Shown here: one piece after another, positions 1 to 36,996 of the stretch
Numbering within the stretch: position 1 is the stretch's first letter
Layout: every line of letters begins with the position of its first letter
Source: Patescibacteria group bacterium
GTDB taxonomy: Bacteria; Patescibacteriota; Patescibacteriia; Patescibacteriales; JAQVLT01
DNA: 36,996 nt
NCBI GenBank assembly: GCA_028704015.1
Contig: JAQVLT010000003.1
Location: 1 to 36,996 of the forward strand
Direction of reading: 5' to 3'
Made by a program: the position numbers and the translations under genes
The notes under the pieces: model-generated
Told to the model about the DNA's origin: nothing
Database searches by the model: none
The model's input: the letters and a program-made list of their open reading frames with translations, nothing else

Positions 1-16
1 CGTGATAAAATTTCAT
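1..16 (-). CDS. Start of an unidentified gene, cut by the window edge
   Basis: An ATG at 14-16 (minus strand) is preceded by a purine-rich SD (GGAGGAAGAG) and overlaps the stop of the short ORF at 13-81 in the form ATGA. Only about five codons (MKFYH) lie inside the window, so nothing can be said about function. The overlap suggests translational coupling with the upstream ORF. Confidence is moderate because so little is visible. Confidence 0.4.
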
Positions 17-81
17 TTCTCTTCCTCCAGCTCCTTCTCTGTCCAGTATGCTTGAAATTGAGCAAAAGAATTAAATAACAT
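13..81 (-). CDS. Short leader-like ORF (22 aa) coupled to the next gene
   Basis: A 22-codon frame from ATG at 81 to TGA at 13. It encodes an acidic-tailed peptide ending in EKELEEEK. GGAAGAG lies six bases before the ATG, and the frame is open further upstream, so a longer non-ATG start (for example TTG near 127) is possible. The stop overlaps the ATG of the following gene (ATGA), and a promoter sits at 154-182. It may be a real small protein or a translated leader; no family is recognised. Confidence 0.4.
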   Translation of the reverse strand: MLFNSFAQFQAYWTEKELEEEK

Positions 82-153
82 TGGGGACTCTTCCAATCCG
101 CAGGACACACCCTGAGTATAAGCGCCCAAATATAAATAATTATTAATGTTTTA

Positions 154-182
154 ATAATAAAACAAACAAAATAAAAAGTCAA
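154..182 (-). promoter_or_regulatory. Sigma70-type promoter
   Basis: On the minus strand TTGACT (177-182), a 17-base spacer and TATTAT (154-159). It lies between the 122-residue gene and the short ORF at 13-81, so it would start the transcript that leaves the window on the left. Predicted start of RNA is near 147. Confidence 0.6.
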
Positions 183-219
183 TAAAAAAACTGCACCACA
201 AGGATACAGTCGGCTGACG

Positions 220-588
220 CTAAATATTGTAATAAGAAATTTCGCAAACCGGCGAACTTCCCGGTTTTTCAATGATACGTAAAGCCGCAACCGACCGCGC
301 TCCATTTTTATAGTGGCCGGTATTGCCTTCAATGGATTCGCGCAAAATAGCGATGGCGCGATCAAATTGGCTTGGATAAAACTTGCGGCATTCAACAAAC
401 TCAAAATACGGATAAAAGAACAAGCTATACAGCACGGCTGAAAATTTATTTTTTGGTTTAAAATCTTCGAAAAAAACTTTTTTGAGCGTTTGGTACAATT
501 TACGATAATCAAACCCCAGGGGAAGAATAAGCATTCTTTTCTTGTCCTCTCCCACCAATGCCATACGAAAGTTACTCGGTGCGCACAT
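220..588 (-). CDS. Hypothetical protein, 122 aa
   Basis: No family recognised. The predicted protein starts MCAPSNFRMALVG and has an aromatic, basic middle (many F, Y, K near residues 28-70) and a more polar end with Arg and Glu. No signal peptide or clear membrane helix is seen. The ATG at 588 is well supported: AAAGGAG lies eight bases upstream and a promoter with 17-base spacing lies at 627-655. It is a single-gene unit separated from mutM by about 87 bases. The clear SD sets it apart from the housekeeping genes in this window, which mostly lack one, so it may be an accessory gene. Confidence 0.7.
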   Translation of the reverse strand: MCAPSNFRMALVGEDKKRMLILPLGFDYRKLYQTLKKVFFEDFKPKNKFSAVLYSLFFYPYFEFVECRKFYPSQFDRAIAILRESIEGNTGHYKNGARSVAALRIIEKPGSSPVCEISYYNI

Positions 589-626
589 TTTTCAGCTCCT
601 TTTATTTGTTGTTTTTGTTATATTGA

Positions 627-655
627 ATACTAACCTGTCTTGAATAATCAGTCAA
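627..655 (-). promoter_or_regulatory. Sigma70-type promoter of the 122-aa gene
   Basis: Minus strand TTGACT (650-655), 17-base spacer, TAGTAT (627-632). The predicted RNA start near 620 gives a leader of about 30 bases that carries the AAAGGAG SD of the gene starting at 588. Confidence 0.65.
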
Positions 656-675
656 CATCTCCGGTCGGCCAGAAT

Positions 676-1545
676 CTAATGCTGGCAATATTCGCAAAAA
701 TGCGTTCCACGTCCGCCGAGCTTGATTTTTTTAATTTTTTCTTGACAACACACGCACTTCTCGCCCGCTCGTCCATAAACCTTTAACATTTTGGAGAAGC
801 CACCGCGTCTGCCTGAAGTATCAACATAGTTACTAAAAGTAGTGCCGCGATATTTGATCGCTTTTTTTATTATTTTTTCGGTTAAGCAAAAAATCTTCTT
901 TATCTCTTCCGCGCTAAGCCGGCAAGCAATTCTATCGGGCAATACTCCGGCGGCAAACAGAATTTCGTCGGCGTAAATATTACCTATCCCGGAAATAATT
1001 TGTTGATTCATTAAAACTGATTTGATTTTTAATTTTCGTCCATCTATTACTTTTTTCAAATTTTCCAAAGTAAAATTTTTAGTCAACGGCTCAATGCCGA
1101 ATTTATTTTTAATTTTTTTCAATTCTTTTTTATCAACGATTTGAATATTGCCAAAACGCCGCAAATCATTAAAAAATAATTTTTCGCCATTTTTAAAATA
1201 AAAAATTACGCGCGTAAATTTATCAGGCAAATTTTTAATCGCCCCTTCGTCACTACGTGAGCTGTGACCGCCGGCAACAATAATTTTTTTATCTTGATAA
1301 ATCAACTGCCCGGTCATTTTTAAATGCACGAGCATAAACTTATCACCCCGACCGATTTCAAAAATCATCAGCTTTCCGATTCTTTTTATATCTGAAAAAA
1401 AATTGCCTTCAAGCAATTTTTTGAAACTTTCTATATTTCCTCTGAGACTTTTTTCTGACAATATTTCAATCTTTTCAATCTTTTCATCTAAAATTTTCCT
1501 CTTTAAATCATTTCTAATTGTTTCTACTTCTGGAAGTTCTGGCAT
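676..1545 (-). CDS. mutM: Formamidopyrimidine-DNA glycosylase (Fpg/MutM)
   Basis: Bifunctional DNA glycosylase/AP lyase that removes oxidised purines such as 8-oxoguanine. The protein has the diagnostic start MPELPEVETI, in which Pro2 is the catalytic nucleophile and Glu3 assists, the basic KRIGKLMIF strand near residue 58, the NFT/LK and IGNIYADEIL helix-two-turn-helix region, and a C-terminal zinc finger with two CxxC pairs followed by the GRGTHFCEYCQ signature. At 289 residues it is slightly longer than most homologues (about 270), with a short extra loop near residue 95 that carries GGHSSRSDEG. The ATG follows the stop of a 33-residue membrane ORF by only a few bases, so the two are probably cotranscribed from the promoter at 1695-1723. 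No SD is visible. Confidence 0.97.
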   Translation of the reverse strand: MPELPEVETIRNDLKRKILDEKIEKIEILSEKSLRGNIESFKKLLEGNFFSDIKRIGKLMIFEIGRGDKFMLVHLKMTGQLIYQDKKIIVAGGHSSRSDEGAIKNLPDKFTRVIFYFKNGEKLFFNDLRRFGNIQIVDKKELKKIKNKFGIEPLTKNFTLENLKKVIDGRKLKIKSVLMNQQIISGIGNIYADEILFAAGVLPDRIACRLSAEEIKKIFCLTEKIIKKAIKYRGTTFSNYVDTSGRRGGFSKMLKVYGRAGEKCVCCQEKIKKIKLGGRGTHFCEYCQH

Positions 1546-1548
1546 AGT

Positions 1549-1650
1549 TTAAATTGCAATTAGTAAAAAAATTACAATCGCCATTCCTAAAAACAAAAAA
1601 GCAAAAACCTTCAAAAATGTGATTTCAATTCTATTTGGATCAATAAGCAT
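1549..1650 (-). CDS. Single-pass membrane microprotein (33 aa) upstream of mutM
   Basis: A short frame from ATG at 1650 to TAA at 1549. It encodes a polar start (MLIDPNRIEITF) followed by one continuous hydrophobic stretch of about 20 residues that reaches the C-terminus (KVFAFLFLGMAIVIFLLIAI). It lies between a good promoter (1695-1723) and mutM, whose ATG comes three bases after its stop. That placement and the clean membrane helix argue for a real gene, but no SD is present and no family is recognised. The alternative is that it is a chance frame in an AT-rich mutM leader. Confidence 0.5.
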   Translation of the reverse strand: MLIDPNRIEITFLKVFAFLFLGMAIVIFLLIAI

Positions 1651-1694
1651 ATTTTCAAAATTACGAATCAAAATAAGAACACTAATTACCTAGA

Positions 1695-1723
1695 ATACTA
1701 ACATTTTTTCAGATTATTTGCAA
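1695..1723 (-). promoter_or_regulatory. Sigma70-type promoter of the microprotein-mutM unit
   Basis: Minus strand TTGCAA (1718-1723), 17-base spacer, TAGTAT (1695-1700). The -35 sits directly against the U-tract of the tRNA terminator at 1729-1750. The predicted RNA start is near 1688. Confidence 0.65.
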
Positions 1724-1750
1724 TAAAAGAACCACTACTCATAGTGGCTC
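1720..1750 (-). terminator. Intrinsic terminator of the tRNA operon
   Basis: On the minus strand a hairpin GAGCCACTA / TAGTGGTTC (1729-1750, loop TGAG) is followed by TTTTATT. It lies about 34 bases past tRNA-Tyr. Confidence 0.75.
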
Positions 1751-1783
1751 TTTAAAAATACTTAATCAAACTAAACTTGTTTG

Positions 1784-1866
1784 TGGGCCGGGGAGGGATC
1801 GAACCTCCGAAGGCGTAAGCCAGCAGATTTACAGTCTGCCCCATTTGACCGCTTTGGTACCGACCC
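1784..1866 (-). tRNA. tRNA-Tyr (GTA)
   Basis: An 83-base class II tRNA on the minus strand. The acceptor arms GGGTCGG / CCGGCCC pair with one G-U, the anticodon loop CTGTAAA gives anticodon GTA, there is a long variable arm (CTTACGCCTTCGGAG region) and the T-arm reads GGTTCGATCC. The discriminator is A and no CCA is encoded after it (CAA follows), so the CCA end must be added enzymatically. It is probably cotranscribed with tRNA-Thr upstream. Confidence 0.95.
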
Positions 1867-1871
1867 TTTTG

Positions 1872-1952
1872 TGACTATTAACAAATTGACAATTGACCAT
1901 TAACTTTTAATAATGACTGTTACAAGTCAACTGTCAATTGTTAATAGTTGGA
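1872..1952. repeat. Inverted word repeat between the two tRNA genes
   Basis: The left arm near 1873-1897 (ACTATTAACAAATTGACAAT) is almost the reverse complement of the right arm near 1925-1949 (ACTGTCAATTGTTAATAGTT). The whole spacer between the tRNA genes is therefore a quasi-palindrome that could fold in the precursor RNA. Confidence 0.6.
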
Positions 1953-1955
1953 CTG

Positions 1956-2028
1956 AGCCGTTGCGCGGAATTGAACCGCGGACCTACTCCTTACCATGGA
2001 GTTGCTCTACCAGCTGAGCTACAACGGC
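1956..2028 (-). tRNA. tRNA-Thr (GGT)
   Basis: A 73-base class I tRNA on the minus strand. Acceptor arms GCCGTTG / CAACGGC pair fully. The D-arm reads AGCTCAGCTGGTAGAGC, the anticodon stem ACTCC / GGAGT encloses loop ATGGTAA (anticodon GGT), and the T-arm reads GCGGTTCAATTCCGC. The discriminator is T and CCA is not encoded. Confidence 0.95.
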
Positions 2029-2080
2029 GAAAAATAAAAACGCCAAAACAAGGCGATGTTTAATTTAACTTTCAATTATT

Positions 2081-2109
2081 AATCTAACATAATAAAAATA
2101 ATTTGACAA
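2081..2109 (-). promoter_or_regulatory. Promoter of the tRNA-Thr/tRNA-Tyr operon
   Basis: Minus strand TTGTCA (2104-2109), 17-base spacer, TAGATT (2081-2086). Its -35 shares five of six positions with the -35 of the plus-strand promoter at 2103-2131, so the two promoters are back to back. A small hairpin CGCC / GGCG followed by a T-run lies between it and tRNA-Thr. Confidence 0.55.
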
Positions 2110-2131
2110 GATTTATAAATAACCATAATGT
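2103..2131 (+). promoter_or_regulatory. Promoter of the plus-strand small gene at 2176
   Basis: Plus strand TTGACA (2103-2108), 17-base spacer, TAATGT (2126-2131). The predicted RNA start near 2138 leaves a leader of about 38 bases with a strong SD. Confidence 0.55.
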
Positions 2132-2175
2132 AAAGACAGATTTTAACTTTCAACCGCGTTCTTTGAGGAGGTGCC

Positions 2176-2474
2176 ATGAAACACGTTGAGAATAGGGCAT
2201 TCTTTGGTGGCAAGGTCACCAGCGTGCTGGTTGAGTCCGCTGACGGCACTCAAATGACCATCGGCGAGGTCCACCCGGAGGACCTTACGATTTTGGCCCA
2301 GCCAAAAGGCAGGAAACAATCAAGGTTACTCATGGATGCCTGGGCATTAACGACATGATGTGCAACGCTACTAGTGCACAAAACGCCTGCACTATTTATC
2401 CGGGCGAAAACATCGTTCTCACCATGTGCGATGATGCGACCAAGTCCACGATCTACGTGTGCACCTACGCGTAG
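2176..2474 (+). pseudogene. Small gene with an apparent frameshift (about 98 aa if repaired)
   Basis: The ATG at 2176 has a very strong SD (GAGGAGGTG) and an upstream promoter. Its frame gives MKHVENRAFFGGKVTSVLVE and continues to about residue 46, then runs into TGA at 2356-2358. The next frame is open from 2244 to TAG at 2472. Reading into it around 2300-2320 gives a plausible continuation rich in Cys (CNATSAQNAC, LTMCDDATK, YVCTYA), about 98 residues in total. Either one base was lost in nature or in assembly, or these are two coupled genes, because ATGATG at 2355-2360 overlaps the first stop. The family is unknown. Base and codon use are more GC-rich than in the housekeeping genes and resemble the pyrFE islet. 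Confidence 0.55.
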
Positions 2475-2490
2475 CAAAAACACCTATCAC

Positions 2491-2523
2491 AAAAAATCCC
2501 GAACAAATCGGGATTCTTTTTTT
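2491..2523. terminator. Bidirectional intrinsic terminator
   Basis: Stem AATCCCGA / TCGGGATT (2495-2502 with 2508-2515) is flanked by an A-run on the left and a T-run on the right, so it works in both directions. It separates the plus-strand gene ending at 2474 from the convergent minus-strand microprotein ending at 2571. Confidence 0.8.
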
Positions 2524-2540
2524 AAAAAAATAAAGACAGG

Positions 2541-2560
2541 ACTTTATTTTAAAATAAAGT
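2541..2560. repeat. Perfect 20-bp palindrome
   Basis: ACTTTATTTTAAAATAAAGT reads the same on both strands with no loop. It lies between the microprotein stop and the bidirectional terminator; it may be a second hairpin of that terminator or a protein-binding site. Confidence 0.6.
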
Positions 2561-2570
2561 TTACGAAAAG

Positions 2571-2729
2571 CTATTGGACATGCGCCGAAGCGACATCAAC
2601 TCCGTGATTGATTAGCACCAACACCTTGGTTACGATATCAATCAGTAAACCGCCAACTTCTGGCAATGCCCAATGTAAAACTACGATTGCAATTGTAAGC
2701 ATTAGTATGCCTTTTCCTAATCCTGCCAT
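2571..2729 (-). CDS. Two-helix membrane microprotein, 52 aa
   Basis: The frame runs from ATG at 2729 to TAG at 2571. It encodes MAGLGKGILMLTIAIVVLHW, then a Pro-Glu turn, then a second hydrophobic stretch (VGGLLIDIVTKVLVLINHGV) and a short polar tail. That fits two membrane or amphipathic helices. It has the best promoter in the window (2789-2817) and a terminator just downstream, so it is an independent transcription unit. No SD is obvious. An overlapping frame starting at 2748 gives a 38-residue basic peptide and looks less natural. The family is unknown; possible roles include a small membrane regulator, a toxin-like peptide or a pore peptide, none of which is proven. Confidence 0.6.
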   Translation of the reverse strand: MAGLGKGILMLTIAIVVLHWALPEVGGLLIDIVTKVLVLINHGVDVASAHVQ

Positions 2730-2788
2730 ATTTTTTAAAATTAGCAATACTCATGCGGGTAACCACTCCCGTTTTCTAGGTTCAAATA

Positions 2789-2817
2789 ATTATACACTCA
2801 ATAAATAATTCTGTCAA
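2789..2817 (-). promoter_or_regulatory. Perfect consensus sigma70 promoter
   Basis: Minus strand TTGACA (2812-2817), 17-base spacer, TATAAT (2789-2794): every consensus base matches. The RNA would start near 2782, about 53 bases before the 52-residue ORF. Confidence 0.8.
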
Positions 2818-2905
2818 GTAATATTTAATAAACTAATATAAAATTATAAAATATTATTTAATATTAAATAAAAAATAAACAAATATCTGTCAATTATTTT
2901 CCAAC

Positions 2906-2932
2906 AAAAAATTCCGAATAATCGGAATTTTT
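2906..2932 (-). terminator. Intrinsic terminator downstream of the tpiA/TPR genes
   Basis: Hairpin AAAATTCCGA / TCGGAATTTT with loop ATAA (minus strand AATTCCGATTATTCGGAATT then T-run). It follows the end of the TPR gene and a second hairpin at 2947-2964. The A/T flanks make it work in either direction. Confidence 0.7.
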
Positions 2933-2946
2933 AGATTTTTAAACCT

Positions 2947-2964
2947 ACCTGCCGATAGGCAGGT
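2947..2964. repeat. Short hairpin ACCTGCC-GATA-GGCAGGT
   Basis: A seven-base-pair stem with loop GATA, 19 bases after the stop of the TPR gene. Similar CCTGCC/GGCAGG hairpins are familiar intergenic elements in related genomes (general knowledge, not checked here). Confidence 0.6.
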
Positions 2965-2982
2965 TATTAAATTTTCAAAATT

Positions 2983-3774
2983 CTATAATTCTTTTATTCT
3001 CCTTTTAAATTCTTCCAGTTTATTATTTTCCGGATTTGCCTCGCCAAGTCTTTCCAAAGCTTCGCTGGCGGCCGATTTATCTTTCTTTAAAATACCGATC
3101 TCAAGCATTGCGTCAAGATAACGCGGATTGTTTGGCTGAATCTTTAAAGCCTTTTTAATATTGCTCAAAGCTTCAACGAAATTTTCCATCGCTTGATTGA
3201 CTAGTGAAAGATTGTAATATATTTCTCCATAATCACACTCGCCTTCTTCGGCCGTTTCTGAAAGTTTTAAAAGATGCTCAAGAGTTTGTTTGGCTTCACC
3301 AAAATTTTTTTCAAATATATAAATTTTTCCCAGATTTCCAAAAGCTTGTAAATTCTTACTATCCAGTCCAATAACCTCAATTAATTTTTTCTCCGCTTCA
3401 TTATAATTTTCCTCTTCTTTCAAATTTTCCGCCTCGGCTAATAATTTTTTTATTTTATCTTGTACATTTGACTGATTTAATGATTCAGTAATACTATAAT
3501 TTTCTTTCAATTCATGCAGTTTTCTATAAATAAATTTGGATAGCGACGATATTTTTTTGGATAAATAAACCAACGCTCGGGTTATTTTAGAGCTCCATTT
3601 AACAAAATTTCTTTTGAGACGACTGCTAATAATCTGCTCTTTGACCCTAGCTTCTTTTTCTTGGGGAATATTTTCCACATCAATGCTCGCTAAAACCGAA
3701 AATTTTCGCGCGCTGATCACAATAATAATCGCTAAACATATCAAAATTAAAACAAAGGGAATGATATTATACAT
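2983..3774 (-). CDS. Membrane-anchored tetratricopeptide-repeat protein, 263 aa
   Basis: Residues 1-23 (MYNIIPFVLILICLAIIIVI) form one N-terminal membrane anchor. A basic linker with coiled-coil character follows (about 25-110). Then come about three TPR units: LKEEENYNEAEKKLIEVIGLDS, LGKIYIFEKNFGEAKQTLEHLL, and YYNLSLVNQAMENFVEALSNIKKAL followed by NNPRYLDAMLEIGI. TPR folds bind partner proteins, so a scaffold role at the cytoplasmic face of the membrane is likely, but no specific partner is visible. It lies 18 bases after tpiA and is the last gene of that run, closed by hairpins at 2947 and 2906. Confidence 0.8.
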   Translation of the reverse strand: MYNIIPFVLILICLAIIIVISARKFSVLASIDVENIPQEKEARVKEQIISSRLKRNFVKWSSKITRALVYLSKKISSLSKFIYRKLHELKENYSITESLNQSNVQDKIKKLLAEAENLKEEENYNEAEKKLIEVIGLDSKNLQAFGNLGKIYIFEKNFGEAKQTLEHLLKLSETAEEGECDYGEIYYNLSLVNQAMENFVEALSNIKKALKIQPNNPRYLDAMLEIGILKKDKSAASEALERLGEANPENNKLEEFKRRIKEL

Positions 3775-3792
3775 ATTTTTTTAAAAAAATAA

Positions 3793-4560
3793 TTAACCAA
3801 TAATCGCTTGGGCAATCTTATAAAAATTGTCAATATCAAGGCTACCGCCCCCTACCAAAACGCCGTCTAAATTTTCCAAGTCAACAAAATTCTCAACATT
3901 CTTGGTATCAATACTTCCGCCATAAATAATCCGAAAATTATTATCCACGGTCTGCATGCCAAAAATATCATTAAGCGCCAACCGGACAATTTTATGGGCA
4001 TACTCTGCCTCGCTTGGCTCAATGGCGACACCGGAACCAATCGCCCAAATAGGTTCATAAGCAACAATAACTTGCTGATTTTTCAAAATATTCAATCCTC
4101 CAAAAGCCTCTTGCAGCTGGTCAACCAAAACAAAATCACGACGGTCAGTCTTTCGCTCCTTGGCATCCTCGCCAACACAGACAATCGGAATTAAATTATC
4201 AATACCCAGAACTGTTTTTACTTTCTTGTGTATCATTTCATAATTTTCTAGCACATATTTTCTTCTTTCGCTGTGGCCAATAATTACATATTCGCAACCC
4301 GCTTCGGCTAAAATATCAGGAGATATTTCGCCAGTGTATGCCCCCCTATTTTCCCAAAAGACAGTTTGCCCGCCCAATTTAATTTTACCACCATTTAATA
4401 TTTTCTTTACTTCCATAAGCGCCACAAAATTCGGGCAGACCACCACCTCGCCTTTATCAATTTTTTTAAATTTATCTTTAATTTTTTTTGCCAATTCTAT
4501 GGTTTCATTAATCCCTAATTTCATTTTCCAATTAGCAATGATTATATGATCTTTGTTCAT
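3793..4560 (-). CDS. tpiA: Triosephosphate isomerase
   Basis: Interconverts dihydroxyacetone phosphate and glyceraldehyde 3-phosphate in glycolysis. The 255-residue protein has normal length and all catalytic signatures: the NWKM strand with Lys12, GHSERR with the catalytic His near residue 97, the YEPIWAIGSG loop with the catalytic Glu near 168, and the phosphate-binding IYGGS and LVGGGSLD motifs near the C-terminus. The ATG at 4560 lies 23 bases after dacA, with no SD. It is part of the run scpA-scpB-dacA-tpiA-TPR. Confidence 0.97.
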   Translation of the reverse strand: MNKDHIIIANWKMKLGINETIELAKKIKDKFKKIDKGEVVVCPNFVALMEVKKILNGGKIKLGGQTVFWENRGAYTGEISPDILAEAGCEYVIIGHSERRKYVLENYEMIHKKVKTVLGIDNLIPIVCVGEDAKERKTDRRDFVLVDQLQEAFGGLNILKNQQVIVAYEPIWAIGSGVAIEPSEAEYAHKIVRLALNDIFGMQTVDNNFRIIYGGSIDTKNVENFVDLENLDGVLVGGGSLDIDNFYKIAQAIIG

Positions 4561-4583
4561 ATTGTTATAAAAATTTAAAAAAA

Positions 4584-5633
4584 TTAGTTAATTTGTTCAG
4601 CCCACGCATAACTATCATACACCCATTTTATCATTTTTTTTGTCTCTTCAAAACGCGCTTGATAATTTAACGCTCCGAGAACAACGGAAATTATCTCATT
4701 GCCGGCGTTATCGGTAAATTTTCCAACGAAGCAATTGCCGGCCGCTTCCGTCGCGCCAGTTTTTCCGCCTAATATTTTTATCCCATCATAAGGCAAATCT
4801 TCCAAGAGATAATCAGTTGAAGAAACAACTTTCCGACGGCCACCCAGCGTTAAAAAACTATAATTTTTGGTAAGAGTAGCTTTTTGTATTTCCTCTTTTT
4901 CCAAAGCGGCTTTGGCTAATTCGGCAACTTCTAAGGCACACGAATTATTGCTATCGCTAAGACCCACCGGGTCAACAAAGCTAGTCCGCGTAAGCCCAAG
5001 CTCAATAGCTTTTAAATTCATTTTTTGAACAAACTCTTCTTCGCTTAAACCAGTAGAATTAACCAAGCCGATAGTTGCTGTGTTGTCGGAAGCAACGAGG
5101 CTCAAATAAAATAAATCTTTAACAGTTACTTCATCGCCGGTAAATAAATAGATTCTTCCGCCTTCGCGGCGGTCTTCTTTTTTCATTTTGTAGACCGTAT
5201 CCCAGCCGGGATTATAATCCAGAAAAACAAGCGCGGTCATTAACTTGGTAATACTCGCAATCGGCGCCAAATAATCGGCATCTTTATCAAAAAGCAAATC
5301 CCCTTTTTCATTAATCACAACTCCATTTTTCGCGTCAAGAACAAAATTTATTGCATCATTTTTTAAATACGGGTACTCTTTCTCCGGGGTAATCGGATTT
5401 TCAGACAAAATATTTCCCGGCGCGCCCTCTGTTTCTCCCGCTGATTTTAAATCACTCGCTTCAATTATCCCTAAAACTTTTCCGTTTTCATTATTATTAA
5501 GCGTACTGGCAAAAACAGGCGGCAAATTAAATTTCTGTCCAATTTTTTCTCCCTGAATAACAGCAAAAATTGCAAGCGTATTTACCGACGCTAACAAAAA
5601 TATAATATAAAAATATTTTTTATTGAAGATCAT
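4584..5633 (-). CDS. dacA: D-alanyl-D-alanine carboxypeptidase (PBP5-like, S11 family)
   Basis: Trims the terminal D-Ala of peptidoglycan stem peptides outside the cytoplasmic membrane. Residues 7-27 form a signal anchor. A low-complexity linker follows to about residue 90. The serine peptidase domain then shows the SxxK motif SITK (Ser127), SDN near residue 189 (VASDNT) and KTG near 290 (GGKTGATEAAGNC). The protein is 349 residues and lacks the long C-terminal PBP5 domain with its amphipathic anchor, so it is probably held by the N-terminal helix. It lies 10 bases downstream of scpB. D-Ala peptidases of this type are consistent with a walled cell. Confidence 0.93.
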   Translation of the reverse strand: MIFNKKYFYIIFLLASVNTLAIFAVIQGEKIGQKFNLPPVFASTLNNNENGKVLGIIEASDLKSAGETEGAPGNILSENPITPEKEYPYLKNDAINFVLDAKNGVVINEKGDLLFDKDADYLAPIASITKLMTALVFLDYNPGWDTVYKMKKEDRREGGRIYLFTGDEVTVKDLFYLSLVASDNTATIGLVNSTGLSEEEFVQKMNLKAIELGLTRTSFVDPVGLSDSNNSCALEVAELAKAALEKEEIQKATLTKNYSFLTLGGRRKVVSSTDYLLEDLPYDGIKILGGKTGATEAAGNCFVGKFTDNAGNEIISVVLGALNYQARFEETKKMIKWVYDSYAWAEQIN

Positions 5634-5643
5634 AATTTAAACA

Positions 5644-6195
5644 TTAAACTGTTTCATTCGCCTTCTCTTTCTTTAACATTCTATCAAGTGTATCGTCTTT
5701 GTGCAACCGCTCATACTCAGGCAAATCTTTTAAGTCATTAATACCTAAAAAACGAATAAAATCAAAGGCCGCGGAATAATAAGTTTCCCGCTTATTTTTG
5801 TCGTAATTCGCCTCAATTAAACCCCTGAGAAGCAGATTACGCAAAATCAGGGCGCAATTCACGCCGCGAATACGATCCAGATCCAATTTAGAAATTGGGC
5901 TGCGATAAGCGATAATAGTCAAGGTTTCCAAGCTTGGGCGGCTTAGTTCGCCGGTAGTTTCGTCCTTGATGAACTCTTGAACAATTTTCGCGTTTTCCGG
6001 CGAGCTTACCATTTGGTAGCTGTTTCCACTTTTAATAATCTGAACGCCTTTTTTGTTGTTTTTATATTCTTCTACCAATTCATCGCCGGCGGCGATAATT
6101 TCTTTTTTATCAACCTTCGTCAAATCCGCAAGCTGATTAACGCTCATCGGTTTGGCAGCGATGAAAAGGAGGGATTCAATTTTGGAATTAAGCAT
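5644..6195 (-). CDS. scpB: Segregation and condensation protein B
   Basis: Partner of ScpA in the SMC-ScpAB condensin that compacts and separates chromosomes. The 183-residue protein has the two winged-helix domains of the family: the N-terminal KIESLLFIAAKPMSVNQLA and the central RPSLETLTIIAYRSPISKLDLDRIRGV, which is the strongest family signature. It follows scpA after a 78-base spacer made of AT-rich inverted repeats, and is followed after 10 bases by dacA. ATG at 6195; no SD. Confidence 0.95.
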   Translation of the reverse strand: MLNSKIESLLFIAAKPMSVNQLADLTKVDKKEIIAAGDELVEEYKNNKKGVQIIKSGNSYQMVSSPENAKIVQEFIKDETTGELSRPSLETLTIIAYRSPISKLDLDRIRGVNCALILRNLLLRGLIEANYDKNKRETYYSAAFDFIRFLGINDLKDLPEYERLHKDDTLDRMLKKEKANETV

Positions 6196-6292
6196 AATTA
6201 GTGAATAGTAATTAGTAATTAGTAAACAGGGCGCTATTATTATTTCCCTATTGACTGATTACTATTTACTATTTTACTGTTTACTAATAAAT
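6196..6292. repeat. Inverted AT-rich word repeat between scpA and scpB
   Basis: The left arm (AGTAATTAGTAAACAG, near 6205-6220) is the reverse complement of the right arm (CTGTTTACTAATAA, near 6279-6292). The right arm runs into the 3' end of scpA, where the repeat encodes the last residues ISKQ and the stop. A related single copy lies at 6979-7010. Confidence 0.65.
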
Positions 6293-6978
6293 ATTTCTTC
6301 AAACAATTCCCCTTGCTCGGCATTGATCTCGCGTTGTTTGATTAGTTCCAACATGGCGAGAAAACTGACAATCACTTCGGTTTTGTTTTCCGCGGTCGCC
6401 AAAATATTATTGAAACTCACCTTGATGCGGTCAAGCAAAGCTTTTTGAATATGCAAAATTTTTTCTTCAATATTTATTTTTCTCTCCAGCGTCTTCTCCT
6501 CCAATTCTTCTTCCTGCGGCTTCAGGCGTTCAAGCAATTCGCCGAATATCATCCGCAAATCTTCTTTGGTCAAATTTTTTGGCGGCGCGAAAAGCTTGGC
6601 ACTTTGTAAAATCGCTTGGCGGTTAAATTCACGCGCGAACATGAATTTCTTTTTGCCGATCATCGCTTCAATATTTTTTGTCGCTTCCAAAAATTCTTTG
6701 TACATTCGGAGCTGGTCTTCAAATTCTTTAATCTCTTCCTCCTCTTCCGGGAATAAATATGGCAAAAGCGCTTTTGATTTGATTAGTAACAATTTCGCCG
6801 CCACAACCAAAAAATCCGCCATCTCGTCCGGATTAATATTCTCCGCCTTTTTGATATACTCAACGTATTCGTCGGCAATCTTCGCCAGACACACCTGAGT
6901 AATATCCATCTCTTCCTTTTCAATAATTTGCAGAAGTAAACTCAAAGGCCCTTCAAATTTATCGGTTTTGATATTCAT
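6274..6978 (-). CDS. scpA: Segregation and condensation protein A
   Basis: The kleisin subunit that bridges the SMC heads and binds ScpB. Residues 1-60 carry the family start FEGPLSLLLQIIEKEEMDIT and the following VAAKLLLIKSKALLP helix. The middle is charged and coiled (about 85-190), and the C-terminus holds the winged-helix end (FLAMLELIKQREINAEQGELFEEI). At 234 residues it is of normal length. The last codons (ISKQ and stop) come from an intergenic repeat word, so the natural end was probably slightly altered by the repeat. It heads the run scpA-scpB-dacA-tpiA-TPR. No clear promoter was identified upstream. Confidence 0.95.
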   Translation of the reverse strand: MNIKTDKFEGPLSLLLQIIEKEEMDITQVCLAKIADEYVEYIKKAENINPDEMADFLVVAAKLLLIKSKALLPYLFPEEEEEIKEFEDQLRMYKEFLEATKNIEAMIGKKKFMFAREFNRQAILQSAKLFAPPKNLTKEDLRMIFGELLERLKPQEEELEEKTLERKINIEEKILHIQKALLDRIKVSFNNILATAENKTEVIVSFLAMLELIKQREINAEQGELFEEIFISKQ

Positions 6979-7078
6979 GTAAATAGTAAATAGTAATTAG
7001 TAAACAGTAAAAAATTTTAATAACAAAGTCCAAATAACAAATTTCAAATCAAATCCTAAGTTTAAAATCTAAAATTAT
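6979..7078. repeat. Repeat-filled spacer upstream of scpA
   Basis: It holds a copy of the AGTAATTAGTAAACAGTA word (near 6985-7010) and then the CCAAATAACAAATTTCAAAT word (near 7030-7049). The second word recurs in inverted orientation at 7450-7485, on the other side of the four-helix-bundle gene. Confidence 0.6.
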
Positions 7079-7455
7079 CTACTAAGCTTTGAATTTAAAA
7101 TTATTTTGGAAAATATTAATGTTAATTCTTGGGCTTCTCGCCAAAATTTTCGGCATTCATCGGTTCGCTCTTCGTTGGTTGTTGCAAGCATCCTCAACCA
7201 ATGTTTTGATTCTTTGCTTTCTTTTTTGCAGATGCCTACTTTATGCTGAAAATCTTTCTTTGATTCCGCTCCGTCAGCCTCACAATAATTAGCGCCAATG
7301 CTGGTAGCAGACCTGATTAATTGAGAAATAATGGATCTATTTATCTCAGTAATTTTTATAGTCTTAATAAATTTAATTATATTTCCACCAAATTTAGCCG
7401 TTCTTTCTTCTAAATCAAATATTTTATTATTTGAGCTTTGATCTTGATTTGGCAT
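7075..7455 (-). CDS. Four-helix-bundle protein (23S rRNA intervening-sequence family)
   Basis: Member of the family first found encoded in intervening sequences of 23S rRNA genes, often free-standing in CPR genomes. The 126-residue protein shows the family core: ISQLIRSATSIGANYCEADGA near residues 43-65, then GICKKESKESKHWLRML and a last helix LTLIFSKIILNS. The molecular function is unknown. The N-terminal 17 residues (MPNQDQSSNNKIFDLEE) are encoded by the same AT-rich word found around the gene, so the first ATG may lie in a repeat; a start at a later codon is possible. The gene is flanked by inverted repeats, which suggests a mobile cassette. Confidence 0.85.
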   Translation of the reverse strand: MPNQDQSSNNKIFDLEERTAKFGGNIIKFIKTIKITEINRSIISQLIRSATSIGANYCEADGAESKKDFQHKVGICKKESKESKHWLRMLATTNEERTDECRKFWREAQELTLIFSKIILNSKLSR

Positions 7456-7532
7456 TTGAAATTTGGATTTTGAAATTAAAAACTATTAACATTATGAGAG
7501 TAAATAATTTTTACTAACTTTTATAAATTATT

Positions 7533-8090
7533 CTATTTCTTTTTTATCAGCGCTACCTTCTTCTTCACTCCGATGCTCGCGAGCGCGGCGTTCTCTAGAT
7601 TAATAAAATCCTTAACCGCCATTTCAACGGAATGGTTATAACTGCCGGAAGCAAAAACGGCTTTTTTGGCGTTGCCCATTTTCTTTTCCATGATCACTTC
7701 CAAATTATGCAAGCGACCAAAAGCGCTCAATGCTTCTTTTTTTAATTTTAACGCCCCTTCCATAATTTTCTCACCCGGAATCGCTACAACTTTCACGTCT
7801 TTATTTTTTAATTTTGAAATAAATTTTTTCAATTTATCAAAATCTAGATTATGATCAGCCGGTAAAATCACCAAATAATAATCTTTGTCCGCCTTGACCA
7901 AAAGTGATTTGGCGATTTCGTCCAATTTCTTTTTTAGAGTATTAGCCGCGTCATAAGCGGTGTAAACGGTTTTATGCTCAAGAATCTTATGGTTTACACC
8001 GTGTTTTTCCAAATATTTAATCAGCTTAGCGGGTAATTTTATATTTTTCTTTATTTTGGCTTTTTTTACTTTTTTTGGTTGTTTTTTCAT
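7533..8090 (-). CDS. YbaK/EbsC-type aminoacyl-tRNA deacylase domain protein
   Basis: Members of this family hydrolyse mischarged aminoacyl-tRNAs (for example Cys- or Ala-tRNA-Pro). A Lys/basic N-terminal stretch of about 20 residues precedes the domain. Seen: the HGVNHKILEHKTVYTAYDAA start, the IAKSLLVKADKDYYLVILPA strand that carries the conserved Lys, the AFGRLHNLEVIM segment and the FASGSYNHSVEMAVKDF active-site region. At 185 residues it is slightly longer than classic YbaK because of the basic ends, which may aid tRNA binding. The exact substrate cannot be told from sequence. It is probably a single-gene unit with a candidate promoter at 8110-8139. Confidence 0.85.
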   Translation of the reverse strand: MKKQPKKVKKAKIKKNIKLPAKLIKYLEKHGVNHKILEHKTVYTAYDAANTLKKKLDEIAKSLLVKADKDYYLVILPADHNLDFDKLKKFISKLKNKDVKVVAIPGEKIMEGALKLKKEALSAFGRLHNLEVIMEKKMGNAKKAVFASGSYNHSVEMAVKDFINLENAALASIGVKKKVALIKKK

Positions 8091-8104
8091 AGTTTTATGG
8101 TTCT

Positions 8105-8190
8105 ACAAAATACTAATATTTACAAATATACAAATGCAAAACTCAATCGTTTATTCGTATATTCGTACAAATTTGTATTTCGTAGGAATA
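8105..8190. repeat. Quasi-palindromic AT-rich word repeat
   Basis: Words such as ACAAATATACAAATG on the left are mirrored by ATTCGTATATTCGTAC and AAATTTGTATTTCGTA on the right. The stretch has no gene and separates the YbaK gene from the terminator of the pyr islet. Confidence 0.5.
8110..8139 (-). promoter_or_regulatory. Candidate promoter of the YbaK-like gene
   Basis: Minus strand TTGCAT (8134-8139), 18-base spacer, TAGTAT (8110-8115). It lies within an AT-rich inverted word repeat (about 8105-8190), so the match could be partly by chance. Confidence 0.4.
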
Positions 8191-8247
8191 TTATGTAATT
8201 ATTTAATCTAACTTGTACTTATTATACCAAACTATCCATTTTTTCGC

Positions 8248-8288
8248 AAAAAAAAGACCGGCAATCGCTTGTAGCTGATTTGCCGGCT
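8248..8288 (-). terminator. Intrinsic terminator of the pyrF-pyrE-zinc ribbon unit
   Basis: On the minus strand GCCGGCAA / TTGCCGGT (stem from 8287 to 8257) is followed by eight T. It begins nine bases past the stop of the 50-residue zinc-ribbon gene. Confidence 0.85.
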
Positions 8289-8296
8289 TGAATCGT

Positions 8297-8449
8297 TCAT
8301 TTATTTTGACGAAAATCGCAGCTCTTGCATAGCAAGGAGCCGTTATTCTCTTTATCTCTGCAAGCCCTGCTGCACTCTTTGCAGTCACAACTTCTGGGCT
8401 TGCGCTTTTTCTTCTGATCCTTTTTTTTTCTTGAATTTTTGGTCGCCAC
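8297..8449 (-). CDS. Small zinc-ribbon protein, 50 aa, downstream of pyrE
   Basis: GTG at 8449 with a purine-rich SD (GAGGGAGGGG) upstream; TGA at 8297. The product has a very basic first half (VATKNSRKKKDQKKKRKPR) and a Cys-rich second half: CDCKEC, then a further Cys in SRAC, then CKSC. Six Cys in about 25 residues fit a zinc ribbon or knuckle that could bind nucleic acid. It begins 40 bases after pyrE and ends just before the strong terminator, so it is the last gene of the pyrF-pyrE unit. No family is recognised. A longer frame in another phase (8203-8388) lacks an SD and is judged a shadow. Confidence 0.65.
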   Translation of the reverse strand: MATKNSRKKKDQKKKRKPRSCDCKECSRACRDKENNGSLLCKSCDFRQNK

Positions 8450-8489
8450 GCGCCCCTCCCTCAGTGCGGTTGCCTGTGCCTCAATGGTT

Positions 8490-9122
8490 TCACTCCTTAC
8501 GGTTTTTCTCGGCCCACCCGACAGGATCTTCGCTCCAGCTCTTCAGAACGCCAATCTGGGCGGCCGAGATCAAGCCCATTTCAGATGCCACCTCTGCCAA
8601 GGTGGGAAAATTGGTGAGGCAAACTGCGTCGCAGCCCAGACGCGCGAAGGTCTCGTCGGCTTTCTTGAGTTGGTAGGTAAAAATGGCCACGAGCTTAACT
8701 TGTATTGCGCCTGCTTCACGGCAGTTTTCAATAACCTTGCCGCTTGATCCGCCGCTGCTGATCAAGTCTTCTATGACTAGGACTTTCTTGCCAACGACGT
8801 CAGCGCCTTCCAGCTTTTTGCCGAGCCCGTGATCCTTCTCCTCTGCGCGGCAATAGGCTAAAGGCAGTCCGAGTCTTTCAGCCACCAAAGTAGCCCATGG
8901 AATTCCTGCGGTCGCCGTTCCCACGACAACCTCAAAATCCATATTTTTTACCGCGTCAACCATGGCGGTAGCGATGGAATCACGCTCCCCCACGTATCCG
9001 AGAAGCTTCCTGTTGTCGGTATAGATTGGGCTGAGTATGCCCGATCTAAACCTGAACGGCTTCGTCAGGTTCAAAATCACGGCTCCCACAGTAAGGAGAG
9101 TTCTGGCGACATCTCTTTCCAC
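8490..9122 (-). CDS. pyrE: Orotate phosphoribosyltransferase
   Basis: Joins orotate and PRPP to give orotidine 5'-phosphate, the step before PyrF. The PRPP-binding signature VLVIEDLISSGGSS lies near residues 113-126. The core also shows LGLPLAYCRAEEKDHGLGK (the flexible catalytic loop with Lys) and the FRFRSGILSPIYTDNRKLL substrate region near the N-terminus. Length (210) is normal. The start is GTG at 9122, chosen because AGGAGG lies seven bases upstream. pyrF ends 66 bases before it. Base use is far more GC-rich than in the flanking genes, which suggests transfer from another lineage. Confidence 0.92.
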   Translation of the reverse strand: MERDVARTLLTVGAVILNLTKPFRFRSGILSPIYTDNRKLLGYVGERDSIATAMVDAVKNMDFEVVVGTATAGIPWATLVAERLGLPLAYCRAEEKDHGLGKKLEGADVVGKKVLVIEDLISSGGSSGKVIENCREAGAIQVKLVAIFTYQLKKADETFARLGCDAVCLTNFPTLAEVASEMGLISAAQIGVLKSWSEDPVGWAEKNRKE

Positions 9123-9188
9123 AGGTCCACCTCCTGTTTTCTTCGGTTGTCGGGGCGCGGTTTCCCGCGCCCTGAGGGTTTTTGTTTT

Positions 9189-10358
9189 TCAGGCCACGAT
9201 ATCAAAAGGATACTCGATCCCCGCCTCGACAACGAGCGGATTTTTGTACGCTTCCCGTTCCTGTTCGCGATGGCGGTCGATAGCGACGATCAGGTCGGCT
9301 TCCAGATTGGCCACCTTCCCGGAGCCGCCGTACTTCTCCACGTAAGGGAATAGGGTGCCGCGAGAGGCGCTGAAAATCCCTCCCAGGCCGTTCCATTTTC
9401 CCGTCCGGATCAACTCCAACATAACATTCATGAAGTCGCCCTTTTGGGCGCCGAATCCCGGGTTCAGGCCAGTGTAGGTGGGAAATACTCGACGCAGGGA
9501 CCCGTCGCAGGGATGGGTTGAGCCGACCACTAGTCCGAAAGGCGCCAGACCATCCTGCTCGAGCCCATGCTTCTGGCACAGGAGATAGATATCCCTGGCT
9601 ACGACCTCGGAGAAGGTCAGATCCTCGTCAAGATCCTTGAAGGTTTGGTCCTGATAGTCCGGACCGGACGGGTTGGATGTCTTGTCCACGACGATGATGC
9701 CCTTCCCCTCCCTCAGAAGCTTAAGGCCGTAGAGGGGATTACCCTTTTTGTCCTCGAGCACCAGAACATCCTTGCCCATGAAAGGTGTAACGTTGATCAT
9801 GTCGAAGTCAAAAGGCGTGTGATCAATGCCCCAGGCTCTCAGATTGCCGAGAAAGCCTCTGAAGTAGGCGGCCTGTGTGGTGTCAATATCACCGCGCTTG
9901 CAATCCAGCATGCAGATGATGCGGATATCGAGCTCTTCCTCGAGCTGCCTGATATACGCCCTGATCCTCTGCAGGAGGAACATACCCGACGGACCGAACT
10001 GCTCGTAGAAAGCCGACTGGGGCTTGAAAACCCGGACGTTGCACTTCTTGACAGCGATCTCGACCACATAGCAGACGTAGTCCTCGATCGCTGCCAAAAG
10101 CCCGGCAAACCTTTCCACCATGCGCTGATTGACCATGGCCAGTTGTACGACTTGCAGGTAGAAGGAGAAAGCGGGGGCTGATTCGTTGATCTTTCCATCA
10201 TTACGGAAACCATAGACGCCCATATTAGCTTGTAAGAGCAAATTGAGCGGCATCTTCTCTGGATTGCCCCACTGGTGAATGTCCAGTCCTCCGCAGTAAA
10301 GGGTTTTCTGCCCATACTTCTGCACGTTTGCCAGTTGAACAAAGTTGTGTCCTTCCAT
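9189..10358 (-). CDS. pyrF: Orotidine 5'-phosphate decarboxylase (long, group 2-like)
   Basis: Decarboxylates OMP to UMP. The catalytic array DCKRGDIDTT (consensus DxKxxD) is present near residue 156. Group-2 features are present in order: GGLDIHQW near the N-terminus, KPQSAFYEQFG, VDKTSNPSG, VVGSTHP, NPGFGAQKGD and ASRGTLFPY near the end. At about 389 residues it is much longer than the usual 230-280, with extra segments between the N-terminal strand and KPQSAF and in the middle (KGNPLYGLKLL). ATG at 10358 is preferred because GAGAGGG lies just upstream; a TTG at 10400 would add 14 residues and has no SD. It is followed by pyrE, so the two act in sequence. The composition is strongly GC-rich. 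Confidence 0.9.
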   Translation of the reverse strand: MEGHNFVQLANVQKYGQKTLYCGGLDIHQWGNPEKMPLNLLLQANMGVYGFRNDGKINESAPAFSFYLQVVQLAMVNQRMVERFAGLLAAIEDYVCYVVEIAVKKCNVRVFKPQSAFYEQFGPSGMFLLQRIRAYIRQLEEELDIRIICMLDCKRGDIDTTQAAYFRGFLGNLRAWGIDHTPFDFDMINVTPFMGKDVLVLEDKKGNPLYGLKLLREGKGIIVVDKTSNPSGPDYQDQTFKDLDEDLTFSEVVARDIYLLCQKHGLEQDGLAPFGLVVGSTHPCDGSLRRVFPTYTGLNPGFGAQKGDFMNVMLELIRTGKWNGLGGIFSASRGTLFPYVEKYGGSGKVANLEADLIVAIDRHREQEREAYKNPLVVEAGIEYPFDIVA

Positions 10359-10378
10359 TGGTCCCTCTCTTTCTCTAA

Positions 10379-10465
10379 TTACGGTGTAATTAACGGCCAA
10401 AAAATGCCAGCCTTACAAAGGCGTTGAAAAGAACATTGATGATATATTAAAAGCCCAAAAGGCAA
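10379..10465 (-). CDS. Possible leader peptide (28 aa) of pyrF
   Basis: TTG at 10465 follows a very strong SD (AAGGAGGAG) by a few bases and opens a 28-codon frame (MPFGLLIYHQCSF...) that stops 20 bases before the pyrF ATG. The SD lies in the loop of the hairpin at 10451-10482. This could be a translated leader used in regulation or a chance frame; the SD is the only positive evidence. Confidence 0.35.
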   Translation of the reverse strand: MPFGLLIYHQCSFQRLCKAGIFWPLITP

Positions 10466-10482
10466 AACTCCTCCTTGGGCTT
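10451..10482 (-). promoter_or_regulatory. Leader hairpin of the pyrFE transcript (candidate attenuator)
   Basis: Minus strand AAGCCCAA / TTGGGCTT (8 bp, 16-base loop) followed by TTAATAT. It begins right at the predicted RNA start (about 10485) and carries AAGGAGGAG in its loop. The short U-tract makes it a weak terminator at best; SD masking or RNA stability are alternatives. Confidence 0.45.
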
Positions 10483-10491
10483 GTAATTATT

Positions 10492-10520
10492 ATTCTATCT
10501 AAATTATTAATTTTTTGCAA
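10492..10520 (-). promoter_or_regulatory. Promoter of pyrFE
   Basis: Minus strand TTGCAA (10515-10520), 17-base spacer, TAGAAT (10492-10497). It lies between the terminator of the preceding small gene and the leader hairpin. Confidence 0.65.
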
Positions 10521-10555
10521 GAAAAAAACCGGCTCCGTAAAAATGGATGCCGGTT
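10521..10555 (-). terminator. Intrinsic terminator of the 84-aa small gene
   Basis: Minus strand AACCGGC / GCCGGTT (10549-10555 with 10527-10533) followed by TTTTTTC. It lies 12 bases past the stop at 10568. Its shape resembles the terminator at 8248-8288. Confidence 0.8.
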
Positions 10556-10567
10556 GAACAAAAAGCA

Positions 10568-10822
10568 CTATGGACGCAATTCTCCTGGGAAAAACTGGCT
10601 CTTACGAAGACGCCCTTCCGCGAGAACTTTTTTCCTCCATTTTTCCATCTCTTTAAAATGCCCGCAATGCAGGCATACGGCATCGGCGCCACCCCTGATT
10701 GCCAGGGTGATGTTTTGGGTGCAAGCCCTTCCCGGCTTTTTTACCGTACATAACACGGGAATTCCATCTTCCCGCAGCCTCAATCCGCCGTTGCCGTTTC
10801 CTCTGCCGCCGTTGTTCGCCAA
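10568..10822 (-). CDS. Small Cys-containing protein (about 84 aa) upstream of pyrF
   Basis: TTG at 10822 is chosen because AGGAAGG lies seven bases upstream; an upstream TTG at 10876 would add 18 residues but has no SD. The protein starts with a Gly/Asn/Arg-rich stretch (LANNGGRGNGNGG), then LREDGIPVLC, a second Cys eight residues later, and CLHCGHF, followed by a basic helix (KEMEKWRKKVLAEGRLRKS). Four Cys in this arrangement could hold one zinc. It has its own promoter and terminator. The family is unknown. It shares GC-rich composition with pyrFE and the zinc ribbon gene at 8297. Confidence 0.6.
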   Translation of the reverse strand: MANNGGRGNGNGGLRLREDGIPVLCTVKKPGRACTQNITLAIRGGADAVCLHCGHFKEMEKWRKKVLAEGRLRKSQFFPGELRP

Positions 10823-10889
10823 TTTGTTTCCTTCCTGAAAATAAAAAAGGTTCTTGGTGGCAATTACAAAAAACAAATATTAATAATAT

Positions 10890-10918
10890 ATATTATTTTA
10901 ATTTTAATAATTTGTCAA
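10890..10918 (-). promoter_or_regulatory. Promoter of the 84-aa small gene
   Basis: Minus strand TTGACA (10913-10918), 17-base spacer, TAATAT (10890-10895). The -35 is perfect. Predicted RNA start is near 10883. Confidence 0.7.
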
Positions 10919-10947
10919 TATGTTTTTATCCGTAAACTACCATGTTT

Positions 10948-11871
10948 TTACTGCTTTCCCGGCGCTAATCCTTCAACATAATTTGCCTCTTTCTTAAAAC
11001 ACTGCCGGCCGGCATCGTGCTTCCATTTATCTCCCCAAACATTTGATTCAGGATTCTTGTCATCTTTATTGGATGCGAGGAAATCCGTACATAATTCAAA
11101 AGTTTTTTCGCCGGTCACGCGATATTCATATTCTTGGCCGGTTAATTTATTTTTAAAAACACTATCAGACAAATATTCACTGTTATTTTTGATGTCGGCA
11201 AAATTCACGGGCAATTTTTTATTTTTTAAATAATAAATATTTATTTCGCTTTCAATCTGTTCAAGGTTGGAAATATTATTATTATCCATCTTTCGATTTC
11301 TGGTTTGCGTGGGCGATTCCACAATTAATAGAGCCGCAACGAAGCAAGCGGCAATTAAAATTAAAGAGGCGGCAAAATAAACGCGCACCACTTTGTCTTT
11401 TTTGTTTATCACTTCTTCGCGTTTGATTTCATAAAGATAAAAAGAAAAAATTATCGCGGAAATCAAAATCGCGGTCAAAGATTTCAAAATAAATTTAGTG
11501 GACAATTCTCCGTCCAGATAGCTATTGAGCGTAGCAATCAGCCAACCGATCATCACGACAGACGAAACCAGGAGAATAAAATAAGTGAGCCAGCGCCGCA
11601 CGCCGGAATCTTTTACCAGACCGCCCCGGAATAAATTCTTCTGAATCTCCCAAGCGGTCACATAATAAATCGGCGCGGAAATAACCAAAGCTGAAATAGC
11701 AAATTTGAGAGCTTCTTGGCTAAACATGCCGTTGAATTGGTCAATAATATCAACGACATATTTATTAATCAGCTGAAAAATAATCATGCCCGAGCTAAGC
11801 GCCATAAAAATTAAGGCGACCAGCGACAGCATATAAAAGAAGGCGAATTTCGCTGAATTGTTTGAGTTCAT
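10948..11871 (-). CDS. Multi-pass membrane protein with a DUF5671-like domain, 307 aa
   Basis: Five hydrophobic segments are visible in the first 185 residues (about 10-35, 55-75, 93-113, 130-150 and 166-186), in the pattern of the DUF5671 family common in CPR genomes. The C-terminal part (about 195-307) is soluble: NLEQIESEINIYYLKNKKLPVNF followed by a Tyr/Glu region, similar to the mature part of pilin-like proteins with small structured domains. The function is unknown. It stands alone between the pyr islet and the repeat element at 11937. ATG at 11871; no SD. Confidence 0.7.
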   Translation of the reverse strand: MNSNNSAKFAFFYMLSLVALIFMALSSGMIIFQLINKYVVDIIDQFNGMFSQEALKFAISALVISAPIYYVTAWEIQKNLFRGGLVKDSGVRRWLTYFILLVSSVVMIGWLIATLNSYLDGELSTKFILKSLTAILISAIIFSFYLYEIKREEVINKKDKVVRVYFAASLILIAACFVAALLIVESPTQTRNRKMDNNNISNLEQIESEINIYYLKNKKLPVNFADIKNNSEYLSDSVFKNKLTGQEYEYRVTGEKTFELCTDFLASNKDDKNPESNVWGDKWKHDAGRQCFKKEANYVEGLAPGKQ

Positions 11872-11877
11872 AAATTT

Positions 11878-11915
11878 GTAGCTGCCAGCTTTTAGCTGTT
11901 AGCTTTTAGGTTATT
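11878..11915. repeat. AGCT-type word repeat
   Basis: CAGCTTTTAGCTGTTAGCTTTTAGG is built from the AGCTTTTAG / AGCTGTTAG words also found at 16303-16330 and 36640-36748. Confidence 0.55.
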
Positions 11916-11936
11916 TAATTTTATTATTATTTTTAT

Positions 11937-12032
11937 TGTCATCTCGACGACCCGCGTGAGGAGAGATCTCTTGAACGTAAAAAAGTAACGTTTAAGGGAT
12001 TCCTCTCCCGAAGCTTCGGGATCGGAATGACA
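11937..12032. repeat. 96-bp imperfect palindrome (MITE/REP-like element)
   Basis: It begins TGTCAT and ends ATGACA, with arms CTCGACGACCCG / CGGGATCGGAATG and inner arms GAGAGATCTCTTGAACGT / AACGTTTAAGGGATTCCTCT. Elements with TGTCATTC...GAATGACA ends are common intergenic repeats in many bacteria (general knowledge). No coding content. Confidence 0.65.
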
Positions 12033-12124
12033 AAAAGATGTATTACTTTATTGAAAAATTATTTAACATTTACAAAAATGATAAAAAGGAAAAAACCTCA
12101 AAGCTAAAACCTTAAACCAAAAAA

Positions 12125-13951
12125 CTATCGCAATTTTATTCCTAGTTCTTTTAATTGTTTTTCCGACACATCATTTGGTGAATCCATCATCACATCGCGG
12201 CCCTTGCCGTCTTTGGGGAAAGCGTAAATATCGCGGATTGAGTCCCAGTCATTTAACACCATGAGAATGCGATCAATGCCTGGAGCATTTCCACCATGAG
12301 GCGGCGCGCCGTATTCAAAAGCGCGAATCATGGCGCCGAATCTTTGATCAACTTCTTCTCTTGGATAACCGGCGAGCTCAAACGCTTTGTACATAATTTT
12401 CGGGTCGTGGTTGCGAATGGCGCCGCTAGATGCTTCAAAACCGTTTAAAACTAAATCAAACTGATATGCCAAAATTTCCAACGGCTCATGCGTTTCCAGC
12501 GCTTTCATCCCGCCTTGCGGCATAGAGAAAGGATTGTGGCCAAAATCAACGTGTCCCGGCTCAATTTCCGACATTTGGTACATTGGAAAATCAACCACCC
12601 AGCACCAAGCAGCTTTATTTTTATCTTTGAGTCCGAGCTTCTCGCCGCACGCATTGCGCACCGCGCCCAAACTCAGGCAAACTGTTTCCCATTTATCCGC
12701 GCCAAAAAATATTATGTCGCCGGCTTTAGCATCAACTGCTTTAACAATTTCTTCAATTAAACCACCTAACATTTTTACCGGTACTCCAACAACTTCATAC
12801 GATTTTGTATTAGAAACATAAGCTCCTTCTTTTTTATTCTCATCAAACTGCTCAACTTTTACCCAAGCCAAACCTTTAGCTTCTTTGCTTTTGGCGATTT
12901 CAGTTAATTCATCAATTTCTTTACGGCTAAACTTCGCGCCGCCGTCAACTTTCAAAGCATGAACCACGCCGCCTTTTTTAACCGCGTCGGCAAAAACCGA
13001 AAAACCGCAGCCGACCACCATTTCGGTAATCGGTTTTATTTCCAAATCAAAACGCAAATCCGGCTTGTCCACTCCGTACTTTTCCATTGATTCACGCCAA
13101 GGAATTTTTCTAAATCTGCCATTTTCATCCAAACCGACAATTTTTTTATTACTAAATTTTTTCGTAATTTCCAGCCAGAGCGGCTCCATAACTTTAAAAA
13201 CATCTTCCTGCTCCACAAAACTCATTTCCATATCTAATTGATAAAATTCTCCATAATGCCGGTCAAGACGGGAATCTTCATCGCGAAAACAAGGCGCGAT
13301 TTGAAAATATTTATCAAGCCCGCCCACCATCAAAAGTTGCTTGAATTGTTGCGGCGCTTGCGGCAGAGCGTAAAATTTCCCCGGATACAAACGAGACGGG
13401 ATCAAAAAATCACGCGCGCCTTCCGGCGAAGAATTAGCGAGAATCGGAGTTTGCACTTCAATGAATTCGCGTTCGCGAAAATAATTTCTGATGTGGTTGA
13501 TGAATTCCGCTTTGGTTTTGAGCATTTCCTGAATCTTGGGGCGGCGCAAATCCACGAAACGGTATTTCAAACGAATTTGCTCATTAGCTTCTCCTGACTT
13601 TTCTTCTTCCAAGCTAAACGGCGGAGTCTTTGATTGATTGAGAATTTTCAGATCGTCAATTTCCACTTCAATTTCTCCGGTCTTTAATTTTTTATTAATC
13701 ATATCATCCGGTCGGCCAACAACCTTGCCAGTTGCCTCTATTACCCATTCATCTCGCAATTTATCTGCGTCTTTATAGGTTTCTGCGTTGATTTCGGGAT
13801 TAAATTTTATTTGCGTCAAACCATAGCGATCGCGCAAGTCAATAAAGATCACGCCGCCATGATCGCGCCGGCTATGCACCCAGCCGCACAAAGTGACTTT
13901 TTCTCCGACTGATTTTTTACTTAATTCTCCGCAAGTGTGTGTTCGTAACAT
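12125..13951 (-). CDS. aspS: Aspartyl-tRNA synthetase (bacterial type)
   Basis: Charges tRNA-Asp with aspartate. The 608 residues show the OB-fold anticodon domain (CGWVHSRRDHGGVIFIDLRDR near 21-42), motif 2 (CFRDEDSRLDRHYGEFYQLD), the bacterial GAD insertion (about 300-420) and motif 3 (GAPPHGGNAPGIDRILMVL) near the C-terminus. The His in RRDHGG, where E. coli-type discriminating enzymes have Leu, is the state seen in non-discriminating AspRS that also charge tRNA-Asn; this is inference from the family literature. A T-box leader precedes the gene (14072-14375). A spacer of about 120 AT-rich bases separates the terminator stem from the ATG. Confidence 0.96.
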   Translation of the reverse strand: MLRTHTCGELSKKSVGEKVTLCGWVHSRRDHGGVIFIDLRDRYGLTQIKFNPEINAETYKDADKLRDEWVIEATGKVVGRPDDMINKKLKTGEIEVEIDDLKILNQSKTPPFSLEEEKSGEANEQIRLKYRFVDLRRPKIQEMLKTKAEFINHIRNYFREREFIEVQTPILANSSPEGARDFLIPSRLYPGKFYALPQAPQQFKQLLMVGGLDKYFQIAPCFRDEDSRLDRHYGEFYQLDMEMSFVEQEDVFKVMEPLWLEITKKFSNKKIVGLDENGRFRKIPWRESMEKYGVDKPDLRFDLEIKPITEMVVGCGFSVFADAVKKGGVVHALKVDGGAKFSRKEIDELTEIAKSKEAKGLAWVKVEQFDENKKEGAYVSNTKSYEVVGVPVKMLGGLIEEIVKAVDAKAGDIIFFGADKWETVCLSLGAVRNACGEKLGLKDKNKAAWCWVVDFPMYQMSEIEPGHVDFGHNPFSMPQGGMKALETHEPLEILAYQFDLVLNGFEASSGAIRNHDPKIMYKAFELAGYPREEVDQRFGAMIRAFEYGAPPHGGNAPGIDRILMVLNDWDSIRDIYAFPKDGKGRDVMMDSPNDVSEKQLKELGIKLR

Positions 13952-13954
13952 AAG

Positions 13955-14070
13955 ATAAAATTTTTAATTTCCAATTTTTAATTTTTAAACAATAACCAAA
14001 TTTTCAATATTCAAAAATTAGAAATTAAAAAATTATTTACAAAATTAAAAATTATAAAATTCAAAAATTA
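13955..14070. repeat. AT-rich word-repeat spacer between T-box terminator and aspS
   Basis: A stretch of about 115 bases made of variants of AAATTTTTAATTTCCAATTT and its complement. Two halves (about 13965-13985 and 14020-14068) are roughly complementary. It holds no gene. Confidence 0.55.
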
Positions 14071-14071
14071 A

Positions 14072-14120
14072 TAAAAAACTCGTCCTTAAATACCAAAAAA
14101 CATTGATATCTAGGGACGAG
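14072..14120 (-). terminator. T-box-controlled terminator of aspS
   Basis: Minus strand CTCGTCC / GGACGAG (14114-14120 with 14079-14085) with a long AT-rich loop, followed by TTTTTT. The bases CCCT next to the left arm can pair instead with AGGG of the T-box, forming the antiterminator. Confidence 0.8.
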
Positions 14121-14375
14121 CCTTTTGTTTTCCAAATATTTGGAATAAATGGTCCGTGGTGCCACCCTTCTTTAGTTGAAAGTTATAAAGTAAAAAGTTA
14201 TAAACCAATTAACTATTCAACCGCTCTTTACAGCTATTACGGGCTTACCCGGCGAATTCTACTCCCTAGTACCAAACGTAGTGCTATGGTTTCTTTTCGC
14301 GCCGTTCTTCTCCGTAGTTTTAACGAAGGAGAAATGCTCTGGTGTCAGCCAAAGTATAACGGCTTTATTTATTGT
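14072..14375 (-). promoter_or_regulatory. T-box riboswitch upstream of aspS
   Basis: The T-box consensus is present as AGGGTGGCACCACGG at 14154-14168. TGGCA can pair with the 3' end GCCA of an uncharged tRNA with discriminator G, which fits tRNA-Asp (and tRNA-Asn). A terminator follows (14072-14120) that excludes the antiterminator. The 5' part folds into a closing stem GCCGTT / AACGGC (14358-14363 with 14301-14306) that encloses two hairpins: CTTTGG-CTGACA-CCAGAG (14337-14354), whose loop holds GAC, the Asp codon, followed by A; and TTCTCC / GGAGAA (14308-14333). A canonical stem I with an internal specifier loop was not recognised. A stem GTTGAA / TTCAAC near 14181-14222 may be stem III. 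When tRNA-Asp is uncharged, aspS would be read through. Confidence 0.85.
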
Positions 14376-14381
14376 GTTTAT

Positions 14382-14410
14382 ATTATAGAAAAAAAATAAA
14401 AATTAGTCAA
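14382..14410 (-). promoter_or_regulatory. Promoter of the T-box-aspS transcript
   Basis: Minus strand TTGACT (14405-14410), 17-base spacer, TATAAT (14382-14387). Predicted RNA start near 14375. The -35 touches the U-tract of the preceding terminator. Confidence 0.75.
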
Positions 14411-14440
14411 TAAAAAGAGGCGGGTTCCGGAGAACCCGCC
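14409..14440 (-). terminator. Strong intrinsic terminator of the 200-aa gene
   Basis: Nine-base-pair GC-rich stem GGCGGGTTC / GAACCCGCC (14419-14427 with 14432-14440), followed on the minus strand by TCTTTTTATT. Confidence 0.85.
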
Positions 14441-14454
14441 GTAAAATGTAATTC

Positions 14455-15057
14455 TTATTCATCGCGAATACCTCTACGATGAACAGTCTTGTCAACACAA
14501 CCGGCAGTATCAAGATTCGCCAATTCTTTTTCTGTCGGTTTTTCCCCTCCAATTACTCTCTGCATCAAGGATGTGTTTTGGATAACAAACCCCTGAGCAT
14601 TTTCAATAATCTTTGGTTGCTCTGGCTTCCTTGTCAGCCAACCAAGATCATCGCGTCCGCCTAAATGACGTGATTGCTTAGGCGGCTCGTATTTTCTGAT
14701 CCCGAGACGCTCTAAAGTAGGCTGGCCCGACAAATCTTTGAGCGAAAGCATGGAACTACTACGACGCGGCAATGCTCCTGAAACCAACGGAGCTGATGAT
14801 TCTTCACGGGTTTCTTTTTTAATCTTTTTTGGCTCACGTTTCTCTCTTATGCTTGGTTCTTCTTCCCACTCAAAAATCCTACCGCTCCAATCCTTCCACC
14901 AGAGTTTTGATCCCGGGATGTTTTTAGCCGCATCCCGAGCGGCGGGAGTATTTGAGCCAAGAATTTTAACTACTTTACCATCGATAACCAAAAAATGTTT
15001 ACTACAAGGTACGGAGCCAAATTGGCCTCCGTTAGCTTTTACGCTCTGGTTAGCCAT
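14455..15057 (-). CDS. Hypothetical protein, 200 aa
   Basis: No family recognised. The first 70 residues look folded (CSKHFLVIDGKVVKILG then a Trp-rich patch KLWWKDWSGRIFEWEEEP). The middle is highly charged and probably disordered (KREPKKIKKETREE). The rest holds Arg/Pro/Gly-rich linear stretches. The ATG at 15057 follows a run of G (GGGGGGGCGGGGCC), an unusually G-rich leader that may act as SD. It is a single-gene unit ending in a strong terminator. The Trp-rich patch could be a small beta domain, but no function can be assigned. Confidence 0.65.
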   Translation of the reverse strand: MANQSVKANGGQFGSVPCSKHFLVIDGKVVKILGSNTPAARDAAKNIPGSKLWWKDWSGRIFEWEEEPSIREKREPKKIKKETREESSAPLVSGALPRRSSSMLSLKDLSGQPTLERLGIRKYEPPKQSRHLGGRDDLGWLTRKPEQPKIIENAQGFVIQNTSLMQRVIGGEKPTEKELANLDTAGCVDKTVHRRGIRDE

Positions 15058-15156
15058 GGCCCCGCCCCCCCCTTCTATTTTAGATGATTTTATGTTTCTC
15101 CCGCGTCTAAAAATTTATTCAACTTTCAAGCGCGGAAGAAACATTTTTTTCAAAGA

Positions 15157-15188
15157 ACAAAAAAAGAGGTAAAACTAAATCTTACCTC
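15157..15188 (-). terminator. Intrinsic terminator overlapping the recO stop
   Basis: Minus strand GAGGTAA / TTACCTC (15182-15188 with 15166-15172) followed by TTTTTTT. The left arm covers the last codons of recO, so the gene and its terminator share bases. Confidence 0.75.
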
Positions 15189-15897
15189 CTGTAATATATT
15201 GATAATAATTACTTATAATATTTTTCAAATCCAAAAACCATTTCTCGTCAAATTTTTTATCCAAAAATATTTTCATATCATTTTCAATAATTAACTTTAA
15301 ATTTTTTATTAATTCATCACTGACTTTTTCAGCTTGCCGTTCACAAGACGCAAGGCATTTCTGACAAATCACTCCGCCACGCGAAGAGCTGAAATATCCT
15401 TCTGCTGTTTCCTTACCGCAAACTACGCACTTATCCACTTCTGGACGATAGCCCAATTCCACCAGTAATTTTAACAAAAAAATATAAAAAAACAATGCCG
15501 GATTTTCCTTTGTTTTATCGGTAATTTCCAAATATTTTTTTAACAAAAAAAATAAATTTTCCGCGCCGCTTTCCTCTTCCACTTTAATTAAACCGTTAAA
15601 TATCTTTACTGCTTTCAGAGAAATATTGATTTTTTCCCAATCATTTTTCAATATTGAAAAACACTCCTCGCTTAACGCTGTGCCGGCGTAATCAAACTGC
15701 TTGCCGCGCACCGCCATAATTTCCACGAGATTGAGCGGCTCCAAATGTCCGGCTAATTTTGATTTTATTTTTTTCGCGCCGCGCGCGACCAGCTCCAGTT
15801 TTCCTTTTTCTTTGCTGAATACAATAACGCGGGAGTCATTCTCTCGAAAATCCTCCCGCTTTAAAATAATTGCGTTTAAACGATAAGTCTCGTCCAT
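15175..15897 (-). CDS. recO: DNA repair protein RecO
   Basis: Loads RecA onto SSB-coated single-stranded DNA together with RecR. The 240-residue protein has the N-terminal OB-fold with DETYRLNAIILKREDFREND and VIVFSKEKGKLELVARGAKK. The helical part follows, with a zinc-finger-like insertion CVVCGKETAEGYFSSSRGG then CQKCLASC (about 157-184). The length is usual. It follows ruvX after 3 bases and is the last gene of the run map-ruvX-recO. Confidence 0.93.
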   Translation of the reverse strand: MDETYRLNAIILKREDFRENDSRVIVFSKEKGKLELVARGAKKIKSKLAGHLEPLNLVEIMAVRGKQFDYAGTALSEECFSILKNDWEKINISLKAVKIFNGLIKVEEESGAENLFFLLKKYLEITDKTKENPALFFYIFLLKLLVELGYRPEVDKCVVCGKETAEGYFSSSRGGVICQKCLASCERQAEKVSDELIKNLKLIIENDMKIFLDKKFDEKWFLDLKNIISNYYQYITGGKI

Positions 15898-15900
15898 AAA

Positions 15901-16290
15901 TCACATTTTATCAAAATATGTCTGTAATATTAACATCGCCGCAATCTCGTCTCGGCTTGCTTTAGTTTTCTTCCCGCCCGGCAAGGCGTCAGCGGCTTTG
16001 CTTGATAAACGTTCGTCAACTTCATGAACCGGTAATTTTATTTTTTCTTTTAATCTATTAAAAAAAACAACAAATTCTTTTTGTATCTTGTTTCTTATAT
16101 CTTGTTTCTTATATGGAACACCAATAATTAATTCGTCAATTTCTTCTTCTTGAATAGCGCCTAAAATCTCACCAATATTTTTTACGGTCTTAAATGGCGT
16201 TGCCAATTTCGTTTCGCTATCACCAAGCGCCAAGCCGATTCTCGCCTCGCCCCAATCAATCCCTAAATATTTTTTTAACTCATTATTCAT
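15901..16290 (-). CDS. ruvX: Putative pre-16S rRNA nuclease / Holliday junction resolvase YqgF
   Basis: RNase H-fold nuclease implicated in 16S rRNA 5' end maturation. The conserved strand YLGIDWGEARIGLALGD carries the first acidic residue; VDERLSSKAAD carries the conserved Glu; the last acidic patch is in SRDEIAAMLILQTYFD. ATG at 16290 (129 residues) is preferred over a TTG nine bases upstream. No SD. An AGCT-type word repeat fills the gap to map. Confidence 0.93.
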   Translation of the reverse strand: MNNELKKYLGIDWGEARIGLALGDSETKLATPFKTVKNIGEILGAIQEEEIDELIIGVPYKKQDIRNKIQKEFVVFFNRLKEKIKLPVHEVDERLSSKAADALPGGKKTKASRDEIAAMLILQTYFDKM

Positions 16291-16302
16291 ATTTATCAAA
16301 AC

Positions 16303-16330
16303 CTAAAAGCTAACAGCTCAAAGCTTCAAG
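16303..16330. repeat. AGCT-type word repeat between map and ruvX
   Basis: CTAAAAGCTAACAGCTCAAAG and following AAGCTTCAAGCTACAAGCTC. Same word family as 11878-11915 and 36640-36748. Confidence 0.55.
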
Positions 16331-17155
16331 CTACAAGCTCGTTAACACTTCATGGCCATCTTCCGTCACCGCTATCGTATGTTCAAAATGCGCGCTCAAA
16401 CTGCAATCCGCCGTTAGAATCGCCATCTCGTCATTAGCTACTTCTATACGCCAATCTCCCACATTTACCATCGGTTCAATAGCAATAACCATTCCGGGCG
16501 CCAATACCACATTTTTAAAATTTTTGTTATTTAAAATTTTATAGTTCGGGATTTGCGGATCTTCATGAACTGCATAGCCTACTCCGTGCCCCACCAAATC
16601 GCGCACCACGGAAAAATCCTGACTTTCCGCGTAATTCTGCACCGCGCTGCCGATATCGTTAATGGTATTTCCCGGCTTAACTTGCTCAATCGCCAATTCA
16701 AGAGAGTATTCGGTAACATCTAATAACTTTTTGGTTTTAGCGTTAACATTTCCCACTGCGACAGTTTTCGCCATGTCAGTATAATAGCCGCCCAATGTTG
16801 AATATTTATTTTTCACTTTTTGCAATTCCTTCTTTATCGGATACTCCATGCCAATATCAATGCCGATAATATCGCCGGATTTTAAAACTCTTGCCGGCTT
16901 GGCAGGCGCATGGACAATCTGCTCATTCACGGAAGTGCAAAGCGCGGTAGGAAAAACTATTCCCTCATGCATTTTATGATGTTTAAAAGACGGTCGGCCT
17001 CCAGCTGCTTCAATCAATTCGCAGGCCAAATCTTCCAATTCTCCGGTAGAAACTCCGGGCTGAATTTCACTAATAACCCTATCCAAAATAGCGGCTAATA
17101 TTTTACCGCCTTCCTTGATTATTTCTATTTCTTCTTTGGTTTTTATTTTTATCAT
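16331..17155 (-). CDS. map: Methionine aminopeptidase, type I
   Basis: Removes the initiator Met from nascent proteins. All five metal ligands are visible in order: Asp in GIDIGMEY, Asp in YYTDMAKTVAVG, His in GHGVGYAVHEDPQIPNY, Glu in MVIAIEPMVN and Glu in the final VTEDG. The catalytic His region KHHKMHEGIVFPTALCTSVNE is present. At 274 residues it is longer than E. coli Map because of a loop of about 20 residues (PIKKELQKVKNKYSTLGG) between the two Asp ligands, seen in other CPR Map proteins as far as I recall. It sits 11 bases after the basic unknown gene. Map near secY is a conserved arrangement, though adk and infA are missing here. Confidence 0.95.
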   Translation of the reverse strand: MIKIKTKEEIEIIKEGGKILAAILDRVISEIQPGVSTGELEDLACELIEAAGGRPSFKHHKMHEGIVFPTALCTSVNEQIVHAPAKPARVLKSGDIIGIDIGMEYPIKKELQKVKNKYSTLGGYYTDMAKTVAVGNVNAKTKKLLDVTEYSLELAIEQVKPGNTINDIGSAVQNYAESQDFSVVRDLVGHGVGYAVHEDPQIPNYKILNNKNFKNVVLAPGMVIAIEPMVNVGDWRIEVANDEMAILTADCSLSAHFEHTIAVTEDGHEVLTSL

Positions 17156-17166
17156 ATTTAAAAAAA

Positions 17167-17913
17167 TTATGCGGCTAAACGAAATGGCGGATTTTTTGAC
17201 TCAGTGTTTCTTTCTTTTTTATTTTGTTCATAAGCAAAACCCACTGATGGCCTTTTGACGCCAATATCTTCGCTCGCTCCTCTCGGCCCTCTTAATGCCA
17301 CCACCTTCGCATCCATCTGCTCAATATTATTTTCAGGCGATTCATCTCCCTTTTTCATAAAATCAAGAGCGCTTGTTCTTCTTTGCCCTTTCAATGATTG
17401 ATACTGCGAGGCAAATCTTGTTTCGCCATTAGATATTTTTTTCGCCGCTACCCGATTTTTAAGACGCGCCGCCAACGAAGCAATGCCGGGGGAAAACTTA
17501 TTTAACTGCCCTTTTGCTTCTTCGTGCCGCGCCAAATTTCTGTAAATTTTTATATTACGCTCTCTTTGCTCTTTCGTCAAACCTCCATTTGCAATCTTGC
17601 CACCTTTTATTTTTAAAGCTTCTAATAATTCTCTTAATTGCACTTTATCTGTATAAGTTAAATTTCTACCCTCTTTTTTTTCTAATTGGGCAATTTTTAA
17701 CCGCATTTGCATAACATTCATTCTGCTCAAACCAGTTCTTCTAATTTTGCTAGTTTTTTCTTGAATAACTTTAATTATTGAAGGTAAATTTTCTTTCAAA
17801 TTTATATAACCATGCTTCGAAACAGCATCTTTAAGCTTTATTTCAAACCCACCAGGCACTCGGCCTTTCCTGAAAGTAGAACCGGCTTTAAATTTATCGC
17901 TAATATAAGACAT
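17167..17913 (-). CDS. Hypothetical basic protein, 248 aa
   Basis: No family recognised. The protein is rich in Lys and Arg throughout. It has a helical middle (MRLKIAQLEKKEGRNLTYTD, LREYEALKIKGG-like segments near 70-150) and a polar end with RGPRGASEDIGVKRPSVGF. No membrane helix or Cys motif is seen. It may bind RNA or ribosomes, an inference drawn only from its charge and its position between secY and map. It has its own promoter (17942-17970) and map begins 11 bases later, so they form a unit. Confidence 0.65.
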   Translation of the reverse strand: MSYISDKFKAGSTFRKGRVPGGFEIKLKDAVSKHGYINLKENLPSIIKVIQEKTSKIRRTGLSRMNVMQMRLKIAQLEKKEGRNLTYTDKVQLRELLEALKIKGGKIANGGLTKEQRERNIKIYRNLARHEEAKGQLNKFSPGIASLAARLKNRVAAKKISNGETRFASQYQSLKGQRRTSALDFMKKGDESPENNIEQMDAKVVALRGPRGASEDIGVKRPSVGFAYEQNKKERNTESKNPPFRLAA

Positions 17914-17941
17914 ATTATTATTTTAAATTATTCATGCTTAA

Positions 17942-17970
17942 ATTCTAACAATAAAATACCAAATTAACAA
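17942..17970 (-). promoter_or_regulatory. Promoter of the unknown gene-map-ruvX-recO unit
   Basis: Minus strand TTGTTA (17965-17970), 17-base spacer, TAGAAT (17942-17947). The -35 overlaps the last codons of the phospholipase C-like gene. Confidence 0.6.
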
Positions 17971-18875
17971 TGTTTTACAAATTTTATAATATCAACTGGA
18001 CAATTTATTTTTCCCGTATCTAGGCTCACGCCGGTGACAATTTTTTCTGCTTCTTTTCTGGAAATTTTATTGAAATAATATTTATGTGCCACCAAGATCA
18101 TTTCTTTAGCAAGATTTTGCGCGCGTGCAAATAGTTTATCGATTGCCTCTTCATGTCTTTCGCCGCTTATTAAATCTTCATAAACTACCGGGTTCTTAAT
18201 TTTTATTAGATTTACTTTTAAATTTTCATAAAACAATCCTAATTCTTCTTTCTTAAAAATTTTTATTTTTTCTAAAAAATATACCGCCCAAAATATAATT
18301 TTACTTTTAAAAATTTTATTATAAAAAAATTGTCTCTCTGCCGTTTTTTTAATTTGAAAAAAATCTATTTTAAATTTTTCGTTCATTACTTCCGAAATTT
18401 TTAAATTTTTTAATAACTTAATCTTGGCTAAACTGAAAAAATAAAATCTCTCGCAAAGCAATCCATCTAAAAATGTTTCTAAATGGCGATGTAAATATAT
18501 CGCATTTTTTCTGTTACGAACGTCTTTGTCATAATAATTTCCCGACAAATAATATATTATTGGGTGCATTATTATATCCAATGAGCAGTGAGTGATAAAA
18601 CCAAAAACAAAAACCAAATCCTTTTCGCTATAATTTATTTTTGCTTTATCTAAAAACTCAAAAATAATTTCATTGCTATTGTTACCATCTTTGCCGTGAA
18701 AATAATCAGAAATATAATTATATTCTTCATTTTTGCTATAAAAAAAAGTGTCAGGGAAAACGCTTCCCAAATAAAAATAATCTAAATTATCTTTAATTAA
18801 ATCGGCAATATCTTTGCCAAAAAAATTATCTTCTAGTTCTCGAGCGAAAAATAAATGTGTATTTTCCTTAGGCAT
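17964..18875 (-). CDS. Zinc-dependent phospholipase C-like protein, 303 aa
   Basis: Resembles the bacterial zinc-dependent phospholipase C/S1-P1-type fold (Pfam Zn_dep_PLPC). Seen: THLFFARELEDNFFG near the start, YFYLGSVFPDTFFYS near 33-48, the HGKDGNN segment, and FGFITHCSLDIIMHPIIYYL near 90-110, which supplies His/Asp metal ligands, then HRHLETFLDGLL. There is no signal peptide, so it probably acts in the cytoplasm. Its substrate is unknown. It lies between the secY terminator and the next unit and is probably transcribed alone. Confidence 0.7.
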   Translation of the reverse strand: MPKENTHLFFARELEDNFFGKDIADLIKDNLDYFYLGSVFPDTFFYSKNEEYNYISDYFHGKDGNNSNEIIFEFLDKAKINYSEKDLVFVFGFITHCSLDIIMHPIIYYLSGNYYDKDVRNRKNAIYLHRHLETFLDGLLCERFYFFSLAKIKLLKNLKISEVMNEKFKIDFFQIKKTAERQFFYNKIFKSKIIFWAVYFLEKIKIFKKEELGLFYENLKVNLIKIKNPVVYEDLISGERHEEAIDKLFARAQNLAKEMILVAHKYYFNKISRKEAEKIVTGVSLDTGKINCPVDIIKFVKHC

Positions 18876-18900
18876 AATTAAATATTATCACAATAAAGGT

Positions 18901-18932
18901 AAAAATAAAATCCTCGTAAAGTTGAGGATTTT
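18901..18932 (-). terminator. Intrinsic terminator between the PLC-like gene and secY
   Basis: Minus strand AAAATCCTC / GAGGATTTT (18924-18932 with 18907-18915) followed by ATTTTT. It closes the long ribosomal protein cluster 72 bases after the secY stop. Confidence 0.75.
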
Positions 18933-19004
18933 ATTTTATATTTTATATTCTATTTTTATATTTTAAACTATTTTTACCAATAGACACGCGGCTTTTATTT
19001 TTAT

Positions 19005-20276
19005 TTAGTATCCGTCATATTCTCTCATGGTCAGTTGCGATTCAATCTGTTTCATAGTTTCAATAACAACCGACACAACGATCAGCAAACTTGTACCACC
19101 AATAGCCAGAGATTGCATTCCTGTAAAATAACGCATAATCAATGGCAAAATTGCAATTACGCCCAAAAATAAAGCGCCAACAAAAATAATCTTATGAGTA
19201 GTGTTTGCCAAATATTCGCTGGTATTGCTACCCGGCCTAATACCTGGGATGAAACCACCATGTTTTTGTAAATTTTCAGCTATCTGAGTCGGGTGAAAAA
19301 TTACTTCGGTATAAAAATAAGTAAAAGCAAATACTAACACAAAATACAATATACCATAAAATAATTGATTCTGAAAAATTTTTATTACCCAAGTCGCCGC
19401 GCTCACCAAGAAGGCGGTTTTAGCTTGAATAAAAAATTGAGCAATCATGGTTGGAAACAAAATTATTGACACAGCAAAAATAATTGGTATAACGCCAGCC
19501 ATATTAACGCGCAATGGCAAATGGGTAGCTGTTCCGCCATAAGAACGATTGCCTCTTATTTGGCGAGCATATTGTACTGGCACATTTCTTTGCCCTTCGT
19601 TAATAATAACAACTCCAATAATAGTTATTAAAGCAATTAAAATAAATCCGATAATTACCGGGAGTTTTGAGGCATCATAAGTCACAATTGTCTGCTGAAT
19701 TAATTCCGGTAAACGAGAAACGATACCGGCAAAAATCAAAAGTGATATGCCGTTGCCCACTTTTTTTTCAGTAATTAATTCGCCAATCCACATGAGAAAT
19801 ACGGTACCAGCTGAAATCGCAATTAACATGGCGACAAAATCAAAACTACTGATATTTCCTAAAATATCTTGTGAAGACCGGCGTAGAAGCGTTATCATGC
19901 CGTAAGCTTGCATAAAAGACAATGGTACTGTTAGCCAGCGCGTCCACATATTGATTTTCTGCCTCCCCTGTTCTTCTTTCTGCATTTCCTCAAGCTGAGG
20001 AACAATCATAGCCAGAAGTTGAAAAATAATTGAAGAAGTAATATAAGGCGCGACGCCCATCATTATGATAGAAAAGCTTTTTAATCCGCCGCCGGAAAAA
20101 ATATCCATAAGGCCTAACATTTGATTATTGGCAAATAGATCCTTCAAAGCTTCAATGTTTATACCCGGAACCGGTATATGGGCTGTTAAGCGAAAAATTA
20201 CAAGCATGCCGAGAATAAAAAGAATCTTATTCCTTAAATCTTTAATTTTCCAAATTTGTATCAGTTTCTCGTACAT
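19005..20276 (-). CDS. secY: Preprotein translocase subunit SecY
   Basis: Forms the protein-conducting channel in the membrane. The 423-residue protein has the ten helices of the family. Seen: the VFRLTAHIPVPGIN start, LMDIFSGGGLKSFSIIMMGVAPYITSSIIFQLL (helix 2 and plug region), the QYARQIRGNRSYGG cytoplasmic loop, and PGIRPGSNTSEYLA with the conserved Arg. It follows rplO after 33 bases. The genes usually found next (adk, map, infA) are replaced by the terminator and the PLC-like gene. Confidence 0.97.
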   Translation of the reverse strand: MYEKLIQIWKIKDLRNKILFILGMLVIFRLTAHIPVPGINIEALKDLFANNQMLGLMDIFSGGGLKSFSIIMMGVAPYITSSIIFQLLAMIVPQLEEMQKEEQGRQKINMWTRWLTVPLSFMQAYGMITLLRRSSQDILGNISSFDFVAMLIAISAGTVFLMWIGELITEKKVGNGISLLIFAGIVSRLPELIQQTIVTYDASKLPVIIGFILIALITIIGVVIINEGQRNVPVQYARQIRGNRSYGGTATHLPLRVNMAGVIPIIFAVSIILFPTMIAQFFIQAKTAFLVSAATWVIKIFQNQLFYGILYFVLVFAFTYFYTEVIFHPTQIAENLQKHGGFIPGIRPGSNTSEYLANTTHKIIFVGALFLGVIAILPLIMRYFTGMQSLAIGGTSLLIVVSVVIETMKQIESQLTMREYDGY

Positions 20277-20309
20277 TTTTATTGATCGTTCCTAAATAAT
20301 ATTTATATT

Positions 20310-20747
20310 TTAAGAAATTATTCCGCCAACTTTCTGAATTTTTTCTTTAGCGCTTGAGCTTATCTTAACTTTCTCAAATTTTATATCTTTGATTGTTAAT
20401 TCTCCATCACCAAGAATTTTAACCGGCGCTGTTGCATCCGCAATCAATCTTTTTTTTGCCAGACTTGATGGATTTACCGTTTCAGTAGCTTTATAAGAAA
20501 CTTCTATTTGCGATAAATTTACAACTTGATTATTTGGTTTTTTTGACTTAAAACCTCTCAATTTAGGAGTTTGCAGCAACTGGCTTCTCATACCCAAGCG
20601 CTTTAAGCCGCCGACACCGCTTCTTGATCCTTGACCTTTTTGACCGCGGCAAGAATAAGTACCATGGCCGGAAGAATTTCCTCTACCAATAATTTTTTTC
20701 TTTTTTACCGAACCCTTGGCTGGTCTAATATTTGATAAATTATACAT
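20310..20747 (-). CDS. rplO: 50S ribosomal protein L15 (uL15)
   Basis: Late-assembly protein of the large subunit. The N-terminal Gly/Arg/Lys-rich stretch (NIRPAKGSVKKKKIIGRGNS, then RGQKGQGSRSGVGG) that reaches into rRNA and the C-terminal globular part ending in AKEKIQKVGGIIS are both present. Length 145 is normal. It directly follows rpsE after 8 bases; rpmD (uL30), which normally sits here, is absent. Confidence 0.97.
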   Translation of the reverse strand: MYNLSNIRPAKGSVKKKKIIGRGNSSGHGTYSCRGQKGQGSRSGVGGLKRLGMRSQLLQTPKLRGFKSKKPNNQVVNLSQIEVSYKATETVNPSSLAKKRLIADATAPVKILGDGELTIKDIKFEKVKISSSAKEKIQKVGGIIS

Positions 20748-20755
20748 ATAATTAC

Positions 20756-21406
20756 TTATTTAGCTTCGTTAATTTCGTTATTTTCTTTCTTTTTTTTCTC
20801 TGCAATATTTACTTTTTTTAATTTTTTTAAAGCATTGATAGTACATTTAGCATTATTGATTTTATTGTTTGTGCCCAATATTTTGCTAGTTATATTTTTA
20901 ATACCTGATAATTCCAAAATTATACGCACAGCTCCGCCAGCAATGACGCCGCGACCTTTCGCTGCGGGTTTAAATAATAATTTTGCCGCACCAAATTTTT
21001 CGTGAATTTCATGAGGTATTGTTTCGTTAACCATAGGAACTTCAATAATATTTTTTTTAGCGTCATTTACGGCCTTATTCACGGCCAAAGTTACGTCAGC
21101 TCCTTTACCCATACCGATTCCAATTTTGCCCTTTTTATCTCCAATAGCAACACAAACGCGAAAACGCATTCTTTTTCCTCCGGCCATAACGCGAGTAACC
21201 CGAGCAAGGTCAACAATTCTTTGATCAAATTCATCTTTTCTTTCTGATTCAGAATTCCTTCTCCCGCCTCCTCTTCTGAATTTCCTTTTTTCGCCATAAA
21301 CTGTTTTAGCGGCCGCTTCAACTGCCGGTTTTTCCATCCCCTCTTTTGCTATATTAATCACGGGTTCTTCTTTTTCTTGAATATTTTTATTTTTCTCTTC
21401 TGCCAT
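20756..21406 (-). CDS. rpsE: 30S ribosomal protein S5 (uS5) with extended ends
   Basis: Decoding-accuracy protein of the small subunit. The core has the S5 signature (RVTRVMAGGKRMRFRVCVAIGD and GIGMGKGADV) and the C-terminal RIILELSGIKNITSKILG part. The 216 residues exceed the usual ~166: the first 58 are charged and probably disordered (KFRRGGGRRNSESERKDEFD), and the last 15 are Lys/Glu-rich. It lies 24 bases after rplR. Confidence 0.97.
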   Translation of the reverse strand: MAEEKNKNIQEKEEPVINIAKEGMEKPAVEAAAKTVYGEKRKFRRGGGRRNSESERKDEFDQRIVDLARVTRVMAGGKRMRFRVCVAIGDKKGKIGIGMGKGADVTLAVNKAVNDAKKNIIEVPMVNETIPHEIHEKFGAAKLLFKPAAKGRGVIAGGAVRIILELSGIKNITSKILGTNNKINNAKCTINALKKLKKVNIAEKKKKENNEINEAK

Positions 21407-21430
21407 AAAATTTATAATACTAAATTTGAA

Positions 21431-21790
21431 TTAAAATTTTAATCCTCCCTCGCGAGCGCCATCAGCTACTGCTTTAACGCGACCATGATATTTATATCCT
21501 CCTTTATCAAAAACCACCTTATTAATTTTTTTAGCAGCCGCTTTCTCGGCTAAAATTTTCCCCAATAGTAAAGCTGCGGAAGTTTTGTTTGTCTTAGCTG
21601 GTGCTTTTACTTCTTTAGTTGAAACGCTCAATAGAGTTTTTCCTTCCGAATCATCAATCAACTGTGCAAATATTGATCTGTTTGAGCGAAAAACGCTTAA
21701 ACGAGGAATATTTATGATTCCGGAAATTTTAGCTCTTATTCTCTTATGACGTCTCACCATTTTCAATTGTTTTTTCTTATTTTTTTTCAT
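21431..21790 (-). CDS. rplR: 50S ribosomal protein L18 (uL18)
   Basis: Binds 5S rRNA together with L5. Seen: [12 protein letters not shown] near the start, [18 protein letters not shown] in the middle and [20 protein letters not shown] near the end. Length 119 is normal. The first ATG (21790) lies inside the end of the upstream TlyA-like ORF (14-base overlap), so translation is probably coupled; a second in-frame ATG ten codons later would remove the overlap. Confidence 0.96.
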
Positions 21791-22082
21791 CTTTGTTAAT
21801 TAAAATTAAATATTCGGTATTTTGTCCTTTACCGCCACTAATGGGGGACTTAAGACATTTATCTACTTTTATACCCATCTCTAGCAATTCATCTATTACC
21901 AAAGCCGTATCTATTGCGTATACTTTACTCGCACCTTTTTCCAACAAGACTTCAACAAATCCACCGGTACTACTGCCTAAATCAGCGGCAATTTTATCTT
22001 CTACATTTATTTTAAAATTTTCAATTGCGTATTTTAATTTCAGCGAACCTCTACTAACATAATTTTTATATTCTTCTAACAT
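21777..22082 (-). pseudogene. Internally deleted TlyA/FtsJ-type rRNA methyltransferase remnant (101 aa)
   Basis: The N-terminal half matches the TlyA SAM-binding start: YVSRGSLKLKYAIENF, then the motif I strand AADLGSSTGGFVEVLLEKGA and VYAIDTA. The C-terminal half matches the very end of TlyA: VIDELLEMGIKV, then [19 protein letters not shown]. The S4 RNA-binding domain and about 100 residues with the catalytic Lys-Asp-Lys-Glu residues are missing. The reading frame is intact and overlaps rplR, so it may still be translated. A pseudogene is the simplest view; a retained small protein with a new role is the alternative. Its place between rplF and rplR is unusual. Confidence 0.75.
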
Positions 22083-22087
22083 TTTAT

Positions 22088-22633
22088 TTACGCGCCTTTA
22101 GTAGCTGTTTTTCCCTCTTTTCTTCTTATCACCTCGTCAGCATATTTTATTCCTTTGCCTTTGTAAGGTTCCGGCTCTTTATAACGTCTGATTTTCGCTG
22201 ACGTTTCACCTACCAATTCTTTATCAATACCACTCACGGTAATAGTATTACCTTCTACGCTAATATTTATTCCTGCGGGTACTGGGAACTCAACTGGATG
22301 CGAAAAACCAAGATTCAGAATTAAATTTTTTCCACTCATCGCCGCCCGAAAACCAACGCCATTTATCTCTAATTTCTTCTCAAAATTATTATTTACTCCG
22401 ACAACCATATTGTTAATTAATGTTCTGAACAATCCCCAAAGCGCTCTTTCATCCTTATTACTCTGGTCATTTACCGACACTACAATTTCGTCATTGGAAA
22501 TTTTTACAATAACCAAGCTATGTATTTCTCTTTTTAATTCGCCCTTAGGGCCTTTTACAATTATAACATTACCATCAAGTTTTACTTGAGTTCCTGTTGG
22601 TATTTTAATTGGTAACTTTCCTAAACGTGACAT
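22088..22633 (-). CDS. rplF: 50S ribosomal protein L6 (uL6)
   Basis: Large-subunit protein near the sarcin-ricin loop and factor site. Two repeated domains are visible; the second ends with the signature PEPYKGKGIKYADEVIRRKEGK. Start MSRLGKLPIKIPTG is typical. Length 181 is normal. The following ORF (TlyA remnant) starts 5 bases later. Confidence 0.97.
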   Translation of the reverse strand: MSRLGKLPIKIPTGTQVKLDGNVIIVKGPKGELKREIHSLVIVKISNDEIVVSVNDQSNKDERALWGLFRTLINNMVVGVNNNFEKKLEINGVGFRAAMSGKNLILNLGFSHPVEFPVPAGINISVEGNTITVSGIDKELVGETSAKIRRYKEPEPYKGKGIKYADEVIRRKEGKTATKGA

Positions 22634-22683
22634 AAACTTTGTTATTAATTCATATAAACCGCTATTTAAAAGCAGTATTTATT

Positions 22684-23097
22684 TTAATAAATTTCACAAA
22701 AAACTTCTCCGCCCACTCCCCTTATCTTTGCCTCCTTATTAGTCATTAAACCTTGTGGAGTGGAAATAATTGCTATGCCTAAATTATTTAAAACTTTTGG
22801 CAATTCATTTTTTTTTGCATAAATTCTAAGCCCTGGTTTGCTTATGCGTTTAAGCGCTGTAATGGCGGGTCTTCCGCTCTTCTTGTATTTTAACACTATT
22901 TTAAGTGAATCAAAAACCGAAGATTTATTTTTACTGCCTTCACCTTTTATTATTTCAGCCTTGATAATCCAGCCTTCCTTCTCCAAAATCTTTGCTAACT
23001 CATATTTAATTTTGCTCATTGGCAAAACCACCTCGCTTTTTCTTACGGCGTTAGCATTTCTTATTCTAGTTAACATGTCTGCTATTGGATCTATCAT
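22684..23097 (-). CDS. rpsH: 30S ribosomal protein S8 (uS8)
   Basis: Primary 16S rRNA binder of the platform. The start DPIADMLTRIRNANAVRKSEV and the C-terminal signature STPQGLMTNKEAKIRGVGGEVFCEIY are both clear. Length 137 is normal. It lies 43 bases after rpsN. Confidence 0.97.
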   Translation of the reverse strand: MIDPIADMLTRIRNANAVRKSEVVLPMSKIKYELAKILEKEGWIIKAEIIKGEGSKNKSSVFDSLKIVLKYKKSGRPAITALKRISKPGLRIYAKKNELPKVLNNLGIAIISTPQGLMTNKEAKIRGVGGEVFCEIY

Positions 23098-23140
23098 AAA
23101 TATTAATATAATAAATTATTTGTAGCCCGAGATTCCAGGA

Positions 23141-23326
23141 CTACCAACTTGATTTTTTAATTCCCGGCAAATCGCCATTATCAGCTAATTCGCGAAAGCA
23201 AATACGACAAAGACCAAAATCTCTGATATATCCATGGTTGCGTCCGCAACGCCAACATCGTCTTATAATTCTAGTAGAAAATTTTGGTTTGCGCTTTGAT
23301 TTTACTATTAATGCTGTTCTTGCCAT
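23141..23326 (-). CDS. rpsN: 30S ribosomal protein S14, zinc-binding type (uS14)
   Basis: Small-subunit head protein. The 61-residue length and the CWRC...CRIC quartet (C-x2-C-x12-C-x2-C) identify the zinc-containing short form. The end [11 protein letters not shown] is typical. Confidence 0.97.
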
Positions 23327-23375
23327 ACTATTTTGAATTATCTTATATTTGAATAATATTTACGGATTTCACGTA

Positions 23376-23915
23376 TTAATCTTTTTTGAAAGGAAACCCC
23401 AATAGTTTAAACAATTCCAATCCATCTTCTCTTGTATTAGCGGTTGTAGCAATACAAATTTCCAGTCCATGAACTAAATCGACATTTTCAACTTTTACCT
23501 CAGGGAAAGCGAGATTTTCTTTAAAACCAATGGTAATATTTCCCAAACGATCAATATGCTTATCACTAATACCGCGAAAATCTCTAACACGAGGGAAAGT
23601 TATATTAATTAATTTTTCAATAAAATCATACATTCTTTGACCACGCAAAGTTACTGCGGCTCCAATAATAAGACCTTCTCTAATTTTAAAAGCCGAAATT
23701 GATTTTTTTGCTTTTGTTAATACTGGCTTTTGACCGCTAATTTTTTCTAGAGTATCAACAATGTTATCAATAAAAGCTTTTTCTTTATAAGATCTGCCAA
23801 AACCAACATTAAGTACTACCTTCTCCAAGCGAGGCACTTCTAAATTATTTTTATAACCTAACTTTTCTTTCAGCTTAGGCAATATTTCCTTTTTATATTT
23901 TTCTGATAATCTCAT
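23376..23915 (-). CDS. rplE: 50S ribosomal protein L5 (uL5)
   Basis: Binds 5S rRNA and contacts the P-site tRNA. Seen: LEKVVLNVGFGR near 30-40, KKSISAFKIREG, VTLRGQRMYDFIEKLINI and RDFRGIS. The end LFKLLGFPFKKD is the family terminus. Length 179 is normal. Confidence 0.97.
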   Translation of the reverse strand: MRLSEKYKKEILPKLKEKLGYKNNLEVPRLEKVVLNVGFGRSYKEKAFIDNIVDTLEKISGQKPVLTKAKKSISAFKIREGLIIGAAVTLRGQRMYDFIEKLINITFPRVRDFRGISDKHIDRLGNITIGFKENLAFPEVKVENVDLVHGLEICIATTANTREDGLELFKLLGFPFKKD

Positions 23916-23942
23916 ATATAAATATCATTATTCAATTAAATT

Positions 23943-24266
23943 TTAATCTATTGTCTGTTTGCATTTTCGGCAAATTCTATATTTTCTTTTTTCCCCTTTA
24001 TCATTTGCGGTTGTTTGTGTTCCAACTCTAGTTGCCTTGCCGCACTTCGGGCAAATTATCATAACATTGCTCATATTAATCCAGGCGGGAAATTCAATTC
24101 TTTGTCCTTTTTCTCCTTGACGTTTCGGCCGCATATGTTTAATTAATAAATTTAAACCTTCAACGCTAATTCTATTTTCCGACAAAAAAACTTGCAAAAC
24201 TTTTCCAGTCTTACCTTTATCCTTTCCTGACATAACCTTAACTTTGTCGCCTTTTTTTATATTCAT
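23943..24266 (-). CDS. rplX: 50S ribosomal protein L24 (uL24)
   Basis: Assembly-initiator protein near the exit tunnel. Start MNIKKGDKVKVMSGKDKGKT is the KOW motif. The C-terminus holds a zinc ribbon (CPKC and CRKC) as in many L24 proteins. Length 107 is normal. Confidence 0.96.
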   Translation of the reverse strand: MNIKKGDKVKVMSGKDKGKTGKVLQVFLSENRISVEGLNLLIKHMRPKRQGEKGQRIEFPAWINMSNVMIICPKCGKATRVGTQTTANDKGEKRKYRICRKCKQTID

Positions 24267-24286
24267 ATAAATTTCTTAATTCTAAT

Positions 24287-24658
24287 TTACAAAACTTCCG
24301 GCGCCAGCGAAGCGATTTTAACAAAGCCTGCCTTTCTTACTTCGCGAGCTATGGGGCCAAAAATACGGCTTGCTTTCGGCTCTTTTTTTTCAGCATCAAC
24401 AACCACGCAAGCATTATCGTCAAATCTTATATAAGTGCCATCTTTACGCCTTATTTCTTTCTTAGTGCGAACAATCACAACTTTTACCACATCGCTTTTT
24501 TTTACTGCCGCATGAGGTGTCGCTTCTTTTACCGCCGCAACAATAACTTCGCCAATGCGTGCATAACGTTTTTGGTTGGAACCTAGGACTTTAATACACT
24601 GCACTTTTTTAGCGCCTGAATTGTCCGCTACATTTAACGTTGTTTGTACTTGAATCAT
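24287..24658 (-). CDS. rplN: 50S ribosomal protein L14 (uL14)
   Basis: Sits at the subunit interface, where RsfS also binds in dormancy. Start [20 protein letters not shown] and end [10 protein letters not shown] are family signatures. Length 123 is normal. Confidence 0.97.
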
Positions 24659-24693
24659 ATATTTATTACTTGATAATTACAATCTAAAAAATA

Positions 24694-24951
24694 TTAACTA
24701 TAAATTACTCGCCATTTTTTGTCTTTACTTATCGGCCTGCATTCAATAAAAATTACTTTATCATCTTCCTTGTATTGATTTTTTTCATCATGGACCTTAT
24801 ATTTTTTACTTACAGTATATCTTTTTCCGTATTTAGGATGAATTTTTATACGATCAACTCTAACCAATATGGTCTTATCCATCTTATCACTTACAACAAC
24901 GCCCATTAATTTCTTCTTAATAATCTTTTTTGTTTTGTTTCCTTCCTTCAT
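24694..24951 (-). CDS. rpsQ: 30S ribosomal protein S17 (uS17)
   Basis: Primary 16S rRNA binder. Seen: [40 protein letters not shown] and the end [17 protein letters not shown]. Length 85 is normal. Confidence 0.96.
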
Positions 24952-24971
24952 AATAGTAATATATTTATATA

Positions 24972-25154
24972 CTAATTTTTATTTAACAAAGTTAAAACTC
25001 TAGAAATAACCTCACGAGTTACTCTTATCTCGCGTACATTTTTCAATTGCTTATTTGCATCTTTGAAACGTAATTCCTTTAATTTGTTACGGTGTTCCAT
25101 TAATAAACTATGCAATTCTTTTTCGGTTTTCATTTTTAATTCTTTCCATTCCAT
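24972..25154 (-). CDS. rpmC: 50S ribosomal protein L29 (uL29)
   Basis: Small helical protein by the exit tunnel that also helps SRP and trigger factor docking. Seen: [20 protein letters not shown] and [20 protein letters not shown]. Length 60 is normal. Confidence 0.94.
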
Positions 25155-25177
25155 ATAAAAAAATAATTTTAATTAAA

Positions 25178-25591
25178 TTAATGCGCTGATCTTTCTATAA
25201 CTCGACATTTAACCGGCAACTTATACGCCGCAGACATTAAGGCTTTCTCGGCTAAATTGGCGGGAACTCCTTCTATCTCGAACATAACCATTCCTGGCTT
25301 TACTACTACTACATAGTGATCAACCGCACCCTTTCCTTTGCCCATTGGGATTTCGCCGCCTTTTACAGTGACTGGTTTATCCGGAAAAATTCTAATCCAA
25401 ATTTTTCCTCCCTTTTGAGTATATTTCGTTAAAACTTTTCGCGCCGCTTCAATCTGCTTGGAATTTACCCAGCAAGCTTCCGTGCTTTTTAAACCAAAAT
25501 CTCCAAAACTAACATTAACCATACGGGTTGCTTTACCGCCCCTTTTGCCTTTATGCGATTTTCTATATTTTGTCTTTTTCGGTATTAGCAT
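25178..25591 (-). CDS. rplP: 50S ribosomal protein L16 (uL16)
   Basis: Stabilises the A-site tRNA elbow. Start MLIPKKTKYRKSHKGKRGGK, RIFPDKPVTVKGGEIPMGKG and VMFEIEGVPANLAEKALMSA are family signatures. Length 137 is normal. Confidence 0.97.
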   Translation of the reverse strand: MLIPKKTKYRKSHKGKRGGKATRMVNVSFGDFGLKSTEACWVNSKQIEAARKVLTKYTQKGGKIWIRIFPDKPVTVKGGEIPMGKGKGAVDHYVVVVKPGMVMFEIEGVPANLAEKALMSAAYKLPVKCRVIERSAH

Positions 25592-25656
25592 TTGCTTTGA
25601 TTTTAATATTATAAAGTATGGTAAATTATTAAACTTTATAATTATTAATTTTTATT

Positions 25657-26352
25657 TTATTTCACTTTTTTACCGACTATTTCTCCTGTGGCAACCGCTT
25701 CCTTCTGAAATACATCACCTTTATAAATCCAAATTTTAATACCAACTGAACCATAGGTAGTGTGTGCCGCGCCTCTTGCATAATCAATATCCGCTCTTAA
25801 AGTATGCAATGGCACTTTTCCGGAACTAAGCATTTCTTCCCGAGCAATTTCTGCACCATTAAGACGTCCGCTAATCAACACTTTTATTCCCAACGCTCCC
25901 GCTTTCTCTGTTCGGCTGATTGCCTGTTTCATTACTCTTCTGAAAGGCATTCTTTTTTCTATATCAAGAATCATGGATTGCAAAATTATTTGGGAACTTA
26001 AATTCGGTCGATCAGCTTCAAAAACATTAATATTAACTTCCCCCAATCTAATGCCTACTGGTCTTAAAAATTTATTATGTATCTTTTTCTTTAAATCTTC
26101 AATACCTGCACCTCCTCGACCAATAACTACACCGGGCTTAGCTGTATAAATATTAATATTAATTTTTTTTGCAGTTCTTTCAATTTCCACCTTGTCCATA
26201 CCAGCCTCCTTATATTCATTAATTAAAAATCTTCTAACTCTAATATCTTGCTTAATGTTATCAATATATTTTTTACCACTACCAAACCATCTTGACTGCC
26301 AAGTCTTAGTTATTCCCATCCTAAAAATTTTTGGATTTACCTTCTTTCCCAT
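25657..26352 (-). CDS. rpsC: 30S ribosomal protein S3 (uS3)
   Basis: Lines the mRNA entry channel. Seen: the N-terminal GKKVNPKIFRMGITKTWQSR, the KH-domain GVVIGRGGAGIEDLKKKI and the C-terminal ISGRLNGAEIAREEMLSSGK and DIDYARGAAHTTYGSVGIKI. Length 231 is normal. It follows rplV after 60 bases and precedes rplP after 65, slightly wider than neighbours. Confidence 0.97.
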   Translation of the reverse strand: MGKKVNPKIFRMGITKTWQSRWFGSGKKYIDNIKQDIRVRRFLINEYKEAGMDKVEIERTAKKININIYTAKPGVVIGRGGAGIEDLKKKIHNKFLRPVGIRLGEVNINVFEADRPNLSSQIILQSMILDIEKRMPFRRVMKQAISRTEKAGALGIKVLISGRLNGAEIAREEMLSSGKVPLHTLRADIDYARGAAHTTYGSVGIKIWIYKGDVFQKEAVATGEIVGKKVK

Positions 26353-26412
26353 ATAAACACTAATTAATACAAATTAAACTATTTTATAATTCATTATTTT
26401 ATATTTTCCTTT

Positions 26413-26997
26413 TTATCCACTTTTTCTTCGGAAAATTTTTCCCGTGAACCCCTTGCCACCTTCAATCTGCGCGTGAGCATGTCTGCCTTCCATGCGCGGA
26501 TCAATAATTGTCTTTCCCAATTCTTCTTTCGAACCGGTAGCCGCTTCATCTTTTAAGGCGGCATTATTTTTCTTTTTTACTTTAACTTTTTCTATCTTAG
26601 TTTTACCATCTAATTTTACAACTGGTGCTAATTCAGTTGTTTTTCCCTTCTTCACTCCACTATCTTTAATTTCAGCTAAAGTTAACATTATATGGCTCGT
26701 TCTCTTTCTAATTGGAGTCGCGCGACCATGAGCTCGCGGCATCCAGCGCTTCAAAGTCGCACCTTCATCAACTCTAATTTCCTTAATAAACAAATTATCT
26801 TTATCCAAATTAAAATTATTCGTAGCATTAGCTATGGCTGAATTTATTAACTTAATTACCACCGTCTTGGCTTCTTTCTTGATAAAAGTCAATTGATTAA
26901 TCGCCTCGGTTGTTTTCATACCTTTAACAATATTAGTAACCAATCGAAGTTTTTGTGGCGAAGTTCTGATAAATTTTGTTTTAGCTTTTACTTCCAT
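26413..26997 (-). CDS. rplV: 50S ribosomal protein L22 (uL22) with a long C-terminal tail
   Basis: Tunnel-lining protein. The core (residues 1-113) has the signature MKTTEAINQLTFIKKEAKTV and the RAHGRATPIRKRTSHIMLTL loop that faces the tunnel. The remaining 80 residues are an extension rich in Lys, Ala and Glu (KVKVKKKNNAALKDEAAT and IDPRMEGRHAHAQIEGGKGF), making 194 residues instead of about 110. The tail may reach over the ribosome surface. Confidence 0.96.
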   Translation of the reverse strand: MEVKAKTKFIRTSPQKLRLVTNIVKGMKTTEAINQLTFIKKEAKTVVIKLINSAIANATNNFNLDKDNLFIKEIRVDEGATLKRWMPRAHGRATPIRKRTSHIMLTLAEIKDSGVKKGKTTELAPVVKLDGKTKIEKVKVKKKNNAALKDEAATGSKEELGKTIIDPRMEGRHAHAQIEGGKGFTGKIFRRKSG

Positions 26998-27025
26998 AAT
27001 ATTTTATCTATTTCTTTAAATAATT

Positions 27026-27325
27026 TTATTTTTTACCGGCTTGTGTTTCGGTCGTCTCGGCTTTAGCCATTTTGCCTCCGTGTTTAATAAACTTTCTAGT
27101 TGGCGCAAATTCTCCTAATTTGTGGCCAACCATATTTTCATTTATAAGCACCGGCACATGCATTTTACCATTGTGTACGCCAAAATTAAACCCAACCATT
27201 TCTGGAGTAACAGTACAAGCCCTGTCCCAAACCTTAATAACAATTTTATCCCCCTGTTTTAAGGCATTAATTTTTTTAATTATTTTTGGGTTTACGTATG
27301 GACCTTTTTTTAAACTTCTTGACAT
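27026..27325 (-). CDS. rpsS: 30S ribosomal protein S19 (uS19)
   Basis: Small-subunit head protein near the A-site finger. Start [20 protein letters not shown] and the signature [17 protein letters not shown] are clear. Length 99 with a short Thr/Lys-rich tail. Confidence 0.97.
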
Positions 27326-27356
27326 ACATTTTCTCGATTTAAATATAATTTAATAT

Positions 27357-28190
27357 CTATTTTTTTCTTCTTTGCATAATAAATTTGTTTGATTGTTTTT
27401 TGGAATTTCTTGTTTTAACTCCCAATGCCGGTTTCCCCCATAAAGTCTTCGGATGCTTCAAACCAATTGACTGGTTACCTTCACCGCCACCATGCGGATG
27501 GTCAACTGGATTCATCGCCGTACCGCGAACAGTCGGCCTCCAACCCAATCTTCTTCTTCTCCCCGCATTACCATAAACAATATGTGCTCTATCAGGATTG
27601 CTTGCTTGACCAACTGTGCATAAACAATCTTTCTTTACTAATCTAATTTCACTTGAAGGCATTTTTATCTGAGCGTAATTCCCTTCAATACCCATGACGT
27701 ATATTGCATTACCGGCTCCACGAGCTAGCTTGCCACCGCATCCTGGTTCTAATTCTACGTTATATACAGCCACGCCAGCCGGAATATATTGTAATGGCAT
27801 GGCGTTGCCTCTCGTTATTTCAATCTCTTTTTTTGAACTCAAAATTTCCGAATCTACTTTCAGACCAACAGGAGCAATAATATATCTTTTTTCTCCATCA
27901 CGATAATAAAGCAAAGCCAAACGCGCTCCGCGATTTGGATCGTATTCTATGGAAGCAACTCTGGCTGGAATATCAAATTTATCGCGTTTATAATCAACAA
28001 CTCGGATAAATCTTTTAACACCTCCGCCGCGATGTCTAACGGTAATCTTTCCCTGTGTATTTCTGCCAGCCTTCTGTTTTTTGATTAGTATCAAATTTTT
28101 CTCCGGCTTACTTTTAGTAATATCGGAAAAATCATCAAAAGTTGCCCCTCTTCTTCCTGGCGTTGTCGGTTTTGCTATTTTAATTCCCAT
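27357..28190 (-). CDS. rplB: 50S ribosomal protein L2 (uL2)
   Basis: Essential for peptidyl-transferase centre assembly and subunit joining. Seen: GKITVRHRGGGVKRFIRVVD, the GNAMPLQYIPAGVAVYNVEL strand and the signature RGTAMNPVDHPHGGGEGNQS with the functional His. Length 277 is normal. Confidence 0.98.
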   Translation of the reverse strand: MGIKIAKPTTPGRRGATFDDFSDITKSKPEKNLILIKKQKAGRNTQGKITVRHRGGGVKRFIRVVDYKRDKFDIPARVASIEYDPNRGARLALLYYRDGEKRYIIAPVGLKVDSEILSSKKEIEITRGNAMPLQYIPAGVAVYNVELEPGCGGKLARGAGNAIYVMGIEGNYAQIKMPSSEIRLVKKDCLCTVGQASNPDRAHIVYGNAGRRRRLGWRPTVRGTAMNPVDHPHGGGEGNQSIGLKHPKTLWGKPALGVKTRNSKKQSNKFIMQRRKK

Positions 28191-28216
28191 ATATTAAATA
28201 ATATTACGAATAAAGA

Positions 28217-28681
28217 TTATACACCTTCATATACTTTAATTGTTTTCCCTTCTGGTAATGTCACGATCGCCTTTTTCCAATCTTTTCTTTTGCCAGCCAT
28301 TCGACCGTATCTGACTTGTTTGCCCTTCATGTTAATAATGTTTACAGCCAGTGGTTTTATTCCATAAGTTTCCTCAATCGCTTTGGCTATTTCAATTTTA
28401 TTTGCCTTTCTCGCTACGGCAAAAGCATATTTATTTTCCACGCCTAAATTTGTTACCTTTTCCGTAATTATTGGCTTAACAATAATTCTATATGTTTGAC
28501 TAAAAATTCTTTTTACCTTGCTAACCGCCGCTGTTTTTCCTTCGCTAGTTTTCAATTTTCCCGCGTCAGAATACAAATCTTTCATGCTGGCTGGTTCAGC
28601 TTGTGTTTTTTCAACTTTCTCTGATATTTTAACGGTCTTTTTTTCTTCTCCGGTTGTTTTTTTTCTACCAAATAATCCCAT
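28217..28681 (-). CDS. rplW: 50S ribosomal protein L23 (uL23) with N-terminal extension
   Basis: Docking site for trigger factor and SRP at the tunnel exit. The core begins near residue 66 (RIIVKPIITEKVTNLGVENK) and contains KIEIAKAIEETYGIKPLAVN and KRKDWKKAIVTLPEGKTIKV. The first 65 residues are charged and probably disordered, giving 154 residues versus about 95. Confidence 0.95.
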   Translation of the reverse strand: MGLFGRKKTTGEEKKTVKISEKVEKTQAEPASMKDLYSDAGKLKTSEGKTAAVSKVKRIFSQTYRIIVKPIITEKVTNLGVENKYAFAVARKANKIEIAKAIEETYGIKPLAVNIINMKGKQVRYGRMAGKRKDWKKAIVTLPEGKTIKVYEGV

Positions 28682-28698
28682 ATATTTAAAATTCTAAA

Positions 28699-29352
28699 TT
28701 ATTTATAACGTTCCTCTAATTTAGCGATTGTCTCTTTGGTTAAAATATAATTTTTGTATTTTAACAAATCAACAATATTAATATTTTCTAAATTCAACAT
28801 CTTCACGCCGGCTAAATTTCTGCCTGAATATTTTACCTTCTCGTCTTTTTCATTATTAATAATCAGAACATTTCTTTTTATATCTTTTTTGTAATTAAAA
28901 ATTTTATTTTCTATATTTTTTATAATCTGATTAAAAACTTTTGTTTTAAAATCTTTAATGTCCAACTTATCAACTATTACTAAATTATTATTACTTAATT
29001 TTTCCGATAAGGCCATTTTAATTGCTTTTTGTCTCATCTTTTTATTCAGCTTCTTGCTGAAATTTCTTTCTTTAGTTGGACCAAAAGTTACACCACCGCC
29101 AATCCATATAGGAGAACGGCTTGAACCAGCGCGAGCGCGGCCAGTGCCTTTTTGCTTCCATGGCTTTTTTCCGCCACCGCGAACATCGCCCCTGCCCTTG
29201 GTATGAGCTAATACCTGGCGTTCATTTGCCATTTGCGCTACTACCGCCTGGTGCATTAAAACTGAATTTACTTTTACGCCAAAAATCTTCTCGGAAACTT
29301 CAACTGTTCCTGCTTGTTCTCCGTTTTGATTGTAGACATTTATCTTCATCAT
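28699..29352 (-). CDS. rplD: 50S ribosomal protein L4 (uL4)
   Basis: Tunnel-wall protein and, in E. coli, the autoregulator of the S10 operon. Seen: the long loop AHTKGRGDVRGGGKKPWKQK and GTGRARAGSSRSPIWIGGGV, then KKMRQKAIKMALSEKL. Length 217 is normal. Whether it regulates this cluster is not visible. Confidence 0.96.
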   Translation of the reverse strand: MMKINVYNQNGEQAGTVEVSEKIFGVKVNSVLMHQAVVAQMANERQVLAHTKGRGDVRGGGKKPWKQKGTGRARAGSSRSPIWIGGGVTFGPTKERNFSKKLNKKMRQKAIKMALSEKLSNNNLVIVDKLDIKDFKTKVFNQIIKNIENKIFNYKKDIKRNVLIINNEKDEKVKYSGRNLAGVKMLNLENINIVDLLKYKNYILTKETIAKLEERYK

Positions 29353-29373
29353 ATTAATATTTGCTGATAAGAC

Positions 29374-30117
29374 TTATTTATTTTCTTCTATCGCTTGTGG
29401 CGCTTTAACTTCTTCGGTATTTTGGGAAGTTTTTTCCTCAATTTGGCTTACAATATTTTCAGCAACTTCCTCTGTCTGCTTTTTATTATTTTCTATATTT
29501 ATTTTTAGATCTCCTTTTCCTGAAATACATACCAGGCTATTTCTTGCTCCCGGAACTGCTCCTCTAATCAACAAAACATTATTCGCTTCATCAACGCCGA
29601 CAATAACTAAATTTTTGACAGTAACCTGCCCGCCGCCCATACGGCCTCCCATTCTCGTACCTTTAACAATATGAGCCGGACCTTTGGGACCTACTGAGCC
29701 TGACATTCTTTGCTGATCTTTGTTGCCATGCGTCATTTTATGGCCACTAAATCCATGCCTTTTAACTACACCTTGGAAACCTTTACCCTTGGAATCAGCG
29801 GTAACTTGTATAACATCGCCCGAAACAAAAGTAGTAATATCTATTTTATCGCCTACTTTTAAATCTCCAGCAGAAGTTTTAAATTCTTTTAATTTTACAA
29901 AATTTCCTAATTTTTTTGAATGACCTATTTGCGGTTTTTTAATATTTTTTATTTTTCTTTCACCATAACCAACTTGAACAGCCTCGTAGCCGTCTTTTAT
30001 TTTGGTTTTAATCTGAACAATAATTGGCGATCCAACTTTAACGCGAGTTACTGCTAACACTTCTTCGTTCTGCCAAACCTGTGTCATGTCTAATTTTTTA
30101 CCTATAATAAACTTCAT
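29374..30117 (-). CDS. rplC: 50S ribosomal protein L3 (uL3) with C-terminal tail
   Basis: One of the two assembly initiators of the 50S subunit. Seen: start MKFIIGKKLDMTQVWQNEEV, GFQGVVKRHGFSGHKMTHGN and MGGRMGGGQVTVKNLVIVGV. A 37-residue charged tail (about 210-247) lengthens it to 247. It follows a spacer with an intrinsic terminator hairpin at 30135-30158. Confidence 0.96.
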   Translation of the reverse strand: MKFIIGKKLDMTQVWQNEEVLAVTRVKVGSPIIVQIKTKIKDGYEAVQVGYGERKIKNIKKPQIGHSKKLGNFVKLKEFKTSAGDLKVGDKIDITTFVSGDVIQVTADSKGKGFQGVVKRHGFSGHKMTHGNKDQQRMSGSVGPKGPAHIVKGTRMGGRMGGGQVTVKNLVIVGVDEANNVLLIRGAVPGARNSLVCISGKGDLKINIENNKKQTEEVAENIVSQIEEKTSQNTEEVKAPQAIEENK

Positions 30118-30345
30118 AAATTTACGTTTTCTAACAAAAAAGCTGGTTTTTTACCAGCACGATAATAACAAAAAATAATTAATTAAATATTTTTTATATT
30201 TTCGTGTATTGATTTTACCTCTTTTTATAGCGCCGAATCCCTTTAAAACACTTTCTTAAACCTTAATTTTATTGGTTTTTAAGAGTTATTTAAACTGTCA
30301 TTAGCGCCTTTTTAATTCTTTAAAAAAAGCTTATATTTAATATTA
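30118..30345. other. 228-base spacer between rpsJ and rplC
   Basis: No gene is seen. It holds a terminator-like hairpin near rplC and two copies of GGCGCTA (minus strand, near 30220 and 30305), with AT-rich runs between. A leader with attenuation is possible. Confidence 0.5.
30135..30158 (-). terminator. Intrinsic terminator or attenuator before rplC
   Basis: Minus strand GCTGGT-AAAAA-ACCAGC (30153-30158 with 30142-30147) followed by TTTTTTG, ending 18 bases before the rplC ATG. Full termination here would split rpsJ from the rest of the S10 cluster. Confidence 0.65.
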
Positions 30346-30705
30346 CTACATTTTTATTTCAACGTCAACCCCCGCAGGCAAACTCAGGCTGGACAAATCT
30401 TCAATGGTTTTACTGGATGGCTCAACAATATCAATCAATCTTTTATAAATGCGCATTTCGTATTGATCTCTGGCGTCCTTATGAACAAAGGTAGAACGGT
30501 TAACAGTATATCTCTTTTTCTCAACTGGCAGTGGAATCGGACCAAAAACCTGTGCCCCACTTCGTTTTGCGGTATCAATTATCGTGCGTGTTGATTGATC
30601 AATAATTTTATGATCGAAAGCTTTAATCTTGACACGAATTTTTTGTTTTGCATCTTCCTTGCCGACTTCATTTTTTTTTGTATCTCTATCTTTGGTTTCT
30701 GCCAT
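30346..30705 (-). CDS. rpsJ: 30S ribosomal protein S10 (uS10) with N-terminal extension
   Basis: Head protein that also pairs with NusB in transcription antitermination. The core has [40 protein letters not shown] and the final [11 protein letters not shown]. About 17 charged residues at the start extend it to 119. It follows tuf after a spacer with a 10-bp hairpin. Confidence 0.97.
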
Positions 30706-30759
30706 TTTTTTATTCCGAAAAATATCGGTTAATTTTAATTAATAATGGAAATAAATTGA

Positions 30760-30792
30760 TCCAGTCCTAAAAAATTTATAGATAGGACTGGA
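30760..30792 (-). terminator. Hairpin between tuf and rpsJ
   Basis: Minus strand TCCAGTCCTA / TAGGACTGGA (30783-30792 with 30760-30769) followed by TCAATTTATTT. The U-tract is imperfect, so it may terminate only in part, or act as a processing or stability element. Confidence 0.55.
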
Positions 30793-30804
30793 CAATATCT
30801 ATCT

Positions 30805-31992
30805 CTATTTAATAATTTTAGTAACTACACCAGCGCCGACAGTCTTGCCGCCCTCGCGGATAGCAAATCTCTGTTTGTCTTCTAAGGCAACCGGATTGAT
30901 TAATTTAATTTTTAAATTAATCGTATCTCCGGGCATAACCATTTCTGTGCCTTCCGGTAATTCTATCTCGCCAGTCACGTCAGTTGTACGAATATAGAAT
31001 TGTGGCTTATAACCTTTAAAAAATGGTTTATGGCGTCCACCTTCTTCTTTGCTTAAAACATAAACTTCTGCTTCAAATTCAGCATGAGGCGTAACGGTTC
31101 CTGGCTTAGCTAATACTTGTCCGCGTTCAACATCTTCTTTTTTGGTGCCACGTAGCAACAAACCAGCATTATCACCAGCTCGTCCTTCGTCGAGAGATTT
31201 GTTAAACATTTCAATACCAGTAACTACAGTCTTAGCGGTATCTTTCAAGCCAATAATTTCTATTTCTTCATTCAATTTAATAACACCTCTTTCAATTCTG
31301 CCGGTAACCACCGTCCCGCGTCCTTCAATAGAAAATATATCTTCAACCGGCATTAAAAATGGATGTTCGGTATCACGAACTGGCTCGGGAATAAATTCAT
31401 CCAAAGCCTTCATCAAGTCCATAATAGGTTGTGCGTCATCACCATTTGGATTTTCTAATGCTTTTAACGCTGAACCACGTATAATCGGAGTGGTGTCACC
31501 AGGAAATTCATATTTCTTTAATAAATCGCGAATCTCTTCTTCTACTAAATCTATTAATTCTTTATCCTCTACCATATCGCACTTGTTCAAAAATACTATA
31601 ATATAAGGGACACCTACCTGGCGAGCTAAAACGATATGCTCTCTGGTTTGAGGCATAGGTCCGTCAGTTGCCGCTACGACTAAAATTGCTCCATCCATCT
31701 GCGCTGCGCCGGTAATCATATTTTTTACATAATCAGCATGGCCAGGGCAGTCAACGTGTGCATAATGTCTTTTTTCTGTTTCATATTCCACATGAGCCGT
31801 AGCAATGGTAATACCACGAGCTTTTTCTTCTGGAGCGGCATCAATCTGGTCAACAGATTTTTGTGATGCGATAAATCCTTTAGCGTTTAAAACTCCAAGG
31901 ATTGCGGCGGTTAGAGTAGTTTTTCCATGGTCAACGTGGCCAATAGTTCCGACGTTAACATGGGGTTTTGTACGTTCAAATTTTCCTGCCAT
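30805..31992 (-). CDS. tuf: Elongation factor Tu
   Basis: Delivers aminoacyl-tRNA to the A site with GTP. The 395 residues show G1 GHVDHGKT (18-25), the switch region [34 protein letters not shown] near residue 136 and the domain 2 and 3 signatures ([28 protein letters not shown]). The length matches bacterial EF-Tu. No SD is visible. It lies between the unknown 176-residue gene and rpsJ. Confidence 0.98.
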
Positions 31993-32117
31993 TTAATTGT
32001 ATTCACGGCCCCAGCATTTAGTTATTACTAAAGCCGAGTTTCTTGCCCTTTAATTATAAGTTAAAAGGCGGGCAACCAGCCGTCTTTGTTAGTTTTATTA
32101 ATTTTTTATTTATTATT
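31993..32117. other. Leader region upstream of tuf
   Basis: No gene. On the minus strand TTGCCC near 32075 is mirrored by GGGCAA near 32052, giving a possible hairpin around TTATAATTAAA. A promoter could lie here (TATAAT near 32061) but no well-spaced -35 was found. Confidence 0.35.
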
Positions 32118-32648
32118 TTAAAATTTTTCCAATATTTCCTCGGCTCCTCTTTTAATATTCGTCGGTATTTGCCATTGATTTTTTGAATTTTGTTTTACAG
32201 CTTCTTTGCCGTCCGGAAATGAATATTTTTCTATCTCTTCCAAACGATGCCTTTTTGGCTTTAAAAAAAAGTTTTCTTCTTCGCAAAATTCACAATCTTC
32301 GTCTTCGTCAAAATAATCATCTTCTTCCTTAAATTTTTTGAATTCGGGAATTTCATTATAATAATATAAATCATCATCTTCGCTTTCTATCCTGGGTGCG
32401 GTAAACTTTTTAACTTCCCAATTATCATTTTTTTGTTCGCTTTTCCAGATTGCTATATCGCGATTTATTTTATCAAGTAATTCATCTTCTGTCAATCCCC
32501 TTACCTCGCTCTTCCCAATTGTTAATTTCTCATATTCATCTAAACTTATAACCACAAAAATGTCATCGGTGTTAGCACCATTTACAACAATTATTCTATC
32601 GCCTGTTTTTTTAACCAAGCTAATGGCCTTTTCTAATTGATTTTGCAT
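32118..32648 (-). CDS. Hypothetical acidic protein with an antitoxin-like N-terminus, 176 aa
   Basis: The first 45 residues (AISLVKKTGDRIIVVNG then DIFVVISLDEYEKL) resemble the beta-hairpin and ISLEEYEKL signature of Phd/YefM-type DNA-binding antitoxins. The rest is different: charged, very acidic from about 85 to 130 (ESEDDDLYYYNEIPEFKKF and EEDDYFDEDED), and with CEFCEE as one Cys pair. A basic end follows. No toxin gene is next to it. It sits between fusA and tuf in a str-type cluster, so a role linked to translation is possible, but this is inference. ATG at 32648. Confidence 0.6.
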   Translation of the reverse strand: MQNQLEKAISLVKKTGDRIIVVNGANTDDIFVVISLDEYEKLTIGKSEVRGLTEDELLDKINRDIAIWKSEQKNDNWEVKKFTAPRIESEDDDLYYYNEIPEFKKFKEEDDYFDEDEDCEFCEEENFFLKPKRHRLEEIEKYSFPDGKEAVKQNSKNQWQIPTNIKRGAEEILEKF

Positions 32649-32754
32649 GGGAAAAGACTAATTTATTTATTTTTCTCTTTTATTATATATAAAATTTATA
32701 CACTCGTCAACAACATTTTAAAACAATTTTATGAATTTCTGATTTTTCTAAAAA

Positions 32755-34833
32755 TTATTTATTTTTATTTATTATCGTTTCTGCAACATTTCTTGGTACT
32801 TCGGCATAATGCAAAAATTCCATTGAATAATTGGCTCTTCCCTGGCTGTTTGATCTTAACTGTGTCGCATAACCAAACATTTCCGCTAAAGGAACTTTAG
32901 CATCAATAGCTTTTATTTTATTTGGACGATCTGACATTTGATCAATTTGGCCTCTTTTTGAATTTAAATCACCTACTATATTTCCCATATATTCTTCGGG
33001 GGTAGTTACTTCAACTTTCATAATCGGTTCTAGCAAAACCGGATTGGCTCTGCGGCAGGCGTCTTTAAAACCTAAAATAGCAGCCATTTTGAAAGCTGCC
33101 TCAGACGAGTCAACTTCGTGGTAAGAACCATCAAAAACCGACACTTTGACATCTACCATTGGATAACCAGCTAGAACGCCCTGATTCATTGCTTCTTCCG
33201 CGCCTTTTTTAATAGCTGGAATATATTCTCTAGGAACAACACCGCCTTTAATTTCATCAACGAACTCAAAACCCTTGCCTTCTTCCTGCGATTCAAGACG
33301 AAGCCAGCAATGTCCATATTGACCACGTCCGCCTGATTGTTTAATATATTTACCTTCAGCTTCGGTAGTTTTTCTAATTGTTTCACGATAAGATACTTGC
33401 GGCTGCCCAATATTAGCTTCAACGCCAAATTCTCTCTTCATGCGATCTACAATAATATCAAGATGAAGTTCGCCCATGCCGGAAATTAAAGTTTGGTTAG
33501 TCTCTTCATCGGTTTCAACTCGAAAAGTCGGATCTTCTTCCGCTAATCTATTTAAAGCCATACCCATCTTTTCTTGATCTGCTTTGGTCTTTGGCTCAAC
33601 CGCAATTTTAATAACCGGCTCAGGAAAAGTAATAGATTCCAATAGAACGGGGTGCATTTCATCGCACAAAGTATTACCAGTAGTAGTCTCTTTTAAGCCA
33701 ATAACGGCAGCAATATCACCAGCAAATACTTCTTTAACTTCTTCGCGGTGATTGGCATGCATTCTGACAATTCGTCCGATTCTTTCTTTTTTACCTTTGG
33801 AAGAATTAAAAATATAAGTACCGGCTTCCAAAACTCCACTATACACACGAACAAAACAAAGCTTGCCGACAAAAGGATCGGTGGCGATCTTAAAAGCTAA
33901 ACCAACAAACTTCTCGCAGTCATCCGGCTTTACAACAAACTTTTTTTCCAGATCATTTGGATCCATCACTTCAACCGGAGGCAGCTCGAGTGGTGAAGGC
34001 AAATAATAAACTACGGCATCCAGAGCCAATTGAACGCCAATATTTTGGAGAGCTGTGCCGCACATGACTGGATATATCATGTTAGCAATCACGCCCTTGC
34101 GGAGCGCCAAACGCAATTCGTCAACATTAATCTCTTCACCATTTAAATATTTTTCAGTTAAAGCATCATCACATTCCACGATGCGCTCAACCATTTCACT
34201 TCTAAACTTTTCAACTTTGTCTTTCATATCGGCCGGAATTTCAACTTCATTAATTTGTTCACCATAAGTACCTTTAAATTCAAAAGCTTTTCTTTCAATT
34301 AAATCAATCACTCCAAAAAAAGAAGACTCGGCGCCAATCGGCAATTGGATTGCCACGGCCTTTGGGTTCAATCTTTGTTTAATTGAATCCAAGCTCATAT
34401 AAAAATCCGCGCCCATTTTGTCCATTTTATTAACAAAACAAAGTCGCGGAACATTATATTTATCAGCCTGACGCCAAACTGTTTCCGATTGCGGTTCAAC
34501 TCCATTTGAACCGTCAAAAACGCAAATTGCGCCATCCAAAACACGCAAAGATCTTTCTACTTCCACGGTAAAATCTACGTGACCGGGAGTATCGATAATA
34601 TTAACTTTTGTATCTTTCCAAAAACAAGTTGTTGCGGCAGAAGTAATAGTAATGCCTCTTTCCTTCTCCTGCTCCATCCAATCCATTTCCGCGGCGCCTT
34701 CGTGCGTTTCACCGATTTTATGTTTTTTACCGGTATAAAAAAGCACGCGTTCAGTAAAAGTGGTTTTACCCGCGTCAATATGGGCCATAATGCCAATATT
34801 TCTTGTTTTATCTAATGAATAATCTCGAGGCAT
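32755..34833 (-). CDS. fusA: Elongation factor G
   Basis: GTPase that drives translocation on the ribosome. The 692-residue protein has AHIDAGKT (17-24), the switch [47 protein letters not shown], and the domain IV signature [13 protein letters not shown] plus [20 protein letters not shown]. The length matches the bacterial family. Confidence 0.98.
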
Positions 34834-34856
34834 AAAGTAATTTAATATTTATGATT

Positions 34857-34935
34857 TAAGATTTAAGAATTAAAAAAACATTTTTAAATTTTGGACTTTC
34901 AACATAAAATTCCGCGCGAGTCCGCGTCAGTCCGT
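34857..34935. repeat. Word repeats between rpsG and fusA
   Basis: TCCGCGCGAGTCCGCG followed by TCAGTCCG (34911-34934) is a three-fold repeat of the unit AGTCCG/CGCG. AT-rich words (ATGATTTAAGATTTAAGAAT, near 34852-34871) follow. Similar words are frequent in related genomes (recollection, not checked). Confidence 0.5.
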
Positions 34936-34936
34936 A

Positions 34937-35404
34937 TTATCTGGAGAAGTGAGCAAAAGCTTTATTAGCTTCGGCCATTCTATGAACCGCTTCTCTCTTC
35001 TTTACGGCCGCACCTTCGCCTTTAATCGCATCTAATATTTCCGCGGCTAATTTTTCACTCATCGGCTTTCCTTTTCTCGCTGTAGACGCCTCTATAATCC
35101 AACGGCAAGCCAAGTTAAATCTTCTTTCTCCTCTAACCTGCATTGGCACCTGATAGTTCGCGCCACCAACTCTTTTGCCGCGCACTTCAACTAACGGGGC
35201 AATTTTCTTGATAGCTTTATTAAAAACATGTCTGGGATCTTGTTTTGTTTCTTTTTTGACAATTTCAAAAGCGCCGAAGACTACTTTTTCGGCTATGGAT
35301 TTTTTGCCTCCTCTCATTATATAATTAATAAACTTGGCAATATTTTTGTCATTATATTTTTGATCGCCTTCTATTTTTCTTTTTGGTGCTGGTTTACCTC
35401 TCAT
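34937..35404 (-). CDS. rpsG: 30S ribosomal protein S7 (uS7)
   Basis: Organises the head of the 30S subunit and contacts the E-site tRNA. Seen: KFINYIMRGGKKSIAEKVVF, the signature KIAPLVEVRGKRVGGANYQV and the C-terminal KREAVHRMAEANKAFAHFSR. Length 155 is normal. A short spacer with the word CGGACTGACGCGGACT (minus) and AT-rich words separates it from fusA. Confidence 0.97.
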   Translation of the reverse strand: MRGKPAPKRKIEGDQKYNDKNIAKFINYIMRGGKKSIAEKVVFGAFEIVKKETKQDPRHVFNKAIKKIAPLVEVRGKRVGGANYQVPMQVRGERRFNLACRWIIEASTARKGKPMSEKLAAEILDAIKGEGAAVKKREAVHRMAEANKAFAHFSR

Positions 35405-35429
35405 AAAATATTATTATTAATTAACTAAA

Positions 35430-35855
35430 TTATTTTTTCTTTTTTTCCAGTTTAGCGCCATAACGGCTTCGGCTCTGTTTTCTTCCTTCTACACCACGAG
35501 CATCATAAACGCCACGGATCACTTTGTAGCGAACGCCTGGCAAATCTTTGGTTTTGCCGCCTTTTACTAAAACAATAGAGTGCTCCTGCAGATTATGGCC
35601 AATACCGGGAATATAAGCGGTAACTTCCATTCCATTTGATAATCGCACGCGGCAAATCTTGCGAAGCGCCGAGTTTGGCTTTTTTGGAGTCATCGTAGTC
35701 ACCTTTAAACAAACACCTTGCTTAAAAGGACATCCTTTTGATAATTTTGTTCTTTTTCTATGCAAAGTATCTAGCGTAGTCTGCAAAGCCAAAGACTTAC
35801 TTTTGCTTCTAGTTGTTTTTCGTCCTCCACGGACCAATTGATTCATTGTTGGCAT
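35430..35855 (-). CDS. rpsL: 30S ribosomal protein S12 (uS12)
   Basis: Decoding-centre protein. Start [20 protein letters not shown] is the Gram-positive-like form with a longer N-terminus. The functional loop [11 protein letters not shown] has Lys at the streptomycin site (wild type) and [20 protein letters not shown] is intact. Length 141. First gene of the str-type run. Confidence 0.97.
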
Positions 35856-35884
35856 AATTTATCTTAAAGATAGGTAAAAATATT

Positions 35885-35909
35885 AAAAGCATCCCGAATA
35901 CTCGGGATG
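35885..35909 (-). terminator. Intrinsic terminator between the M50 protease gene and rpsL
   Basis: Minus strand CATCCCGA / TCGGGATG (35902-35909 with 35890-35897), followed by CTTTTAATATTTTT. It ends the protease unit, or acts as an attenuator in front of rpsL because only about 30 bases remain before the rpsL ATG. Confidence 0.7.
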
Positions 35910-35953
35910 TGTATAAAATTGCTTGCTATTTTAATTTAGCAAAATATTTAAAA

Positions 35954-36568
35954 TTAGTCAATGCCGGTAATAGCAATAAATAAATACTGTATTATCGGCG
36001 AAATTACCGCAAAACCAAACATCACAAACAAAAGCACAAAAATCATACCAAAACGCTCTAAATTTTCTAATTTTAGCCGCAAATTATAAGGAAGAATCGC
36101 GCTTATTATCTTAGAACCGTCAAGCGGAGGTATAGGAATAAGGTTAAAAACCATTAATAATAAATTAATAAAAACAATAGAAACTAACAAAGTAATTAGC
36201 ATCGGATTTATCAACATTAATTGCGCGGAAAAAAATCTTAAAAGCAAGCCAAAAAGCAAAGCGACGGCGAAGTTGGCCAATGGTCCGGCCAAAGCCACTT
36301 TTGCCGGACCGTATTTCTGGTCAGACAAATTATATGGGTTATAAGGCACGGGTTTAGCCCAACCAAGAATAAAAGGCGAGCTGGAAAAAATCAAAACCAA
36401 GGGCAGAAATATTGAGCCAAACCAATCAATATGCGGTATTGGATTCAAGGTTAGTCTCCCCTCTTCTTTCGCGGTCGGATCGCCCAACCTATCCGCCATC
36501 CAGCCGTGCATATATTCGTGGATAATGGCAGAAAAAATTAAAACGATTATTTGAAAAATTTGTAACAT
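35954..36568 (-). CDS. M50 family site-2-type zinc metalloprotease, 204 aa
   Basis: An intramembrane protease family that cuts single-pass membrane substrates. The HExxH motif HEYMH is at residues 17-21 in the first membrane helix, and the second zinc motif is NLIPIPPLDGSKI near 141-153 (NxxPxPPLDG). Several hydrophobic segments are present, with a last one (VLLFVMFGFAVISPIIQYLFI). It is short and lacks PDZ or CBS domains. The -10 sits only six bases before the ATG, so the mRNA may be leaderless. It diverges from rpmB. Confidence 0.9.
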   Translation of the reverse strand: MLQIFQIIVLIFSAIIHEYMHGWMADRLGDPTAKEEGRLTLNPIPHIDWFGSIFLPLVLIFSSSPFILGWAKPVPYNPYNLSDQKYGPAKVALAGPLANFAVALLFGLLLRFFSAQLMLINPMLITLLVSIVFINLLLMVFNLIPIPPLDGSKIISAILPYNLRLKLENLERFGMIFVLLFVMFGFAVISPIIQYLFIAITGID

Positions 36569-36574
36569 AATTTG

Positions 36575-36603
36575 ATGTTAGCACATCTTGCCAAATTTAT
36601 CAA
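36575..36603 (-). promoter_or_regulatory. Promoter of the M50 protease gene (possible leaderless start)
   Basis: Minus strand TTGATA (36598-36603), 17-base spacer, TAACAT (36575-36580). The expected RNA start, about seven bases past the -10, falls on the A of the ATG at 36568. Confidence 0.5.
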
Positions 36604-36624
36604 AAGGTGTTAATGTTTTAATAT
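36597..36624 (+). promoter_or_regulatory. Candidate promoter of rpmB
   Basis: Plus strand TTATCA (36597-36602), 16-base spacer, TAATAT (36619-36624). Its -35 shares bases with the -35 of the divergent protease promoter. Confidence 0.4.
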
Positions 36625-36639
36625 AAAAAACTAAAAAGA

Positions 36640-36748
36640 TTTAATCAGCTTTGAGCTTAAAGCTTTGAGCTTTTAGGTGCTAATAGTTCAAAAACTTCTC
36701 ACCTAAAACCTACTCTAAAAGCTAACAGCTAAAAGCTATAAGCTAAAA
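36640..36748. repeat. AGCT-type word repeat upstream of rpmB
   Basis: CAGCTTTGAGCTTAAAGCTT, GAGCTTTTAGGTG ... CACCTAAAA and then CTAAAAGCTAACAGC repeats. The two halves are inverted, so the leader of rpmB could fold into a long stem. Related copies at 11878 and 16303. Confidence 0.6.
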
Positions 36749-36750
36749 CT

Positions 36751-36924
36751 ATGGGGAAAAAATGCGATATTTGCGGACGCGGTTCCAAGAAAGGCGCACA
36801 ACGCTCGCACTCCAATATCAAAACTCTAAAAAGGCAAAACATTAATCTGCAAACCAAAACTGTTGACGGTAAAAAAAAGAAAGTCTGCACAAAGTGCATA
36901 AAAACAATGGCAAAAATGAAATAA
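36751..36924 (+). CDS. rpmB: 50S ribosomal protein L28 (bL28)
   Basis: A 57-residue protein MGKKCDICGRGSKKGAQRSH... with two CxxC pairs (CDIC near residue 5 and CTKC near residue 46), the zinc-containing form of L28, and a SHSNIKTLKRQNINLQ core. It is the only housekeeping gene on the plus strand in this window, diverging from the M50 protease gene. The ATG has no SD; the repeat words lie directly upstream. A terminator follows after three bases. Confidence 0.92.
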   Translation: MGKKCDICGRGSKKGAQRSHSNIKTLKRQNINLQTKTVDGKKKKVCTKCIKTMAKMK

Positions 36925-36925
36925 T

Positions 36926-36957
36926 AAAAATTCCCTGAATTTTCAGGGAATTTTTAT
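36926..36957 (+). terminator. Intrinsic terminator of rpmB
   Basis: AAAATTCCCTGA / TCAGGGAATTTT (36927-36938 with 36943-36954, loop ATTT) followed by TATTTT, just after the rpmB stop. Confidence 0.85.
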
Positions 36958-36996
36958 TTTAAATTATTAAAAAGTTCGTATAAAAACGAAATATTT

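Follow-up and report, generated by a model that had tools for sequence, protein, structure and literature searches.

A T-box leader with its own promoter and terminator precedes aspS

The region at positions 14072-14410 on the minus strand of our window (the whole 36,996-nt stretch of DNA analyzed here, from a Patescibacteria bacterium) lies upstream of aspS (12125..13951, minus strand), which encodes an aspartyl-tRNA synthetase of 608 amino acids with Pfam tRNA-synt_2, GAD, and OB domains; it scores 776 bits with the NCBIfam aspartate--tRNA ligase model, whose cut-off is 443. In a first-pass annotation, it had been read as a T-box riboswitch with an Asp codon in a hairpin loop. The locus raises the question of whether this leader is indeed a T-box, which tRNA it reads, and by what kind of aptamer.

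Our analysis confirmed the region as a transcriptional T-box riboswitch before aspS, with a promoter, a UGGCACC antiterminator, and a terminator. The Rfam T-box model RF00230 matched across the whole leader with 36.3 bits (E value of 1.5e-6 in a 506-base stretch). The gathering score of RF00230 is 93 bits, an operational cut-off of a class I model and not a structural feature; a scan at that score did not detect the leader, and standard annotation would therefore miss it. The leader folded with a z-score of -3.59, and none of 100 shuffled sequences was equally stable. A leave-one-out model, built from relatives with the window sequence excluded, recovered the element in the window with 40.0 bits and an E value of 4.5e-7 (next best, 0.47). 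Although it detects the element, this model alone does not locate the specifier hairpin correctly, because this leader carries an extra Stem I hairpin.

All elements of the leader described here lie on the minus strand. A sigma-70-type promoter (TTGACT-17-TATAAT, 14382..14410) matches the consensus at 11 of 12 positions and predicts a transcript start at about 14375, just 5′ of Stem I. A separate terminator at 14440-14419 ends the upstream gene, so that aspS constitutes its own transcription unit. In the minimum free energy (MFE) fold, Stem I (14301..14363) is closed by a helix of GCCGTT (14358-14363) with AACGGC (14301-14306) and encloses two hairpins, exactly as the first-pass annotation had described. 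The first, CTTTGG-CTGACA-CCAGAG (14337..14354), displays the Asp codon GAC (14344-14346) followed by A at 14343; the second (14306..14332) is missing from compact relatives and has a similar form in locus L029. Alignment of relatives placed Stem II (14252..14300, base GCGAA/TTCGC), the S-turn strands of which, AAGAA (14291-14295) and AGTAGAA (14257-14263), are almost invariant in relatives. It also placed the Stem IIA/B pseudoknot CGGGTAAGCCCGTAATAGCT (14232..14251), in which CGG (14249-14251) pairs with CCG (14240-14242) and AGC (14243-14245) with GCT (14232-14234).

Stem III (GTTGAA.../...TTCAAC, 14175..14221) and the antiterminator (14112..14168) were supported by both the MFE fold and the RF00230 alignment. 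The 5′ side of the antiterminator, AGGGTGGCACCACGG (14168-14154), consists of AGGG (14165-14168), the bulge TGGCACC (14158-14164), and ACGG (14154-14157), and its 3′ strand is TCGTCCCT (14112-14119). The intrinsic terminator (14073..14120) comprises a stem at 14120-14079 and a run of six T residues at 14078-14073. Its 5′ arm, CTCGTCCCT, contains the antiterminator 3′ strand, and the two structures are mutually exclusive. The antiterminator is the MFE structure of its stretch, with a 7-nt bulge and -13.7 kcal/mol, and the terminator fold reaches -23.0 kcal/mol. At the level of sequence comparison, the fold, the codon, the match of UGGC with G73 of tRNA-Asp, the promoter, and the overlap of antiterminator and terminator are established.

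The specifier hairpin is conserved in related aspS leaders

The GTDB family holds only this genome, and we therefore moved the comparison to the order and the phylum. RF00230 matches were present in 84 of 111 genomes of the same order, just 2 of the 84 above the gathering score. The first-pass annotation knew of no well-described T-box in CPR genomes; the leader is, however, no isolated case. We collected 17 leaders before aspS or AspRS-like genes, 16 of them within the GTDB order and one (L035) taken from a genome collection. Thirteen could be aligned over the aptamer (alignment A2). Those omitted were L162 and L171 (differing 5′ part), L013 (large Stem II insertion), and L014, in which the specifier hairpin and pseudoknot are present and Stem II is apparently absent.

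AAC-A or GAC-A forms the end of the specifier loop in all 13 leaders of A2. Under the fixed structure, 95 % of the cells were paired and 17 of 20 pairs showed two-sided changes; all six pairs of the specifier hairpin carried such changes, and the first three pairs of the Stem I closing helix covaried. The covariation score was 0.591, compared with 0.304 in shuffles and at most 0.265 in slid controls, all of which collapsed, although the slid control favors a structure that was derived from the same sequences. A free scan for a codon followed by a purine in hairpin loops was weak for aspS alone, as shuffles reached 10 of 17 (GAC or AAC), and the case is therefore built on where the codon stands in the alignment and on its match to the gene.

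A terminator 5′ arm containing the antiterminator strand was found in each of the 17 aspS leaders. In 37 of 42 leaders, a promoter (at least 9 of 12 consensus matches) ended 3-35 nt 5′ of Stem I (shuffles: mean 6.7, maximum 13), which excludes a long upstream Stem I for most of them. Most Patescibacterial AspRS homologs fetched by identity (about 54-72 % identical) had no such leader, indicating that its presence is patchy.

The loop codon follows the downstream gene across the phylum

A covariance model (R1) was built from A2 without the UGGN core; its training set contained neither AUC nor GUC. Among 380 genomes spread across the phylum, R1 matched 73 at an E value of ≤0.001, and the best 30 loci were read for codon and downstream gene. 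The loop codon suited the downstream synthetase in 29 of these 30, with a maximum of 21 in 20,000 permutations: AUC stood before ileS (9/9), GUC before valS, and GAC or AAC before AspRS genes. The downstream genes carried the NCBIfam names ileS, valS, non-discriminating aspartate--tRNA(Asn) ligase, and aspS; at three loci, a valS-like frame lies second downstream and was named from its sequence alone. In the one exception, L286, the model misplaced the position, since the leader has a hairpin CTTCGG-ATAATGTCA-CCGAAG with GUC. In an alignment of the phylum loci (A3), 98.4 % of the cells were paired and 16 of 17 pairs showed two-sided change, figures biased by the fitting of A3 to the model. A UGGN-like core lies downstream of most R1 loci. 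In the ileS/valS leaders L268, L270, and L272, the antiterminator 3′ strand has no obvious overlap with the following U-tract hairpin, and several such leaders of the phylum may differ in their expression platform.

The same correspondence was seen before other genes of the order, the thrS and glyS labels being assigned by clustering and sequence reading and not by a profile search. All 45 thrS leaders carry UGGA, and in 42 of them a hairpin loop presents ACC with a purine after it (in shuffles, 7.5 on average and no more than 14). The window itself contains a tRNA-Thr(GGU) at 1955-2028 whose discriminator, U73, matches the UGGA of all 45. This genome also has a second T-box, before glyS (L002 1501-1770; G000:C15:78768-79037, minus strand), with the hairpin GAGGG-ATATTGGCA-CCCTC showing the Gly codon GGC, the core UAGA-UGGAACC, and its own promoter and terminator; its Rfam score is only 22.5 bits. 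The placement of GAC as specifier, offered in the first-pass annotation as an inference, was thus borne out: aspS leaders of the order retain both the hairpin and the codon, and the codon changes with the gene throughout the phylum.

The aptamer belongs to the ultrashort Stem I type

As in other T-boxes, the leader combines an unpaired cognate specifier followed by a purine (GAC-A before aspS) with a UGGN bulge whose N matches the discriminator (AGGG-UGGCACC-ACGG with UCGUCCCU; tRNA-Asp with G73). The specifier sits in the terminal loop of a short Stem I, and Stem II with its S-turn (AAGAA/AGUAGAA) is followed by the Stem IIA/B pseudoknot CGGGUAAGCCCGUAAUAGCU, an arrangement typical of class II T-boxes with an ultrashort Stem I. 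In contrast to class II control of translation by sequestration of the ribosome-binding site, the expression platform here is a terminator.

The Patescibacterial aspS-leader model also found T-boxes in 18 of 296 Actinobacterial genomes drawn evenly as a sample; 16 lie before ileS-like genes (read by eye) and present AUC in the same six-base loop. No match was obtained in seven single genomes (three Streptomyces and four Clostridia). Since one model finds both, we assign the aptamer to the known ultrashort Stem I type and do not regard it as a new invention. The compact specifier in a terminal loop suggested by the first-pass annotation therefore stands as to its placement, but it has a precedent. 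Ultrashort Stem I ileS T-boxes are known from Nocardia farcinica and Mycobacterium tuberculosis (PDB 6UFM, 6UFG), and their structures and the roles of S-turn and pseudoknot have been described (PMC7583486, PMC10651847). The Actinobacterial and Patescibacterial elements share the short Stem I, the six-base terminal loop with the specifier at the same place, the S-turn Stem II, the Stem IIA/B pseudoknot, and the UGGN core. However, the described Actinobacterial elements read Ile and control translation, whereas the Patescibacterial ones read Asp or Asn, plus Val, Ile, Thr, and Gly before other genes, and the aspS leaders end in transcription terminators (17/17). Some Patescibacterial leaders, including this one, further differ by extra Stem I hairpins.

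It is very unlikely that the leader is instead a standard class I T-box with a long Stem I, a specifier elsewhere, and GAC in the hairpin by chance. Clostridial aspS leaders and other Firmicutes class I elements (RF00230) share with it the UGGCACC antiterminator and the overlapping terminator, and the Rfam class I model aligns over its full length, imposing a Stem I on the region. This alignment nevertheless leaves most of Stem I unmatched, and the search yielded no normal long Stem I. The long Stem I of class I, with its internal specifier loop and elbow-binding (IDTM) module, is absent, the promoter and terminator place the transcript start directly before the compact Stem I and leave no room for a longer one, and the codon at the hairpin position follows gene identity. 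The compact model, moreover, gave no match to the Clostridial class I aspS T-boxes. The impression of the first-pass annotation that the 5′ part is no standard Stem I thus proved correct.

Other T-box forms were encountered alongside. Two Actinobacterial loci (L300, L312) have the loop codon AUG before a homocysteine biosynthesis protein-like (DUF39-like) gene, with a terminator, and could be short T-boxes that read Met and act at the level of transcription. In Trp-type T-boxes of the order (L012, L020, L023, L026, L115, and L133; before trpS, trpB, and others), which were excluded from the comparison, the 5′ part differs and comprises two hairpins. They carry UUGGG within an internal loop, where the specifier UGG seems to lie, and a conserved GGUCUUUGCG...GAAGACC hairpin, after which comes CCUCCGUAAYCAUAGGAU. 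T-boxes above the Rfam cut-off (L004, L005, and L114; about 106-109 bits) occur near acetyltransferase-like genes in two genomes of the same order, G009 and G016, the latter with three T-boxes inside about 8 kb; these may be ordinary long-Stem-I types, perhaps acquired.

tRNA-Asp versus tRNA-Asn

A tRNA-Asp gene of this genome with anticodon GUC and discriminator G73 was found through RF00005 (L238, 382-456), so that the antiterminator bulge fits the discriminator G as the first-pass annotation had expected. G73 is also present in every tRNA-Asp and tRNA-Asn gene that was read in related genomes, and the 3′ end therefore does not separate the two tRNAs. The discriminator-facing core of the 17 aspS-type leaders is UGGC in 11 and UGGU in 6; UGGU meets G73 just as a wobble, which counts against the tRNA-Asp reading.

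We consider it extremely unlikely that the aptamer of this leader senses tRNA-Asn rather than tRNA-Asp in vivo, although the AspRS here would also have to charge tRNA-Asn: gatB is present in the genome, and no AsnRS exceeds the family cut-off. The codon of the leader is nonetheless GAC, which at the third anticodon base (36) fits GUC rather than GUU. Among the aspS leaders of 16 genomes, GAC and AAC occur eight times each. All eight AAC leaders are in genomes without AsnRS over the cut-off, and the four genomes with AsnRS over the cut-off all have GAC (hand-computed chance, 70/1820 = 0.04); gatB is present in all 16, in 15 over the cut-off. Where AspRS and GatCAB make all Asn-tRNA, the aspS switch can likely watch tRNA-Asn, a pattern that we treat as a lead only, because the genomes are incomplete and related. 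The Clostridium acetobutylicum aspS/gatCAB T-box reads Asn. Like the Patescibacterial AAC leaders, it puts aspS under a tRNA-Asn-reading T-box; its architecture is class I, whereas the leader studied here is compact and reads GAC.

Proposed mechanism

Collectively, these data argue that the leader is very probably a tRNA-Asp-responsive transcriptional T-box. Another attenuator (a leader peptide or protein-binding leader) or a plain intergenic terminator is hardly credible, because the strong terminator by itself could be read that way but the conserved UGGN core, the covarying stems, and the gene-matched codons would be left unexplained.

For the tRNA-Asp-responsive T-box, we infer binding, sensing of charging, and the direction of control as follows. 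The short Stem I would display GAC in its six-base hairpin loop, where the anticodon GUC of uncharged tRNA-Asp would pair with it and U33 could face the A after the codon. The free GCCA end of the tRNA would pair with UGGC of the antiterminator bulge and so keep CGUCCCU from the terminator, allowing transcription of aspS. Charged tRNA would be unable to pair in this way, and transcription would stop at about 14073.

Discussion

Surveys have located T-boxes in a small number of phyla, above all Firmicutes and Actinobacteria (PMC2494555). According to a review (PMC7583486, section 6.2), those that act on transcription generally depend on a long Stem I, which contacts the tRNA elbow, for fast capture of the tRNA. 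The leaders described here are an exception to that requirement. Within an incomplete library of mainly open papers, we found no study that links T-boxes in this sense to CPR, Patescibacteria, or Parcubacteria. On the basis of open papers, the new elements are Patescibacteria as hosts, the Asp, Asn, Val, Thr, and Gly codons, the extra Stem I branches, and the coupling of a short aptamer to a transcription terminator. On balance, we slightly favor a phylum-wide Patescibacterial set of tRNA sensors in which an ultrashort aptamer without an elbow module would be fast enough for transcription and the aspS switch would alternate between Asp and Asn with the presence or loss of AsnRS.

The Rfam cut-off conceals most such elements, which we found before several synthetase genes across Patescibacteria. 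They widen the codon range of the short aptamer beyond Ile to include Asp, Asn, Val, Thr, and Gly. A terminator-controlling T-box without an elbow grip makes the kinetic argument for a long Stem I testable and, in bacteria with reduced genomes whose gene regulation is hardly known, would offer a direct read-out of the tRNA that limits them.
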